Source: Candidatus Poribacteria bacterium (GTDB taxonomy: Bacteria > Poribacteria > WGA-4E > PCPOR2b). From it: a stretch of DNA of 64,000 nucleotides. Location of the stretch: the NCBI GenBank assembly GCA_022826645.1, contig JAJDUM010000030.1:1-64000 (forward strand), in the 5' to 3' direction. The translations under genes were made by a program, and so were the position numbers. Below are positions 1 through 64,000 of the stretch, piece after piece. The stretch's first letter is position 1; each line of letters begins with the position of its first letter. The notes under the pieces were generated by a model, which was not told the origin of the DNA, did no database searches, and was given only the letters and a program-made list of their open reading frames with translations.

Positions 1-131
1 TAAGTGCCTCAATTACAACTTCTGCCTTAAATTGGGGGGTGAATCTTCTCCGTTTTGCCATCGGATAGCTCCTTTCAAGTAGATTGGCATTGTAACACAA
101 TCTTGGGTTAGAGGGTGGCCCAAATTTCCGA
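1..131 (-). mobile_element. Partial insertion sequence, IS3-like left end and start of orfA
   Basis: MAKRRRFTPQFKAEVVIEAL is typical of an IS3-type OrfA N-terminus. The outer boundary near 115-131 is a guess. Confidence 0.45.
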
Positions 132-361
132 TGGCAGTACAGTTCCGCCCAAATCGCGACGGATTCACCTGCGAGTGCACGGTGACAAATTTCCTTTGCT
201 GTATCCAAATCACCATAACGATCAAGTAAGTCTACTTTCTCACGTTCTAAAGAATTTACAGTCTGATCAATCTCATAACACCGATTGTCAATATAAGATT
301 GTTCTCGATTTATTTTGTCTAAGTATACTTGAATTTCCTGCGATGGGTTTAAGTCATTCAT
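1..361 (-). CDS. Partial, probably chimeric ORF: hypothetical N-terminus reading in frame into a transposase start (MAKRRRFTPQFKAEVVIEAL), truncated by window edge
   Basis: Open frame from ATG at 361 (RBS-like AAAGGA upstream) to the window edge. The ATG at 61 is in the same frame and begins an IS3-family OrfA-like N-terminus. Confidence 0.55.
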   Translation of the reverse strand, partial: MNDLNPSQEIQVYLDKINREQSYIDNRCYEIDQTVNSLEREKVDLLDRYGDLDTAKEICHRALAGESVAIWAELYCHRKFGPPSNPRLCYNANLLERSYPMAKRRRFTPQFKAEVVIEAL

Positions 362-468
362 TTATTTTCCTTTCTTAATTTTTGTTGTAGTTCATAACAA
401 TATCATAACTTTTTCAAAATTGCAAGAAAAAAATATAGGCTTTGTGGAAATCCCAAGCTCATATTTTC

Positions 469-545
469 AATCTCAGAATTGAGATTCTTCTATAACGATA
501 GTGTAAAACATAACAAGATCATCTTTCAATCTCGCATTCGAGATT
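469..545. promoter_or_regulatory. Two 18-bp palindromes AATCTC-N6-GAGATT, 59 bp apart
   Basis: AATCTCAGAATTGAGATT at 469-486 and AATCTCGCATTCGAGATT at 528-545, both upstream of the minus-strand ORF starting at 361. Confidence 0.4.
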
Positions 546-720
546 CTTATTCCCATCGTAACATAAATCGTTCCTGTGATCAAGAGCAGAAGTAGTCATT
601 TTTCCTCGTTCTGGAATACATCACCTCACCCCGGCTCACCACCAGCGTTTCTCGGAAAAGTATGAAATTTCCAAACATCTTTCTACCTCCCTCTTCCAAT
701 CTTCCCTTCTCCTTCCAATC

Positions 721-1693
721 TTAATCCTTTCGATACACCCTGACCATCTTCTCCGCTGTTTCCGCGACCCATTCCCGCAACTCTTTCGGTTCGATCACCT
801 CCGCCTCCTCGCCCCAGCTCATAACCCACCAGCCAACTTCCAGCCAACCCGCGACAGTCGCTTCAAAGCGCAGTCCCCCATCAGCGTGTTCATGTATCTG
901 CTGTGTCGAATGCCACTGCACCTCTCGGATGAGAGGCGCGATGCGTGGGGCAAACGCAATGACGATGTGCGTTTCCGGTCCGAGTCTGAAATCCCAACTC
1001 TTCTCCATGTGCTTCTGCACGGAGAAATCTTCGGGGATCGTATAGGAGAGGTGGCTGGTGAAGAGAGAATGGATACGGTTAATACGGAAGGTGAGAATCT
1101 GATCCGATCTTTCAGTATGCCCAATCACATACCATGCGTGTCTGCGAAATAGGACCGCGTACGGTGCAAGTCGATGCTGCTCCCGCTTTCCACTGCTGAA
1201 AGAATTGTACTGTATGTTGACTTTGCGCCGTTCTCGGATGGCTTCGTATAACTGCTCTTTATGCGGTAGTGTTTCGTCAATTTGGCTAATCTGTTGGTGG
1301 GGAACTTCAATCTGCGGGGCAATCTGGTTTAAGGTGTCGTTTGTCCGTTTCGGTAGATTGGCAGTAATCTTGTGGATCGCACGATTGAGAACCTCCACCG
1401 CCTGCTCCCCCTCCGCTGCCTGATAAAAACGGGCTGCTGTGACAAGCGCGAGTGCCTCCTCAAAGTCAAGGTTAAGGGCAGGGAGGAAAAAGTCCGAGAT
1501 CATCTCATATCCCTGTTTGCCACGCGGAACAATCTCGATTCCCATATCACGCAACAGGGTAATATAACGTTGGATGGTTGCTTTGTCGACCTCAAGGCGC
1601 GTTGCCAACCGAGTCCGTGTCCACCGGCGCGGTTCTTTGTGGATCAGGGAAGCGATTTCGAGGATCCGTGTCATCTGATGTTTTCGGTACATG
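721..1693 (-). CDS. WYL-domain helix-turn-helix transcriptional regulator
   Basis: N-terminal HTH (MYRKHQMTRILEIASLIHKEP..TRTRLATRLEVDKATIQRYITLLRDMGIEI) plus a C-terminal WYL-type domain (YAVLFRRHAWYVIGHTERSDQILTFRINRI). The ORF extends to 1740; the internal ATG at 1693 fits better. Confidence 0.85.
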
Positions 1694-1733
1694 ATAACCT
1701 TTCGATGACCTTTTGGGCGAGGGAGCCTCGGCC

Positions 1734-1982
1734 CTACCAACTACCAAGTTTCTTGACCTTTATTTCAATGCCATCGATCTGTGGGATGGAGTGCCCCATT
1801 TTCAGACCAATTAAAATCCATTCTTCTAGGACTTCTCGTAATTCCTCTCTACAAACTTCCAACGTATCCGCATTCGCCCAAACTCCCTGAAGGTCGGGAA
1901 TACTGCCAAAATAGCCTTCCCCATCGGGTAATATTTCATAGTGTGCTTTACGCATAGCTGCTTGGATATAATTTGTCAGCAT
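1734..1982 (-). CDS. HicB-like antitoxin family protein (orphan)
   Basis: YEILPDGEGYFGSIPDLQGVWANADTLEVCREELREVLEEWI matches the HicB/UPF0150 fold pattern. No hicA is adjacent. Confidence 0.75.
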   Translation of the reverse strand: MLTNYIQAAMRKAHYEILPDGEGYFGSIPDLQGVWANADTLEVCREELREVLEEWILIGLKMGHSIPQIDGIEIKVKKLGSW

Positions 1983-2013
1983 AATTTACCTTTCCTTTCG
2001 ATGCCCATTGGTG

Positions 2014-2889
2014 TTATTTGTTATTTTCTTTGATCGTTTTCTTCGCTTGACTTGCGAGCCGCGCAGCCTGTTTCGCCAAGCGTTTCGCTTCCTCGATCCG
2101 TTTCATCAATGCACGGTTCGTCCAAGAGACACCAGCCAAATACCGAATCTCCCTCCCATCAATCGCCGGAGCGTTCAACGCCTCTGCAGCGACATAAACC
2201 TGCAAACCGCTGGCTGCGGTATGGCGGAGACCCGTATTAACTCCCCGACCATCAACCTCAACACTGAAAGTCAGACTACCTCTGGCAAAGGCGGGGTGGA
2301 AGTCTTTACGAATACCGAGGAACACGCCGTTCAATACCTTGCTCATGCCCATATCCTCTACGAAGCGGTTGTTCCCGAAACCAATATGTCCCGTGAGATG
2401 ATGGATAGTTGGTAGGGTGAACTGTTTGCTAACCACTATAAATGCTGATTTGCGCTCGTAACGCTTGACATCGTTCAGTCCGCTCCCAATACTGTCACCG
2501 ATATTTTCTATCCCGACCGCGATGTTAGGGACAACTCCAGCCTCACGAACCAGAAGCACTTTAAGATTTCCCAACAAAAAATGTTGTTGATTGTGCCGGA
2601 CACTTGTCAAACCGATCTCGACGCGATCGAAAAGCCCAAAATCAAGTTGGAGCGCAACTTCGTCGCGCGGTAATTCGCCTGCGTTGCGAAAGCCGAAGTA
2701 GCTTCCAAGGTTAAATATCCCATGTTCGATAACCTTCCCCGTTGGTATATCTACCAAGCCGCTGTCCCGGCAATACGGGGCAGCCCACAAGCGGGATGAA
2801 CAAAATACAGTAATGCAAAGCAGCGGGATGAGTAGCCGTCGCAGCGTAATCAGAGGCGTGTTATGAATGAAAATCATCAATCTGTCCAA
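2014..2889 (-). CDS. Hypothetical exported protein, YjbH-like/outer-membrane-like
   Basis: N-terminal hydrophobic segment followed by LVDIPTGKVIEHGIFNLGSYFGFRN..EVALQLDFGLFDRVEIGLT. Confidence 0.45.
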   Translation of the reverse strand: MDRLMIFIHNTPLITLRRLLIPLLCITVFCSSRLWAAPYCRDSGLVDIPTGKVIEHGIFNLGSYFGFRNAGELPRDEVALQLDFGLFDRVEIGLTSVRHNQQHFLLGNLKVLLVREAGVVPNIAVGIENIGDSIGSGLNDVKRYERKSAFIVVSKQFTLPTIHHLTGHIGFGNNRFVEDMGMSKVLNGVFLGIRKDFHPAFARGSLTFSVEVDGRGVNTGLRHTAASGLQVYVAAEALNAPAIDGREIRYLAGVSWTNRALMKRIEEAKRLAKQAARLASQAKKTIKENNK

Positions 2890-3079
2890 AGGTTTGAGAC
2901 CGTTTCAAGGAGGGGTTGCACAAAAATTGAGATCATACCATCTCTGAATGGCGATCTCTTACTGTAATGGTAGGAGGTTAACGTGAGGCGGTTATTCCGA
3001 ATCGGTATCTTAGCAACTGAATATAGAAAGAAGGGACCGTATACGAAGATAACAGTCCCTTCCATACTGATTTTGTGAT

Positions 3080-3505
3080 TTAATCGAGGTCCAGCTGGTT
3101 CATAAATGCAACCATCTTTGCTTCTGCCTGCTCGGCAACCTGTTCCAGCGTTTCGGGATCGACCGTTGTCTGCTGAATCCGTTCATCGGTGTTTGTCGCA
3201 AAGCAGAAACCGAGGTTGTGCTTGAGATCGTGCATTGCCTGCTCAATATGAGCACTGACAGGCCCGGCCGGATACATCCACTGCCGCGCTCTGTTCTGTT
3301 TCAGATTGATGTGGCAGTGTCCCGTTCCGCCCTGTTTTTTGGCCTCGCCAAAGCAGTCAAGCCGCAAGATTTCTTGGTCATAGGCGAAGACAGATGCTGC
3401 GGGCCCATACCCAGCACGATCATCCCGCCAGTAGACTTCCAGTCGAACATTGTCTTCCAGCGGATATTCGACCAAATCTCTTCTTCCTTGTTGTTCTGGC
3501 GCCAT
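3080..3505 (-). CDS. Conserved hypothetical protein
   Basis: 141-aa ORF with RBS-like GGGAGA upstream; no family recognised. Confidence 0.55.
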   Translation of the reverse strand: MAPEQQGRRDLVEYPLEDNVRLEVYWRDDRAGYGPAASVFAYDQEILRLDCFGEAKKQGGTGHCHINLKQNRARQWMYPAGPVSAHIEQAMHDLKHNLGFCFATNTDERIQQTTVDPETLEQVAEQAEAKMVAFMNQLDLD

Positions 3506-3760
3506 CGTTCTCCCTTTCGATTGTGGATGGTTTGGTTTGTAAATATCGTTGCAATTCTAAAACCGTAACGAATCAGCGAGATACGACCCTCATCGCCTCT
3601 TAGCCGAATCGGTGCGTCTGTCTCAGATCCGTATTATCAGCATTCTACTACAAAGTATGTGTCAGGTCAAGTCCTATTTTTTCTAGTCTCTATCAGATTT
3701 GATCCAGTCCGTTCTCCTCTCCTGAATCGCCTTGACAGACCTTTTTCAACCAAGTAAAAT

Positions 3761-6172
3761 ATGCAAAGTGCTTTTTTGGCTTTTGCACAATTCCCACCGA
3801 GGCGTATCGAGATCATGTCCACTAACAGATCAGAAGATTGGATTGACAGCTCTTGGATCGAAAACTATCTGACAAATTCAGTCTCAACTCCAGGTCGCTG
3901 GCTCTTTATTCATGATACGTCGCGAATCTTTCCAAGTCTTCATGCGTTGAAACTCTCTGATCGTGAATATACGGTTATCTTTTTTGAGGGAGATCTGCGG
4001 ATACGGCAATGCTTGGAACGCTACAAAGATAATCCGGACGACTTTGCTGCATGTATTGTCTCTCGTCAACCGGATGAGATTAATCTCCAAATTCTTGACT
4101 ACATTGTGCGGAGTCAATCTGTCGAGATGACGCCACAATTGATCCTAGAATTTGCTCAACCGGGATACAACTGGACCCACTCCGTTAATCAGTTATGCAG
4201 TGAGGATTTCTGGACACTTTTTGAACCACTTCAGGCGTACCGTCTGAACTATCCCCGCTCTATGACACCCGCTGAAGCGACGAATCTCCTGCTTTCAACG
4301 CAACTGGATATCGATTTACGAGCCAACCTATCGGTCCGGGAAGCAGTAGAGATATGGCAACAGATGGAGAGAGATATAGATCTAATTGCATGGGGCGAGA
4401 AATATCCTCGGCTGTTTCAGGCGTTGAATCTCAAGGTTCGATCGGCACTGCCATTCATGGACAAGTTGGAAGGGGATGCTGATTTTGTTCATTTCCTCTG
4501 GACCTCGTATTCATTGGCGCAGCATAATAAGGATTACGATCTCTTTCTTCCCGAACTCTTCGGGGACACGATCTGGAAGAAGTATGGCAACACTCCACCG
4601 GAGGAAGTATGGAGAACTTGTCCTCAACTCATCCAGAGCGATCCGGAACGGGTCATGGACCAGATTAGACAAACAGAAATTTGGCTGACCCAAAATCAAG
4701 AGCGGCTCGAACTCTTCCAACGGTGGATAGGGATTGATGCCTCCAATCTTAACAAGACACTGGAGTATGTGAAGAAAGAGACCCTCTTTTGCGTTCCGGT
4801 GCGCGAAGCATTACGCTTACTGGCCACACAGTTCTGCCATCTTCCTGAATCGTTGGATGCGGATGACATAAACGAAATTCTTGAAAACATCCAACGCCGA
4901 CATCTGTTTCAGGCGAATACCGCAAACTACCTACGGATTAAAGATCTGTTCCAAGCATTTACTGATCTGGTTGCGTTGAATCAATTGATCGCAGAGATAG
5001 AACGCAAAAGTTATCCGGCTGATAGGGGTTCGGATAAGACACAAGATCAAGTAGATTTGAAGCCCGAGGAAGTCGGAGAGGTCGCAGACTGGGGATATGC
5101 CCAACGCCTCTCGAAGCTGGAACTGATGGCGGCTGAACTCGATCAACTTAACTTCCAGTGTGATTTTTTGCCGAACCCTGTGATTGGTGAGGCCTTAGGG
5201 CGGGTTGAGGGATTGATAGATAAATATAACACAGACTTTGCCCAACGGATTGGGGATTCCTTCCCCGCGTGGATAGCGTCAAATGAGGATAGGCCGCCTC
5301 TGACAGTTGATTTCTTGGAACTGCTTTTTTTACCCCGTTATCAACAGTATCTCCAAGAAAGATCACGGTCCGCTTACATCTTCATGTTTGATGCGATGCG
5401 GTGGGATACGTGGGAGGCAATCAAACCAAAGGTACTGGGTACATTTCAAGGAAAACTCGCCCTCGACGGTATTTTTCCTTTGGTTTCGATTTTACCTTCG
5501 ATGGCGGATTATAATAAATACGCCATTTTTACGGGAGATCTTCCAAACGGGGATGCTAACAACGGTTGGAAGGATGCGCTGATACCCGCTTTTCAAAAGC
5601 GCGGAATCCATGGCGTCCGATGGATAAGTGACAGCGGAAATAACCAAGCAGAGATACTCACCCTCATTGAAGCGGAAGATGTTCCTGTCAAGGTTTTCAA
5701 TTTTACATTCATCGACCAGAAACTGCAGCAGGCGACGCAAAATCTGTCCACAGTTTATGAGGAGATTAAAATTGACTTTGAACGCCTGGTCCAGCCGTAC
5801 CTTGAGCGGGTACCGAGTGATTCTCTTGTCTTTCTGATTTCTGATCGTGGGTTTATTGAGGCTACGGACGCTCAGGACTTTTCGGAGGCAGGTTTTCAGG
5901 TCCCCTCCGGTGCGGCCCACCATCAACGTTACATCGGCTTATCAAATCCTCCCACGCACGCGGATTTCGGAAATCTTGTCTATTTCAGTGCTGACCAAAT
6001 CGGCTTGCAACCTACCGGGGATACGTCGCATTATGGATTTGCGACAGGGCGTACACAGTTTCTTTCTACAAAACGTTACACGCACGGTGGAGTTTCCATA
6101 CAGGAGATGATTATACCCTGCGCGGTCTTTGTGCCGACAGCGAAGGGGCAGTTGGAAATATTCCCATCATAA
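3761..6172 (+). CDS. PglZ-domain protein (alkaline-phosphatase superfamily)
   Basis: C-terminal half carries PglZ-like motifs: AYIFMFDAMRWDTWEAI, LPSMADYNKYAIFTGD, SDRGFIEA, YTHGGVSIQEMIIPCAVF. Start may be the ATG at 3815. Confidence 0.75.
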   Translation: MQSAFLAFAQFPPRRIEIMSTNRSEDWIDSSWIENYLTNSVSTPGRWLFIHDTSRIFPSLHALKLSDREYTVIFFEGDLRIRQCLERYKDNPDDFAACIVSRQPDEINLQILDYIVRSQSVEMTPQLILEFAQPGYNWTHSVNQLCSEDFWTLFEPLQAYRLNYPRSMTPAEATNLLLSTQLDIDLRANLSVREAVEIWQQMERDIDLIAWGEKYPRLFQALNLKVRSALPFMDKLEGDADFVHFLWTSYSLAQHNKDYDLFLPELFGDTIWKKYGNTPPEEVWRTCPQLIQSDPERVMDQIRQTEIWLTQNQERLELFQRWIGIDASNLNKTLEYVKKETLFCVPVREALRLLATQFCHLPESLDADDINEILENIQRRHLFQANTANYLRIKDLFQAFTDLVALNQLIAEIERKSYPADRGSDKTQDQVDLKPEEVGEVADWGYAQRLSKLELMAAELDQLNFQCDFLPNPVIGEALGRVEGLIDKYNTDFAQRIGDSFPAWIASNEDRPPLTVDFLELLFLPRYQQYLQERSRSAYIFMFDAMRWDTWEAIKPKVLGTFQGKLALDGIFPLVSILPSMADYNKYAIFTGDLPNGDANNGWKDALIPAFQKRGIHGVRWISDSGNNQAEILTLIEAEDVPVKVFNFTFIDQKLQQATQNLSTVYEEIKIDFERLVQPYLERVPSDSLVFLISDRGFIEATDAQDFSEAGFQVPSGAAHHQRYIGLSNPPTHADFGNLVYFSADQIGLQPTGDTSHYGFATGRTQFLSTKRYTHGGVSIQEMIIPCAVFVPTAKGQLEIFPS

Positions 6173-6196
6173 CGAGCACGATACGTTATGGAAGAT

Positions 6197-6315
6197 CGCT
6201 CATGTAAAGAATTAGCGTAACAGAAACCCTAGCGTAGGCGGGGCATCCTGCCCCGCTTCCTTTGTCAAAACCTCAGTTTCTCCGGAATGCTTTGCACTTT
6301 CTTTTTATATGAACC
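6197..6315. repeat. MITE-like family B, copy 1
   Basis: CGCTCATGTAAAG...CTTTTTATATGAACC inverted ends around a GTAGGCGGGGCATCCTGCCCCGC core. Flanks ATGGAAGAT / ATGGAGGAT (8 of 9 match). Confidence 0.65.
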
Positions 6316-6335
6316 ATGGAGGATAGACAACAGAA

Positions 6336-7502
6336 ATGAATATGGATATTTTGAGTATCTGGGCATACGTTTGGGATGTAGTTGATGAGGGTGTCGATTC
6401 AATCATTCCTACCCTCAAGAACGAGATCGGTTTAAACACACTTGCTGTTGCAACGTGCTATCATAGCGTTGATCATCTGCGCGTTCATCGTTTGGAGAAC
6501 AACTTTTATAGCTCACAGGCGGCAATCTATTTTCAACCGGATAGATCACTGTATAAGAATACTCGAATCGAGCCGCCCATATCACCGATCGCTGAAGATA
6601 CAAACCCGCTGCGGGGCATCTCTGATAGCTGCGATCGGCACGGCATGAAACTCTCATCGTGGACGGTGTGCCTTCATAACTCAACGATTGGGCGAAATCA
6701 GCCAGAGGTGGCACAGCGCGATGTCTTCGGCAACCCATGCTGGCACGCGCTCTGTCCTGCGAATGAGGATGTGCGGGAGTATATGCGGGCACTTGTAACG
6801 GACTTAACGACGAACTATAATTTCGCTACTGTCGAATTGGAATCGTGTGATTATCAAGGGGGCCGTCATTACCACGGGCATGAGAAGATTGGTATCCCGC
6901 TCGAAGAGACGGATCGGCTCCTGCTTGGGCTATGCTTCTGCGAAAGCTGCCGCAAATCTGCGGATAAAGAGGGAATTGATGTTACTGCTGTTGCAAACGG
7001 TGTCCGATCTGAGCTTGTAGCCAGTTTTGAGTCCGGAAGTCCAATCGAGATTGGGTTTGACGAATTTTGTGATAAAGTTCCTGAAATCCGGGCGTACCTC
7101 AAAATGCGCGAGTCCGTTGTTAGTTCGCTCATTGCAGACATCAAATCCGTTTCAAACGCCTCGATCTCATCAATGGCGATGGGAGATCGGCGATATTCAG
7201 GGCTCAACACGGAAGAGGTCCGGGATATTGCAGATTGGTTCGAGATCCTGTGCTACACGCCGTCAAGGGAATCCGTTGAAACGTCTGTAAGAAATGCCGC
7301 AGGGTCGATGAACGGAGAGGTGGATCGGGTTTGGATTGGTGTCTGCGCGTATCCGCCGGCAAGCCCAACCGCCGAGACACTCGCCGCAAATGTCAAAGCA
7401 GTCGCAGCGCTCGGTGTCCGTGCTGTATCTTTCTATAACTACGGAATCATGCCCAAGCGTAACCTGCAATGGATTAAGGCTGCGATTGAAGGAATTGGGT
7501 AA
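6336..7502 (+). CDS. Hypothetical protein, probable TIM-barrel glycoside-hydrolase-like
   Basis: 388 aa with RBS. Motifs DRHGMKLSSWTVCLHNS and CPANEDVREYMRALVTDL resemble GH-like TIM barrels. Confidence 0.5.
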   Translation: MNMDILSIWAYVWDVVDEGVDSIIPTLKNEIGLNTLAVATCYHSVDHLRVHRLENNFYSSQAAIYFQPDRSLYKNTRIEPPISPIAEDTNPLRGISDSCDRHGMKLSSWTVCLHNSTIGRNQPEVAQRDVFGNPCWHALCPANEDVREYMRALVTDLTTNYNFATVELESCDYQGGRHYHGHEKIGIPLEETDRLLLGLCFCESCRKSADKEGIDVTAVANGVRSELVASFESGSPIEIGFDEFCDKVPEIRAYLKMRESVVSSLIADIKSVSNASISSMAMGDRRYSGLNTEEVRDIADWFEILCYTPSRESVETSVRNAAGSMNGEVDRVWIGVCAYPPASPTAETLAANVKAVAALGVRAVSFYNYGIMPKRNLQWIKAAIEGIG

Positions 7503-7538
7503 CTATCGTTTTCACACTTTACAGAAGGAGTGTGCCGT

Positions 7539-8288
7539 ATGAGATTTGAGGGAAGAGTTGCGCTGGTAACGGGTGCCAGTCGCGGCATAGGCACGGCAAC
7601 GGCGATTAAACTTGCCAGCGAAGGTGCTGATGTTGCGGTCCATTATGTGAGATCCGCAAATCCAGCAGAGGCGGTTTGCGAGGAGATCCGTGCGCTTCGG
7701 CGACGTGCAGTTGCCGTTCAGGCTGATATTGCCGATCGAGCCGCAGTCGATGAAATGGTGGGGCAGGCTACATCGGTGCTTGGTCCTATCGAGCTGCTTG
7801 TGAATAATGCCGGCGATGTCGGCAACATGGATTTCAATCAACTCACGCCCGAACACTGGGATCGGATTATTGGGATTAATCTGACAGGACCTTTCAACGT
7901 CATCTGGGCGGTCAAGGCGGGGATGGTACAGCAGAAATTTGGACGAATCGTCAATGTTTCGTCGATTGCAGCATTGGCTCCGCGCCCCAATCAGTTCGCC
8001 TATGCAGCGGCAAAAGCGGGTGTCATCTCCTTCACAAAGTCCGCGTGTGATCCTTTAGCCCAACATAACATCCGGATTAACTCACTTGCCCCCGGTGCCA
8101 TTGACACAGATATGATCCATGAGATCTCGCCAGAGATGCTTGAACATCTGCGCTCAACCACGCCATTACAACGTTTGGGGACGCCGGAAGAGATGGCGAA
8201 TGTCATCCTGTTCCTGCTCAGTGAAGATGCCAGCTACATGACCGGTGCGACCGTCATTGCCAGTGGGGGCCGGGTGCTATTCCCGTAA
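7539..8288 (+). CDS. SDR family oxidoreductase (FabG-like)
   Basis: MRFEGRVALVTGASRGIGTATA.., NNAG, YAAAKAGV active site, RINSLAPGAIDTD. Confidence 0.93.
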   Translation: MRFEGRVALVTGASRGIGTATAIKLASEGADVAVHYVRSANPAEAVCEEIRALRRRAVAVQADIADRAAVDEMVGQATSVLGPIELLVNNAGDVGNMDFNQLTPEHWDRIIGINLTGPFNVIWAVKAGMVQQKFGRIVNVSSIAALAPRPNQFAYAAAKAGVISFTKSACDPLAQHNIRINSLAPGAIDTDMIHEISPEMLEHLRSTTPLQRLGTPEEMANVILFLLSEDASYMTGATVIASGGRVLFP

Positions 8289-8365
8289 CACATGGATCTA
8301 CAGTCCCCCTGATAAGTGGTACATCCCGATTTATCGGGGGCGGGATTTAGGGGGTTAGGAGATTT

Positions 8366-8466
8366 ATGATGAATTCTAAAAATAAATAGACACTTTCGCC
8401 CCTAGTAGGTGCGGTTTCCTAACCGCACCGGTTTGGCGTGTCTCATTAATTCTAAGATCCACTATA
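8366..8466. repeat. Inverted-repeat element family C, copy 1
   Basis: TGATGAATTCTAAAAATAAATAGACAC...GTGTCTCATTAATTCTAAGATCCACTATA with core GTAGGTGCGGTTTCCTAACCGCACC. Confidence 0.65.
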
Positions 8467-8487
8467 ATTCTTATATCTACTATAGAT

Positions 8488-9854
8488 ACTAAAGTTTAGA
8501 CAATTTTAAGTGCAAAGAGGCAGAAAAGAGGTTATCCTTTCAGAAATCACCACAATTTTGAAAGGAGCAATTATGAGCCTCATATTCTGCCTCGCAAGTA
8601 TTTTAACCGAATTTCGTCCGTTATTCAATCGTCAAAACTTCACCCTGTTTTGCACATTTATTGTAGGGTTTATCACTGCCCCCCGCAGTGAGACGGTGAC
8701 TGACATTTATCAAGCGGTTCGACCAAGAACCGGTTACCATTCACTGGTGAAGTTCCTCTCCCGTGGCAAGTGGAACGCCGATGGGGTTGCTAAACATCTA
8801 ATTAAGTTACTGCAAGGGTGCTTTGACAATTGGGTCTACGTTTATGATGAGACCCAAGCGATAAAGACATCAGCCAAGCAATTTGGACTTCACTTTTTTA
8901 GAAATCATCGCTACCAAAAGCGCAACATCAATCAATCGAAGTTTCACTCAGGGCATCAATTTGGTGCATTAGGCTTGCTTTGTAGCACGGTGACGGAGAC
9001 GATACTGTTTCCGGTTTGGGTGAATCTGATATGTCCCAAGACAAAGCAGGATAGCAGCAACGCGGTTCTCAAGCGGATATGCACGCACATTCCCCGTGGA
9101 TTGATTATCTTTGACCGGGGGTTCAATCGGCGGAAAGTGTTTGCATGTGTGCTTGAAGCCGGACATCATCTGTTGTGTCGTGCCAAGTCCAATGCGGTCT
9201 TCTACCGATTGGTTGATACGCCCAAGTGTCCCAAACGGGGACGCCCCAAGAAGTATGGCAAACGGCTACACCTGCCATATCTACGGTATGCAACGATCGA
9301 CATTGACAACAAACGGTATGCCATTGCATCGGTAGAAGCACTTACCAAAATGTGTCCACAGCCGGTGCGACTGGTAGTGATGCGAACCCGACCCAAGAAG
9401 GCTAAGTCGTTTCGATACTTCTGTCTCTACACCACTGACTTGAATCTGGAGTTATCTCAGATTGTGCGATATTATCAGAAAAGATGGACCATTGAGACCG
9501 CTTTTCGCGACGCTAAACAACACTTCGGGTTTGACACCTATCGGGTCAAATCGAAGAAAAGCATCAGTCGATGGGTACAACTCAGTTTCATCGCTATTTG
9601 TCTCACTCAATTGGTCTTTGCCATCACTTCTACCACAAGCCGGCCAATACCTGTCGAGCGGGTGTGCAGGGAATTGGGCATTGATTGGTATCGACCCAAG
9701 AAGTTGACACGCGGATTGATGGTGCGGTATCTACGCGCCTTAATGGTCAGGCGATTATTTTCTGCCACAACTTCTCAAAAAAGCAAATCGCCCAATATTC
9801 AACAAACCTTTGACAAAGACGCATGAAACCAAAACAAATTGTCCAAACTACAGT
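8488..9854 (+). mobile_element. Complete insertion sequence (IS4-superfamily DDE transposase) with TIRs and 6-bp target duplication
   Basis: Imperfect TIRs ACTAAAGTTTAGACAATTTT / ACTGTAGTTTGGACAATTTG. ATAGAT directly repeated at 8482-8487 and 9855-9860. Confidence 0.85.
8573..9826 (+). CDS. IS4-superfamily transposase (DDE)
   Basis: YDETQ, FDRGFNRR and YYQKRWTIETAFRDAKQHFGFDTYR motifs. AAAGGAG RBS before ATG 8573 (ORF track starts at 8510). Confidence 0.88.
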   Translation: MSLIFCLASILTEFRPLFNRQNFTLFCTFIVGFITAPRSETVTDIYQAVRPRTGYHSLVKFLSRGKWNADGVAKHLIKLLQGCFDNWVYVYDETQAIKTSAKQFGLHFFRNHRYQKRNINQSKFHSGHQFGALGLLCSTVTETILFPVWVNLICPKTKQDSSNAVLKRICTHIPRGLIIFDRGFNRRKVFACVLEAGHHLLCRAKSNAVFYRLVDTPKCPKRGRPKKYGKRLHLPYLRYATIDIDNKRYAIASVEALTKMCPQPVRLVVMRTRPKKAKSFRYFCLYTTDLNLELSQIVRYYQKRWTIETAFRDAKQHFGFDTYRVKSKKSISRWVQLSFIAICLTQLVFAITSTTSRPIPVERVCRELGIDWYRPKKLTRGLMVRYLRALMVRRLFSATTSQKSKSPNIQQTFDKDA

Positions 9855-9994
9855 ATAGATAGATGGAGTGAAACCCAACAAGACCATCCCCGTAGGTCGG
9901 GCATCTTGCCCGACCCTCCTGCCCGATCCAATACCGGCAGGTAGCCTGTAGGTCGAGATTCATATCTCGGCACGCAAGCGCTAACACGCCCTAG

Positions 9995-11185
9995 TTACCA
10001 ACTCGCAATAAAATCATCAACCCCAAAATCGCTCGGCTCCTCTTCAAAGAAGTATCGCATCGGTCCTGACTGGAAGCCGGGCACAAAAAGATCCTCCTCC
10101 GTTTGCAGCTTGGCATCGAGCACCCCGAACCGTTGCCACAATAGATCTGCCTCCTCCTTTGAAAAACGGTTAGCGAATTGCGGTCCCCAGTTGATGCTTA
10201 TCGAGTGGGGACTGGAAGCACGTCTGCGAACTTCCGGCGGCAGCGTGTCGAAGTCCGGACTTTTTAAGATGTGGATGTGATAGGCCGCCTTGGAGAGGTA
10301 TATCGCCAACACCATCTTGCCCTTCTCACCGGCACCCGGCTGGAGTTCCTCAACCGCCTCACCGTATGCCTCGATGTCCTTTCTCAGAATCGCCCGCAAT
10401 GCTGCCTCCGTCAAATCCTGCATCCGATTGCTCCCCTGCGTCCAATTCTCAAAAGTTTCTCGTGCCTTCGGGGAGAGGAACTGTGTAAAGCTTAAGTCTG
10501 GGTAGTACGGGAAAATCGTGTGACCCCCATGGATCGTTCGACGCAGCTTGGTGCTATAGTTGCTACCCCAGTGCAGGAGGTAATTGGAATACACAACCCC
10601 ATCGCCGCTCTTTAGCTCAACGGGGATGCCCCCCGGCAAAGGGACACGGGGGTTTTCGAGCAGTTGCCGATTTTCCGCTTCAGTGTTGAGACGACGGTGG
10701 CTGCCGGGCACTACCCAAAGCACGTCATCATCGTAGAGTGGGATGTTCCACTGGACATACTTCGGTCCGTTCTCCAAGAAATCGGCTTGCAGACTCGCCA
10801 TAGGTGCCATGTCGATAGGATGCACGTCGCGATGCCAGTGGGCTGGACCGTGATCCTCTTGTGGGCTGCACATCAACATCATCCCAGCGATTCCTGTCTG
10901 TTGGGGAACGCTCAACAATTGACTGCCCACACCTAAGGTATTTTCGTGCATCCAGGTTTCAACGGTGTTGGCGGTTTCTTCATCAATGAGGTTCTCGAAA
11001 TGTACCAGTCGCGGTTGTGCGCCGGTTTCCCACGCACCCGGATTGCCTTCCTGCGCCCAATTCTCCTTTTGACGTTCAACGAGCACTTCAAAGCTGGCAC
11101 GTATGTCGTCCAACTGGTCCGGAGGTATAACCTCCCGCAGGATGATATAACCGTCGTCTCGCAATTGTTGTGGATCGACCTTCAT
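9995..11185 (-). CDS. Phytanoyl-CoA dioxygenase family protein
   Basis: MKVDPQQLRDDGYIILREVIPPDQL..., HWHRDVHP metal-binding motif, VVPGSHRR, GDGVVYSNYLLHWGS. ORF extends upstream to 11254. Confidence 0.9.
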   Translation of the reverse strand: MKVDPQQLRDDGYIILREVIPPDQLDDIRASFEVLVERQKENWAQEGNPGAWETGAQPRLVHFENLIDEETANTVETWMHENTLGVGSQLLSVPQQTGIAGMMLMCSPQEDHGPAHWHRDVHPIDMAPMASLQADFLENGPKYVQWNIPLYDDDVLWVVPGSHRRLNTEAENRQLLENPRVPLPGGIPVELKSGDGVVYSNYLLHWGSNYSTKLRRTIHGGHTIFPYYPDLSFTQFLSPKARETFENWTQGSNRMQDLTEAALRAILRKDIEAYGEAVEELQPGAGEKGKMVLAIYLSKAAYHIHILKSPDFDTLPPEVRRRASSPHSISINWGPQFANRFSKEEADLLWQRFGVLDAKLQTEEDLFVPGFQSGPMRYFFEEEPSDFGVDDFIASW

Positions 11186-11281
11186 TACCTCTCTCCTGTT
11201 AGATAGGTCTTGACGGGTAAAGCAGAGCGGTGCTGCCAAGTGCCAATCTTTCAACCGTTCTGTGCACGGGGGCGAGCCTCT

Positions 11282-12184
11282 TTAAGAAACGGTGACGTTG
11301 GTCAACCCAAGTTCAGCGATAGTTTTCCGCAATGCCGTATGTTGCTCGACAGTCAATGGAGATCCAGGGGCTCTCGGATGGCCACAATCGATGCCGAGCC
11401 GTTCACTGAGAGTTGCCTTGAGGAGGGCGTGAAATCCACCGCCACACGCGAACATTCTGTCCGCTGCCTCACAGGCCCTGTCTTGAGCAGCTTCCGCCCG
11501 CTCCAGATCGCCAGCTTGGTAAGCGTTCCAAATCTCGACCCAAAGTTCGGGTGCCATGTTCGGGGGACCATCCACGCAGCCTGTGGCACCGATCGTCAGA
11601 GCCGGCAGCATTAATCGACTGTTTCCAATGAGGCAATAAAGTCCCATCTTGGCAAAAGCGCGAACGTTGCCGAATGTCACCGCAGAATGCTTTAGCCCAG
11701 CCAACTGCGGCACCCCGTCCTGAATCTTCTGCATCAAGGCAGGGGTAATTTCAACGCCGGTGGCACCCGGCAGATTATAGACGAACAAAGGTAGGTCAGC
11801 CGCAGCGCCCACGATTCGATAATGCTCGACAATCTCTGCATCGTCGCGCCCATAGAAGAAGGGCGGTACGCAGCAAATTGACTCAACACTCGCCTTAGCG
11901 GCATGTTCTGCCAGCTTGGCAGCCCGCGCAGTTGTCGGTGCCCCGACGTGCATGATGTTCTTTATTCTGCCATTGGACTGATCCGCAACAATCTCGGCGA
12001 TCCTATTGTTCTCTTCATCATCTAACAGGACGCTTTCTCCACTACCTCCAGCTACCCAGAAGCCGTGGACACCGGCTTGGATATTAAATTCGATGACTTT
12101 GCGAAAAGCCGCTTCATTTAATTTGCCTTCAGGTGTCATTGGTGTAATAATCGCGGGAAATATACCGTGAAATTCGGTTGCCAT
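11282..12184 (-). CDS. Dihydrodipicolinate synthase family protein
   Basis: MATEFHGIFPAIITPMTPEGKLNEAAF..WVAGGSGES..YNLPGATGVEITP..GLKHSA; RBS GGGAGGA before ATG 12184. Confidence 0.9.
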   Translation of the reverse strand: MATEFHGIFPAIITPMTPEGKLNEAAFRKVIEFNIQAGVHGFWVAGGSGESVLLDDEENNRIAEIVADQSNGRIKNIMHVGAPTTARAAKLAEHAAKASVESICCVPPFFYGRDDAEIVEHYRIVGAAADLPLFVYNLPGATGVEITPALMQKIQDGVPQLAGLKHSAVTFGNVRAFAKMGLYCLIGNSRLMLPALTIGATGCVDGPPNMAPELWVEIWNAYQAGDLERAEAAQDRACEAADRMFACGGGFHALLKATLSERLGIDCGHPRAPGSPLTVEQHTALRKTIAELGLTNVTVS

Positions 12185-12483
12185 AATCATTCCTCCCAAA
12201 TAGTGATGACAAGACAGACGGGACTTCGTCCCAAATGGGCGTATCCCCAATCCTCTCAGGAAAGGCTTGTTATATTTTATCAACACAGATATTGAATGCC
12301 ACTCTATCTTCGCAAAAATCGGTGAGCGCGTCAAGTGGAAAATAGAGCCTATCTGTATCCAAAGATCGGTTTTTTGATATTGAACCAGTTTAGGCAATCG
12401 ACTACACTATTCGGACACGTTACTTTACGCCTTACTGCTTTTTATAGTGACATACCCACGAGATGATTTGATGGAGAAACCGT

Positions 12484-13617
12484 ATGAAAATTACAGCTGT
12501 AAAACTCTATGTCCTTGAGCATCCAGAACGCAAGGGTAGTGGCCATAAGTTAGTGCAAGTTCCCAACTTGCACCGCACTCAGTACACCCACAAGGGACTA
12601 CCGAGCGATCAGCCGGCGCAGCAGGCTTTTATTCAGGTGGAGACCGACGCTGGCATCACCGGTAGGTGCACCACCACGATGCCACCTTCGCAGGCAGCGA
12701 TTTTACGGAATCAGGTGTTGGATGAGGACCCACTGGACCGGGAAAAACTATATCAGATGCTGCACAAGGGGACGCGTTGGGTGTACCAGCCTCCCGGTTG
12801 GTTCGGAGATTTTGACAACTGCCTCTGGGATATCGCTGGCAAAGCCGCAGGGCTTCCTGTCTACGCCTTGGTGGGGCGAGTGCGGGAGCAATTTCCTGTC
12901 TACCTGACCGGTGGGGATGGCGCGGTCGAGGACTATCTGCGAGCCATTGAGGCTGGGCGAGCAATAGGGATTAACGCCTACAAATTCCACTCATACAAGG
13001 GGGGTAAAGCGGATATTCCGATTTTACGTGAGGTACGGGGCGCTGTCGGCCCGGACTATGCCCTGCTCCACGATCCGGTCTGTTCTTATACATTGCGAGA
13101 AGCCATTGAGGTGGGACATGTCATGGAGGAGTTAGATTTTGTCTGGCTGGAAGAGCCGTTCCACGAACAGAAGATGAATCTTTACCAAGAACTGTGCAGC
13201 GAGTTGACGATTCCGGTTATGGCGACGGAGATGTTGATGCACGACATTGGGCTGTCCTCTCAGTGGCTTATCCACGGAGCGACAGATCGGCTCCGCGTCA
13301 ATGCGCGACACGGTACAACTCAGGTGCTGAAGCTGGCTCACTTTGCCGAACTCTACGGGACGAATGTGGAACTCAACGGACAGGGCGGATTATTCGGACT
13401 GCTTCATGCACACTTGGGCTGCTGTATCGATAACACGGATTTCTACGAGTCCTTTTCCGCGGCTTCCGACGGCAACCGCCAACAAGGGTTGGAATGGGGT
13501 ATGCTGAATGGCCCGTTGGTCTTGGACGGGCACCTGTCCCCGCCAGATGCGCCGGGGTGGGGTGCTGAATGGGATGAAGAACGGTTCAACTTTCTAGTAA
13601 CGGCGGAGTATCATTGA
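12484..13617 (+). CDS. Enolase-superfamily (mandelate racemase/muconate lactonizing) protein
   Basis: DNCLWDIAGKAAGLPVYALVG, AYKFHSYKGGK, LLHDPVCSY, WLEEPFHE. Confidence 0.88.
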   Translation: MKITAVKLYVLEHPERKGSGHKLVQVPNLHRTQYTHKGLPSDQPAQQAFIQVETDAGITGRCTTTMPPSQAAILRNQVLDEDPLDREKLYQMLHKGTRWVYQPPGWFGDFDNCLWDIAGKAAGLPVYALVGRVREQFPVYLTGGDGAVEDYLRAIEAGRAIGINAYKFHSYKGGKADIPILREVRGAVGPDYALLHDPVCSYTLREAIEVGHVMEELDFVWLEEPFHEQKMNLYQELCSELTIPVMATEMLMHDIGLSSQWLIHGATDRLRVNARHGTTQVLKLAHFAELYGTNVELNGQGGLFGLLHAHLGCCIDNTDFYESFSAASDGNRQQGLEWGMLNGPLVLDGHLSPPDAPGWGAEWDEERFNFLVTAEYH

Positions 13618-14801
13618 CGTGGGAAGAAAACATCAATCCCAGCTTCGACATCATCGATTGGATGGCCGTGCTGTCCCTCATAGTTTTCGTGTATGCTGCG
13701 CTCGGTTTCGGTGAGATCGGTCAACGGGAAGGTCAAGGTGGCTCGACTCTGTTTGGCGGATTCACTCATAGCGATATTCATCTCCTGATCTTGCCGTCCG
13801 AGTTGTGCGCCGTATTTCGGTTCGGTGTTATCGAGTATCGCATTCGCGAGGCTCAACAGTTCATCGGCGACCGGGATCTGTCCTTCGGTGAGTGGGTAGT
13901 GCCTTAGTGGGTTTTCCCACGTAATCAGTTGGTTTGGAAGTTCCAGTTCGATCTTCTCGATCACCTCAGTCCCATCCACATCGATCATCGTACGCTTCGG
14001 ATGATAACCAACACTTTTCGCGCCGCTCTCCAAATCTTCGGGCGGGACAACGTGGATCTCTTCGCCGACGATCGTTCCCTTGCTGCCGTCAATCTGCGAG
14101 ATGCCGCCCTGTCCGCGTCCCAGTGAACGGGCATGGATGACGTTAGAATAGACCATCAAGGCGGTTGCATTGTTGTCAAACTCCAGGAAGCCGAACGTCC
14201 AGTTATCGCTCGTGTGGTGACGTTTCATGCGGTCGATGATTGGAATAACCGGTGTGGATTGAGCGATACCGAGGATTGACTTTGGTTCTCCGTTCGCACG
14301 CAGCCGAAGCATACTCATACCGTGATAACCGCCTTCGTAGAAGATCCTGTAGATTCGCCCCACCTCACCTATCACACCGGAATCAATCACAGTCGATAAA
14401 AAACGTTCTCGCGGCGCACGGTAGTAGTTTTCTGCCACTTCCAGTTTGACGCTGTTTCGCTGTGCGGCTTCGATCATGAGATCCGTCATCGGCAATGTCA
14501 CGGCAATTGGTGTCTCAACGATGATGTTCACACCGGCATCTGCCATAAAACAAGCGATGGCGTGATGCGCGACTCCGGGCACGGTGATATCCACCGCATC
14601 CAGTTTTTCATGTGCTACCAGATCTCGGACATTGGTGTAGGGGTTCGCACCGTACTGCTCGGCATACTGTTGAGCAACCGCTTGATCTATATCACAGATT
14701 GCGACCAGATTGTAGACATCTTTCAGTTTGTCAATCACCGGAAGGTGTGCACCCCCACCGCGTCTCCCTGCACCGACCACCGCGATATTTAGTTTTGACA
14801 T
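13611..14801 (-). CDS. Gfo/Idh/MocA family oxidoreductase
   Basis: MSKLNIAVVGAGRRGGGAHLPVIDKL.., NIIVETPIAVTLP. Confidence 0.9.
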   Translation of the reverse strand: MSKLNIAVVGAGRRGGGAHLPVIDKLKDVYNLVAICDIDQAVAQQYAEQYGANPYTNVRDLVAHEKLDAVDITVPGVAHHAIACFMADAGVNIIVETPIAVTLPMTDLMIEAAQRNSVKLEVAENYYRAPRERFLSTVIDSGVIGEVGRIYRIFYEGGYHGMSMLRLRANGEPKSILGIAQSTPVIPIIDRMKRHHTSDNWTFGFLEFDNNATALMVYSNVIHARSLGRGQGGISQIDGSKGTIVGEEIHVVPPEDLESGAKSVGYHPKRTMIDVDGTEVIEKIELELPNQLITWENPLRHYPLTEGQIPVADELLSLANAILDNTEPKYGAQLGRQDQEMNIAMSESAKQSRATLTFPLTDLTETERSIHENYEGQHGHPIDDVEAGIDVFFPRQ

Positions 14802-14825
14802 TTATGGTTTCCTTGTAGTTTCTTT

Positions 14826-15737
14826 TTAGAAATAGCCCCCATTTAACACGTTTCCTTCATCCGGATCTGTATCGGTTAGAACAACTGCTATGTGGGACAC
14901 AAGGCGAGCAAATACCTCCGGTGAAAATGGATTCTCGCTGAGGTATCTCGCATATTCTTCACGAGATTGTTGCCTGCCTTGATATGTCGCATAGTATCGC
15001 CTGACCTGTGAACCAACTCTTTTAGCTTTGCGAAGCAGAAGCACTTCATCAATATCGGTTGGTGTCGTGCTGATAGGAGTCATGTCAAGCCATTCACAAA
15101 GAAGATAATATTTCGCCCCAGGCACTGCTGTTTTTACATCGTGTGCAGTTGCTGACGCCTCCTGAAACATTGTCTTATCGAGATTCGTTTTACACTCGGC
15201 ACATATATAGCCAAGGTATGTTTCTCGTTCTAGGGTTTGCTCGTTAAAATCTGGATCATATGACGTTTGTATAAAGAGTTTTCGTGCAATCGTGAAGTCT
15301 TGAGCCTTTGTTCGTATATGGAGCCCACCCCCATGTTCGCGCCGTGTTACCGTTGACGTAAAGTATGCGGCAGAAAAGCATGATTGAGGCCCGACATACA
15401 GTTCTTCGTCAAGTTCGGGTAGAGATTTGCAAATCAGGTGAGGTAAAAATTCTTCGATTACGGTATTATCAAGTTTCAACTGTCCTTTTTGCCGATATAG
15501 AAAATCACTCTCACTATCGAATATGGTATTGAGATCAATAAACTGTTTGTATTGGGAGAGCGAGGAAACCAAGCGGTTAATAATGGTTGATTGCTCTCCT
15601 TCGGTGTCCGTCATAGCCTGTATCCATTCACGGTATTTCTCTATTGCCTGACCTATTCGTTCCTTGTCGTTGATAGGAAGTTTATCGTTGTCGAGCAGGG
15701 CGTTAAGCTTATCTAAGTGCGGTGTTGGTAATGCCAT
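14826..15737 (-). CDS. Putative type II restriction endonuclease (Bpu10I-like, PD-(D/E)XK)
   Basis: YLGYICAECKTNLDKTMFQEASATAHDVKTAVPGAKYYLLCEWLDM resembles a Bpu10I-type nuclease core. Overlaps the adjacent methyltransferase gene. Confidence 0.65.
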   Translation of the reverse strand: MALPTPHLDKLNALLDNDKLPINDKERIGQAIEKYREWIQAMTDTEGEQSTIINRLVSSLSQYKQFIDLNTIFDSESDFLYRQKGQLKLDNTVIEEFLPHLICKSLPELDEELYVGPQSCFSAAYFTSTVTRREHGGGLHIRTKAQDFTIARKLFIQTSYDPDFNEQTLERETYLGYICAECKTNLDKTMFQEASATAHDVKTAVPGAKYYLLCEWLDMTPISTTPTDIDEVLLLRKAKRVGSQVRRYYATYQGRQQSREEYARYLSENPFSPEVFARLVSHIAVVLTDTDPDEGNVLNGGYF

Positions 15738-16981
15738 GATTCTTTTGCCTGTGACGGGACGAATTGCGGTGAAGGTTCTATATCCTGTACGCGTGAGATT
15801 GCATCTTCGAGATACTTACGTCTATCTGATGGTACTGCTTGCTGTGCAATTGAGAGCATTTCTTCCCCAATTTCTCGAGCCCGACTGATAATAAGATCAG
15901 AGCCGAGAGGAATTGCACCTCCAGGAATAAAGTGTAGTATATCTTCTTTGATAGTGTTACCGAATTTGTTCTGAAATTTGCGCTCTTGCTGTAGAGTCGT
16001 TTGGATACCGACAACATCTTCCGCAAGGCGGCGTAAAATAGCACCGTTGAAAAAGGCGGTTCTATGCACGTTCGACTCTCTGCCTACGACAAATACCGCT
16101 CTTGCAGTATCCCGGCAAACCCTTACTAACTCAGCTAGTGATAGGCTCATATCAATGCAGTATTGTATAATTGTTAGAAAGCGATTCTGCCGGAACTTGC
16201 GGTTTGCGCCAATTTCAGACTTTGCTGATACAAGTGGCTTCCACCCCAGCATCTCAACCGAAGTGCGGTAATTGTGATGGTAATTGAACACATTAATGTA
16301 AGGTGGGGAAGTAAGAACAAAATCAATAACGTTATCATCTAGCGGTAGGTATCTCGCATCTCCCAATGATACGGAAATCGTTTTTTTAGCTTGTGGCAAG
16401 GCTTCAATGAGAAGACGGAGTTCATTCCATTTTGACCAAAAGAATTCCGTCGAAATGCTATGATCCTTCAAATCCAATTTTACAATTAAAGCTTCAACCA
16501 AAATTTTAACATCACGATTTTTTAGTTGAGTCAAGTTAAAAATAAGAGGCGTGATGGATATGCCGTCACTAGAACTTACACCACCTTGTTCAAAGAGGGG
16601 AAGCCCCAAAGGGATAAACTTTGATAGGTAACTGTCCGTACTTGAAATCAGGGACTTCCGTTCTTTTCTGCTATAACTAGCGAACGTGTAAACCTTGGCT
16701 AATAATTCGGCAGCCGGGTTTACTTCATAACCAAATGCCTTGTGCCCTAGATGAGCAGACTCAATCAGCACTGTTCCACTACCAACAAATGGGTCGAGAA
16801 CTACATCCTCCTTATCGGCATAGTTTTCAAGGATAACTTGAACGAACTGAGGCGAGAATTGACCGCGCCAAGCGAGGAGGTTTACCCGCTTCTTGTCATC
16901 GATGTCCAAATAGGCTTGATCCAAGGGCTGGTCGAACGATACAGAACTCCTTGACTCTGATGCAGGTCTGATCAATTCCAT
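15713..16981 (-). CDS. DNA methyltransferase (N4/N6 amino-MTase)
   Basis: SAM motif DPFVGSGTVLIESA precedes catalytic motif TSPPYINVFNYHHNYRTS. Confidence 0.85.
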   Translation of the reverse strand: MELIRPASESRSSVSFDQPLDQAYLDIDDKKRVNLLAWRGQFSPQFVQVILENYADKEDVVLDPFVGSGTVLIESAHLGHKAFGYEVNPAAELLAKVYTFASYSRKERKSLISSTDSYLSKFIPLGLPLFEQGGVSSSDGISITPLIFNLTQLKNRDVKILVEALIVKLDLKDHSISTEFFWSKWNELRLLIEALPQAKKTISVSLGDARYLPLDDNVIDFVLTSPPYINVFNYHHNYRTSVEMLGWKPLVSAKSEIGANRKFRQNRFLTIIQYCIDMSLSLAELVRVCRDTARAVFVVGRESNVHRTAFFNGAILRRLAEDVVGIQTTLQQERKFQNKFGNTIKEDILHFIPGGAIPLGSDLIISRAREIGEEMLSIAQQAVPSDRRKYLEDAISRVQDIEPSPQFVPSQAKESWHYQHRT

Positions 16982-17205
16982 TAAGCTGCTACCTCAACTT
17001 CTGCTAACTCCCGTGCGTAATTGAGACATGCGGGAATTTGGGCTTTCTGTAAATCTGGAAACTCAGTGATAATCTGCGCTGCGGTCTGATCCGCTACTAG
17101 ATACCCAAGCATAAGACTTACTGGAATTCTTGTACCCTTAATACGCGGCTTGCCCCGTAATACATCAGGTGTGCTAACGATATAATCTCGCCAGTTGGTT
17201 TCCAT
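16981..17205 (-). CDS. DUF433 domain protein (small HTH/antitoxin-like)
   Basis: WRDYIVSTPDVLRGKPRIKGTRIPVSLMLGYLVADQTAAQIITEFPDLQ is the DUF433 signature. Confidence 0.9.
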   Translation of the reverse strand: METNWRDYIVSTPDVLRGKPRIKGTRIPVSLMLGYLVADQTAAQIITEFPDLQKAQIPACLNYARELAEVEVAA

Positions 17206-17406
17206 ACTTCCTTTAATGCTTGTTGTTTAGGGGCGAAAAAACATCCCCTCCAAAATCTGCCGACAACGGACACGACGGTTTAGTATTAACGTTTGTTGGC
17301 GTTTTTTATGGCATCGCGTGTAACTATGCCTATCCCAAGGAAGAACACTATGACCATAGCAACCACAAGCCATTCCATTACAATTCCTCCAATTCATGAC
17401 TCTCCG

Positions 17407-17457
17407 AGTAAACGGAAAAGGTATTAAGACGACTGTCCCTGTTGTAGGTGTGACCAT
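17407..17457 (-). pseudogene. Truncated PemK/MazF-like toxin N-terminus
   Basis: MVTPTTGTVVLIPFPFT matches the PemK/MazF N-terminus, then the homology-like sequence stops. Confidence 0.6.
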
Positions 17458-17687
17458 GCGGCATCTTCCTCAGAACGATTCCATTCTTCAGCAAGTGCAG
17501 CTTCACTTAGCAGCGCAGTTTCGGGAAGATCGCGCTCTTCGGTGAGAATTGTCACAAATGCTCGGCGTGGTTTTGACAACTGGATTAGCTCTAGTAATTG
17601 CACGTTGCCTTGTTCATCAATTGTAGCTTCAATGGTTTGTAGCATTGTTTGCCTCATTAAAATTAAACGAACCGATATCAACCGCAA
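17424..17687 (-). CDS. Antitoxin-like protein upstream of truncated PemK/MazF remnant
   Basis: MLQTIEATIDEQGNVQLLELIQLSKPRRAFVTILTEE (internal start at 17645); adjacent to and overlapping the PemK-like N-terminus. Confidence 0.55.
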   Translation of the reverse strand: MRLISVRLILMRQTMLQTIEATIDEQGNVQLLELIQLSKPRRAFVTILTEERDLPETALLSEAALAEEWNRSEEDAAWSHLQQGQSS

Positions 17688-17706
17688 CAGCGGGTTAATC
17701 TACTTC

Positions 17707-18639
17707 TCACTCTTCGACCTTGTCTCTTTCAGGATCGTATAGACTATAAATTCCAGGTCTTATCAGCCAATAGTATTTATGGTTGCCAGAATGATGGTGA
17801 TATGACGGGTGATTGGGGCATCCCGCAATAAGTTGAAGCCGTGCTGTACCCGTATTGAAGTCAGGATACTTCTTCAATATGAGCGAGTAAACCTCTTTGG
17901 GTGTAAATTCGACTTTTGTATTTTTTGTCGTTAGTTCCTGTACTGCTTCCCACACCACCTCCCTTACCGATTTGTCACCCGACCAACGCGCGATCAACGA
18001 GGCATTCTGTTTCGCGGCTTTGGGCGCGACAATGTCTTCATCTCCAATCTTTGCTTCCGTATTGACAAGCACTTCACCCGATTCCGTTTGAAATGTCGAA
18101 ACAGCTAGGCAGTTGATGTCCATGTTGTGGGAGGTTCGGAGAAATCTGCAAACCTGCAATATCCGCCGCGATATCTCTCCTGCTACAACGAATAAACGCA
18201 GTCTCCGGTTCAGTGCTGGCATTTCGTCTTCAAACATTTCACTGAAGGCATCTTGAAGCGTCGTCTCTTTTTTAACGGTCTGGAAGTATGTTGCTGCTAT
18301 CTCTTGAATTTGATCATCTGAAAGTTCTTTTGCCCATGCTGCGTATTCAAGCAGTTGCGCGACAACTTCCCTCGGAGTCTTGCTTCTTTTTAGCTCGACG
18401 ATGACAAGGTTTCCCTCGGAATCGAGGCCAAGCAGATCAGGGAAGATAGTGCTTTCTTCTACATTGGCACTCGTTTGTCTATCAATCCAGAGAATAGGTT
18501 CTCCTTCAGCAAGTGCCCACGGACTGTTTTCAAGCCAACTTTCCAAATGGCTTTCAAGTTTGATGTCGGTTTCTTTTGCTATGACGAGTTCGGCATTGTG
18601 CAGATTGTCATCTTCTACGTTCAATCGAAAAATAGCCAT
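17707..18639 (-). CDS. NucS/DUF91-like PD-(D/E)XK nuclease family protein
   Basis: IFPDLLGLDSEGNLVIVELKRSKTPREVVAQLLEYAAW is a DUF91/NucS-type D..E.K core. Confidence 0.75.
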   Translation of the reverse strand: MAIFRLNVEDDNLHNAELVIAKETDIKLESHLESWLENSPWALAEGEPILWIDRQTSANVEESTIFPDLLGLDSEGNLVIVELKRSKTPREVVAQLLEYAAWAKELSDDQIQEIAATYFQTVKKETTLQDAFSEMFEDEMPALNRRLRLFVVAGEISRRILQVCRFLRTSHNMDINCLAVSTFQTESGEVLVNTEAKIGDEDIVAPKAAKQNASLIARWSGDKSVREVVWEAVQELTTKNTKVEFTPKEVYSLILKKYPDFNTGTARLQLIAGCPNHPSYHHHSGNHKYYWLIRPGIYSLYDPERDKVEE

Positions 18640-18730
18640 AGTGTTCTTGCTCTTTCTAGAGAGTGTTTAACAAATTTGCTTCGGGGGGTCGCTGATATTT
18701 TACGGAAGGAATGGTTGGATTAACGTCTTT

Positions 18731-18822
18731 CGCTCATGTTGAGATTTAATGCAAAGAAACCGAGTTTTTTCTTCAAAACTCGGTTTCTCTTCGTGCGTTA
18801 CACTTTACTTTTTACATGAGCC
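18731..18822. repeat. MITE-like family B, copy 2
   Basis: CGCTCATGTTGAG...TTTTTACATGAGCC; perfect 8-bp direct repeat ACGTCTTT at 18723-18730 and 18823-18830. Confidence 0.8.
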
Positions 18823-18829
18823 ACGTCTT

Positions 18830-19261
18830 TTATTCAGGCATATCAATGACCACATACTGCTGATCAACGGACACAGAGTAGGTCTCGGCGGTGTACGGTC
18901 CCTTCTGCAATCCTGACGCCACCGTAGCCCCGTCCTCTACCTCTACCGGGTACTTTCTAACACGCTTCTGTGCTGGGTTCCACCACGACTGACCCGTTTT
19001 GATATCAAACTCCCAACCGTGCCAGACACAGCGCAAGATCTCACCTTTACGGGTGTATCTGTATTCACCGGGCACATCGGACTCCAGAAGACCTGTCAGG
19101 CGTCCCTCGCACAAAGGTGCTCCTTGATGGGGACAGATGTTCCGCACGGCATAAAACTCACCATCAATATTAAAAACGCCGAGTGACCGTCCCTCAAGTT
19201 CGACGATTTTACGTTCACCCGGCGGAATTTCATCCACAGTTGCAACTACATGTTTTGCCAT
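18830..19261 (-). CDS. Rieske [2Fe-2S] domain protein
   Basis: CPHQGAPLCEG and CVWHGWEFDIKTG Rieske motifs; likely start MAKHVVATVDEIPPGE. Confidence 0.92.
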   Translation of the reverse strand: MAKHVVATVDEIPPGERKIVELEGRSLGVFNIDGEFYAVRNICPHQGAPLCEGRLTGLLESDVPGEYRYTRKGEILRCVWHGWEFDIKTGQSWWNPAQKRVRKYPVEVEDGATVASGLQKGPYTAETYSVSVDQQYVVIDMPE

Positions 19262-19375
19262 AAGATTCAGTTGTATTGTATGAAGTGTAGTAGGAGGGAT
19301 CAGGGGTTCAAGGTCCGCGAAGTTCCCGCGTTTTTTACGCATGAACACCTGAACGGTTTGTTGATCTGCAAACTT

Positions 19376-20437
19376 CTACAATTTATACAGTTCCCGTGCG
19401 TTATCCGACATAATCCGCCGCTTTACGTCCGGCGCAAGACTCGTCGGGAAGGCGCGGTCGGGTGCATCGAAGTCCCAATGCGGATAATCGGTTGCGAACA
19501 TCAGTCTCTCACGTGCGTTAAGCTGCTCAAGCAACAGGTCGAAATACTCTCGTTTGGGAGGTTCTTCCACCGGCTGTGAGCTGAGCCAGAAGTGTTCCTT
19601 CATATACTCTGACGGCAGCTTTTTCAGATCCGGGACCTCCTCTTTCAGCTTTTTCCAACTCTGATCGAGTCGCCACATCAGCGGTGGGAACCACGCGAAG
19701 CCGCCTTCAATCAAGACAAACTTGAGTGTGGGGAAGCGTTCAAAAACGCCTTCACAGACAAGGCTGATCACCTGTGTCTGGAACGCCTGTGGCATACCAC
19801 CGTGGTCCTCAATATAGTAGGAGGGCGCGCCTGCGCCGGTAATTGGTCCAGCACCGGTACCACCGAAGTGGATGCCAATCGGTAGATCATATTGTGTTGC
19901 GGCTTCGTATATCTTCCAATACTTCCGTCGTCCCAACGGTTCGTCCGTGCGTGCAATCAACAGGACCTGCACAAAGTTCGGATCCTCACCACGCCGATGG
20001 ATTTCCTCCGCTGCCAATTCTCCATCTTCGTAGGGAACGACAATCGATGCTTTCAGACGTGGTTCGGGTGTGGTCCACTCTTCGACCTGCCAATCGTTGA
20101 TCGCTCGTGCGATCGCTGCGACGTACTCCAAATTAAGTCCGCTGCCGCCCATCAATGGATTCAAAACCCCGTACTCAAAATCCCAAGCGTCAAGCAGTTG
20201 TTCCTGCATAAAAGCGAGATCCGCGCCCGGTGATAGCCCGGATGGGGGCCAAGCATCGTGCCGTGCCGCATGGGGCATCCCTCGCGGGTAGTTGGATCCG
20301 GCGTGTCCACGCCCACCTATCATCGTCTGATGCTTGCGCCAGCGTTCAGAGAGGTAGGGATGCAGCGATTCCGGCGATGCAAGGGTGTTGTGAATATCGG
20401 TGTCAATGACGGGTACTTTTTCCCGTGTGCTCTTCAT
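19376..20437 (-). CDS. Amidohydrolase family protein (ACMSD-like)
   Basis: VIDTDIHNTLAS, GIHFGGTGAG, LIEGGFAWFP, FATDYPHWDFD. Confidence 0.9.
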   Translation of the reverse strand: MKSTREKVPVIDTDIHNTLASPESLHPYLSERWRKHQTMIGGRGHAGSNYPRGMPHAARHDAWPPSGLSPGADLAFMQEQLLDAWDFEYGVLNPLMGGSGLNLEYVAAIARAINDWQVEEWTTPEPRLKASIVVPYEDGELAAEEIHRRGEDPNFVQVLLIARTDEPLGRRKYWKIYEAATQYDLPIGIHFGGTGAGPITGAGAPSYYIEDHGGMPQAFQTQVISLVCEGVFERFPTLKFVLIEGGFAWFPPLMWRLDQSWKKLKEEVPDLKKLPSEYMKEHFWLSSQPVEEPPKREYFDLLLEQLNARERLMFATDYPHWDFDAPDRAFPTSLAPDVKRRIMSDNARELYKL

Positions 20438-20560
20438 CTTGTTTCCTCCTTATTGAACGTGATTTTCAGGATTAAGTTGGGGGTTCGCTAGCTAAACAAG
20501 TTTAGATGCGCTTACCCCGAATGGATTGGAACAGGATTTACGAGGTAATCCTGATACATT

Positions 20561-21661
20561 TCACAGTTGATAAAACTCTCGTGCATTTTCCGCTAAGATC
20601 TTCTTCATCAATGACTCTGGCAATCCCATCGGCAAAGCCTCCTCCGGCGAATCAAATTGCCAATGAGGGTAGTCGGTTGAAAACATCAACATATCGTCCG
20701 AATCAAGCTGCCCAATCATCCGAAGGAACTGTTTAGGATCCGGTGGCGCGTCCATCGGTTGAAGCGTAAAACGGAGATGGTCGCGCATATAGTCCGATGG
20801 CAGCCGCTTAATCCACGGTGTAATATGGCGCAGCCCTCGCCATTCCTTATCAATTCTCCACATGACTGATGCGAGCCACGTAAAACCGCCTTCGATTAAG
20901 GCAACTCGCAAATCTGGAAACCGGTCAAATGTACCTTCCGTAACCAAGCTGATAACTTGGGCTTGGAAAATCTGTCCCGCACCGGCATATTCCTCCAAGT
21001 AAGTCGAAAACCAACCGCTTGGACTTGGAGGGATACCCGCAGCACCACCGTAATGGATACCAACGACAAGATTATGGCGGGCAGCAGCCTCGAAAATTGG
21101 GTCATAATGTCGCTTGCCATACGGCATCAGTGAGCGCACCGGCAACAGAACCTGCACAAATCCAGGGTGGTCACCCATGCGTTCAATCTCTTGTGCTGCT
21201 GTTAGTGGATTCTGGCTTGAAACAACCAATGAGGCGCGCAGGCGTGGCTCCTGGTCAAGCCAATGTTCGACCTGCCAATCGTTAGCTGCGGTAGCGAGTG
21301 CTGCTGCCAAGTATTCATTATGAACGGTTTGCACCCAATACGCGCAGTTCAGGATCCCGTAGTCCGCTTCCCAGAAATCCAGCGTCTGCTCTCGTAGCAG
21401 CTCTAAATCTGATCCCGGCGGTCCGTCCTCAGGCTTCGTATCTGGAAGCGCTGATGTCGGTGCGCCCCCCGGATAGTCGCCCATCTCAGGTCCCCCAAAT
21501 CCAGATGTACTGCAATACTCAACCCAAAAGTCCGGCAGGTATGGGTAAAGGGTTCCCAACGAGGGCACGCGATTATGAATGTCACAATCAATCAATGGAA
21601 GGTCTGACCGAACAAAGCTCGGTTTTGTATCCCATGTGTCCACGATTCTCTCCTTAAACAA
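20561..21661 (-). CDS. Amidohydrolase family protein (paralogue of upstream gene)
   Basis: LIDCDIHNRVPSLG, GIHYGGAAG, LIEGGFTWL, FSTDYPHWQFD. Confidence 0.9.
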   Translation of the reverse strand: MFKERIVDTWDTKPSFVRSDLPLIDCDIHNRVPSLGTLYPYLPDFWVEYCSTSGFGGPEMGDYPGGAPTSALPDTKPEDGPPGSDLELLREQTLDFWEADYGILNCAYWVQTVHNEYLAAALATAANDWQVEHWLDQEPRLRASLVVSSQNPLTAAQEIERMGDHPGFVQVLLPVRSLMPYGKRHYDPIFEAAARHNLVVGIHYGGAAGIPPSPSGWFSTYLEEYAGAGQIFQAQVISLVTEGTFDRFPDLRVALIEGGFTWLASVMWRIDKEWRGLRHITPWIKRLPSDYMRDHLRFTLQPMDAPPDPKQFLRMIGQLDSDDMLMFSTDYPHWQFDSPEEALPMGLPESLMKKILAENAREFYQL

Positions 21662-21856
21662 TTGCAGCGTCTTTTATAGGATACATGCCTAAAGCCTTTT
21701 TGTCAATAGGAAGTTTTGCTGCAATAGCGGCTTGAATTACCCCTCCAACGAAAGCAGCTGCACTAACAACTTCCTTGTACAACCGTCTCTGGGTATAGAA
21801 ATTGACAACTGTTAATCCCCCGTGTTATCATGCGTTCTACACTTGCTTGAGGAGGG

Positions 21857-22495
21857 ATGGAAATGACCGAAGTTTTTGAAAAAATGGAAGCGCTCAAAGC
21901 ACAAGCGGTCGTCTGTACCGACTGCGGGTTGGCGGAAACCCGGTTGAACGTCGTTTTTGGTAACGGTGATCTTACCTCCAAACTTGTCATTGTTGCTGAG
22001 GGACCCTCGGCGACCGATGAACGCACGCTAATCCCATTTTCCGGTCCGTCGGGCGGTCTGCTCGACGAAGTGCTTCATGCGAACGACTTAGACCGTGACG
22101 AGATCTGGATAACGAATGTAATTAGATGTCGTGCTGCTGTCCGACAAGGGAGCGTGACAAAAAACCGTCCACCGAAAGCCGAGGAGATTAAGGCGTGCTC
22201 AAAATGGCTCGACGGCGAGCTCACACTGATTAGCCCTTCAGTCATTGTCTGTATGGGAAGCCCCGCCGCAAATACGCTCATCCACAAAGGTTTTCGGATG
22301 ACCGAAGAGCGAGGCAGCTGGTTCACAGATACACTCTACGCCCCATTTGTTTTGGCGACCTATAACCCGGCATTTGTATTAAGGCAGGAAGGTGAAGCGT
22401 ATACGCGTGCCCGACAAGCCTTGGTTGATGATATTGCCGAGGCGAAACATAAACTGTCAGAAGCCCCTGAGTCCCCCAAGTTGACGCTGTTCTAG
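21857..22495 (+). CDS. Uracil-DNA glycosylase family protein (type 4-like)
   Basis: CTDCGLAETR, VAEGPSATDERTLIPFSGPSGGLLDEVL, ITNVIRC, ATYNPAFVLR. Confidence 0.8.
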   Translation: MEMTEVFEKMEALKAQAVVCTDCGLAETRLNVVFGNGDLTSKLVIVAEGPSATDERTLIPFSGPSGGLLDEVLHANDLDRDEIWITNVIRCRAAVRQGSVTKNRPPKAEEIKACSKWLDGELTLISPSVIVCMGSPAANTLIHKGFRMTEERGSWFTDTLYAPFVLATYNPAFVLRQEGEAYTRARQALVDDIAEAKHKLSEAPESPKLTLF

Positions 22496-22540
22496 ATTCG
22501 ACTAATATTCAACAATCCCATTTAATGATAGAGATAGATT

Positions 22541-22825
22541 ATGTTGACTTACAAAGCGATGTACAAGTTACTAGATGAAGGCGTTCATGCGGAAGTACTT
22601 GATTTTCCGGGTGTCATTACTTGCGGTAAAGATATAGAAGAAGCACGAAGACTGCTAGCAAGTGCCTTGGTTGATATGGCAGAGACTAACTTATTACATG
22701 GCGAGTCGCTTCCACAACCCGATCCAGCCTGTACAGATCCTGAAGCGGATTTAGAAGAACCAATTTACCTCTTGCTTCAATCTACGTCTCGTGTGACCTT
22801 GGTTCCGCAGGAGGCTGTTCCATGA
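22541..22825 (+). CDS. HicB-like antitoxin
   Basis: MYKLLDEGVHAEVLDFPGVITCGKDIEEARRLLASALVDMAE; stop codon overlaps hicA start (ATGA). Confidence 0.85.
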   Translation: MLTYKAMYKLLDEGVHAEVLDFPGVITCGKDIEEARRLLASALVDMAETNLLHGESLPQPDPACTDPEADLEEPIYLLLQSTSRVTLVPQEAVP

Positions 22826-23007
22826 AACGAAGAGATCTTCTCAACCACCTGCGTCGGCATGGAGGCTAGTTTGTGCGTGAGAGTGGCGACCATTCGATTT
22901 GGGAAAACCCGACTACGAATCGTCGCACTTCGGTGCCACGTCATAGAGAGATTCCTAATTACACAGCGAGGCGAATCTGTCGACAACTTGGTGCTCCCGT
23001 ACCCTGA
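22822..23007 (+). pseudogene. HicA-like toxin gene interrupted by an in-frame TAG
   Basis: MKRRDLLNHLRRHGG[TAG]FVRESGDHSIWENPTTNRRTSVPRHREIPNYTARRICRQLGAPVP; TAG at 22867-22869. Confidence 0.88.
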
Positions 23008-23041
23008 GAGAAATTGTAACTCCGTTTCACAGTTTCTATTT

Positions 23042-23977
23042 TCAGATTAGTGGGTTCAGGGGTAAACCAATATCCCGCAAGATACTCTTTTTCACCTTGC
23101 AGATCATTGTATACGCTGGATCATACACGTTGCCCATATCGTACTCCACACACTGACCGAGCAGGATGTGGGGTGCATTTCCCTCCAAGCCGAGTTCGTT
23201 AAGCCAACGGACCATCTCTGTCGTCGCGTGCTGTACGCACTGATCGAGAGGACGCGCATTTCCAGCCGTCAGGATATAGTCGTCGTTTTCTGCTCGGGGC
23301 CAACCGATCTCTTTGCCTTTGATTACGTTGACTGTAAACTGCACATCGAACGAGATCTCAATTCCAGTCCCAACAATCTCACCGTCGCCTTGTACAGCGT
23401 GTCCGTCTCCAATGTGGAACAGGGCACCAGCCACAAACACCGGCAGATAAACAGTAACCCCTTCACAAAAACCGCGATAGTCCATGTTGCCACCGTGCGT
23501 TGAGGAGGTCGCCGTGGAGATTGCCTGTTTACGCGGCGGGGCAACACCAAAACACCCCGTCATCGGCTCCAGCGGCAGCGTGAGTCTACCGAGGCTCGTT
23601 TCCGGCGAGACGAGGGTCGCTGTCCATTTGTCCAGATCGATTTCCCAGTCTCCTCGGCCGTTCTCCGGCAGATTGGACGCTACATACTGTGCATCAAGGA
23701 TGTGCGGGGCAATCACTGTCGAGGTTCTACCCATATTGCGATTGGGAACCAGACGATCAAAGTGAACAACAAGTGTATCCCCCGGTTCCGCACCGTTAAT
23801 ATAGAAAGGTCCCGTCTGCGGATTTCCGCCTTCGGTGACTGATTCCCCGGCAGCATCAACGCCACCAGCATCAACGGTTGTTGTTACAACGGTATCGCCG
23901 CTGTCAATATGGAGCACCGGATCGTGTGCTCCGATTGCGACGTGATAGACGGTCGGTTCAAAGTGATGTGTTGCCAT
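23042..23977 (-). CDS. Acetamidase/formamidase family protein
   Basis: VTEGGNPQTGPFYINGAEPGDTLVVHFDRL, HGGNMDYRGFCEGVTVYLPVFVAGALFHIGDGHAVQGDGE. Confidence 0.93.
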   Translation of the reverse strand: MATHHFEPTVYHVAIGAHDPVLHIDSGDTVVTTTVDAGGVDAAGESVTEGGNPQTGPFYINGAEPGDTLVVHFDRLVPNRNMGRTSTVIAPHILDAQYVASNLPENGRGDWEIDLDKWTATLVSPETSLGRLTLPLEPMTGCFGVAPPRKQAISTATSSTHGGNMDYRGFCEGVTVYLPVFVAGALFHIGDGHAVQGDGEIVGTGIEISFDVQFTVNVIKGKEIGWPRAENDDYILTAGNARPLDQCVQHATTEMVRWLNELGLEGNAPHILLGQCVEYDMGNVYDPAYTMICKVKKSILRDIGLPLNPLI

Positions 23978-24069
23978 AAATCCCTCCTCTATTATCCGTG
24001 TTTTAGTCGGTTACTTAAAAGCGGGTTGTTTCGGTTCTAACAGTGCTGCCGTAAAGACGCAGGCTGATG

Positions 24070-25668
24070 TCACTTTCTAAGCTGTCTGGTCTTATCGAAA
24101 TCTGCTTGAGCGCGGGCGGAATCCCCTGTTTTCTGGTACGCGTGTCCGCGGTTGTTATAGGCCTCGGCATAATCCGGTTTCAACTCTATTGCTTTGGTTA
24201 AGTCCGCAATGGCACTGGCATAATCGCCTTTGCGATAATGAGCTGTCCCCCGATTGCGATAGGTGATGGCATAGTCCGGTTTCAACGCTATCGCTTTAGT
24301 ATAATCTTTGAGGGCACTGGCATAATCACCTTTGTGATAATAAACTGTTCCACGATTGCGATAGGCACCGGCATGATCCGACTTCAACTTTATCGCTTTA
24401 GTATATTCAGCGATCGCGCTATCATGATCGCCTTTTTTCCCATGAGCAATGCCGTGACTGTAGTGTACTTCAGCATCATTGGGTGTTGGTTTTATCGATT
24501 TGAGCGGTTCTGTGTTGGTATGGTCAACTTTGGACAGTTTCGGTGCCAACAAAGCCGCCGCAAAAAAGCAGCAAAACGCCCGTCCCATTTCTGTTCTTTC
24601 ATCAGGATCTTCATGAACGGTTAGGTTGCCCTGAGTTCTTATGACATGGGCGAGATAATTATCAGATTTATCAAATCTACCAGATGCTGTGCTATATTCT
24701 ACATCAAAGTTCGTATATTTATGAATAAGGCTGCTCAATCCTGTTTTATTATTGGAACTCATACTCAAAGCTTGTTTCAAAAGTACTTCAAGCCATTTGC
24801 GTAGGTCAACAGGGAGGTTTTCATCAATATCAAGGGTTCTGAAATGTTCTTCAAACTCTTGGTCATTCCCTGTTGCCTTTACAGCGATGTCTCTGATCTC
24901 CGGGTGGGTGTTGATTTCTTGGAGTTGATCTACTTGCTGTCGCAACTCGTCATTCTTTTTATCTTTGTTGCGATTTTCAGTTTGAAGTGATTGGATTTCA
25001 CGATCTTTATCCGAGATTATTTCCTTTTTTTCTGACAAAGTTCGACGCAGGTCGTCAATGGTTGCCTCATGGGTGTTGATTTGCTCCTCAAGTTGATCGA
25101 TTTGCTTTTTCAGCTCATCATTTTCTTTACCTGTGTTGTCGCCTTCCGTTTGAAAAGATTGAATGTCCTTTTTCAATTCGGCATTTTCTATAAGCAATCG
25201 AGTGTTGTCGGCTTTAGTCAAGTTTAATTCATGCAGGGTGTTACCAAAAAGGCTGGCAATATCTTCCTGCGGTTGTGAATCCTCGATCGGTTCTGACGCT
25301 AGATTGATTACGTGGCCTGTCTGCCCTTGGCTTTTGCAGATTACATTAATAATCCCTTCCAGAATGGCACGATAGGTTTGCTCGCCACTTGGTTCTGGTG
25401 AATGGAGGGTGACATCATTTTCCAAGCTATATTTTATCAGTCCCTTAAGTCGGTTCTCCTCCTTGCGATACTCTGCTCTCATTTCATCAGTAAACTGTTC
25501 ACGAAATTCCTCCCAATCAATTGCATTGGATTGCCACTTTGCGAGTAGGGTCCTTGACGGTGCTAATTCCGGGATATGCAGCATAGATGGAACTTCTTCG
25601 TGACAGATTGCGTATTTTTCCTCCGTTGGACTGGCTTCGGCGTTTTCAATGGAATTCAGATATAACAT
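24070..25668 (-). CDS. Coiled-coil/TPR protein with a central DUF4145-like helical segment
   Basis: Heptad-rich middle; RTQGNLTVHEDPDERTEMGRAFCCFFAAALL segment; 3-4 C-terminal TPRs (AYRNRGTVYYHKGDYASALKDYTKAIALKPDYA). Confidence 0.75.
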   Translation of the reverse strand: MLYLNSIENAEASPTEEKYAICHEEVPSMLHIPELAPSRTLLAKWQSNAIDWEEFREQFTDEMRAEYRKEENRLKGLIKYSLENDVTLHSPEPSGEQTYRAILEGIINVICKSQGQTGHVINLASEPIEDSQPQEDIASLFGNTLHELNLTKADNTRLLIENAELKKDIQSFQTEGDNTGKENDELKKQIDQLEEQINTHEATIDDLRRTLSEKKEIISDKDREIQSLQTENRNKDKKNDELRQQVDQLQEINTHPEIRDIAVKATGNDQEFEEHFRTLDIDENLPVDLRKWLEVLLKQALSMSSNNKTGLSSLIHKYTNFDVEYSTASGRFDKSDNYLAHVIRTQGNLTVHEDPDERTEMGRAFCCFFAAALLAPKLSKVDHTNTEPLKSIKPTPNDAEVHYSHGIAHGKKGDHDSAIAEYTKAIKLKSDHAGAYRNRGTVYYHKGDYASALKDYTKAIALKPDYAITYRNRGTAHYRKGDYASAIADLTKAIELKPDYAEAYNNRGHAYQKTGDSARAQADFDKTRQLRK

Positions 25669-25717
25669 GACACGTCCTTATCAGTGATGTTTGGGAGATA
25701 AGCATAATGTTTTTTTA

Positions 25718-26509
25718 TTATCCATGCTTTAACCAGTTATCGAAAAGCGGTTTGATTCGCGGATTGAGACTTTCAAGGAACGTAGAGTCGTTCAGCCACT
25801 CCTGACTTGTAGGGCTATCCGGATTTGGCGATTGCCCTTCGGGCGGTGCAACGACGAGCGCGTAATGCAGCGTTTGACGGATCGCTCCTGATCGATTATA
25901 CCCTTTGTGGAGCAGGCTGGAGTTATAGAAAACAATATCGCCCGCCTTCAACTGAACAGCCATCTGGTTGGGCATGTCGGCTTTGGGTGAATTTTGTAGG
26001 ATGTGCCGTTCGGTGTCAGTGATTTCCCTTCGGTGGCTGCCGGGGACGATGAACAGGGTTTCATCGTCGTATAATGCGCCATTCAGTTGGACGCTGCTCC
26101 TGAGCTTAGCTATCAGTTGTTCGCGTGGCACCTCACCATCTCTTACGGAATCTCGATGCCAGTTGATGTGATACGGCTTGCGTTCTGGACTGACCAACAG
26201 TGTACACAGATGGTAGCGCAACCGCGTCCCGATTAGGCTTTCGATGACATCCAAAATCTGTGGCTGCCCAAGCGATTCGACGAGGGCATCTTCTCTGATG
26301 CTTGGATGAAAGATGTGATTCACGCCCCAGATGTCATCTTGTTCGCCATCAACGTAGCGCAGATATTGATGTGCCTTTTCGATGCGGCATTTGTGCAGAA
26401 TGCGATCCACAGCGGCGCGATATGTCTCGATGTCCGTCTGGGATAACACGTCTCTGCGGATAACGTAACCGTCTTGAAGGAATGACTCTCTCTCAGAATG
26501 ATTCAGCAT
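25718..26509 (-). CDS. Phytanoyl-CoA dioxygenase family protein
   Basis: FLQDGYVIRRDVL, NWHRDS, FIVPGSHRREI, GDIVFYNSSLLHKG. Confidence 0.9.
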   Translation of the reverse strand: MLNHSERESFLQDGYVIRRDVLSQTDIETYRAAVDRILHKCRIEKAHQYLRYVDGEQDDIWGVNHIFHPSIREDALVESLGQPQILDVIESLIGTRLRYHLCTLLVSPERKPYHINWHRDSVRDGEVPREQLIAKLRSSVQLNGALYDDETLFIVPGSHRREITDTERHILQNSPKADMPNQMAVQLKAGDIVFYNSSLLHKGYNRSGAIRQTLHYALVVAPPEGQSPNPDSPTSQEWLNDSTFLESLNPRIKPLFDNWLKHG

Positions 26510-26528
26510 CTCACCCTCTTTTGGTCTG

Positions 26529-27269
26529 TTAGTCTCCTCTAACGATGTGCCGGTCTTCGTAACCGCCGCGGGGGAACCGTTCTAAGGGCAGATCCGCGGG
26601 AATGTAGTGCCAGGCGGTGCTGTAACGGGGACGGTCACTGCGATTCTCGTAGGTCCCGTGGAGAAGGTTCGATGAGAAAAAGACTACCGTACCTGCGGGA
26701 ACCGCCATATCGACCGCTTTCGATTCGTCTACCTCCGTCCAACTCCCGTGTGCTCCCTGCCTTCTATGGTGTTCCACAATCGCTTGGGACAGGTGACTTT
26801 TTGGAACAACCCTCAGGCAGCCATTCTCGCGGTCTGCGTCTTGAAGGTAAATACCGCAACTGACAATGCGGTTTGTATTTGTACCAAAGTAGAAATTGTC
26901 CTGATGCCAGTGTACCGAGGTGCCTCCATTTGGCAGTTTTGGAAAAAACTTGGTGCCGAATACGTCAATGTCGGGACCGACAAGTGATTGCACTCGGTCA
27001 AGGATTTCCGGTTCTTGGGCGAGGTCCAGAACCTTCGGCTCAACAACACACACCCCCTGAATTTTGTGTAAAAATCCCGGAATCGGTTCGTGATCTTCGT
27101 TAAATTCAAAGCTCCAATGTGGGCTGCCAATTGAGAGGGTACGGCCGCGCTCAACCAGTTCATCAAAGAGATCCTGATAGGCTTTGAGTTTGTCGCCGCG
27201 GATTAAATTTTCAAAAACCAAGTATCCTTCTTCGTGAAACTGTTGCACCTGTGTGTCTGTTAATCGCAT
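26529..27269 (-). CDS. Phytanoyl-CoA dioxygenase family protein
   Basis: FHEEGYLVFENLI, VHWHQDNFYFG, LRVVPKSHL, GTVVFFSSNLLHGTYEN. Confidence 0.92.
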   Translation of the reverse strand: MRLTDTQVQQFHEEGYLVFENLIRGDKLKAYQDLFDELVERGRTLSIGSPHWSFEFNEDHEPIPGFLHKIQGVCVVEPKVLDLAQEPEILDRVQSLVGPDIDVFGTKFFPKLPNGGTSVHWHQDNFYFGTNTNRIVSCGIYLQDADRENGCLRVVPKSHLSQAIVEHHRRQGAHGSWTEVDESKAVDMAVPAGTVVFFSSNLLHGTYENRSDRPRYSTAWHYIPADLPLERFPRGGYEDRHIVRGD

Positions 27270-27317
27270 TGATAGATTCTCCCTATTCTTTTGTGGGATA
27301 AAGCTCTTTGTCCTCTG

Positions 27318-28694
27318 TTAGTTTCCCCAAAAAGTCAGATACGGCTGATTCTCCAATTCCCGTAGCAAGAGCAGTCCAAGTTCTCGTGCGTGATAGTCTC
27401 CCCACATCGACGATTCACCACAGGGGATTGCGCTACCTTCCGGGATATAATCCCAACCGTTTGGACGATGATAGATTGAATGCAGGATTAAGCCTTGATG
27501 ATCATCAGATTCCGAAAGATACGGTTCGGCAAAGAGTGCATCAGCGACCGTTAATCCCGCTTGGTAATAACGTTGCCCCGCCTCCTGTTCACCCTGTTTT
27601 TTGAGATAATTCCCCAATCGGATTAATCCTTGTGCGGTGATGGTAGCTGCAGAGCTATCGACAGGTTCAACGCCGTTGAACGGATCTGCGGGTTGTTGCA
27701 GATAGGATCCCAGTTGAGGCAACCCCGGTGCCCCGGTGTCCCAATACGGGATACCATCTGAGGCTGTGTTTTCAATATAAAAATCAGAGGTGGCTTTAGC
27801 AGCTTTCAGGACATGGGCGATTGACGCTACCTTCCCATCGTAAGCGGAGAGGTCATCGTCCGTTAATGTTTCGAAGAATTCAAGCTGCTCGGCGTAACCG
27901 GTGATAATCCATGCGAGTCCACGCGTCCATGTCGTAAACGGTGAGTACCCCTGCTGGCTGCTTGAACAGCGATAATTTCCGTCGTTCATGTTAAAGATCG
28001 ATTCATGTGCGACACGTCCGCGCACGTCAAACGCATCGCGCCCCTCGCCGTAGTAGACGTTATAGGCTGCGGTTGTTTCGGAGTGGTGCAACAGCCGTTC
28101 CAATAAAGGGATTGGCTGATCGTTCTCGCCCATCAGCACATGTCCTAAGCTATGCCCCAACGCCAGCGAGCGTAACGATCGGATAGTATCTGCAAAAAGC
28201 GAGTGAGGTCCATTGAAAGACGGGATATAACCTTTCCCATCCTTTGTTTTTGACCAGCGACTCGCCTGTACCGCTGACGACACCTTCAGCGCGAGTTCAT
28301 AGAAGTGGAGTTCCCACTCGTTGTGCGGGATGCGCCCTTCAAGGATCATGCGTCGTAGGTTACCGTAGGTCGAGACGTTGTTGAACCCATGGTCGTGCAC
28401 ACCGATATGCGTCAGATGCGGTGCCATCTTCTCGACCGTGTTCTTCCGTCCAATTTCGAGGAACTGCTCGTCGTCTGTTGCATCGAATTGCAGCAGCGCA
28501 GAGCCAAATTGGAACCCCTGCGTCCACTCCGTCCACCCTCGCGTAGTATACTGACCGGCGGCGGTGAACACCGGTGTCCCTCTTTCGGGAAGCCATGTGT
28601 CTTCGATGGCTACGATCTTCTTTCCCGAAAGGTCAAACAGATGCTCAAGTTTCGGTCTGAGTTGTTCGACGGTTATTGAGTCGTTAATCTGCAT
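27318..28694 (-). CDS. Glycoside hydrolase family 88-like protein
   Basis: RVAHESIFNMNDGNYRCSSSQQGYSPFTTWTRGLAWIITGYAEQLEF, SSAATITAQGLIRLGNYL. Confidence 0.8.
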   Translation of the reverse strand: MQINDSITVEQLRPKLEHLFDLSGKKIVAIEDTWLPERGTPVFTAAGQYTTRGWTEWTQGFQFGSALLQFDATDDEQFLEIGRKNTVEKMAPHLTHIGVHDHGFNNVSTYGNLRRMILEGRIPHNEWELHFYELALKVSSAVQASRWSKTKDGKGYIPSFNGPHSLFADTIRSLRSLALGHSLGHVLMGENDQPIPLLERLLHHSETTAAYNVYYGEGRDAFDVRGRVAHESIFNMNDGNYRCSSSQQGYSPFTTWTRGLAWIITGYAEQLEFFETLTDDDLSAYDGKVASIAHVLKAAKATSDFYIENTASDGIPYWDTGAPGLPQLGSYLQQPADPFNGVEPVDSSAATITAQGLIRLGNYLKKQGEQEAGQRYYQAGLTVADALFAEPYLSESDDHQGLILHSIYHRPNGWDYIPEGSAIPCGESSMWGDYHARELGLLLLRELENQPYLTFWGN

Positions 28695-28740
28695 AGTAAT
28701 TGTGTCCTATAAGAGCGTATGAGAAATCCAATAAAATCTT

Positions 28741-28881
28741 CGCTCATGTAAAGAAATCGTGCGACAGAAACCGATTGAGTTCATTCGTTCACTCGTTCAT
28801 TAATGAACCAATATACTAATGAACAGATGAACAAGTGGCTTTCACGTTTCACCCTTTTTGCACTTTCTTTTGACATGAGTC
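28741..28881. repeat. MITE-like family B, copy 3
   Basis: CGCTCATGTAAAGAAATCGTGCGACAGAAACC...TTTTTGCACTTTCTTTTGACATGAGTC inverted ends. No clear target duplication. Confidence 0.6.
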
Positions 28882-29623
28882 AATCAGCATTCCCCCGCTG
28901 CCGGATGACCTCATACAGCAGGATACCCGCGGCAACCGACACGTTAAGTGATGGAACGTGTCCGAACATCGGGAGGTGGATCAATAGATCACATTTCTCC
29001 CTAACGAGACGACGAAGTCCCTCCGCCTCGTTACCGACGACGAGACAAATCGGTCCTGTCAAATCCCCTTGTGTGTAAGAGGTCGGTGCCGCCTGGTCCG
29101 CGCCGATCACCCAGATGCCAGCCTCCTTGAGGGTTTCAATTGTTCGGGCAAGATTAGTCACTTGAGTAATTGGGACATACTCAGAACTGCCCGCCGAGGC
29201 TTTGTGTGCAGCCGTTGTGATGCCAGCGGCTCGATCCTTTGGAAGGATGAGTCCATCGGCGTTGACGGCATCTGCCGTGCGGATAATTGCCCCGAGATTC
29301 CGGGGATCCTGCACTTGGTCCAGCATAATGAATAGCGGGGGGTGATCCGAGTTTTGCGTGCTTGTAATGAGGCTGGGGAGGTCGATATAGCTGGCAGGAC
29401 TAACAAGAGCGATAACCCCTTGATGAGGGACATCAGCTTCCATCGGATCTAACTCACGGCGTGGTGTGAAATCGCAGCGGATACCATTTTTCTCAGCGAG
29501 CGCGCGGATCTGTCGCAGGCGTGGGTGGTTATTTCCTTGCGCGATAAGAATCCGTTCAATCTCACGGTTGCCGCGGCGTAGGAGTTCCAGTACCGAGTTT
29601 CGACCAACAATTTTATCTTGCAT
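28880..29623 (-). CDS. rlmB: TrmH/SpoU family RNA 2'-O-methyltransferase (RlmB-like)
   Basis: IVGRNSVLELLRRGNREIERILIAQG, LDQVQDPRNLGAIIRTADA, LVVGNEAEGLRRLVREKCD, LNVSVAAGILLYEVIRQR. Confidence 0.9.
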   Translation of the reverse strand: MQDKIVGRNSVLELLRRGNREIERILIAQGNNHPRLRQIRALAEKNGIRCDFTPRRELDPMEADVPHQGVIALVSPASYIDLPSLITSTQNSDHPPLFIMLDQVQDPRNLGAIIRTADAVNADGLILPKDRAAGITTAAHKASAGSSEYVPITQVTNLARTIETLKEAGIWVIGADQAAPTSYTQGDLTGPICLVVGNEAEGLRRLVREKCDLLIHLPMFGHVPSLNVSVAAGILLYEVIRQRGNAD

Positions 29624-29716
29624 AGCACTGGCACTCCTACATCTGAATGGATGTCACTCACCGGAGGGTACGCGACTCTAGAAGAATAGAGAAAGCGTGG
29701 CGGGTGAGCTTTGCTG

Positions 29717-31396
29717 CTATCCGGTAACAGCACCTTCGGACGCAGATGATACGAGGCGGGCATATTTCGCCATTACGCCGCGGGTGTAACGCGGTACTGG
29801 AGGTGTCCAGTCCTCAAATCGCGTTTTAATCTCTTCATCCGAAAGTTCAACGTCAATCCGAAGTTTGTCGGCGTCAATCACGACGGTATCGCCATCACGC
29901 AATATAGCGATTGGTCCACCATGTGCCGCTTCCGGTGCAATGTGGCAAACCATAAAGCCGTGTGTGGCGCCAGAGAACCTACCATCTGTTAGGAGCGCGA
30001 CATCTTCGCCCAATCCGGCTCCGACGATGGCAGCGGTCACACCGAGCATCTCTCGCATACCAGGACCCCCAGCAGGACCTTCGTAGCGGATAACGACCAC
30101 GTCGCCCGGTTGAATGGTTCCATCCTTAATCGCTGCAAAAGTATCTTCCTCGCGTTCAAAGATACGCGCTGGACCTCTATGAAGGGTTCTATCATGGCCC
30201 GCTAACTTGATTACGCAGCCATCGGGTGCAAGATTACCTTTGAGAATTGCAAACCCGCCGGTCGGCTTAATTGGGTTCGATGCGGGGCGAACAACATCCT
30301 GCCCCTCTGTTTCGACCGCGCTCGCAACGGCTTCACCGATAGTCTGTCCCGTTACGGTAAGCTCGTCGGCGTGGAGGCGACCGGCTTCCATAAGACGTTT
30401 GGTGACAAGTTGAATACCACCCGCCTCATGTAGGTCTGCGGCGACATAACGTCCTCCGGGTCTGAGGTCTACAAGGATTGGTGTCTTTGATCGGATCTCC
30501 TCAAAGTCGTCGATTGTTAATGGGATATTGGCTTCGTGTGCAATCGCGAGTAGGTGGAGCACACCGTTCGTTGAACCGGCGGTGGTTGCCACCGAGGATA
30601 TCGCATTTTCGAGCGAACGGCGGGTAATGATCTGGCTGGGGCGGCGGTCCGCCGCTAACATCTCCATCACTAATTCACCCGCTTGGAATGCGACATCATC
30701 TTTGTTTTTATCTACTGCTGGAACGCTGCCGCTACCTATCGGTGCCATTCCGAGAATCTCAACGGCAGTCGCCATTGTGTTCGCTGTGTATTGACCTCCA
30801 CAAGCCCCCGGACCGGGGCACCCTTTACTAATGAGATCATCAAGTTCTTCCACAGTGATTTTACCTGCAGCGTGCACTCCTACCGCCTCAAAAACCTCCA
30901 TGATTGTTACATCTTCTCCCTGAAAACGGCCCGGCATAATTGATCCGCCGTAAAGTGTCAGCGAGGGGATATCTAAGCGAGCAAGTGCCATCACCGTTCC
31001 GGGAACGGTTTTGTCACATCCACAGAGCGTAACCACCGCATCGAACATATTGCCACGACAAACCAACTCAATAGAATCCGCAATGACCTCCCGACTGATG
31101 AGCGAGGTTTTCATTCCCTCGGTGCCCATAGTGATTCCGTCTGAAATGCTGACTGTATTAAATTCAAGCGGAGTGCCACCGGCTGCCCGGATGCCTTCCT
31201 TCACCTTTGCAGCAAGGCGACGGAGGTGGTAGTTGCAGGGACCAATCTCGATCCATGTATTAGCCACCCCCACGATTGGCTTATCCAAGTCTTCAGGTGT
31301 TAATCCATCATCGCCGAACATTAACATAGCGCGTGCTGCTGCTCGATCTGGACCATCAGTAATTGCGTGGCTTTGACGTTTAAGTTCGTTTCTCAT
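29717..31396 (-). CDS. ilvD: Dihydroxy-acid dehydratase
   Basis: [77 protein letters not shown]. Confidence 0.96.
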
Positions 31397-31559
31397 ACTT
31401 CCTACATCTCCGATCCAATTATTTTCAAGGGACAACGACTGTCTTCCTGTGTTTGGTTCCCTACAACGTGAAACGTAAGAGAAGCTAGGCAGCTGGGCAC
31501 TGACCCGCTTTCTTGCTCGCTCGCCGCTTCATCACGCATCACGTTTCACGCTTCACGTC

Positions 31560-32027
31560 TCATATCCGTCTCACGCGAAACAGGGGTTGATCAAACTCAA
31601 CGGTTGTTGTATCTTCAACGAGGATTTCCAGTATCTCGCAGGGGAAATCCGGCTTGACTTCGTTGAAAATTTTCATCGCTTCAATCAAGCACAAAGTATC
31701 GTCTTCTGATACAACACTTCCAACTTCCACGTAAGCCGCAGCCTCCGGCGATTGTGATGCATAAAACAGTCCCACCATCGGCGAGCGTATCAGCTCTCCG
31801 ACCTCTGGCGTCAGTTGTACTGCGGGAGGCTCCGCTTGGTCCGCGCTTGGCAAGGGCACTGTGTCGCTCGGCTGCGAAAACGCAACAGGTACGGGTTCGC
31901 TGCCTCGCCGGACCTTTAAGGTAATACCATCCTCACGCAGAAGGACCTCCGTCAAATCTCGCTCTTCCATGATGTCGGAGACTTGTTGCAGAAGCTCTGT
32001 GGCGGATGGCGATTTCTCTCTTGGCAT
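31560..32027 (-). CDS. accB: Acetyl-CoA carboxylase biotin carboxyl carrier protein
   Basis: C-terminal biotinyl motif LIEAMKIFNEV; IRSPMVGLFYASQSPEAAAYVEVGSVV. Confidence 0.93.
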   Translation of the reverse strand: MPREKSPSATELLQQVSDIMEERDLTEVLLREDGITLKVRRGSEPVPVAFSQPSDTVPLPSADQAEPPAVQLTPEVGELIRSPMVGLFYASQSPEAAAYVEVGSVVSEDDTLCLIEAMKIFNEVKPDFPCEILEILVEDTTTVEFDQPLFRVRRI

Positions 32028-32030
32028 TGA

Positions 32031-32591
32031 TTAAACCCTCTCTACGTATGTTCCTGTGCGGGTATCAACCTTGATTGTCGTACCGTTTTCGACAAATAAG
32101 GGCACTTGGACCACCCCACCGGTTTCTAACGTGGCTGGCTTTGACCCACCACTGGCGGTATCGCCGCGTAAACCGGGGTCTGTTTCAACAATTTTAAGTT
32201 CCACGAACGTCGGTAATTCGATCGTTATTGGGATATTCTCGTCAACTTTGACTCGGATCGTCTCTCCTTCTTTGAGAAACTTGAGCCCGTCGTTCAGGAG
32301 GTTCTCTGATAATTGATGTTGTTCAAAAGTCTCGTTGTCCATAAAGTATAATAACATTCCATCACTATACATATATTGCATATCACGTTCTTCGAGACGA
32401 ACGGTTTCGATTGTGTCTTTTGAGCGGAATGTCCGATCGATAACTGCTCCATCGGTTACCCGCTTGAGTTTAGTGCGGGCAAACGCGCCCCCTTTGCCAG
32501 GCTTAACGTGTTGACAATCAGTAATAGTATACATAACGTTGTCGAGACGGATCACCAAACCGTTTCGCAAGTCGTTGAGTGATGCCATAAA
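32031..32591 (-). CDS. efp: Translation elongation factor P
   Basis: MASLNDLRNGLVIRLDNVMYTITDCQHVKPGKGGAFARTKLKRVTDGAVIDRTFRSKDTI. Confidence 0.95.
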   Translation of the reverse strand, partial: FMASLNDLRNGLVIRLDNVMYTITDCQHVKPGKGGAFARTKLKRVTDGAVIDRTFRSKDTIETVRLEERDMQYMYSDGMLLYFMDNETFEQHQLSENLLNDGLKFLKEGETIRVKVDENIPITIELPTFVELKIVETDPGLRGDTASGGSKPATLETGGVVQVPLFVENGTTIKVDTRTGTYVERV

Positions 32592-32661
32592 ATTCTCCTT
32601 TTCCACTTTTCAAAAAAATACGTTTTCAACCTTTTCTCTTTCCTGTTGTTCTATAAACCCA

Positions 32662-33102
32662 TCAGTCTGACGTCTGCAAAATCTGAATCATCGCGTCCAA
32701 CGCTAAGTCATAGCCGTGTGCTCCAAATCCACAAATCACTCCGACAGCAATCGGGGAAATGTAAGAATGCTGGCGAAAGGATTCGCGGGTGTGTACGTTG
32801 GAGAGGTGGATCTCAATAACGGGGAGGTTCACAGCGGATAGGGCATCCCGTATTGCAACACTTGTATGCGTGTAAGCCGCGGGGTTGATAATGACGCCAT
32901 CCGCCCAATCAATATTATCCCCAATAAAAGAAGCAATTGCACCCTCGGAATTATCCTGAAAGGTCTTGAGATCAACGCTGCGCTGTGAAGCGATTTCGCG
33001 TAGGTGTGAATTGATGTCCTCCAACGTCTGACTGCCATAAATTTCAGGTTGCCGTCTTCCCAAGAGTTGGAGATTCGGACCGTGAATCAATAAAATGTTC
33101 AT
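32662..33102 (-). CDS. aroQ: 3-dehydroquinate dehydratase, type II
   Basis: MNILLIHGPNLQLLGRRQPEIYGSQTLEDI, IINPAAYTHTSVAIRDAL, EIHLSNVHTRESFRQHSYIS. Confidence 0.96.
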   Translation of the reverse strand: MNILLIHGPNLQLLGRRQPEIYGSQTLEDINSHLREIASQRSVDLKTFQDNSEGAIASFIGDNIDWADGVIINPAAYTHTSVAIRDALSAVNLPVIEIHLSNVHTRESFRQHSYISPIAVGVICGFGAHGYDLALDAMIQILQTSD

Positions 33103-33127
33103 ATCATTAATTCTTCTTTACATCCGC

Positions 33128-33682
33128 TCACCCCGAATAGAGGTTCTGCTGGAATATGTCTATAATTTTATCCGTAACCACTTTAATTGATAATCCTGTC
33201 GTTGGGATCTCATAGTCCGCGCGAGCGTAAAAAGGGCAACGTTCTATAAGCATCTGCTCAATTTTCCTTAATGGATCGGGGGCTTGCAGCAACGGGCGGT
33301 GAGTTTCACTCCCGATGCGCCGTTGAATCTCCTCGGGTACCGCTGTCAAACAGAAAACAACGCCATTGCCCTTGAGCATCTCCAGATTTGATTCTCGCAG
33401 GACAACCCCGCCGCCCGTGGAGATTACGTGGTTCTCTAAATTGGCTGCCTTGCGAACCGCTGCGCTCTCTAAATCCCTGAAGTGCGTTTCTCCATACCGA
33501 GCAAAGATGTCGGGAATATCCATTCCGCTGTCTTCCACGACTATATCGTCCGTGTCAATCATCGACATCTGAAGACGTGCAGCGAGCTTTTTCCCCACTG
33601 AGGTCTTGCCTGTTCCCATAAAACCAACCAAGACAATATTTCGCACGGATTCTCCCCGCCCCGTAGAGGTATTAGTATACAC
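33128..33682 (-). CDS. aroK: Shikimate kinase
   Basis: NIVLVGFMGTGKTSVGKKLAARL, MIDTDDIV, FRDLESAAVRKAA, VISTGGGVVLRESN. Confidence 0.95.
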   Translation of the reverse strand: MYTNTSTGRGESVRNIVLVGFMGTGKTSVGKKLAARLQMSMIDTDDIVVEDSGMDIPDIFARYGETHFRDLESAAVRKAANLENHVISTGGGVVLRESNLEMLKGNGVVFCLTAVPEEIQRRIGSETHRPLLQAPDPLRKIEQMLIERCPFYARADYEIPTTGLSIKVVTDKIIDIFQQNLYSG

Positions 33683-33786
33683 CTGTTGCTAGCAGTTGTA
33701 AAGCAATTCTTTAGTCGATATGACAAGCTATATCGGTGTTAATGAGATGGGCAATTCGACTTTAGGATTGCCATCTTTTGTACAGA

Positions 33787-34803
33787 TCACCTCGACTGAA
33801 AGAAGTCCGCAAGATCTTTGCCGTGTGTCCTCGCATTGACCTCTTTATCGAGTTTGATAATCTGTCCATCTTTGCCGATGACAACCGTTATGCGACTGCT
33901 CAAACCATCTGGTTGGTCCGTTGCACCGAAGAGCAAACTGATGTGTCGTCCTGTGTCTACAAGTAATGGAAAGTTCAGGTTGTTCTCTTCAGCAAACTGT
34001 TTGTGAGATGCTGCATCCTGTACACTCACTGCAAAAACTTGTGTGTCATGTTCGGCGAAGGTACTCGACTCATCCCGGAGCGAGCAAACTTCTGCCGTTC
34101 AGCCGCCGGTGAAATCTTTGGGATAAAATGCTATTACAACGTTCTTTTTCCCTCTGAAACTGCTGAGCTGATACGTTTCGCCATTCTCATCTGAGGCAAT
34201 CATATCTGGCGCAGGCCGCCCAACCTCAATAGGTCCCGGAACACTTTCCTCTATTAGCTCAACAAGGTCTACTCCGTGCGTCTGCGTGTTCACATCTCGA
34301 TCAATCGCGCGGATGTATCCCGCCTTGTCAATAACGAAGGTTGATCGGTTAGAAGCCTGAAACCTTTCCATAATCCCGCTGTAGGTTTTACTAACTGCGA
34401 ACTCCGTGTCGGCAAGCAGAGGAAACCCAAACTTCTCCTCCTCTTGAAATTTTCTGTGGGAGGCTTCATCATCGACACTAACCCCCAAAACAACTGTATC
34501 TGTTGCCTGAATTTGGCTCAACTCATCCCGGAGCGAGCGGAGTTCTGTCGTTCAGCCACCGGTGAAGTCTTTGGGATAAAATGCCAAAGCGACATTCTTC
34601 TTCCCCAAATAATCGCGTAGGTTGTGAGCGACGCCATCTCCGTCATTGAGTGTAAAATCTGGTGCCGGCATGCCAACTTTCAGGTCTTTGAATGTTGCCA
34701 TCTGTGTCTCCTTCGCGCTAATGGCGCTGGTAATTATGAATGTAGAGATTGTTATGATACAGAACATTAAAATACGTGACATTATGTCCCTCCAGCCCGG
34801 CAT
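33787..34803 (-). CDS. Candidate exported tandem-domain peroxiredoxin with two selenocysteines (TGA at 34552-34554 and 34099-34101)
   Basis: ORFs 34552..34803, 34099..34521 and 33787..34029 are in one frame. Reading TGA as U gives two PrxQ/BCP-like domains: ..FYPKDFTGGUTTELRSLRDE.. and ..FYPKDFTGGUTAEVCSLRDE... N-terminus has a signal-peptide-like MSRILMFCIITISTFIITSAISA. Confidence 0.85.
34062..34086 (-). promoter_or_regulatory. SECIS-like hairpin downstream of second TGA
   Basis: RNA UGCUCG-CUC-[CGGGAU]-GAG-U-CGAGUA: 9 bp (one G-U), single bulged U, 6-nt loop; starts 12 nt after UGA, apical loop 21 nt after UGA. Confidence 0.6.
34516..34538 (-). promoter_or_regulatory. SECIS-like hairpin downstream of first TGA
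   Basis: RNA GCUCG-CUC-[CGGGAU]-GAG-U-UGAGC: 8 bp (one G-U), single bulged U, same loop; starts 13 nt after UGA, apical loop 21 nt after UGA. Confidence 0.6.
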
Positions 34804-34837
34804 TCAATTACGCTCGAAAACCGAGTTGCTGCTACGC

Positions 34838-36103
34838 TCATAGTGTCTTCAAAGTGTCGAAAAAACTTGGGAAGGTTTTGCTCACGCAACCGGGATCCTT
34901 GATCCGGATCCCCGGCACTCTTAAACCGATTAACGAAAAACCCATCGCAACCCGATGGTCTTGGTATGTTTCAATTTCCGTGGGCGTAACTTGAGCGGGT
35001 GAAATCTCAACGCCGTCTTGACGCTCAACGACGGGAACACCAAGCTTGCGAAGTTCTGTCGCCATGGCGTGGATGCGATCTGTTTCTTGGTGGCGCGTAT
35101 GCTCGATGTTCCGAATCGTCACTGGACTCTCTGCGAAAGGGGCGAGGGCCGCGAGGGTCAACGATGTGTCAGATATCGCTTTCATATCAAGATCAATCCC
35201 TTTGAGCCGATCCGGTCCGATGACTTCGATATCATTGCCACACTGTTTCACTTGGCAGCCCATCTGTTCTAATACATTGACAAATTGGACATCGCCTTGT
35301 GCGGAATCCGTGCTCAGATTGGTCACTCGGACGCGACCGCCAGTGATTGCAGCAGCAGCGAAGAAATAGGAGGCTCCAGAAGCATCTGGCTCAACCGCAT
35401 ATTCGCGGGCTTGGTAACGCTGCCCACCTTGAATATGAAAGGATTTATAATTGTGGTGAGTGACCTCTACGCCGAATGCCCTCATCACGGAGATGGTAAG
35501 GTCGATGTAAGGGGTCTTCATCTCTCCCACAACTTCTATCGCTATCCCCTTTTCGGCATAGGGGGCAACAAGCATCAGCGAGGTCAGGAATTGACTGCTT
35601 TTGCTGGCGTCAAGTCGAGTTTCCCCACCCTTGAGTCCGTTTGCTCGAATAACTAACGGCAAAAAATTGTTGTCAAATTTTGAGCGAACATCAACATCAA
35701 GCTGCTTGAGCGCGTCAAGCAGATCCGAAATGGGACGACTCCGGCGCATCGGTGCATCGCCGTCGATGATGAACTCGCCGTTACCGAGCGCGAGATAACT
35801 GACGAGCGGACGTGCTGCCGTACCGGCATTGCCGATATAAAGTTCCGCGTGGTCAACCGGGATCTGCCCACCGTTTCCAACTACTTCAAACGTACATCCT
35901 TCCTCATCCGCTTCAATCTCAACGCCAAGTTTCCGCAACGCCTCGCACATATAGTGGGTGTCATCGCTGAAAAGGGCACCTGTCAACCGAGAACGTCCTT
36001 CAGCAAGCGCGGCAACAAGCAATGCCCGATTTGTATAGCTTTTTGAACCGGGCACTGTGACCGTGGTGTTGACCGCTTTCTGGATAGGTTGGATTTCGAT
36101 CAT
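34838..36103 (-). CDS. aroA: 3-phosphoshikimate 1-carboxyvinyltransferase
   Basis: VPGSKSYTNRALLVAALAEGRSRL, YIGNAGTAARPL, DGDAPMRRSRPI, HTRHQETDRIHAMATEL, YQDHRVAMGFSL. Confidence 0.95.
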   Translation of the reverse strand: MIEIQPIQKAVNTTVTVPGSKSYTNRALLVAALAEGRSRLTGALFSDDTHYMCEALRKLGVEIEADEEGCTFEVVGNGGQIPVDHAELYIGNAGTAARPLVSYLALGNGEFIIDGDAPMRRSRPISDLLDALKQLDVDVRSKFDNNFLPLVIRANGLKGGETRLDASKSSQFLTSLMLVAPYAEKGIAIEVVGEMKTPYIDLTISVMRAFGVEVTHHNYKSFHIQGGQRYQAREYAVEPDASGASYFFAAAAITGGRVRVTNLSTDSAQGDVQFVNVLEQMGCQVKQCGNDIEVIGPDRLKGIDLDMKAISDTSLTLAALAPFAESPVTIRNIEHTRHQETDRIHAMATELRKLGVPVVERQDGVEISPAQVTPTEIETYQDHRVAMGFSLIGLRVPGIRIKDPGCVSKTFPSFFDTLKTL

Positions 36104-36137
36104 TGAGAAATTCCCTGTTTTTCGACTTATAGTGAAC

Positions 36138-36224
36138 AGGACTTACGCAGCTAGCCGTAGGCGGGGCATCTTGCCCCGCCCTTAACGCTTTCATCGTGAT
36201 TACACTCTGTTTTTACATGAGCCA
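36138..36224. repeat. Chimeric repeat: family D left end + GTAGGCGGGGC hairpin + family B right end
   Basis: AGGACTTACGCAG...GTAGGCGGGGCATCTTGCCCCGCC...ACACTCTGTTTTTACATGAGCC. Confidence 0.55.
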
Positions 36225-36300
36225 AAATATAGTAAACACGAGAAATAAGGAAACATTTATCAAAGTCCCCCTGATAAGGGGGATTTAGGGGGTTAGGAGA

Positions 36301-36427
36301 TTTATGGTGACTTCTAAAAATAATAGACACCTTCGCCCCGGTAGGTGCGGTTTCTCCCGACAGGTCGGGATCCCGATTTATCGGGAGAAACCGGTTTGGA
36401 GTGCCTCATAATTCTAAGATCCACTAT
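36301..36427. repeat. Inverted-repeat element family C, copy 2 (with nested CCCGATTTATCGGG palindrome)
   Basis: GGTGACTTCTAAAAATAATAGACACC...GGAGTGCCTCATAATTCTAAGATCCACTATA. Confidence 0.65.
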
Positions 36428-37322
36428 AAATGAGCCCGTGTTCGACGAGTAAATCCCGTAATTCACCTCTCGCTGCATCGTCCACCGGGAGAAGGGGGCT
36501 GGCAGTATGGTGGCTGCAGACACCAAGGAGTTCCATACAGGCTTTCAGACAACTAATTGCTGCGCCGTAGCCGTAGAGTTTGCTCAGTTCGAGGATCTGT
36601 TTCTGCAAGCGATGGACCTCATCAATCTGGCGCGCCTTCGCTGCATCATACAGCTGCACAGAGGTTTTCGGATCGACGTTAGAGATTGAAATAACGGCAC
36701 CCGCTGCCCCAAACAAGATCGCAGCACCCGCCAACGTATAGGAGCCGAGCATAATCGAGAAATCCTCGTTGTCGCCGAGGTAAGCAAGCATTTTGAGGTA
36801 GTTTGTCCAATCCCCTGAGCTATCCTTGATCCCGACGATATTCTCCACACCCTCTGCTAAATCGCGAACGACCTCCGGTGGGATCGCGGTCTTCACCATC
36901 ACCGGGATGTTGTAGATAACCACCGGTAGATCGGTGCTTTGGGCGATAGTCTTATAGAAATCGACAATATCAGCATCGCCGGTTGACGGATAGTAGTAGG
37001 GCGGGGTTGCTGCAACGGCATCGATCTTAAATTCCTGTGCGATCTCAATATTCTGGACAACCCGTTGGGTACTTGAATCCATCACGCCGCAAATAATCGG
37101 AACACGCCCACCAACCGTGTTAGCAGCAATTTCGACTGCACGTTGTCGCTCCGCATTTGTCAGTGTCGTGAACTCCCCCGAAGTGCCAAGCAGGTAGATG
37201 CCGTGCACACCGTTATCAATTAAACGGTTAAGATGCTTCACAAACCCCAATTCATCAATCCGTTCTTTCTCATCCAAAGGTGTGATCGTTGGTGTTAGAA
37301 TACCTTCAAATCGTCCCTTCAT
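36414..37322 (-). CDS. Dihydrodipicolinate synthase family protein
   Basis: MKGRFEGILTPTITPLDEKERIDELGFVKHLNRLIDNGVHGIYLLGTSGEF, YYYPSTGD, YNIPVMVKTAIPPEV, GIKDSSGDW. C-terminal LIYSGS* lies within the family C end. Confidence 0.92.
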   Translation of the reverse strand: MKGRFEGILTPTITPLDEKERIDELGFVKHLNRLIDNGVHGIYLLGTSGEFTTLTNAERQRAVEIAANTVGGRVPIICGVMDSSTQRVVQNIEIAQEFKIDAVAATPPYYYPSTGDADIVDFYKTIAQSTDLPVVIYNIPVMVKTAIPPEVVRDLAEGVENIVGIKDSSGDWTNYLKMLAYLGDNEDFSIMLGSYTLAGAAILFGAAGAVISISNVDPKTSVQLYDAAKARQIDEVHRLQKQILELSKLYGYGAAISCLKACMELLGVCSHHTASPLLPVDDAARGELRDLLVEHGLIYSGS

Positions 37323-37351
37323 ACTGTTTTTCTCCTTGATAGACGGCTGTA

Positions 37352-38290
37352 TCAATGGTACTTCTTAAGCGGTTTAAGTGCCTCCTGTACCTCTGCTGAA
37401 ATTTCGGCGGGAACTCGCGGGTTAAAGGGACCTCCTGTGCCGCCCACAATATCACTGAAGCCGCTGAGATTCATCGCTTCTATTACAGCGGAATAGTTAT
37501 AGAGGCGTTCATTCACGAAACGAATCTCTTCAAGGGCGAAGATGTCCGCTTCAATTTGCCGGGAGGTCTCGTAATCACCACGACGTTGGGCGTTGTTAAT
37601 CTCGTCGGAGGCGCGCGCGCATAAGACAGCGATTCCTGACGTATGCCCTTTCGTGCCGAGTTCCGCAGGGCGTGTGCATCTATCACCGATCCCCCAGACC
37701 ACAAGACCACTGTCCCCCACACCATCAATGATTGACTCTACATCTTCTACACCTGTCCCAATCTTAACGCCGATGAAGTGAGGCGAGTCCTTGACCAGAC
37801 GGACCATTGCGTCAAGTTCACGTTTCTGGCGGAAGTAGTAGAGGAATCGTGCGCCGCAAGATTCGCCATACTTTTCGCCAAACTTCATGTACTGTTCATA
37901 TACGCCTTCGGGGTTTGAGATTCCTGTTAAAGGCATTATCAGATATACGTCCGGTGGGCGCTGCAAGTTGGATTGTGCCTCGATGAGTTTCCCGGCGTCT
38001 CCGATTGGGTTCGGTACGATACCTGACATCAGGACGCCATCACCCGCCATTTCACGACCAGTGGCATCCATCACACGGGTCTGATCCTCCAAACTGACGT
38101 GATGAACGAGGCTCGTCCCGGCAATTGCAATCACGCGCTTCCGGTCGCCTTCGAGATAGTTGTTCTCCATCAGATAGTTGATATTTTTTGCGTGCCCTGC
38201 ATAGTCAATTTCGTCATCTTTGAAGGGGATGATTGGAATTGCTGTCACAGAATCTAAAGCATCTAAAAGGGTCGGCGTGTCAATAGACAT
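37352..38290 (-). CDS. Dihydrodipicolinate synthase family protein (divergent)
   Basis: VTAIPIIPFKDDEIDYAGHAKNINYLMENN, AIAGTSLVHHVSLEDQ, ARFLYYFRQKRELD, GVKIGTG. Confidence 0.8.
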   Translation of the reverse strand: MSIDTPTLLDALDSVTAIPIIPFKDDEIDYAGHAKNINYLMENNYLEGDRKRVIAIAGTSLVHHVSLEDQTRVMDATGREMAGDGVLMSGIVPNPIGDAGKLIEAQSNLQRPPDVYLIMPLTGISNPEGVYEQYMKFGEKYGESCGARFLYYFRQKRELDAMVRLVKDSPHFIGVKIGTGVEDVESIIDGVGDSGLVVWGIGDRCTRPAELGTKGHTSGIAVLCARASDEINNAQRRGDYETSRQIEADIFALEEIRFVNERLYNYSAVIEAMNLSGFSDIVGGTGGPFNPRVPAEISAEVQEALKPLKKYH

Positions 38291-38352
38291 AAATGTTCTC
38301 CCGTTAATCTAAATTCGCAGTGGTACCTTCCGGCTTACAAACAATTTTATTC

Positions 38353-38413
38353 AGGACTTACGCAGCCAGCCGTAGGCGGGGCATCTTGCCCCGTCCTGAA
38401 ATGCGTAAGTCCT
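38353..38413. repeat. Inverted-repeat element family D, copy 1
   Basis: AGGACTTACGCA...TGCGTAAGTCCT flanking GTAGGCGGGGCATCTTGCCCCG. Confidence 0.7.
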
Positions 38414-38472
38414 ATTATTGATAAATTAAGTTTAGCAGAATTTTCCTGTGATGTCAATGGTCAACATTTTCC

Positions 38473-38501
38473 TTGCAGAAATGGCGCAATTGTGCTACAC
38501 T
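38473..38501 (+). promoter_or_regulatory. Sigma-70-like promoter of the pyr leader
   Basis: TTGCAG (38473-38478), 17-nt spacer, TACACT (38496-38501). Confidence 0.6.
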
Positions 38502-38548
38502 TATAGCGTCTTTATAGTAACGGCGAATATGCCTTCCCCTTTTAATCT

Positions 38549-38562
38549 GATCCCGTGAGGTT
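38549..38562 (+). promoter_or_regulatory. PyrR-binding element in mRNA leader
   Basis: GATCCCGTGAGGTT matches the PyrR consensus ARUCCNGNGAGGYU at 13 of 14 positions; enclosed by CCCTTTT...AAAGGG. Confidence 0.75.
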
Positions 38563-38625
38563 AGGAAAGGGTATCACTCATGATTTATAGCTACACCCAT
38601 ATCTTAAAAACGATCGAACTTAAGT

Positions 38626-38657
38626 GCCTCCCTCTTTTTGCAGGGGAGGCTTTTTTT
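38626..38657 (+). terminator. Intrinsic terminator/attenuator of the pyr leader
   Basis: GCCTCCC-TCTTTTTGCAG-GGGAGGC followed by TTTTTTT, just before the HD-domain CDS. Confidence 0.85.
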
Positions 38658-38677
38658 ATGCCCGGATTCAATAGTAT

Positions 38678-39253
38678 ATGAATGCACAGACTGTATTAGA
38701 CTTCATTGAAGAGATTGGCGTTCTCAAGAATCTGCCGCGCACCGGTTGGCGTTTTCGCGGTATCAAAGATGCTGAGAGTGTCGCAGATCACTGTTATCGG
38801 GTGTCGCTTCTATCGATGATTCTAGCGGATGTATTGACGGAGCAGGATGTTCCGTTAGATGTGGAAAAAGTGATGCGCCTCGCATTGTTGCACGAGGTCG
38901 CTGAAGCGCGGATTGGGGATTTACCGTTTCCGACCCTCAAATATATACCCCAAGAGATCAAAGAAGCAGGGGAACGCGCTGCCGTTGAATCGATGTTTGA
39001 ACACTTTGGTCCGCTCCAAGAAAAGTATATCCAACTTTGGAAGGAATTTGAGGAAGGGACATCTATTGAGGGAAAGTTGGTGCGGGCTGCTGATAAACTT
39101 GAGTTGATGGTTCAAGTTTTAGAGTACGAGAAAATTGGCTATCGATCGCTGGACAAATTTTGGGCAAATCCGTGGAATTATCGGAACTTTGACGATTTTT
39201 CCCTAGTACAAGAAATTATGGATCTACTGTATCAGAGACGGGAAGATTTATAG
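38678..39253 (+). CDS. HD-domain phosphohydrolase (YfbR/HDDC2-like 5'-deoxynucleotidase)
   Basis: AESVADHCYRVSLLSMILAD, LHEVAEARIGDLPFP. Confidence 0.85.
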   Translation: MNAQTVLDFIEEIGVLKNLPRTGWRFRGIKDAESVADHCYRVSLLSMILADVLTEQDVPLDVEKVMRLALLHEVAEARIGDLPFPTLKYIPQEIKEAGERAAVESMFEHFGPLQEKYIQLWKEFEEGTSIEGKLVRAADKLELMVQVLEYEKIGYRSLDKFWANPWNYRNFDDFSLVQEIMDLLYQRREDL

Positions 39254-39257
39254 TAAA

Positions 39258-39406
39258 TAGGAGTTACGCAGTTGAACCATAAATTCAATGGGGCGTCGCC
39301 AATGCGGGGCATCTTGCCCCGCATCCTCCTACCGATGAATCGCCGAACTATCCCATGATAAGGGAGGCAGGAGATTGGCTTTAACCGTTCAACTGCGTAA
39401 GTCCTA
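39258..39406. repeat. Inverted-repeat element family D, copy 2
   Basis: TAGGAGTTACGCAGTTGAAC...GTTCAACTGCGTAAGTCCTA around GCGGGGCATCTTGCCCCGC. Confidence 0.7.
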
Positions 39407-39504
39407 GTAAATTCTAAAAATAAATAAACACCTTTGCTCCCCGGTAGGTGCGGTTTCCAACCGCACCGGTTTGGAGTGTCTCATTAATTCTAAGATCCAC
39501 TATA
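39405..39504. repeat. Inverted-repeat element family C, copy 3
   Basis: TAGTAAATTCTAAAAATAAATAAACACC...GGAGTGTCTCATTAATTCTAAGATCCACTATA. Confidence 0.7.
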
Positions 39505-39534
39505 ATTTGAGGAGTATTGATGTGAGGACAGGCT

Positions 39535-40089
39535 ATGCAAATGCGTGAGAAAACACAAGTGATGACAGCGGAGGATATCCGACGGGCGGTGGTCCGAATA
39601 TCGCATGAGATTTTAGAGCGGAGTCACCAGGAAATCGCTGAGCTGGCAATCATTGGCGTTAAAAGTCGGGGCGATCACTTGGCGCGTCGAATCGCTGAGA
39701 ATCTGGAACGAACCGAGGGGATCCAAGTCCCGGTCGGCGTCGTCGATGTGCGGCTCTATCGAGATGACGTGAACCTATATGACGAGACAATTAAAGCGAA
39801 TCTCACGGAGATCCCGTTTGATCCCACAGGAAAACGTGTCATCTTGGTCGATGAGGTACTTTACACCGGGCGCACTGTCCGTGCTGCAATGGACGCAGTC
39901 ATGGACTTTGGACGACCCGCCGCCATTCAGTTGGCAGTTCTCATTGATCGGGGGCATCGGGAACTCCCGATTGCGGCGGACTATACCGGTAAGAATATCC
40001 CAACCTCGCGCAAGGAGATTGTTCGTGTTCAGTTGGTCGAAGAAGATGGAGTGGACCAGGCGACGATCTACGAGGAGGATGATTCATGA
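39535..40089 (+). CDS. pyrR: Bifunctional pyr operon regulator / uracil phosphoribosyltransferase
   Basis: AIIGVKSRGDHLARRIAENL, VILVDEVLYTGRTVRAAMDAVMDFGRPAAIQLAVLIDRGHRELPI. Confidence 0.95.
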   Translation: MQMREKTQVMTAEDIRRAVVRISHEILERSHQEIAELAIIGVKSRGDHLARRIAENLERTEGIQVPVGVVDVRLYRDDVNLYDETIKANLTEIPFDPTGKRVILVDEVLYTGRTVRAAMDAVMDFGRPAAIQLAVLIDRGHRELPIAADYTGKNIPTSRKEIVRVQLVEEDGVDQATIYEEDDS

Positions 40090-41354
40090 GTCGGATACTC
40101 ATCCGTAATGGCCACATTATTGATCCCGCCAACCGGATTGACACTATCGGCGATCTCCTAATTCGTGATGGGAAAATCGCTCAAATCGGTGACCGAATCG
40201 AAGCTGAGGCTTCCCAAACCGTTGACGCAGAGGGACTGATTGTTACACCGGGCTTGGTCGATATGCACGTTCATCTCCGGGAACCCGGCTTTGAGCACAA
40301 GGAGACGATCGCATCAGGCACCCGTGCGGCGGCGGCGGGTGGATTTACTTCCGTTGCGTGCATGGCGAACACCAATCCGGTGGCGGATTCGCCCGAGGTC
40401 ATCGGATTAATACGGTCGCGAGCGCGGAAAGATGGTGCGACAAATGTGTTTCCAATCGGCAGCATCACGAAAAATCTTGATGGTAAGGTATTGACGGATG
40501 TTCCAGCACTGCTGGAAGCAGGAGTCGTCGGGCTGTCGGACGACGGTAAAACAGTCATGAACGCTGGGTTGATGCGCGATGTGCTAACGTTGAGCGCGGA
40601 ACACGCTTTTCCTGTCATGGTTCACTGCCAAGAGCATAACCTCGATGTGGGGGCGGTCATGAATCTCGGGGAAACATCGCGTCGCCTGAATCTGCCCGGA
40701 AGTCCCAACGCAGCCGAAGATATCATCGTTGCCCGCGACATCATGCTCGCTGAGTTGACCGGCGGTCATCTCCATGTCCTCCACGTCAGTACGGCGGGAT
40801 CGGTTGATCTCGTCCGTTGGGGTAAACGCAGAGGCGTCAATGTAACTGCCGAAGCGATGCCGCATCACTTTACGCTAACCGATGCCGCAGTCGAAGAACA
40901 CGGCACAGATGCCAAAATGCACCCACCCCTGCGCACACAGGCTGACGTTGATGCTGTCATTGAGGGGATCAAGGACGGCACACTGGATGCGATTGCGACC
41001 GACCACGCGCCACATGCCCCGTTTGAAAAGGCAGGAGGTATGCTTGAAGCTCCACCGGGCATCATCGGATCAGAGACCTGCGTCCCGCTCGTATTTGACC
41101 GACTTATCCATACTGGACAGCTCTCGTTACCGGAAGCGATAGCGAAGATGACCTGTGTTCCGGCGCAGATTCTGCAGATTAATCGCGGGACACTCTCGAT
41201 CGGAGCGGCCGCGGACGTCACGTTGATAGACTCGGAAAAGGTTGCGACGGTGGAGGTAGGTCAATCCCCCTCCAAAAGCCGCAACACCCCCTTCGACGGT
41301 TGGGAATTGAAGGGGTGGTCCCTGATGACCCTCCGGGACGGTGTTATTACCTGA
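40086..41354 (+). CDS. pyrC: Dihydroorotase
   Basis: LVDMHVHLREPGFEHKETIASGTRAAAAGGFTSVACMANTNP, HCQEHNL, HVLHVSTA, ATDHAPH. Confidence 0.95.
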   Translation: MSRILIRNGHIIDPANRIDTIGDLLIRDGKIAQIGDRIEAEASQTVDAEGLIVTPGLVDMHVHLREPGFEHKETIASGTRAAAAGGFTSVACMANTNPVADSPEVIGLIRSRARKDGATNVFPIGSITKNLDGKVLTDVPALLEAGVVGLSDDGKTVMNAGLMRDVLTLSAEHAFPVMVHCQEHNLDVGAVMNLGETSRRLNLPGSPNAAEDIIVARDIMLAELTGGHLHVLHVSTAGSVDLVRWGKRRGVNVTAEAMPHHFTLTDAAVEEHGTDAKMHPPLRTQADVDAVIEGIKDGTLDAIATDHAPHAPFEKAGGMLEAPPGIIGSETCVPLVFDRLIHTGQLSLPEAIAKMTCVPAQILQINRGTLSIGAAADVTLIDSEKVATVEVGQSPSKSRNTPFDGWELKGWSLMTLRDGVIT

Positions 41355-41415
41355 AATGTGGGAGTGGCATCCTTGCCACGACGTGAAACGTAAAAATCAT
41401 TGGTTCATCGGTTTT

Positions 41416-41513
41416 AGCCCCAGCGGGGCGACATGTTTATAGCACACCGATAAACAAATATCCTAAAGCCCCAGTTTTGAATCCCGATTTATCGGGGCGG
41501 GGCGACATGTGTA
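41416..41513. repeat. Dispersed repeat family E (AGCCCCAG..GGGGCGACA), copy 1, with nested CCCGATTTATCGGG
   Basis: AGCCCCAGCGGGGCGACATGTTTATAGCACACCGATAAAC; similar to 56291-56369. Confidence 0.6.
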
Positions 41514-41657
41514 TCCGAAGCGCGAAACGTAAGAAGAATGAATGAACCAACCGACTAATGAACCAAGTGGGAACGACTTAACTAGCACCAAAGGTTATTA
41601 TCTGAAGCGTGATCTGTAAGAAGAAATAGAATAAGTCCTTTCTAAACGGGGTGGGAT

Positions 41658-42212
41658 ATGGCTAAGGATGAACGCTTCAGCAATTTGCCTGCGATAGAAA
41701 CAGAAAAACTGCTCTTAAGAAAGTTAGAGATGGCGGATGCCGAAGATATATTTGAATGGGTTTCAGACCCGCAAGTAACAGCATATCTCTTCTGGCGTGC
41801 ACACCAATCAATAGAAGATAGCAGAGATTTTATCGCATGGGTAACAGCCGGTGATTTCGCGTGCTGGGGAGTTGTCCTGACTGAGAACAATAAGGTCATC
41901 GGTAACTGCTTCTTGCACAATGTGAACTTTGAACACAAAAGGGCGGAGATCGCCTTCAATATTGCGCGGAAGTATTGGAGTGAGGGTTACGCAACCGAAA
42001 CCGCTCAGGCGGTCATACAATTCGGATTTCAGAGATGGCAGCTCAATCGAATTGAGGGAACCTGCATGGTTGAAAACCGTGCCTCCGCTCGCGTGATGGA
42101 GAAATCCGGTATGACCCTTGAGGGTGTCATGCGAAAATATGTCTATATTAAAGGACAGTTTCACGATATGAAATTGTACTCAATTCTGAGGTCCGACTCG
42201 CAACAGTTATAG
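41658..42212 (+). CDS. GNAT family N-acetyltransferase
   Basis: TEKLLLRKLEMADAEDIFEWVSDPQV, AEIAFNIARKYWSEGYATETAQAVIQFGFQ, NRASARVMEKSGMTLEGVMRKYV. Confidence 0.93.
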   Translation: MAKDERFSNLPAIETEKLLLRKLEMADAEDIFEWVSDPQVTAYLFWRAHQSIEDSRDFIAWVTAGDFACWGVVLTENNKVIGNCFLHNVNFEHKRAEIAFNIARKYWSEGYATETAQAVIQFGFQRWQLNRIEGTCMVENRASARVMEKSGMTLEGVMRKYVYIKGQFHDMKLYSILRSDSQQL

Positions 42213-42221
42213 AGGTAGTCG

Positions 42222-43859
42222 ATGGATACAAACCAACTCTACTACGGCGACAATCTGGATATTTTAAGAAACCATATCCCCGACGAAAGTGTCGATCTCA
42301 TCTACATTGATCCGCCGTTCAACTCGAATCAAGCCTATAACGTGATTTTCAGTGAGGCGGACGGCTCATCGTCACAGGCGCAGATCCAAGCCTTTGAGGA
42401 TACATGGCGTTGGGGTGAAGCCACCGAGGGGGCATATCATGAACTGATCGGGACCGCGCCACATCTTCTGGTAGAGACAATCAAGAGTTTTCGCGGCTTC
42501 CTTACAGAGACAAATCTGATGGCGTACCTCGTGATGATGGCGTTGCGATTGGTGGAGCTTCATCGTGCCCTGAAGCCGACGGGGAGTTTTTATCTCCATT
42601 GTGACCCAACGGCATCGCACTATCTGAAGATTATCTTGGATCAGATTTTTGGTGTTGAAAATTTTCGGAATGAGATTTATTGGAAAAGAAAGACGGGGCG
42701 TGCTGGACCAACCAATCGTTTTGGAACTTCCTGTGATACACTCCTTTGGTTTTCTAAGTCTAGTGACTATTTGTTTACTCCTCAATATCGAGAAAGCAAC
42801 CCTGAATATATCAAGAAGATGTTTCGTTATACTGATGAAAATGGCCGACGCTATAGAATTGATAATCTTGCAAGTCCAAATCCAAGACCAAATCTAACGT
42901 ATGAGTATAAAGGCTATAGACCACCAGAAAAAGGGTGGGCGATCTCCCGTGAAAAGATGGAACAGTGGGATAAGGAAGGACGCCTTCATTTTCCTAAATC
43001 TCCTGATGGTCGTATCCAGCGGAAACGCTACTTAGATGAGTTGAAAGGCGAAGAAGTTCCTTCCCTTTGGGATGATATTCCGCCTATTGGGTCACAGGCG
43101 AAAGAGCGTCTCGGCTATCCGACCCAAAAACCGGAAGCATTGCTTGAGCGGATTATTCAAGCGAGTAGTAACGAAGGCGATGTTGTGCTGGATGCTTTCT
43201 GTGGTTGCGGGACGGCTGTCGCTGTTGCCCAACGGCTTAACCGCCGGTGGATTGGTATTGACATTACGCACCTTGCCATCACTTTGTTGAAGTACCGTCT
43301 TGCTGATGTCTTCGGTGATGATGTGAAATATGAAATCATCGGCGAGCCGAAAGATGCAACAAGTGCGAAGGCTTTAGCTAATCAGGATCGGTATCAATTC
43401 CAGTGGTGGGCGTTAAGTCTGATTCGAGCGAGACCGTATCAAGGCAAAAAGAAGGGAGCGGACGAGGGCGTGGACGGGGTGATTTATTATGAGGACGTTG
43501 ACCCGGACAAGCCAAAAAAGATGCTGACCCGAAAAATTGTCGTTCAGGTCAAGAGCGGGAAGGTTTCTGTCAAGGACATACGGGAACTGAAATCGGTCGT
43601 CGAAGCCCAAGACGCTGTAATTGGTGTCTTTATCACGCTGAACCCGCCCACTCAACCGATGGTTAAGGAAGCAGCGACAGCGGGACGTTTTCAATGGCTT
43701 CATGTCACCCACACGACATATCCAAAGATTCAGATTCGGACAATTGATGAACTGCTTTCGGGAAACGGTATTGAATATCCGCAGACACCTGTTGATGTCA
43801 CATTCCGCCGGGCGGAGCGAGCAGCCCGCCAAAGCCAACAACTGGAGATAGAGACGTGA
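42222..43859 (+). CDS. DNA adenine-specific methyltransferase fused to a C-terminal Mrr-like nuclease domain
   Basis: [12 protein letters not shown] (motif IV), [14 protein letters not shown] (motif I); C-terminal [44 protein letters not shown] is Mrr-like. Confidence 0.88.
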
Positions 43860-44015
43860 TAACCTTTGTTGTGATCTATTAGAAATCGAGTTTTTGTCAG
43901 GGCAACCACAAGGGTTGCCCCTACAGGTACGGAGTGACAGATGTAGGGGCAGGTCTTGTGCCTGCCCTACGATAGACAGCAACACCGTTTATTCCCTGAA
44001 GGGGTGACGAAACAC

Positions 44016-44633
44016 ATGAAAAAACGGCAAGCACAGGAATGGCTCCAAGAAATCTATAAGCATCCAAAGCGGTATGAAGGCAAGGTAGTTATCATTTTGA
44101 ACGACACCCAGATCGTCGGTGTAGCTGAAGACTTTGCAGCGGCACAGTGCGAACGAGAACGACTCGCTGCTTCCTCTTATAACGGAAAAATGACGCTTTT
44201 TCTTGTTCCGCGGCACGTCAACCAGGTACGGATTCGTACGCTACGTTTCCGAAGTCTCAGAGAAGATCTGTGGGAACCTGTATATCTTGTGAATTTGCAA
44301 ACGAATCACGGGGAGATTCAGAACTGCGAAATGTTGATTGACTCTGGAGCGGACATCAGCCTGATTCCGTTCCATACGGGTAGGTCGCTTGGCTTATCTC
44401 GTAGCGACGAAGAAATATTATCATTTGCAAGAGGCGTAGGCGGGTCCGTTAGCTATTTGCTGCGGAGAATTGTTCTGGTGATTGATGGACATCCTGTCAG
44501 CGCGGTGGTTGCTTGGTGTCAAGACGAGGACATTGAAGACCTGATTGTGGGTAGACAAGATGTGTTTGATGCTTTTCATATCGAGTTTAGGCAGAATGAG
44601 AAAAGGATAATTTTCAAACCAGTTGAGAATTAG
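44016..44633 (+). CDS. Retropepsin-like aspartic protease domain protein
   Basis: EMLIDSGADISLIPFHTGRSLGL (DSG motif) and VGRQDVFDAFHIEF. Confidence 0.65.
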   Translation: MKKRQAQEWLQEIYKHPKRYEGKVVIILNDTQIVGVAEDFAAAQCERERLAASSYNGKMTLFLVPRHVNQVRIRTLRFRSLREDLWEPVYLVNLQTNHGEIQNCEMLIDSGADISLIPFHTGRSLGLSRSDEEILSFARGVGGSVSYLLRRIVLVIDGHPVSAVVAWCQDEDIEDLIVGRQDVFDAFHIEFRQNEKRIIFKPVEN

Positions 44634-44647
44634 GGAAGAGTAATCCA

Positions 44648-45832
44648 ATGAAAGCAATTCTCGCATTAGCAGACGGAACAACCTTTGAAGGGGAACATTT
44701 CGGCGCGACCGGGGAAACCTCCGGTGAGGTGGTCTTTAACACCAGTATGACCGGATACCAAGAGATCCTCACCGATCCATCCTACAAAGGGCAAATTGTT
44801 ACGATGACCTACCCGTTGATTGGAAACTACGGCTGCAACGATATTGATGTCGAATCAATTCGACCGCAAGCCGAAGGATTTGTTGTACGTGAATATAGCG
44901 CGTACGAGAGCAACTGGCGTTCTCAGTCCAATCTCGGTAGCTACCTCGAAGAAAATGGGATTATCGGTATCCACGGTATTGACACCCGCGCATTAACCAA
45001 ACGGCTCAGGGTGCATGGTGTCATGGACGGCATTCTCTCGACCGAAGACCTTGACCCCCAAAGCTTGGTCGCCAAAGCGCAGGCGTGGCACGGACTCGTT
45101 GGCGTGGATATGGTTCAGTACGTGACCTGTCCTAACCCGTACGCATGGGAAACTCGCGCCCCCGAATCAAACACCCTTTCTGACCTGACCTCCACCACCG
45201 ATGATAAAAATTCTCAACTCACAATTGACTTTGACACAACAGGAATCGAGGCACAATCAACTCCACAATTCCGGGTAATTGCGGTGGATTTCGGGGTCAA
45301 ATATAACATCTTGCGCCAACTCACCCAACACGGTTGTCAAGTGCAAGTGGTTCCAGCACACACCTCCGCAGAAGATATTCTCGCTGCCAATCCGGATGGT
45401 ATCTTCCTATCCAACGGTCCCGGCGATCCGGAACCGATTGAATACGGGATAAAGACGGTTCGGCAGCTGATAGGCGTGAAGCCGACTTTTGGCATCTGTT
45501 TAGGGCATCAACTGTTGGGGCTCGCGCTCGGTGGAAAGACCTTCAAACTCAAATTCGGACATCGTGGCGCGAATCAGCCTGTTAAACGATTTGACACAGA
45601 TCAGGTCGAAATTACTTCACAAAATCACGGTTTCTGCGTGGACATCGATTCACTGCCAAACGATGTAAAGGTAACGCATATTAATCTAAACGATCAAACC
45701 CTTGAAGGGATGGAACATAGAGAATACCCAATGTTCTCTGTGCAGTACCATCCAGAGGCGTCTCCCGGTCCCCACGACGCAAGTTATCTTTTTAAGAGGT
45801 TTACAGATCTGATGCAGGAACATAAAAACTAA
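44648..45832 (+). CDS. carA: Carbamoyl-phosphate synthase small subunit
   Basis: FNTSMTGYQEILTDPSYKGQIVTMTYPLIGNYG, FLSNGPGDPEP, FGICLGHQLLGLALGG, QYHPEASPGPHDA. Confidence 0.97.
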   Translation: MKAILALADGTTFEGEHFGATGETSGEVVFNTSMTGYQEILTDPSYKGQIVTMTYPLIGNYGCNDIDVESIRPQAEGFVVREYSAYESNWRSQSNLGSYLEENGIIGIHGIDTRALTKRLRVHGVMDGILSTEDLDPQSLVAKAQAWHGLVGVDMVQYVTCPNPYAWETRAPESNTLSDLTSTTDDKNSQLTIDFDTTGIEAQSTPQFRVIAVDFGVKYNILRQLTQHGCQVQVVPAHTSAEDILAANPDGIFLSNGPGDPEPIEYGIKTVRQLIGVKPTFGICLGHQLLGLALGGKTFKLKFGHRGANQPVKRFDTDQVEITSQNHGFCVDIDSLPNDVKVTHINLNDQTLEGMEHREYPMFSVQYHPEASPGPHDASYLFKRFTDLMQEHKN

Positions 45833-45854
45833 GGATACGATGAGGTAGCTCACC

Positions 45855-48800
45855 ATGCCAAAGCGAACTGACATCAAAAAGATCCTAATTATCGGCTCCG
45901 GTCCGATTATTATCGGTCAAGCCTGTGAGTTTGACTATTCGGGCACCCAGGCGTGTAAATCCTTGAAGGAGGAGGGGTATGAGGTTGTCCTTGTCAACAG
46001 TAATCCGGCAACGATTATGACAGACACGGAGCTTGCAGACCGAACCTATGTCGAACCGATCGGAGCGGATATCGCCGAAAAGATCATCGCGCAAGAGCGA
46101 CCCCAAGCCTTGCTCCCAACCTTGGGTGGACAGACAGGGTTAAATGTCTCTGTTGAACTTGCCGAATCGGGTGCCTTGGACAAATATGACGTTGAGTTGA
46201 TTGGTGCAAAACTTCCCGCCATCAAAAAAGCGGAGGATCGAGATCTATTCAAAAAGGCGATGATAAGCATTGGCTTGTCGGTGCCAAAAAGCGGTATCGC
46301 TCATTCGTTTGACGATGCGACTGCCATCATTGACGAGATCGGCTACCCCGCTATTATTCGACCCGCGTTTACGCTCGGCGGCACCGGTGGGGGTATTGCT
46401 TACAATATCGAAGAATTTCGGGACATAGTTGAGTACGGATTGGGATTGAGTCCGGTCAACGAGGTGTTAATCGAAGAATCGGTAATCGGCTGGAAAGAAT
46501 TCGAACTTGAGGTCATGCGGGACGGGACGGATAACGTGGTGATTATCTGCTCCATCGAAAATTTTGATCCGATGGGGGTTCACACCGGGGACAGTATTAC
46601 AGTTGCGCCTGCACAGACCTTGACGGACAAAGAATATCAGCAGATGCGGGATGCGGCAATTAAGATTATTCGTGAAATTGGCGTGGATACCGGTGGCTCG
46701 AATATCCAGTTTGCTGTCGATCCTGATACCGGAAAACAGGTTGTGATCGAAATGAACCCGCGGGTCTCTCGGAGTTCTGCGCTCGCCTCCAAAGCCACCG
46801 GGTTTCCAATAGCAAAAATCGCCGCAAAACTGGCTGTCGGATACACGCTCGATGAGCTACCCAACGATATTACTCGCAAAACCCCCGCATCATTTGAACC
46901 GACGATTGATTATGTTGTCACAAAGATTCCGCGTTGGGCATTTGAAAAGTTCACCGGTACCGATGAAACGCTGACCACCATGATGAAGTCCGTGGGCGAG
47001 GCGATGGCGATCGGACGGACGTTCAAGGAATCCTTGCAGAAAGGGTTGAGATCGTTAGAAAATGGGTGGGCAGGACTCGATAGCCGTGCCGTCGAAGAAT
47101 TGCCGGTCTCAGAACTTCCACAGAAGTTGACCATTCCCAATATGGAGCGTATTCTCTACATAAAACAGGCTTTCCAAAGCGGAATGAGCATCGATCAGAT
47201 TCACGGATATACACACATTGATCCGTTTTTCCTGTATAATATGAAGGAAATTATCGATTTTGAGGACGAAATTCGTAAGGTCGGAAGCGAAAGTAAACTG
47301 GATACTCTGAATAGTCCCCAGCTGCCTGATTCGTCCGTGTTCCTGCTCCGCAAAGCGAAGCAGTACGGTTTCTCAGATCGCCAGATAGGGGAACTTTGGA
47401 ATGCCTCTGAAACAAGTATTCGGGCGTTACGGAAAGAACACGGAATCGAAGCCACCTTCAAGACGGTAGACACATGTGCTGCGGAATTTGAGGCGGAGAC
47501 ACCCTACTACTACTCAACCTACGGCATGGAGGATGAAGTCAGGCCCAGCCAAAAAAAGAAAATTCTGATTTTAGGCAGCGGTCCGAATCGGATCGGTCAA
47601 GGAATTGAATTTGATTACTGTTGTGTTCATGCAGCGCTCGCACTTAAAGAGGATAACTATGAGACCATTATGGTCAACAGCAATCCCGAAACTGTGAGCA
47701 CCGATTACGACACCTCGGATCGACTCTACTTTGAACCGCTCACGCACGAAAATGTATTGAATATTGTCGATCGGGAAAAACCGGACGGGGTGATCGTGCA
47801 GCTTGGTGGACAGACGCCTTTGAATCTCGCGCTCGGACTTCAGAAGGCAGGCGTTCCAATTATCGGAACAAGCCCAGAGGACATTGCACGATCTGAAGAC
47901 CGAAAACAATTCACAGAGTTGCTCGATGGACTCGACTTGATGCAACCCCCAAATGGTACGGCAACCTCAGCGAAAGAAGCCATACCAATTGCCGCAGCAC
48001 TCGGATACCCAGTTATGGTACGCCCCTCTTACGTTTTGGGAGGGCGCGCGATGCAGATTGTCTATGACCAAGACGCGCTGGAAGCCTATATGGATACAGC
48101 CGTAGCAGCTTCTCCCGAACATCCTGTGCTAATTGACAAGTATCTGGAGGATGCAATCGAAGTTGACGTTGATGCGATTTCTGATGGGGATCTTACCGTC
48201 GTTGGCGGCATCATGGAACATATTGAAGAGGCAGGGATCCACTCCGGAGACAGCGACTGCGTGTTGCCGCCTTACACACTTGTTGAAGACCAGATTGATA
48301 CCCTCAAGCAGCATACTAACGCACTTGCAAAAGCACTCAACGTGCGTGGCCTGATGAATATACAGTATGCGATAAAAAACGATGAGATTTATGTGTTAGA
48401 GGTGAACCCACGGGCATCGCGCACCGTGCCGTTTGTGAGCAAGACCATTGGGGTGCCGCTGGCAAAACTCGCCGCCCGTATCATGACCGGGAAGACCCTT
48501 GCAGAACTTGGATTCACCACAGAGATTGAGACAGATTATTTTTCGGTGAAAGCGCCGGTCTTTCCGTTCAATCGCTTTCCGGGAGCAAATTCTCAGCTTG
48601 GACCTGAGATGAAATCGACAGGCGAGGTGATGGGGATCGATGCAGACTTGAGCATCGCTTTCGCCAAAGCGCAACAAGCGGTCGGCTATGGATTACCTCT
48701 CGGCGGTCATGCGTTCATCAGCGTAAAAAACAAAGATAAACGTGCGATTATCTTTATCGCCAAAAAGTTGGTTGATTTGGGCTTTCAACTGATTGCGACG

Positions 48801-49097
48801 CACGGCACAGCGAAGGTGCTGCGTCGGAACGGCATGGAGGTGACACTGGTCCACAGTATCGGCAAAGGGCGTCCGACCATCCACGATTACGTCAAGAACC
48901 ACGCCGTTGATCTTATTATCAATACGCCGACCGGGTATGCACATCGTCCGAACGAGGAATTAATCCGGCAGATGGCAATTGATTACGGAATTACCCTGTT
49001 TTCTACAATTGCAGGGGCGTCAGCGGCAATCAATAGCATTGAGGCGCTCCGTCGTGGCGAGATTACTGTAACCCCGTTGCAAGATTATTACGTCTGA
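45855..49097 (+). CDS. carB: Carbamoyl-phosphate synthase large subunit
   Basis: 1080 aa with duplicated ATP-grasp halves; [48 protein letters not shown]. Confidence 0.98.
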
Positions 49098-49262
49098 ACC
49101 ATCAAAGAATAGAAAGAGCCAAGGGGATAGGAAAAGGCAGCGGTTGAAAACTCCCCAAACTGACTTACTGCACAATATTGATTATCTGTCGCAACTTTAT
49201 AACGCGTCTTGAAACATAGCAATACTACATGGCATATTAGACTTCATGGAAGGGAGATAAAA

Positions 49263-50051
49263 ATGGCAACTAATCAGATTGAAAGGAACACCCGCCTTGT
49301 TCGTGCACTTGATGGAATTCTGGATAGTTTAGCGTTTGATGTTGCTCATCCGATAAAAGTCTTGAAGTTGGAGGAAGGCAAAGAGGTTGTTGTTGTACAA
49401 TCAAATGCGTTCACGATTTCACGTATCTATACGTCCGGACGCCCTGATGGCAAGAGACCTCATGGACGGGAGTCCTATTATGCGTACTTCTGCGAACAAC
49501 TTGAGGATTATAAACAGCAGCACGGTACAGACGAGGGGTTCGCTTTGACTCCAGAGGATTGGCGTGTTTTGTTCCGAGAATCGTACGATAGGTATACCCG
49601 TTATCTGCTGTTCGCGGGGATCAAGCGGTGGGCGGATGTCAAACGAGACACTGATACGAATCTTGCCTCTACGAATATGGCAAAGAACTATGCTCCTTCT
49701 GAGGTTGCGTGGGAGAGTTACCAGTATAAAGGCTATATGCTAATGATGAACAGCATGGCGAACGCTGAACTGTGTCTGATGGAAGATGACCGTCAAGGTG
49801 CATTGGATGAGGTCAATTTAGGAATTCAGCGCATTGGGAAATTCTGTGGAGAGTGTCTGCGCGAAAATTACGGTGATGCAGAAAACGTTACCCGCGAACG
49901 TTATTTGAGTAACCTGATTGAGTTTCGGTCAGATCTGGAGTCGGTGGAAGAAGGACTGGAAGGACCGGAAGAGAGTGACGAAGATGAGAGCGATCCGGTG
50001 GATTTCTTGGAGGAGTTGGAGGAACTTCTGGACGAGGAGAACCGAAATTAA
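49263..50051 (+). CDS. Hypothetical protein with acidic C-terminus
   Basis: MATNQIERNTRLVRALDGIL..; RBS GGGAGATAAAA; E/D-rich tail. Confidence 0.6.
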   Translation: MATNQIERNTRLVRALDGILDSLAFDVAHPIKVLKLEEGKEVVVVQSNAFTISRIYTSGRPDGKRPHGRESYYAYFCEQLEDYKQQHGTDEGFALTPEDWRVLFRESYDRYTRYLLFAGIKRWADVKRDTDTNLASTNMAKNYAPSEVAWESYQYKGYMLMMNSMANAELCLMEDDRQGALDEVNLGIQRIGKFCGECLRENYGDAENVTRERYLSNLIEFRSDLESVEEGLEGPEESDEDESDPVDFLEELEELLDEENRN

Positions 50052-50157
50052 GTTTTTGTTTGGCTCTGTTGAAAGTTGACAGCACGTAGGTTGGGTTGAA
50101 CGGTGGAAGTGGATTCTTGTCGAACACAAGCTACCCTTTTTAACAATACCCATTTAT

Positions 50158-50280
50158 AGGATAGATAAAGTGAAACCCAACATCATACCCGTAGATCGGA
50201 CGTCCCCGGTCGCGTCGCGGTATCCTCTCGGACTTGCCCAACGCTCCCTGTAGAGATTCATATCCCGACACCCAAATGTC
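50158..50280. repeat. Dispersed repeat family H (ATAGATAAAGTGAAACCCAACA..CCGTAGATCGG..)
   Basis: Similar in order and sequence to 9855-9985. Confidence 0.55.
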
Positions 50281-50293
50281 AACGTGTTGGCTA

Positions 50294-50770
50294 TCAGTCT
50301 GCTTTTATCCTGCCCCAAGTGCTTGCTAGGGTCTTATGTGCTTCTACAGCAAATACCGACGATATTATTTCAAGATCATCAATCAGCACAACTTCACGTG
50401 TTGGGCTGTACGTCAATAGCCCTACCCTTCCTGTGCCTTGCGTTGCTGCCTGCATCTTGATAACTTGCTTTGGTTTGCCCTCAGGCCCCGCAAATACAGT
50501 ATGTTCACCGCCTTTGACCTCGATTTTAACCTCAAACCACTGATTCACGGGTTTCCACTCCCATTCCTGTATCAGCTTTGTGGCAATTTGTCCACCAAGC
50601 ATACCGTTCCACTCAACTGCTATACAATCCAGCCACTTCAGACCTTCAGGTTTCGCATCCAGCTCAACCTCAGCGGACAGAGTGACTTGGTAATGCCGAA
50701 GATGTGGAGTCTCCTGTAGCCGATAAAACACCCCGACCTGACACCAATTCCCTTCTAGCCATTTCATTTT
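50294..50770 (-). pseudogene. C-terminal part of a secreted LamG/3-keto-disaccharide hydrolase-like protein, separated from its signal peptide (52029-52112) by the tnpB element
   Basis: KMKWLEGNWCQVGVFYRLQETPHLRHYQVTLSAEVELDAKPE... lacks its own start. MKKDVLTVIFLCALLLSLVPSSAALVFD is encoded on the same strand on the far side of the element. Confidence 0.55.
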
Positions 50771-50780
50771 TTGACATACT

Positions 50781-50842
50781 CCCAACCCTAAAGGATTGGG
50801 ATTCTTGCGAGTCCCTCTCCTCAAGGATTAGAATTGCGCTAT
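50781..50842 (-). ncRNA. Putative omega-RNA scaffold 3' region at tnpB right end
   Basis: Hairpin plus GGGAGTATGTCAA at the element end immediately after tnpB; placement by analogy to known TnpB loci. Confidence 0.4.
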
Positions 50843-51978
50843 CAACAAGGATTGGACGGCGAGCTGCCGCTTACATCCTCTCCTGCGAGGGTCGATGCCC
50901 CAACCCTATGGATATTGATTGCGGCGTTGCGATCTCTATCCAACTGCGTGTGGCAGTTTGGACACTGCCAAGTTCTATCACGAAGATTCAGGTCTTGATT
51001 GACTTCACCACAGACATGACACGTTTTAGATGATGGATACCACTTGTCGATGGACACAACTTTTACACCCTTTTTGGCTGCAATGTATTTGAGTTTCTGC
51101 ACAAGGTCATAGAACCCCAAATCAGAGACTTTACGCCCCCAAAGGGATTTCATGCCCTGTAGGTTCAACGTCTCCAGTGCTATCCAGTCGTATCTGTCTG
51201 TCAGGTCATGTGCAAGTTTCCAGTGGAAGTCTTGTCGCTGATTGGCAATCTTGCGGTGCTTACAAGCGAGATTGCGCCTTGCCCTTACCCGGTTGTTTGA
51301 CCTGTTGACCTTTCGTGAATGGTTACGATTGGCACGTTTTATCGTCTTGATGCCGTGCTTAAAGAATTGTGGGGATTCGTAGTCATTGTGGTCAGACCCG
51401 GTTAGATATGTCTTTAGTCCAAAATCGAACCCCGCGTTGTTATCCGTCGTGGGTCGAAACAAATCCATATCTATGTGGTCAGTCAAAACGATTATCCATA
51501 CGTCGCCAACGCTGTCTCGTTTGACCGTGCAGCGTTTGGGTTTACCGAGTATGTCTCGGCTCTTGAAGTATTGATAGATATGCTTGCCAATACGGAGGTT
51601 ATTCGATTGAAGCAGCTTCCAACCTGCAACTTTGAGAGTGAACGACTTGTATAGAAAACGTTTCTTGAAACGAGGGCGACCAGAACGTTTGCTACTTGTG
51701 CCGTTGCTAAACAGTTTAGCGTATGCCTTATCAAGCCGATCTATCACGTCTTGCAACGATTGACTCGGCAGTTGATTCCAATGGGCATAACGAGGCAAAC
51801 GCTTTAACTTGGTCAAGTGTCGCATCAAAGACTTCTTGCCGGGATATTTGCCATAGATCGCATAGTACCGACGGCACAATGCGACGAAGTGATTCCAGAC
51901 GTGGGCATGACCATCTATGGTCTTGTGCAATTCACGGTTGCCGTGATTGGAATGCAACTTAAACTTGTAGGTTTTCAT
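50842..51978 (-). CDS. tnpB: TnpB RNA-guided nuclease (IS605 OrfB family)
   Basis: RuvC motifs NAGFDFGLKTYL, ALETLNLQGM, RDRNAAINI; zinc finger CHVCGEVNQDLNLRDRTWQCPNC. Confidence 0.93.
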   Translation of the reverse strand: MKTYKFKLHSNHGNRELHKTIDGHAHVWNHFVALCRRYYAIYGKYPGKKSLMRHLTKLKRLPRYAHWNQLPSQSLQDVIDRLDKAYAKLFSNGTSSKRSGRPRFKKRFLYKSFTLKVAGWKLLQSNNLRIGKHIYQYFKSRDILGKPKRCTVKRDSVGDVWIIVLTDHIDMDLFRPTTDNNAGFDFGLKTYLTGSDHNDYESPQFFKHGIKTIKRANRNHSRKVNRSNNRVRARRNLACKHRKIANQRQDFHWKLAHDLTDRYDWIALETLNLQGMKSLWGRKVSDLGFYDLVQKLKYIAAKKGVKVVSIDKWYPSSKTCHVCGEVNQDLNLRDRTWQCPNCHTQLDRDRNAAINIHRVGASTLAGEDVSGSSPSNPC

Positions 51979-52202
51979 TGGAATTGTCTTTCCGTCTTTC
52001 GTGCCTTTTCTACAAGGTGCAGGGGACAATCGAAAACCAACGCAGCGGAAGAAGGGACTAAGGACAAGAGCAAAGCACACAAAAAAATGACTGTCAACAC
52101 GTCTTTCTTCATGGGAGGGCCTCCCTTTTTGGGAAAGAATGTTCTTTGGAATTGGGACTTACGCAAAGGAACTGAAAACGGGTAAAATCATACAAATCCC
52201 CG

Positions 52203-53195
52203 CTAAGGCACTTCGACCCCTTCAAAAACCTGTTTGATAATCTGTTCGGAAGATATCTCTTCTGCCTCCGCCTCGTAGCTGACGATAACGCGATGTCTGA
52301 GGACATCCATGCCTACCGCGTAGACATCTTCTGGCGTCACATACCCGCGATGACGGAGGAAGGCGTGGGCTTTCGCAGCCATGGCGAGAAAGAGCGTTGC
52401 CCGCGGCGATGCACCGTATTCGATGAGGGCTGTGAGTTCATCTAATTGATACTTCGCTGGCTCGCGTGTAGCACAGACGAGATCGACAATATAGTTTTCG
52501 ATCTTCTCGTCCATGTAAATTTCACGGACTGTTGTACGGAGTTGGAGAATTTCTTGAGGGGATATAACCTGTTGAATCGGTTGAGGCTCTTCGCCTGTAA
52601 GCTGCCGTAAAATGGAAAGTTCCTCTGTCCGCGAGGGATAGGTCACCTGCAACTTGAGCATGAACCGGTCTACCTGCGCTTCTGGTAGCGGATAAGTTCC
52701 CTCTTGCTCAATTGGGTTCTGCGTCGCTAAGACGAGGAATGGTGGGTCGAGGGGGTAGGTTTCATCGCCGATTGTGACCTGACGCTCCTGCATTGCTTCG
52801 AGGAGTGCGCTTTGAACTTTGGCTGGTGCGCGGTTAATCTCATCAGCGAGAACGAGGTTCGCGAAAATGGGTCCCTTTTTGACATAGAAGTCGCCGGAAC
52901 GTTGGTTATAAATTTGGGTGCCAATTAGGTCGGCGGGTAGAAGGTCAGGCGTAAATTGGAGGCGTTTGAAAGAGACGGCAATTGTGCTGGATAGTGCCTG
53001 GACGGCGGTTGTCTTCGCGAGGCCCGGAACGCCCTCTAACAGGATATGACCGTTGCAGAGCAGGCCGATAATCATCCGCTCAATCATATACTTCTGTCCG
53101 ATGATGACCTTCCGAATCTCTTCAAAAATATCTTCAACGAAGGTACTCGCCTCTTGGATCTTTTCGTTCAATGCCGTCAAATCAGATTCTTTCAT
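52203..53195 (-). CDS. MoxR-family AAA ATPase
   Basis: ILLEGVPGLAKTTAVQALSSTI, ADEINRAPAKVQSALLEAMQERQVTI, LATQNPIEQEGTYPLPEAQVDRFMLKL. Confidence 0.95.
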   Translation of the reverse strand: MKESDLTALNEKIQEASTFVEDIFEEIRKVIIGQKYMIERMIIGLLCNGHILLEGVPGLAKTTAVQALSSTIAVSFKRLQFTPDLLPADLIGTQIYNQRSGDFYVKKGPIFANLVLADEINRAPAKVQSALLEAMQERQVTIGDETYPLDPPFLVLATQNPIEQEGTYPLPEAQVDRFMLKLQVTYPSRTEELSILRQLTGEEPQPIQQVISPQEILQLRTTVREIYMDEKIENYIVDLVCATREPAKYQLDELTALIEYGASPRATLFLAMAAKAHAFLRHRGYVTPEDVYAVGMDVLRHRVIVSYEAEAEEISSEQIIKQVFEGVEVP

Positions 53196-53246
53196 ATCCC
53201 GATTCTATCGTGGCTCCTCGATTAGGGCGAACACCGAGGCTCAGCC

Positions 53247-54032
53247 TTAAAACCTCCCCCTATAGTGTTGATACATCTCATCATTTTCCTCCACCTCTCC
53301 CTCGTCAAGATCATCGGTTTCAACAGACGGCACAACAATTTGACTTTCGAGGAACTCTCGCGCTGTCTGATAGATACGATCCTGTTCTGAGCGGGACGGT
53401 CGATGCCGAGAGAAGTGAACCATATCGCACGATAGGAGAATCTCGCCAACATGATCTGTAACGCTATCGGTCAAGCTGTTGGGAAGCGCAGATAGGATTT
53501 GTCCTGTGGTAGCCTCCAGACTCTTGATGTCGTATTTTTCTCCTACGTACTGTTTGATGATTATCGAAATTGCTTCGTAGTATTCTTGGATCCGGTTCGA
53601 TTCACGCAGGGATTTTACCTCCGCTAGGCGCGTGAGTGCAATAGACTCAACGGTATATGCCTCGCGCGCTAACTGCCTATCCTGTTCTGTCAACGGGTCG
53701 GGGCTGTCAAAGCGAGTAGCGCCATCAGAGGACATGGGAGATCGCGGGAAAGATGTATGTGTTGGTCCCGACATGTCCCAATTCTTATGGGAACGCCGGC
53801 GCGGGAATGGTGGTCTGGTCGAGAAAGGTTTGTTTCGGCGCAACCAGACATAGATAGCGCCCCCGATGGCAATGATGAGCAGTGTCGGCACCACAACGCC
53901 GATGATGGCACCAAAGATGCCCGGGCTACCACTGTTGCTGTTGAGATCGTTGCTCGCTGCAAAAAGGTAGGTGGGACTCAGAGCAACTTGAACACAAATT
54001 GAAACAGAAGTTGAATGGATTATTCGTCGCAC
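53247..54032 (-). CDS. Membrane protein with DUF4381-like C-terminal region, adjacent to moxR
   Basis: Signal/TM (GAIIGVVVPTLLIIAIGGAIYVWLRRNKPF), then helical EYYEAISIIIKQYVGEKYDIKSLEATTGQIL. Confidence 0.6.
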   Translation of the reverse strand: MRRIIHSTSVSICVQVALSPTYLFAASNDLNSNSGSPGIFGAIIGVVVPTLLIIAIGGAIYVWLRRNKPFSTRPPFPRRRSHKNWDMSGPTHTSFPRSPMSSDGATRFDSPDPLTEQDRQLAREAYTVESIALTRLAEVKSLRESNRIQEYYEAISIIIKQYVGEKYDIKSLEATTGQILSALPNSLTDSVTDHVGEILLSCDMVHFSRHRPSRSEQDRIYQTAREFLESQIVVPSVETDDLDEGEVEENDEMYQHYRGRF

Positions 54033-55447
54033 AAACTATGTTCCTTGATTTTTCTGAAGATGGTTCGTTTCGATACACCTAAAATTTGTGCCGCTTTGGC
54101 TCTATTGTTTCCAGCATATTGGAGCGTTGATCGAATAACTTCCCTCTCGATTTCTGCCATCGACATCCCCACTTCAACGTCCAGTCCAGATGAAGGCAGG
54201 TCTACCGCGTCGGTATCTATAACGGTAGGAGCGGAGAGGATAACAGGAGAACTAACTCTGGCAGATTCGAGAATATGTTCCGGGACATCATCGATGTCAA
54301 GTTCTGGTCGGTTCGACATGATAACCATACCCTCCACACAATTTCTTAACTCCCGCACGTTACCTTGCCAGTCATATCTCATCAACGCTCGCATTGCATG
54401 GGAGGTCATGCGCTTCGTCATCATCCGGTTCTCTTGGCAAAATTCTTCTGTAAAGGCTTTGACCAGGAGTGGGATATCCTCGCTTCGCTCACGGAGCGGA
54501 GGCAGGGAGATCCGAATTACGTTCAAGCGATCGTAGAGATCGGGTAGAAACCTCTCCTGTTCTACTGCTTTCTCAAGATTGCGGTTCGTTGCGCAAATGA
54601 CGCGAACATCAATCTCTATCAATTCATTCCCACCGACACGCTGAAACTCCCTCTCGGCAAGCACCCGCAAGAGCCGTGCCTGATTTGACAAACTCAATTG
54701 TCCCACTTCATCAAGAAATAACGTTCCGCCGTGAGCCGCCTCAAATCGCCCTTTCCGTGTCTGATACGCACCGGTAAACGCGCCCCGTTCATGTCCAAAA
54801 AGTTCGGATTCCGCGAGACCTTCGTTCAAGGCTGCACAGTTGAATATAACCAGAGGCCCTCGCCTTAAACTTCGGTGGTGCATAGCGCGGGCGACCAGCT
54901 CCTTTCCGGTGCCACGCTCACCACGGATCATGACGGTGGCTCTTGTTGGGGCGACCTGTGCAATGAGATCTCGAATCTCTTGGATTTTCGGTGAGTGTCC
55001 CGTTAGTTGGATGAGCCCGACCCGTTCATCGATCTGAGATTGTAGCTGTCGATTCTCTACGGTGAGTCGCTGATTTTCGAGTATTTTGTGGAGGAGGGCT
55101 ATCAGCTGGGGCAGGTTGAGGGGTTTAGGGAGAAAATAGCTCGCTCCCATATGAATCGTAGCTTTGATGCCAACATCGGTCTCTAAAACATTTGGGGCTG
55201 TAGCGAAAATTACGCCGACATCAGGGTTCCGATCATAGGCTGCTTCAAGAAGCTTGAGCCCATCCACCCGTTCGCCTATAAGTGGAGCAATCAGCACATC
55301 AATGTCCAAGCGTTCGATGCGGTCTAACGCCTCATACATTGTGCGAGTTGCGAGCACACGCAACCCCTCGCGCTCAAGTGTGAGACAAATCATTTCGCGC
55401 TGTCGTTGGTCCGGATCAACAACGAGGATAGTGGTTTGGTCGTTCAT
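54020..55447 (-). CDS. Sigma-54-dependent NtrC-family regulator with atypical receiver
   Basis: IRGERGTGKELVARAMHHRS, ELFGHERGAFTGAYQTRKGRFEAAHGGTLFLDEV, C-terminal Fis HTH. Confidence 0.92.
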   Translation of the reverse strand: MNDQTTILVVDPDQRQREMICLTLEREGLRVLATRTMYEALDRIERLDIDVLIAPLIGERVDGLKLLEAAYDRNPDVGVIFATAPNVLETDVGIKATIHMGASYFLPKPLNLPQLIALLHKILENQRLTVENRQLQSQIDERVGLIQLTGHSPKIQEIRDLIAQVAPTRATVMIRGERGTGKELVARAMHHRSLRRGPLVIFNCAALNEGLAESELFGHERGAFTGAYQTRKGRFEAAHGGTLFLDEVGQLSLSNQARLLRVLAEREFQRVGGNELIEIDVRVICATNRNLEKAVEQERFLPDLYDRLNVIRISLPPLRERSEDIPLLVKAFTEEFCQENRMMTKRMTSHAMRALMRYDWQGNVRELRNCVEGMVIMSNRPELDIDDVPEHILESARVSSPVILSAPTVIDTDAVDLPSSGLDVEVGMSMAEIEREVIRSTLQYAGNNRAKAAQILGVSKRTIFRKIKEHSLCDE

Positions 55448-55582
55448 TGTGCTAACCCATAGGGTCATTTAGTGTTACTGTAGGAGGGATCTCCGAATCC
55501 CGACATCTTACTGTAGGCGTGATCTCCCGGTTGCGCCTTTTCAAACAAAATGGGTAATAAGCCGAAAACTGAATAGCCCTAG

Positions 55583-56029
55583 CTAACCCAGTTTCTGCTT
55601 GACAATTTGGCTGATAACCGAATTGTCTGCTTTGCCCCTCAACTGTGGAACGAGTTTCCCCATGACTTTACCCATATCTCGCATTGACGTTGCCCCTAAC
55701 TCCTCAATCGCATCTGTGACGGCGGCTTCGATCTCTTCCTCCGAAAGTTGGGCGGGGAGAAATTCTTGTAATATCTCAATCTGTGCCATTTCGGCTTCAA
55801 CGAGGTCATCGCGGTTGGACTTTCGTAACTGTTCGAGTGCATCCTTCCTTTTCTTAATCTGGCTGGCGATTACCTCTAAAACACCGTCATCATCCAATTC
55901 AATTTGGCTATTGATTTCCTTGTCCCGGACGGCACCGCGCACCATGCGAACCGCAGACAGACGATTCTTGTCTTTTGCCCGCATCGCCTGCTTCATATCT
56001 TCGTTTAACTGCTCTTTGAGTTCCATCAA
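55583..56029 (-). CDS. yqeY: GatB/YqeY domain protein
   Basis: LKEQLNEDMKQAMRAKDKNRLSAVRMVRGAVRDKEI.., MRDMGKVMGKLVPQLRGKADNSVISQIVKQKL. Confidence 0.93.
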   Translation of the reverse strand: MMELKEQLNEDMKQAMRAKDKNRLSAVRMVRGAVRDKEINSQIELDDDGVLEVIASQIKKRKDALEQLRKSNRDDLVEAEMAQIEILQEFLPAQLSEEEIEAAVTDAIEELGATSMRDMGKVMGKLVPQLRGKADNSVISQIVKQKLG

Positions 56030-56290
56030 AAGATCCTCTTTTTTGTTATATAATCCGTTCTAAGTGGCATGAAATAATACCCCATCTCTCAGCCAGCGTC
56101 AAGCCGAAAAGTAGTGCTGTAGCCCCCGCGAAAACGGAGCTTGTTCGGTATGAATTGGCCCCTCATATGTCATCAATTCTGATCTCTACAACCCACCCCA
56201 CCAAGATGCCAAGTGTATCGTAAGCTGCTAATAATATGCTGTACGATAGAATTGACTCTATGCCCGTAGGTCGGGCATCTTGCCCGACCT

Positions 56291-56369
56291 AAAAAGCCCC
56301 AGAGAGGCGACAGGTCTATAGCACATCGGTAAACCAATTACCCCAAGCCCCAGAGGGGCGACAGGTGTG
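56291..56369. repeat. Dispersed repeat family E, copy 2 (two AGCCCCAGAGGGGCGACAGGT units)
   Basis: AGCCCCAGAGAGGCGACAGGTCTATAGCACATCGGTAAACCAATTACCCCAAGCCCCAGAGGGGCGACAGGTGTGT. Confidence 0.6.
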
Positions 56370-56506
56370 TCGTCTGTTTGATTATTTTTAGTAGATGTCT
56401 GGTATGGAAACTCAATCTACGGATTGTCTAAGCAACTTGCGTTCGCAATATGTAGAACGATAGTTAAGATATAAAGTTACTGTCAAAGCCCCCTTGTTCT
56501 AATGAT

Positions 56507-57193
56507 TCAAAACCACTCTGCCAATTTGCTATATGTTCGAGGCGCGGGACTGTTTTCCCCTGCGAGATCCATCCCAAGCAGGTGATCCCGTAACAGCTGC
56601 AATCCGGTGGGGGTATCTACATCGTACCACGGCGGCAACAAACCCAATTGTGTGGTGGTCGCCTGAATTTTCTCAAGTGTTTGACGGAAGACAACCTCGG
56701 TGCTCCACGAGACCTGCTCAAAGATAGTCGGAATCAACGAGGACGCGCCCTCCTTTGAGAAGCCGATGAGGTAATAACCACCGTCCACGCTGGGACCAAT
56801 GACAACATCGTGTGACTCCAACAGATCAAGTGCGTGTTCGACATATTGGATCGGTAGCGTTGGACTATCCGATCCGACGAATAGGAATCTGGCGTATCCC
56901 TGATCGTGCGCCCAACGTGCAGCAGCAGTTAAGCGTTCCCCAAGCGATGCACCCTGTTGGGCAATATAAACCGGATCTTCCCCTATCAGTGCTTGGAGAA
57001 CCCCCAAACTTTCGGGCGGTGTATAGGCGATTACGCGGTCGGCTGTGGAGACTGCGGAAAGAGCATTGCACCAATCGACCAGGAATGTCTGATATAGAGA
57101 CGCAGCCTGCTCTGGTGAAAGGTAAGGGATGAGGCGAGTTTTAACTTGACCGGGAACAGGATCTTTGACAAAGACTATAACGCAGGCATCCAT
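56507..57193 (-). CDS. TIGR04282/DUF2064-type glycosyltransferase
   Basis: MDACVIVFVKDPVPGQVKTRLIPYLSPEQAASLYQTFL, FVGSDSPTLP, VIGPSVDGGYYLIGF. Confidence 0.88.
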   Translation of the reverse strand: MDACVIVFVKDPVPGQVKTRLIPYLSPEQAASLYQTFLVDWCNALSAVSTADRVIAYTPPESLGVLQALIGEDPVYIAQQGASLGERLTAAARWAHDQGYARFLFVGSDSPTLPIQYVEHALDLLESHDVVIGPSVDGGYYLIGFSKEGASSLIPTIFEQVSWSTEVVFRQTLEKIQATTTQLGLLPPWYDVDTPTGLQLLRDHLLGMDLAGENSPAPRTYSKLAEWF

Positions 57194-58227
57194 ATTTTGC
57201 TCCCCGGTTGTGCGTTGTAACGGGTGTCTGATCGATGGAGCAGGGAGGCGGACTGTACATCCGATGTTTCTGGCAGGCTCGGCTGACGTTGTAGCCAAGC
57301 GACGACGATTACTATGCAAGCGATGATAATCGCTAAAAAAGCAATTAGATTTCCCTTGAGTGTTCCATTGCTGCGATCGATCTGAACTTTTGCAATACAT
57401 CCGGCAACAGCGGCAAGGAGAGCGAGGACCGAACTTGCATACCACGGTAGTTGGAGGATCACACCGAGGAGGGAAACTAACGATACCCACAGACCGAACT
57501 TGGCAAGACGGTTGATTTGAGCTTCCGGCGCGTTTGCGTTGTCAGGTGTCGGTGTAGTTTGTTGACGGCTTTCCGCCCGGGTTGGCGGCACATCACGATA
57601 CGTGGATTCGACTAAACGGATAAATTCTGGCAACAGACTCTCCTGCTTGAGCCATAGGGAGAGGTCCGGATATTCATGCCTGATGAGGATGGAAAACTCT
57701 TGGCGTTGGGCACTAAAGTCGATAAACTCTTCCCAGCGATCTTCTTCAACCATATAGTACGGTGTCGGTCCAACCTGCAATTCATATCCCCGCCCGACGT
57801 AATGGGCGATCTTGCCGATCTCCTCGCGGTCCGCAATTATGGTTGCTGTTCCGTCTGTTGACGTCGGTTGTGGGATGTCACTGCCCGAGGTTTCGTCGGC
57901 ACGTTTCAGACGGGAATTGCTTTCATCATCCACGTGCTGGTTTTCATATTCCTCATTTGTTATTGCCAAACCGGTTCGGCTAACGATCTCTAAGGCTTCG
58001 ATTCGGTCGTCGGGATGAACGGAAAGGGTAATCTGACGTTGTCTATCTGCGTTCCGTGTGTAATCGGGGCGACACCGAATCTGTTCGTTGCCGAGCATTG
58101 TCTGAATCAGGTTCGATTCCCACTCGTCTGTCGTACGGTAGATTTCAACCCAATCATCCGTGCTAAAAAGTAGGTCGCTGTTTTGAGCCACGATTTGCCC
58201 TCTGCGATGGTGCCTCGTTACACTCAA
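57175..58227 (-). CDS. Membrane protein with N-terminal DUF2007-like domain
   Basis: WVEIYRTTDEWESNLIQTMLGNEQIRCRPD..VHPDDRIEALEIV; C-terminal TM helices. Confidence 0.65.
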   Translation of the reverse strand: MSVTRHHRRGQIVAQNSDLLFSTDDWVEIYRTTDEWESNLIQTMLGNEQIRCRPDYTRNADRQRQITLSVHPDDRIEALEIVSRTGLAITNEEYENQHVDDESNSRLKRADETSGSDIPQPTSTDGTATIIADREEIGKIAHYVGRGYELQVGPTPYYMVEEDRWEEFIDFSAQRQEFSILIRHEYPDLSLWLKQESLLPEFIRLVESTYRDVPPTRAESRQQTTPTPDNANAPEAQINRLAKFGLWVSLVSLLGVILQLPWYASSVLALLAAVAGCIAKVQIDRSNGTLKGNLIAFLAIIIACIVIVVAWLQRQPSLPETSDVQSASLLHRSDTRYNAQPGSKIWMPAL

Positions 58228-58248
58228 TCCGATTTATTGTCCCGTGTA

Positions 58249-58713
58249 CTACAGTTCTGGACTGTAGAGAATCGCGTCATCAGTTCGTGAATAGCCGACA
58301 AGTTCACTCGGATCGAACAGAATATTTAGTTCACGTTCCGCATTCTCAGGGGAGTCTGAGGCGTGAACAACGTTGTGAGTGATGTCAATCGAGAAATCTC
58401 CACGAATGCTGCCGGGTTGAGACTCGGTTGGTCTTGTTGCCCCGTTGACCAGGCGTACCAGTTCGATAGCATCTCGCCCTTCAAGGGCAATTGCCACGAT
58501 CGGTGTTGATGTCATAAATTGGATGAGGTAGTCGTAAAAGAACTTCCCTTGATGCGGTTCGTAGAGTTGATCCGCTCGATCCTTCGGGAGTTTGAGTAAT
58601 TTAAGTCCTACCAGTTTGAGTCCCTTGCGCTCAAAGCGGTTGATAATTTCACCAATCAGTCCGCGTTGAACGCCATCCGGTTTAATCAAAACTAAGGTTT
58701 TCTCTGGGTTCAT
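58249..58713 (-). CDS. ndk: Nucleoside diphosphate kinase
   Basis: EKTLVLIKPDGVQRGLIGEIINRFERKGLKLVGLKLL; active-site NVVHASDSPENAERE. Confidence 0.96.
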   Translation of the reverse strand: MNPEKTLVLIKPDGVQRGLIGEIINRFERKGLKLVGLKLLKLPKDRADQLYEPHQGKFFYDYLIQFMTSTPIVAIALEGRDAIELVRLVNGATRPTESQPGSIRGDFSIDITHNVVHASDSPENAERELNILFDPSELVGYSRTDDAILYSPEL

Positions 58714-58784
58714 TTAGCCGCCTATTTATTATAATGTTAATGGGTGGCACACGTACATCTTGCATAGTGCCACCAGTTATCGGG

Positions 58785-59651
<867 letters not shown>

Positions 59652-59678
59652 CTAATTTTTCCTGCGCATCAAACAGCT

Positions 59679-60110
59679 TTATGCGTCATCCCCGCTGTCC
59701 GCGTTGAGTTTTTCATCAAGGCTATGCTTGCCGGGTCCAATCAGAATCAAGCTCAGAAAAACGATGCCAACTTCGATCGCGTGCGATGCACCCCCTAATC
59801 CGTCCCCGCGACTTAGATGGGAAACGGTAGCGACCAACATCGTTATTGTCAAAAGGATACAGGCGGGTCTGAGAAGGAAACCGAGGATGAGACAGAGTCC
59901 ACCCAAAGCCTCCGAAATCGCCGCCATAAAGCCCCAGAACGCTGGTAGGAACGTAATGCCAAGACTCCCCATTGCCATCCCGACCTTTTCCCATTTCTCG
60001 GGACCACCAAACAGTTTTGGGAACCCGTGGAAGAGGAACATACACCCAAGTCCGATCCGAAGGATTAATAAACCGGTATCTCGATGTTTATCCAAAAATG
60101 TCAAGATCAT
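59679..60110 (-). CDS. DoxX family membrane protein
   Basis: LLILRIGLGCMFLFHGFPKLFGGPEKWEKVG.., FMAAISEALGGLCLILGFLLRPA. Confidence 0.9.
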   Translation of the reverse strand: MILTFLDKHRDTGLLILRIGLGCMFLFHGFPKLFGGPEKWEKVGMAMGSLGITFLPAFWGFMAAISEALGGLCLILGFLLRPACILLTITMLVATVSHLSRGDGLGGASHAIEVGIVFLSLILIGPGKHSLDEKLNADSGDDA

Positions 60111-60554
60111 CGCTTGTGTCTCCTTTTATGCTCGGTTGTTCGATCTTCAGGTCTGTCCAAACTTACCCTCGCGAAAATAGGGACGAAAACAAGGAAATGA
60201 TAGGCGATTCTGAGAAAATAATCAAGGAAAAAATATGGGACCATTTGGTGCGCGATATCACTAGACGCCTCGACATGTGATCGTGACGATCTCTACACCC
60301 ATCGTAGGCGGGGCACCTTGCCCCGCACTGGCGATCTTCCATCGAATTACAACACCTCGTCGTTCAACTGCACAATTCCCATCTAGCTCTGTAAACATAA
60401 GCATGGTTTCTTGTTGACACAGTATCTCAAATGAGGTATGGTAGGGCAAATTGTATACGGTTGAATTTACGGTTTTGTGCGTTGGTGAGGCACATGCCGC
60501 GATAAGGCATTATAGTCTATTTTTGAAAAAGCGATGGATACGACAAAAAAAGGA

Positions 60555-60723
60555 GGCTCATGTAAAAACGGAGTGCAAAACACGAATAGAAACTAAAAAA
60601 CTTTGAATCCCGATCCAACTGTGGGAGGGGCATCCCTGCCCCGATGAGGGGATGACCGTCGGGCTAGGAAGCCCGACCCACAGCGGATTTCAGTTTCTAT
60701 TGCACGATTTCTTAACATGAGCG
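60555..60723. repeat. MITE-like family B, copy 4
   Basis: GGCTCATGTAAAAACGGAGTGCAAAA...TTGCACGATTTCTTAACATGAGCG; perfect 8-bp direct repeat AAAAAGGA at 60547-60554 and 60724-60731. Confidence 0.82.
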
Positions 60724-60739
60724 AAAAAGGAAACGTCCT

Positions 60740-61957
60740 ATGGCAAAAATCAAAGAAATTCGATGTATTCGTACACGCGTCAATGGAACTTGGGTTATCG
60801 TGAAGGTGACTACCGACCAGCCGGGGCTCTACGGCATCGGTTCTGCCAGCGACCACTACCATGCCCAAACAGTTATCACGGCGATTGAAGAGTGCATCGC
60901 TCCTCGCCTCATCGGTCGTGAGGTTGGACATATTGAAGACATCTGGCAATCTACGCTAACCAGTGGTTACTGGCGGAATGGGGCAATTTCAAATACCGCA
61001 CTGGGCGGCATTGATATGGCACTTTGGGATATCAAAGGAAAGGAAGCGGGGATGCCGGTCTATCAACTTCTCGGTGGTCCCTGTCGTTCTGCTGTGCCGT
61101 GTTACGCCCACGCTGGCGGGGGTGACTTCGTCGAACTTGAAGACGACATCCGTCGCTACATGGAAGAGGGCCATTCGGTTATTCGGTGTCAACTGGGTGG
61201 GTACGGCGGCGGTGGATTTATTGAAGCCGATAAAGCCGGGCAGCCAAAGAACCCTTGGTCCAACGCGCCTGCCTTCGATGATGAGGCGTACATTGAGAGC
61301 ATCCCAAAAATGTTCGACTATCTACGATCGAAGTTAGGATTCGGACCAAAACTCACGCACGATGTCCATGAACACCTCCGACCACAGTGTGCAGTAACGT
61401 TGTCAAAACTCCTTGAGCCGTACCGCCTCTTTTTTCTGGAGGATGTCCTCTCACCTGAGCAGATTGACTGGTTCCGTCTGATTCGGCAGCAGTGCACTAC
61501 CCCGCAGGCGATGGGCGAACTCTTCATCAACCCTCACGAGTGGACACCGCTTATCACTGAACGGCTTATTGACTTCGTTCGTGTCCGGGTATCGAAGGGT
61601 GGCGGCATTACTCCGTGCCGTAAAATCGCCACGCTCTGTGAATGGTTCGGTGTCAATACCGCATGGCAAGAAGGTGGGGACAACGATCCCGTCAACCAAG
61701 CAGCGGCAATGCACTTGGACTTGGCGAGCTGGAGTTTCGGTATTCAGGAAGAGAATCACTTCAGCCAAGAGGAACTTGACATCTTTCCCGGTCACGCGAT
61801 TCTTGAGGGGGGATACCTCTACGCCAACGATCAGCCGGGGTTGGGAATCGACATCGACGAGACGAAGGCAGCGCAAATGCTGGACACGGAACGGGCGAAA
61901 GTACCCAATTACGCCGCTGAGGATCGAAAAGCGGATGGATCGGTGGTAAGACCATAA
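60740..61957 (+). CDS. Enolase-superfamily protein (mannonate dehydratase/ManD-like)
   Basis: TALGGIDMALWDIKGKEAGMPVYQLLGGPCRSAVPCYAHAGG, LTHDVHEHLRP, FFLEDVLSPEQIDWFRLIRQQ. Confidence 0.88.
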   Translation: MAKIKEIRCIRTRVNGTWVIVKVTTDQPGLYGIGSASDHYHAQTVITAIEECIAPRLIGREVGHIEDIWQSTLTSGYWRNGAISNTALGGIDMALWDIKGKEAGMPVYQLLGGPCRSAVPCYAHAGGGDFVELEDDIRRYMEEGHSVIRCQLGGYGGGGFIEADKAGQPKNPWSNAPAFDDEAYIESIPKMFDYLRSKLGFGPKLTHDVHEHLRPQCAVTLSKLLEPYRLFFLEDVLSPEQIDWFRLIRQQCTTPQAMGELFINPHEWTPLITERLIDFVRVRVSKGGGITPCRKIATLCEWFGVNTAWQEGGDNDPVNQAAAMHLDLASWSFGIQEENHFSQEELDIFPGHAILEGGYLYANDQPGLGIDIDETKAAQMLDTERAKVPNYAAEDRKADGSVVRP

Positions 61958-62049
61958 TCGACAACTATGGTAGATTTTAGAATTACTTGGACATTGCCAA
62001 TCGGCGAGGTGAGCAAACCTCAACTACTGGGATTAGAAAAATCTGGGCT

Positions 62050-62302
62050 ACAACCCGGTAGGTGCGGTTTCTAACCGCACCGAATAGGCGCAGTTTGAAA
62101 TAGCGCCTACCAGACATGAGGAGCGAAAGTGTCTATTTATTTTGGTTCATGTTAAGAATTAGTGCAACAGCAACTGAATCTTCGTAGGGGTTGGGTCCCC
62201 CAACCCTTACGGACTGCGGACGGGGAAACCCCGCCCCTACGATTTCGATTCGCGTTTTGCACTTTCTTTTTACATGAGCTTTTATTTTTATAATTCACTA
62301 TA
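62050..62302. repeat. Family C copy 4, reverse orientation, split by family B copy 5
   Basis: GTAGGTGCGGTTTCTAACCGCACC...GAAAGTGTCTATTTATTTT | B5 | TTTATTTTTATAATTCACTATAA. Confidence 0.6.
62144..62280. repeat. MITE-like family B, copy 5
   Basis: GGTTCATGTTAAGAATTAGTGCAAC...TTTTGCACTTTCTTTTTACATGAGCT; perfect 8-bp direct repeat TTTATTTT at 62136-62143 and 62281-62288. Confidence 0.82.
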
Positions 62303-62353
62303 AGTCAGGATTGAAGACAAATTTTGTCCCCAATCATAGGGAGGAGATTGACA

Positions 62354-62977
62354 ATGTTAAAAGCATCGATCGCAACGAGCTTTAATTGTCCGGGACCTGG
62401 CACCAACGGACTCGCTTGGCAAGCCACAGCTATCTGGAGCGTAGAGGGTGGTGGAACGTTACATAAAATTAACCCCCAAACCGGTGAGGTTATCCTTACC
62501 GTAAATCCACCCACGGCGGGTTCCAGTGGACTCGAATGTGATGGCACCCATTTTTGGTATTCTGATATCGGTGAAAAGATCCTGTACAAATTAACCGTGT
62601 CGGATGTGCAGGTTGTCACCTCGTTTTCGCCACCGGGTCCGAGTCCGCACGGTCTCGCTTGGGATGGCGAATCCCTGTGGAGTGCCGATGTGCAATCAGA
62701 TCGGCACTATAAGGTTTCTCCTGAAACTGGCGAGATACTGGCAGAATTTCCATCACCCGGCACACGGCCACACGGGATCGCTTGGGATGGAAACACGTTG
62801 TGGAGTGCGGACACCGACACGCACATCATCTCCCAAATTGACCCTCAATCCGGGGAGGTTTTGGATTCCTTCGAGTGTCCTGGTGAGCCGCACGGCTTGA
62901 CGTGGGATGGCGCGAATCTCTGGTACGGCGATGATGCTGAGAAGACGATTTGCAAAATCACGCTGGAACGCACTTAA
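62354..62977 (+). CDS. Beta-propeller-like repeat protein
   Basis: Repeated HGLAWDGESLWSAD / HGIAWDGNTLWSAD / HGLTWDGANLWYGD units; RBS GGGAGGAG. Confidence 0.75.
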   Translation: MLKASIATSFNCPGPGTNGLAWQATAIWSVEGGGTLHKINPQTGEVILTVNPPTAGSSGLECDGTHFWYSDIGEKILYKLTVSDVQVVTSFSPPGPSPHGLAWDGESLWSADVQSDRHYKVSPETGEILAEFPSPGTRPHGIAWDGNTLWSADTDTHIISQIDPQSGEVLDSFECPGEPHGLTWDGANLWYGDDAEKTICKITLERT

Positions 62978-63140
62978 CAGAAGCACGTGATTTTTGAATC
63001 TTTGGTGTGAGTTGGTAATGAGTCGTTTTCACGTTTCACAGCTTGTCCCGATTTATCGGGGCATCACGTTTCACTCTCGGTCTTTGACAGGGGAACGTGT
63101 CAACAGTTGCAAGCTCGCCCCATTGGTTATGAGGTCAATT

Positions 63141-64000
63141 ATGACACGAACGATAGGCATCGGTGTCATCGGTATGGGGTGGATGGGAACTGTGCACAGC
63201 CGTTCCTACCGACAGATTCCGATCCGTTTTCAGGACTGTGGGGTTCGACCACGCTTGGTCATCTGTGCGGATGAAGTGGATGATCGTGCCCGCGAGGCGC
63301 AAACGTTTTTGGGCTTTGAACGGTACACCACCGATTGGAGACAGGTTATTGCCGATCCAGAGGTGGAACTCGTCAACATTACCGCGCCAAACAGTATGCA
63401 CCTCGAAATTGCGACGGCGGCTGCCGAGGCTGGCAAGCATATCTTCTGTGAGAAGCCTGTCGGTCGGAATCCACAAGAGACCGCCGCTATCGAAGATGTC
63501 GCTCGGCGCGCTGGCGTTTTGACCTGTGTGGGTTATAATTACCGATGGGCGCCGCTTGTGCAGCATACACGACAACTGATTGAGGAAGGTCACCTCGGCG
63601 ATCTCACACACTATCGTGGACGTTTCTTTGCGGGTTATGCAAGCAATCCGTACGCCGTGCTGTCGTGGCGGTTTCAACGCGAAGTAGCGGGATTGGGAAC
63701 CTTGGGCGATCTGATGTCGCATGTCGTTGATATGGCACAGATGATTGCGGGTCCGATTAAGCGTTTAGTGGGCAACCGCGAGACTTTCGTCTCAGAACGT
63801 CCGCTTGCCACCCCCGGCGAAGGTACGCATTTTTCTGTCCGCACAGATGGTCCAACAGGCGAAGTCACCAACGAAGATTATGTCGGCGCGCTGGTGCAGT
63901 TTTCAAATGGAGCGCACGGCATACTGGAGGGGTGTCGGGTCATAAATGGACCCGAGTGTGAGATGGCGTTTGAGGTCCACGGCACACTGGGCGCGATAAA
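63141..64000 (+). CDS. Gfo/Idh/MocA family oxidoreductase (truncated by window end)
   Basis: [23 protein letters not shown]..., [33 protein letters not shown]; open at window edge. An in-frame ATG also exists at 63129. Confidence 0.9.

Follow-up and report, generated by a model that had tools for sequence, protein, structure and literature searches.

Seven groups are distinguished within the IS1595 family of insertion sequences (IS), namely IS1016, ISPna2, ISH4, IS1595, ISSod11, ISNwi, and ISNha5, and an N-terminal zinc ribbon is found in all of them except IS1016. Members of the family usually generate target site duplications (TSDs) of 8 bp and contain one transposase gene, with a zinc-finger domain and the DDE_Tnp_IS1595 domain (PMC8101967). 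Miniature inverted-repeat elements (MITEs) often have only their borders in common with the IS partner (PMC3852290). Among the papers searched, none paired Poribacteria with the term "miniature inverted-repeat".

Here, we describe a family of short elements in a Candidatus Poribacteria bacterium, taking as our starting point a window of 64,000 nucleotides (positions 1 to 64,000 of contig JAJDUM010000030.1). These elements resemble the MITEs of other bacteria and archaea in that they are short and geneless, have IS-derived ends, occur in high copy number, are flanked by TSDs, and are similar to the IS at the borders only; they differ in that many alternative hairpin interiors are found under one end pair. 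Their partner IS resembles the IS1595 family in being an element of about 1 kb (approximately 985 to 1,020 bp) with ends that start with GG, in the zinc ribbon and ISXO2-like transposase of an intact relative from the same order, and in the 8-bp TSDs, here seen on the MITEs. It differs in the Poribacterial end consensus, GGCTCATGT..., and in that the copies in the genus are frameshifted.

Copies in the Window and Their Empty Sites

Five full copies had been predicted in the window, starting at positions 6197, 18731, 28741, 60555, and 62144, and all of them were present at these places. The element at 60555..60723 (minus strand) is a MITE of 169 bp with a hairpin interior, in which the R end, GGCTCATGTAAAAACGGAGTGCAAAAC, is located at 60555 and the L end at 60723. 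It is flanked on both sides by the 8-bp sequence AAAAAGGA (60547..60554 and 60724..60731), exactly as described in the original prediction. Perfect 8-bp repeats had also been proposed for two other copies, and both were recovered: the TSD ACGTCTTT at 18723-18730 and 18823-18830 flanks a member of the 92-bp subfamily (18731..18822, plus strand), and the TSD TTTATTTT at 62136-62143 and 62281-62288 flanks a member of the 137-bp subfamily (62144..62280, plus strand), a length for which there were 12 examples among the collected copies. The near-perfect repeat ATGGA[A/G]GAT was confirmed for the 119-bp copy at 6197..6315 (plus strand) as a 9-bp TSD with one mismatch, ATGGAAGAT at 6188-6196 and ATGGAGGAT at 6316-6324.

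No TSD was recognisable around the fifth copy, which is 141 bp long and located at 28741..28881 (plus strand). The stop codon of a minus-strand ORF at 28880-29623 is apparently formed in part by the right edge of this MITE, which appears to represent a small C-terminal change of the host protein. A sixth copy at 36155..36223 (plus strand) is truncated: it consists of the R half of the 115-bp subfamily, with a match of 93% over positions 47 to 115 of the 115-bp query, and the L end has been lost.

For a comparison of occupied and empty sites, we used OY282444.1, the closed chromosome of an uncultured Poribacteria (5,156,246 bp), which shares synteny with a large part of the window. Three loci in this chromosome were found to match a single copy of the TSD. 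At the locus of the 60555 element, the sequence reads ACGACAAAACAGGAAAATTTCCTATGG and could be aligned without gaps to the joined window flanks with one octamer. At the 18731 locus, OY282444.1 contains GATTCACTTCTTTTATTCGGGCATATC, to be compared with GATTAACGTCTTTTATTCAGGCATATC for the joined window flanks, and at the 6197 locus ATGGAGGAT is present once only. No empty site was identified in OY282444.1 for the copy at 62144, since its intergenic flank is not conserved in that chromosome, and no clean empty site was seen for the copy at 28741 or for a 115-bp copy in stretch L074.

Ends, Target Duplications, and Distribution of the Copies

The genome from which the window was taken, here called G000, has a size of 6.04 Mb in 127 contigs and is 94.4% complete. 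With up to 3 mismatches allowed, 84 L-type and 63 R-type ends were identified, and none with the reversed-pattern control. From the sequence stretches fetched around these end matches we gathered 74 paired copies of 69 to 287 bp, each of which is bounded by the terminal inverted repeats and contains no transposase gene; G000 carries about a hundred short elements of this family. An L end was paired with an R end in 53 of the 54 pairs found with profiles, and both orientations occurred. The sole exception, a 569-bp "element" with two L ends, was discarded as a chance pairing. The two ends differ in sequence (L, NGCTCATGTTAAGAAATNGTGCAACAGAAAC; R, NGCTCATGTAAAAAGAAAGTGCAAAACGCGAA), and the consensus was NGCTCATGTTAAGAAATNGTGCAACAGNAAC for the L end and NGCTCATGTAAAAAGAAAGTGCAAAACGCGAA for the R end, which implies that the element has two distinct ends, as an IS does.

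Both flanks were available for 73 copies. Exact TSDs were identified in 41 of these (36 of 8 bp and 5 of 9 bp), and another 13 copies had an 8- or 9-bp TSD with one mismatch, such that TSDs with at most one mismatch were present in 54 of the 73 copies. Random re-pairing of the left and right flanks yielded a mean of 0.92 and a maximum of 4 in 1,000 rounds at the same threshold. Both this result and the three empty sites described above are in favour of the original prediction. The A+T content of the TSD octamers was 75%, with A/T nearly fixed at both ends. No TSD was found for 15 of the 73 copies, which may be old or rearranged. We also noted that only 3 of the 74 copies interrupted ORFs of at least 120 amino acids, whereas 64% of points drawn at random from these stretches lay within such ORFs. 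This intergenic bias may be due to selection or to target choice, which are inseparable here.

A 25-nt pattern for the L end had 50 to 100 matches in each of six genomes of the genus and 0 to 2 matches in each of 53 further genomes from the family and order; judged by these L-end counts, the MITE family is abundant only in this genus. Five copies of the 115-bp subfamily in G000 were identical to the query and others showed 95% to 99% identity. One subfamily has therefore multiplied recently in this genome. The best identities to the same subfamily were 98% in G003, 92% in G002, 90% in G004, and 84% in G005, and there was no full-length match among those listed for G001.

An IS1595-family Element with the Same Ends

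An autonomous IS with the same terminal inverted repeats had been suggested as a target for searches, and we identified such an element of the IS1595 family, the copies of which are broken in the genus. On contig 25 of G000, two such ends face each other at a distance of 985 bp and enclose transposase reading frames, the C-terminal part of which matches PF12762 (DDE_Tnp_IS1595). A copy with the same ends and 94% DNA identity was found on contig 124 in the congener G002. Their R end, CTCATGTAAAAACAGAGTGCA, and that of the 115-bp MITE subfamily agree at every position over 21 nt. Elsewhere in the order, other genera contain related elements of 982 to 1,021 bp whose ends are built alike, GGCTCATGTAAAAAGTAAGTGC / GGCTCATGTCAAGAGTAAGTGC.

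An intact transposase of 319 amino acids, encoded by a single ORF with one such end upstream, was identified in G029 (L118). It matches both PF12762 and PF12760 above the cutoffs (26.9 bits for PF12760, with a cutoff of 25.4), as well as the NCBIfam model NF033547 for IS1595 family transposases (96 bits, with a cutoff of 75). The transposase in L141 also has a match to PF12762. The zinc ribbon PF12760 was detected at E < 0.001 neither in L141 nor in the N-terminal ORF of the G000 copy.

The reading frame in the G000 and G002 copies is shifted by a run of seven A residues, as compared with six in the related copy in G007, and the G000 copy contains a further frameshift near the 3′ end. It was observed that the frame-shifting run, within GGGGAAAAAAAGTG (L113 and L114), is conserved in two species, which could be explained by shared decay or by transcriptional slippage. 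Another observation concerns the G002 copy, in which the stretch corresponding to this second frameshift is occupied by a small palindrome, CTCCGATTCATCGGAG, instead of the coding sequence that G000 has retained there (L114, approximately 1100-1120).

The full-length IS copies that were inspected, including those in G000 and G002, had no recognisable TSD. Among the matches obtained, there was no competent transposase with these ends in the genus, the frames in G000 and G002 being broken; the MITE family may therefore be dormant here, or the source IS may be located in the part of the genome that is missing from the 94.4% complete assembly. Two other candidates in G000 were rejected. The second IS1595 match (contig 11, 22554-22823) corresponds to part of a diverged transposase, with no matching ends noticed in the surrounding stretch, and the convergent CTCATG-like matches at 64584 and 66058 on contig 5 are poor ends with no transposase-like ORF.

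Mobilization of the Elements

We are almost certain that these elements, designated family B in the original prediction, are MITEs of an IS1595-family element, that is, geneless elements of approximately 70 to 290 bp with ends of approximately 25 to 30 bp that would be recognised by an IS1595 transposase acting in trans. The elements share their ends, pair L with R, are flanked by TSDs and have empty counterparts, and the IS with the same ends encodes an IS1595 transposase. We infer that the mover was this IS1595 transposase rather than another, and that an intact source copy existed when the MITEs moved. The transposase would bind one L and one R end of the MITE in trans and presumably cut at these ends. 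Insertion into AT-rich intergenic DNA would then proceed by a staggered cut of 8 bp, or sometimes 9 bp, which would become the target duplication.

Neither 8-bp TSDs nor ends starting with GG are unique to IS1595, as both are also seen outside this family, and the MITEs could in principle have been moved by a transposase of another family with 8-bp TSDs, such as IS6, ISL3, or IS66. However, wherever a transposase was identified in elements with such L and R ends, in the genus or across the order, it was of the IS1595 family, which makes such a mover very improbable. Even less credible is that the copies are hairpin terminators or regulatory RNA hairpins that are alike through shared function and not through transposition. 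The copies are indeed intergenic and palindromic, with predicted folding energies between -33 and -75 kcal/mol among those in the window, but the TSDs are far above chance, the orthologous loci contain clean empty sites, identical copies are located at unrelated loci, and the ends are those of an IS. The view put forward in the original prediction, that the elements are non-autonomous transposons and not just hairpin terminators, is thereby upheld, and a secondary role of the MITE hairpins as terminators is possible. REPIN-like solo repeats moved by a REP-associated (RAYT/Y1) transposase are likewise short, palindromic, and intergenic, but this explanation is the least tenable of all given that TSDs were found, an 8-bp target duplication being the signature of a staggered-cut DDE enzyme and not of Y1, and that the ends match a DDE-family IS.

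As MITEs of an IS1595-family element, the copies are ordinary in kind: they constitute a newly found, real, and well-supported IS1595-associated family in Poribacteria.

Interiors and Nested Mini-hairpins

The interiors of the copies had been described as unrelated, which is correct for the five copies in the window but not for the genome as a whole, where the interiors form recurring subfamilies that are assembled from a few hairpin modules. A 141-bp copy on contig 69 (L065, 60195-60335) corresponds to the 115-bp form with an insert of 26 bp that begins with CCCCGATAAATCGGG. Similarly, the copies of 176 bp (L041, contig 31, 25164-25339), 197 bp (L039, contig 30, 65973-66169), and 207 bp (L076, contig 94, 21197-21403) correspond to the 156-bp form with an addition of 20, 41, or 51 bp, respectively, made up of CCCGATGAATCGGGACAGG-like units and located exactly between AAT and CGGG. 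The mini-hairpin CCCGATNNATCGGGACAGG is seen as clean insertions of 20 to 51 bp that distinguish otherwise near-identical MITEs, and it lies inside the loop of another hairpin like itself.

In G000, CCCGATNNATCGGGACAGG was present in 100 exact copies and in 136 copies at up to one mismatch, with 0 for the reversed control. The corresponding numbers elsewhere were 96 in G003, 6 in G001, and 0 to 3 in each of the 19 genomes surveyed from outside the genus. No empty site for the mini-hairpin could be aligned between the G000 and G001 stretches. Precise insertion, template-switch copying, and slippage are all possible origins, and we know of no mover or enzyme for this sequence. Our tentative suggestion, which we hold to be somewhat less probable than its negation, is that the MITEs serve as traps that expose a mobile mini-hairpin of approximately 20 bp, which may enter the loops of palindromes precisely, its own included, with no obvious duplication or known enzyme, the interiors thus being rebuilt from hairpin modules.

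The mini-hairpins, and not the MITEs, bring to mind the small dispersed repeats (SDR) of cyanobacteria, the units of which are approximately 20 to 27 bp long and inserted within other repeats; the sequence found here, CCCGATNNATCGGGACAGG, is a different one. The SDR are mentioned in PMC3116915.

Two other observations were made on hairpins. The interior hairpin loops in copies of 137 to 207 bp (L083, L100, and L035, as compared with 62144-62280) occur in both orientations, TCC/GGA and AAA/TTT, and look as if they have been inverted (TTGGGTCCCCCAA / TTGGGGGACCCAA and GGGGAAACCCC / GGGGTTTCCCC). At 8290-8370 in the window, a CCCGATTTATCGGGG hairpin splits another repeat (AGTCCCCCTGATAAG...ATTTAGGGGGTTAGG), and the same repeat is unbroken at 36267.

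Implications

With these results, the Poribacteria, a candidate phylum represented by uncultured genomes, gain a MITE family that has been verified and for which the IS partner is identified, and the copies are usable as insertion markers between congeners. The nested mini-hairpins are the more novel part of the finding, and would bear on the question of how hairpins of approximately 20 bp that encode no transposase are able to spread.
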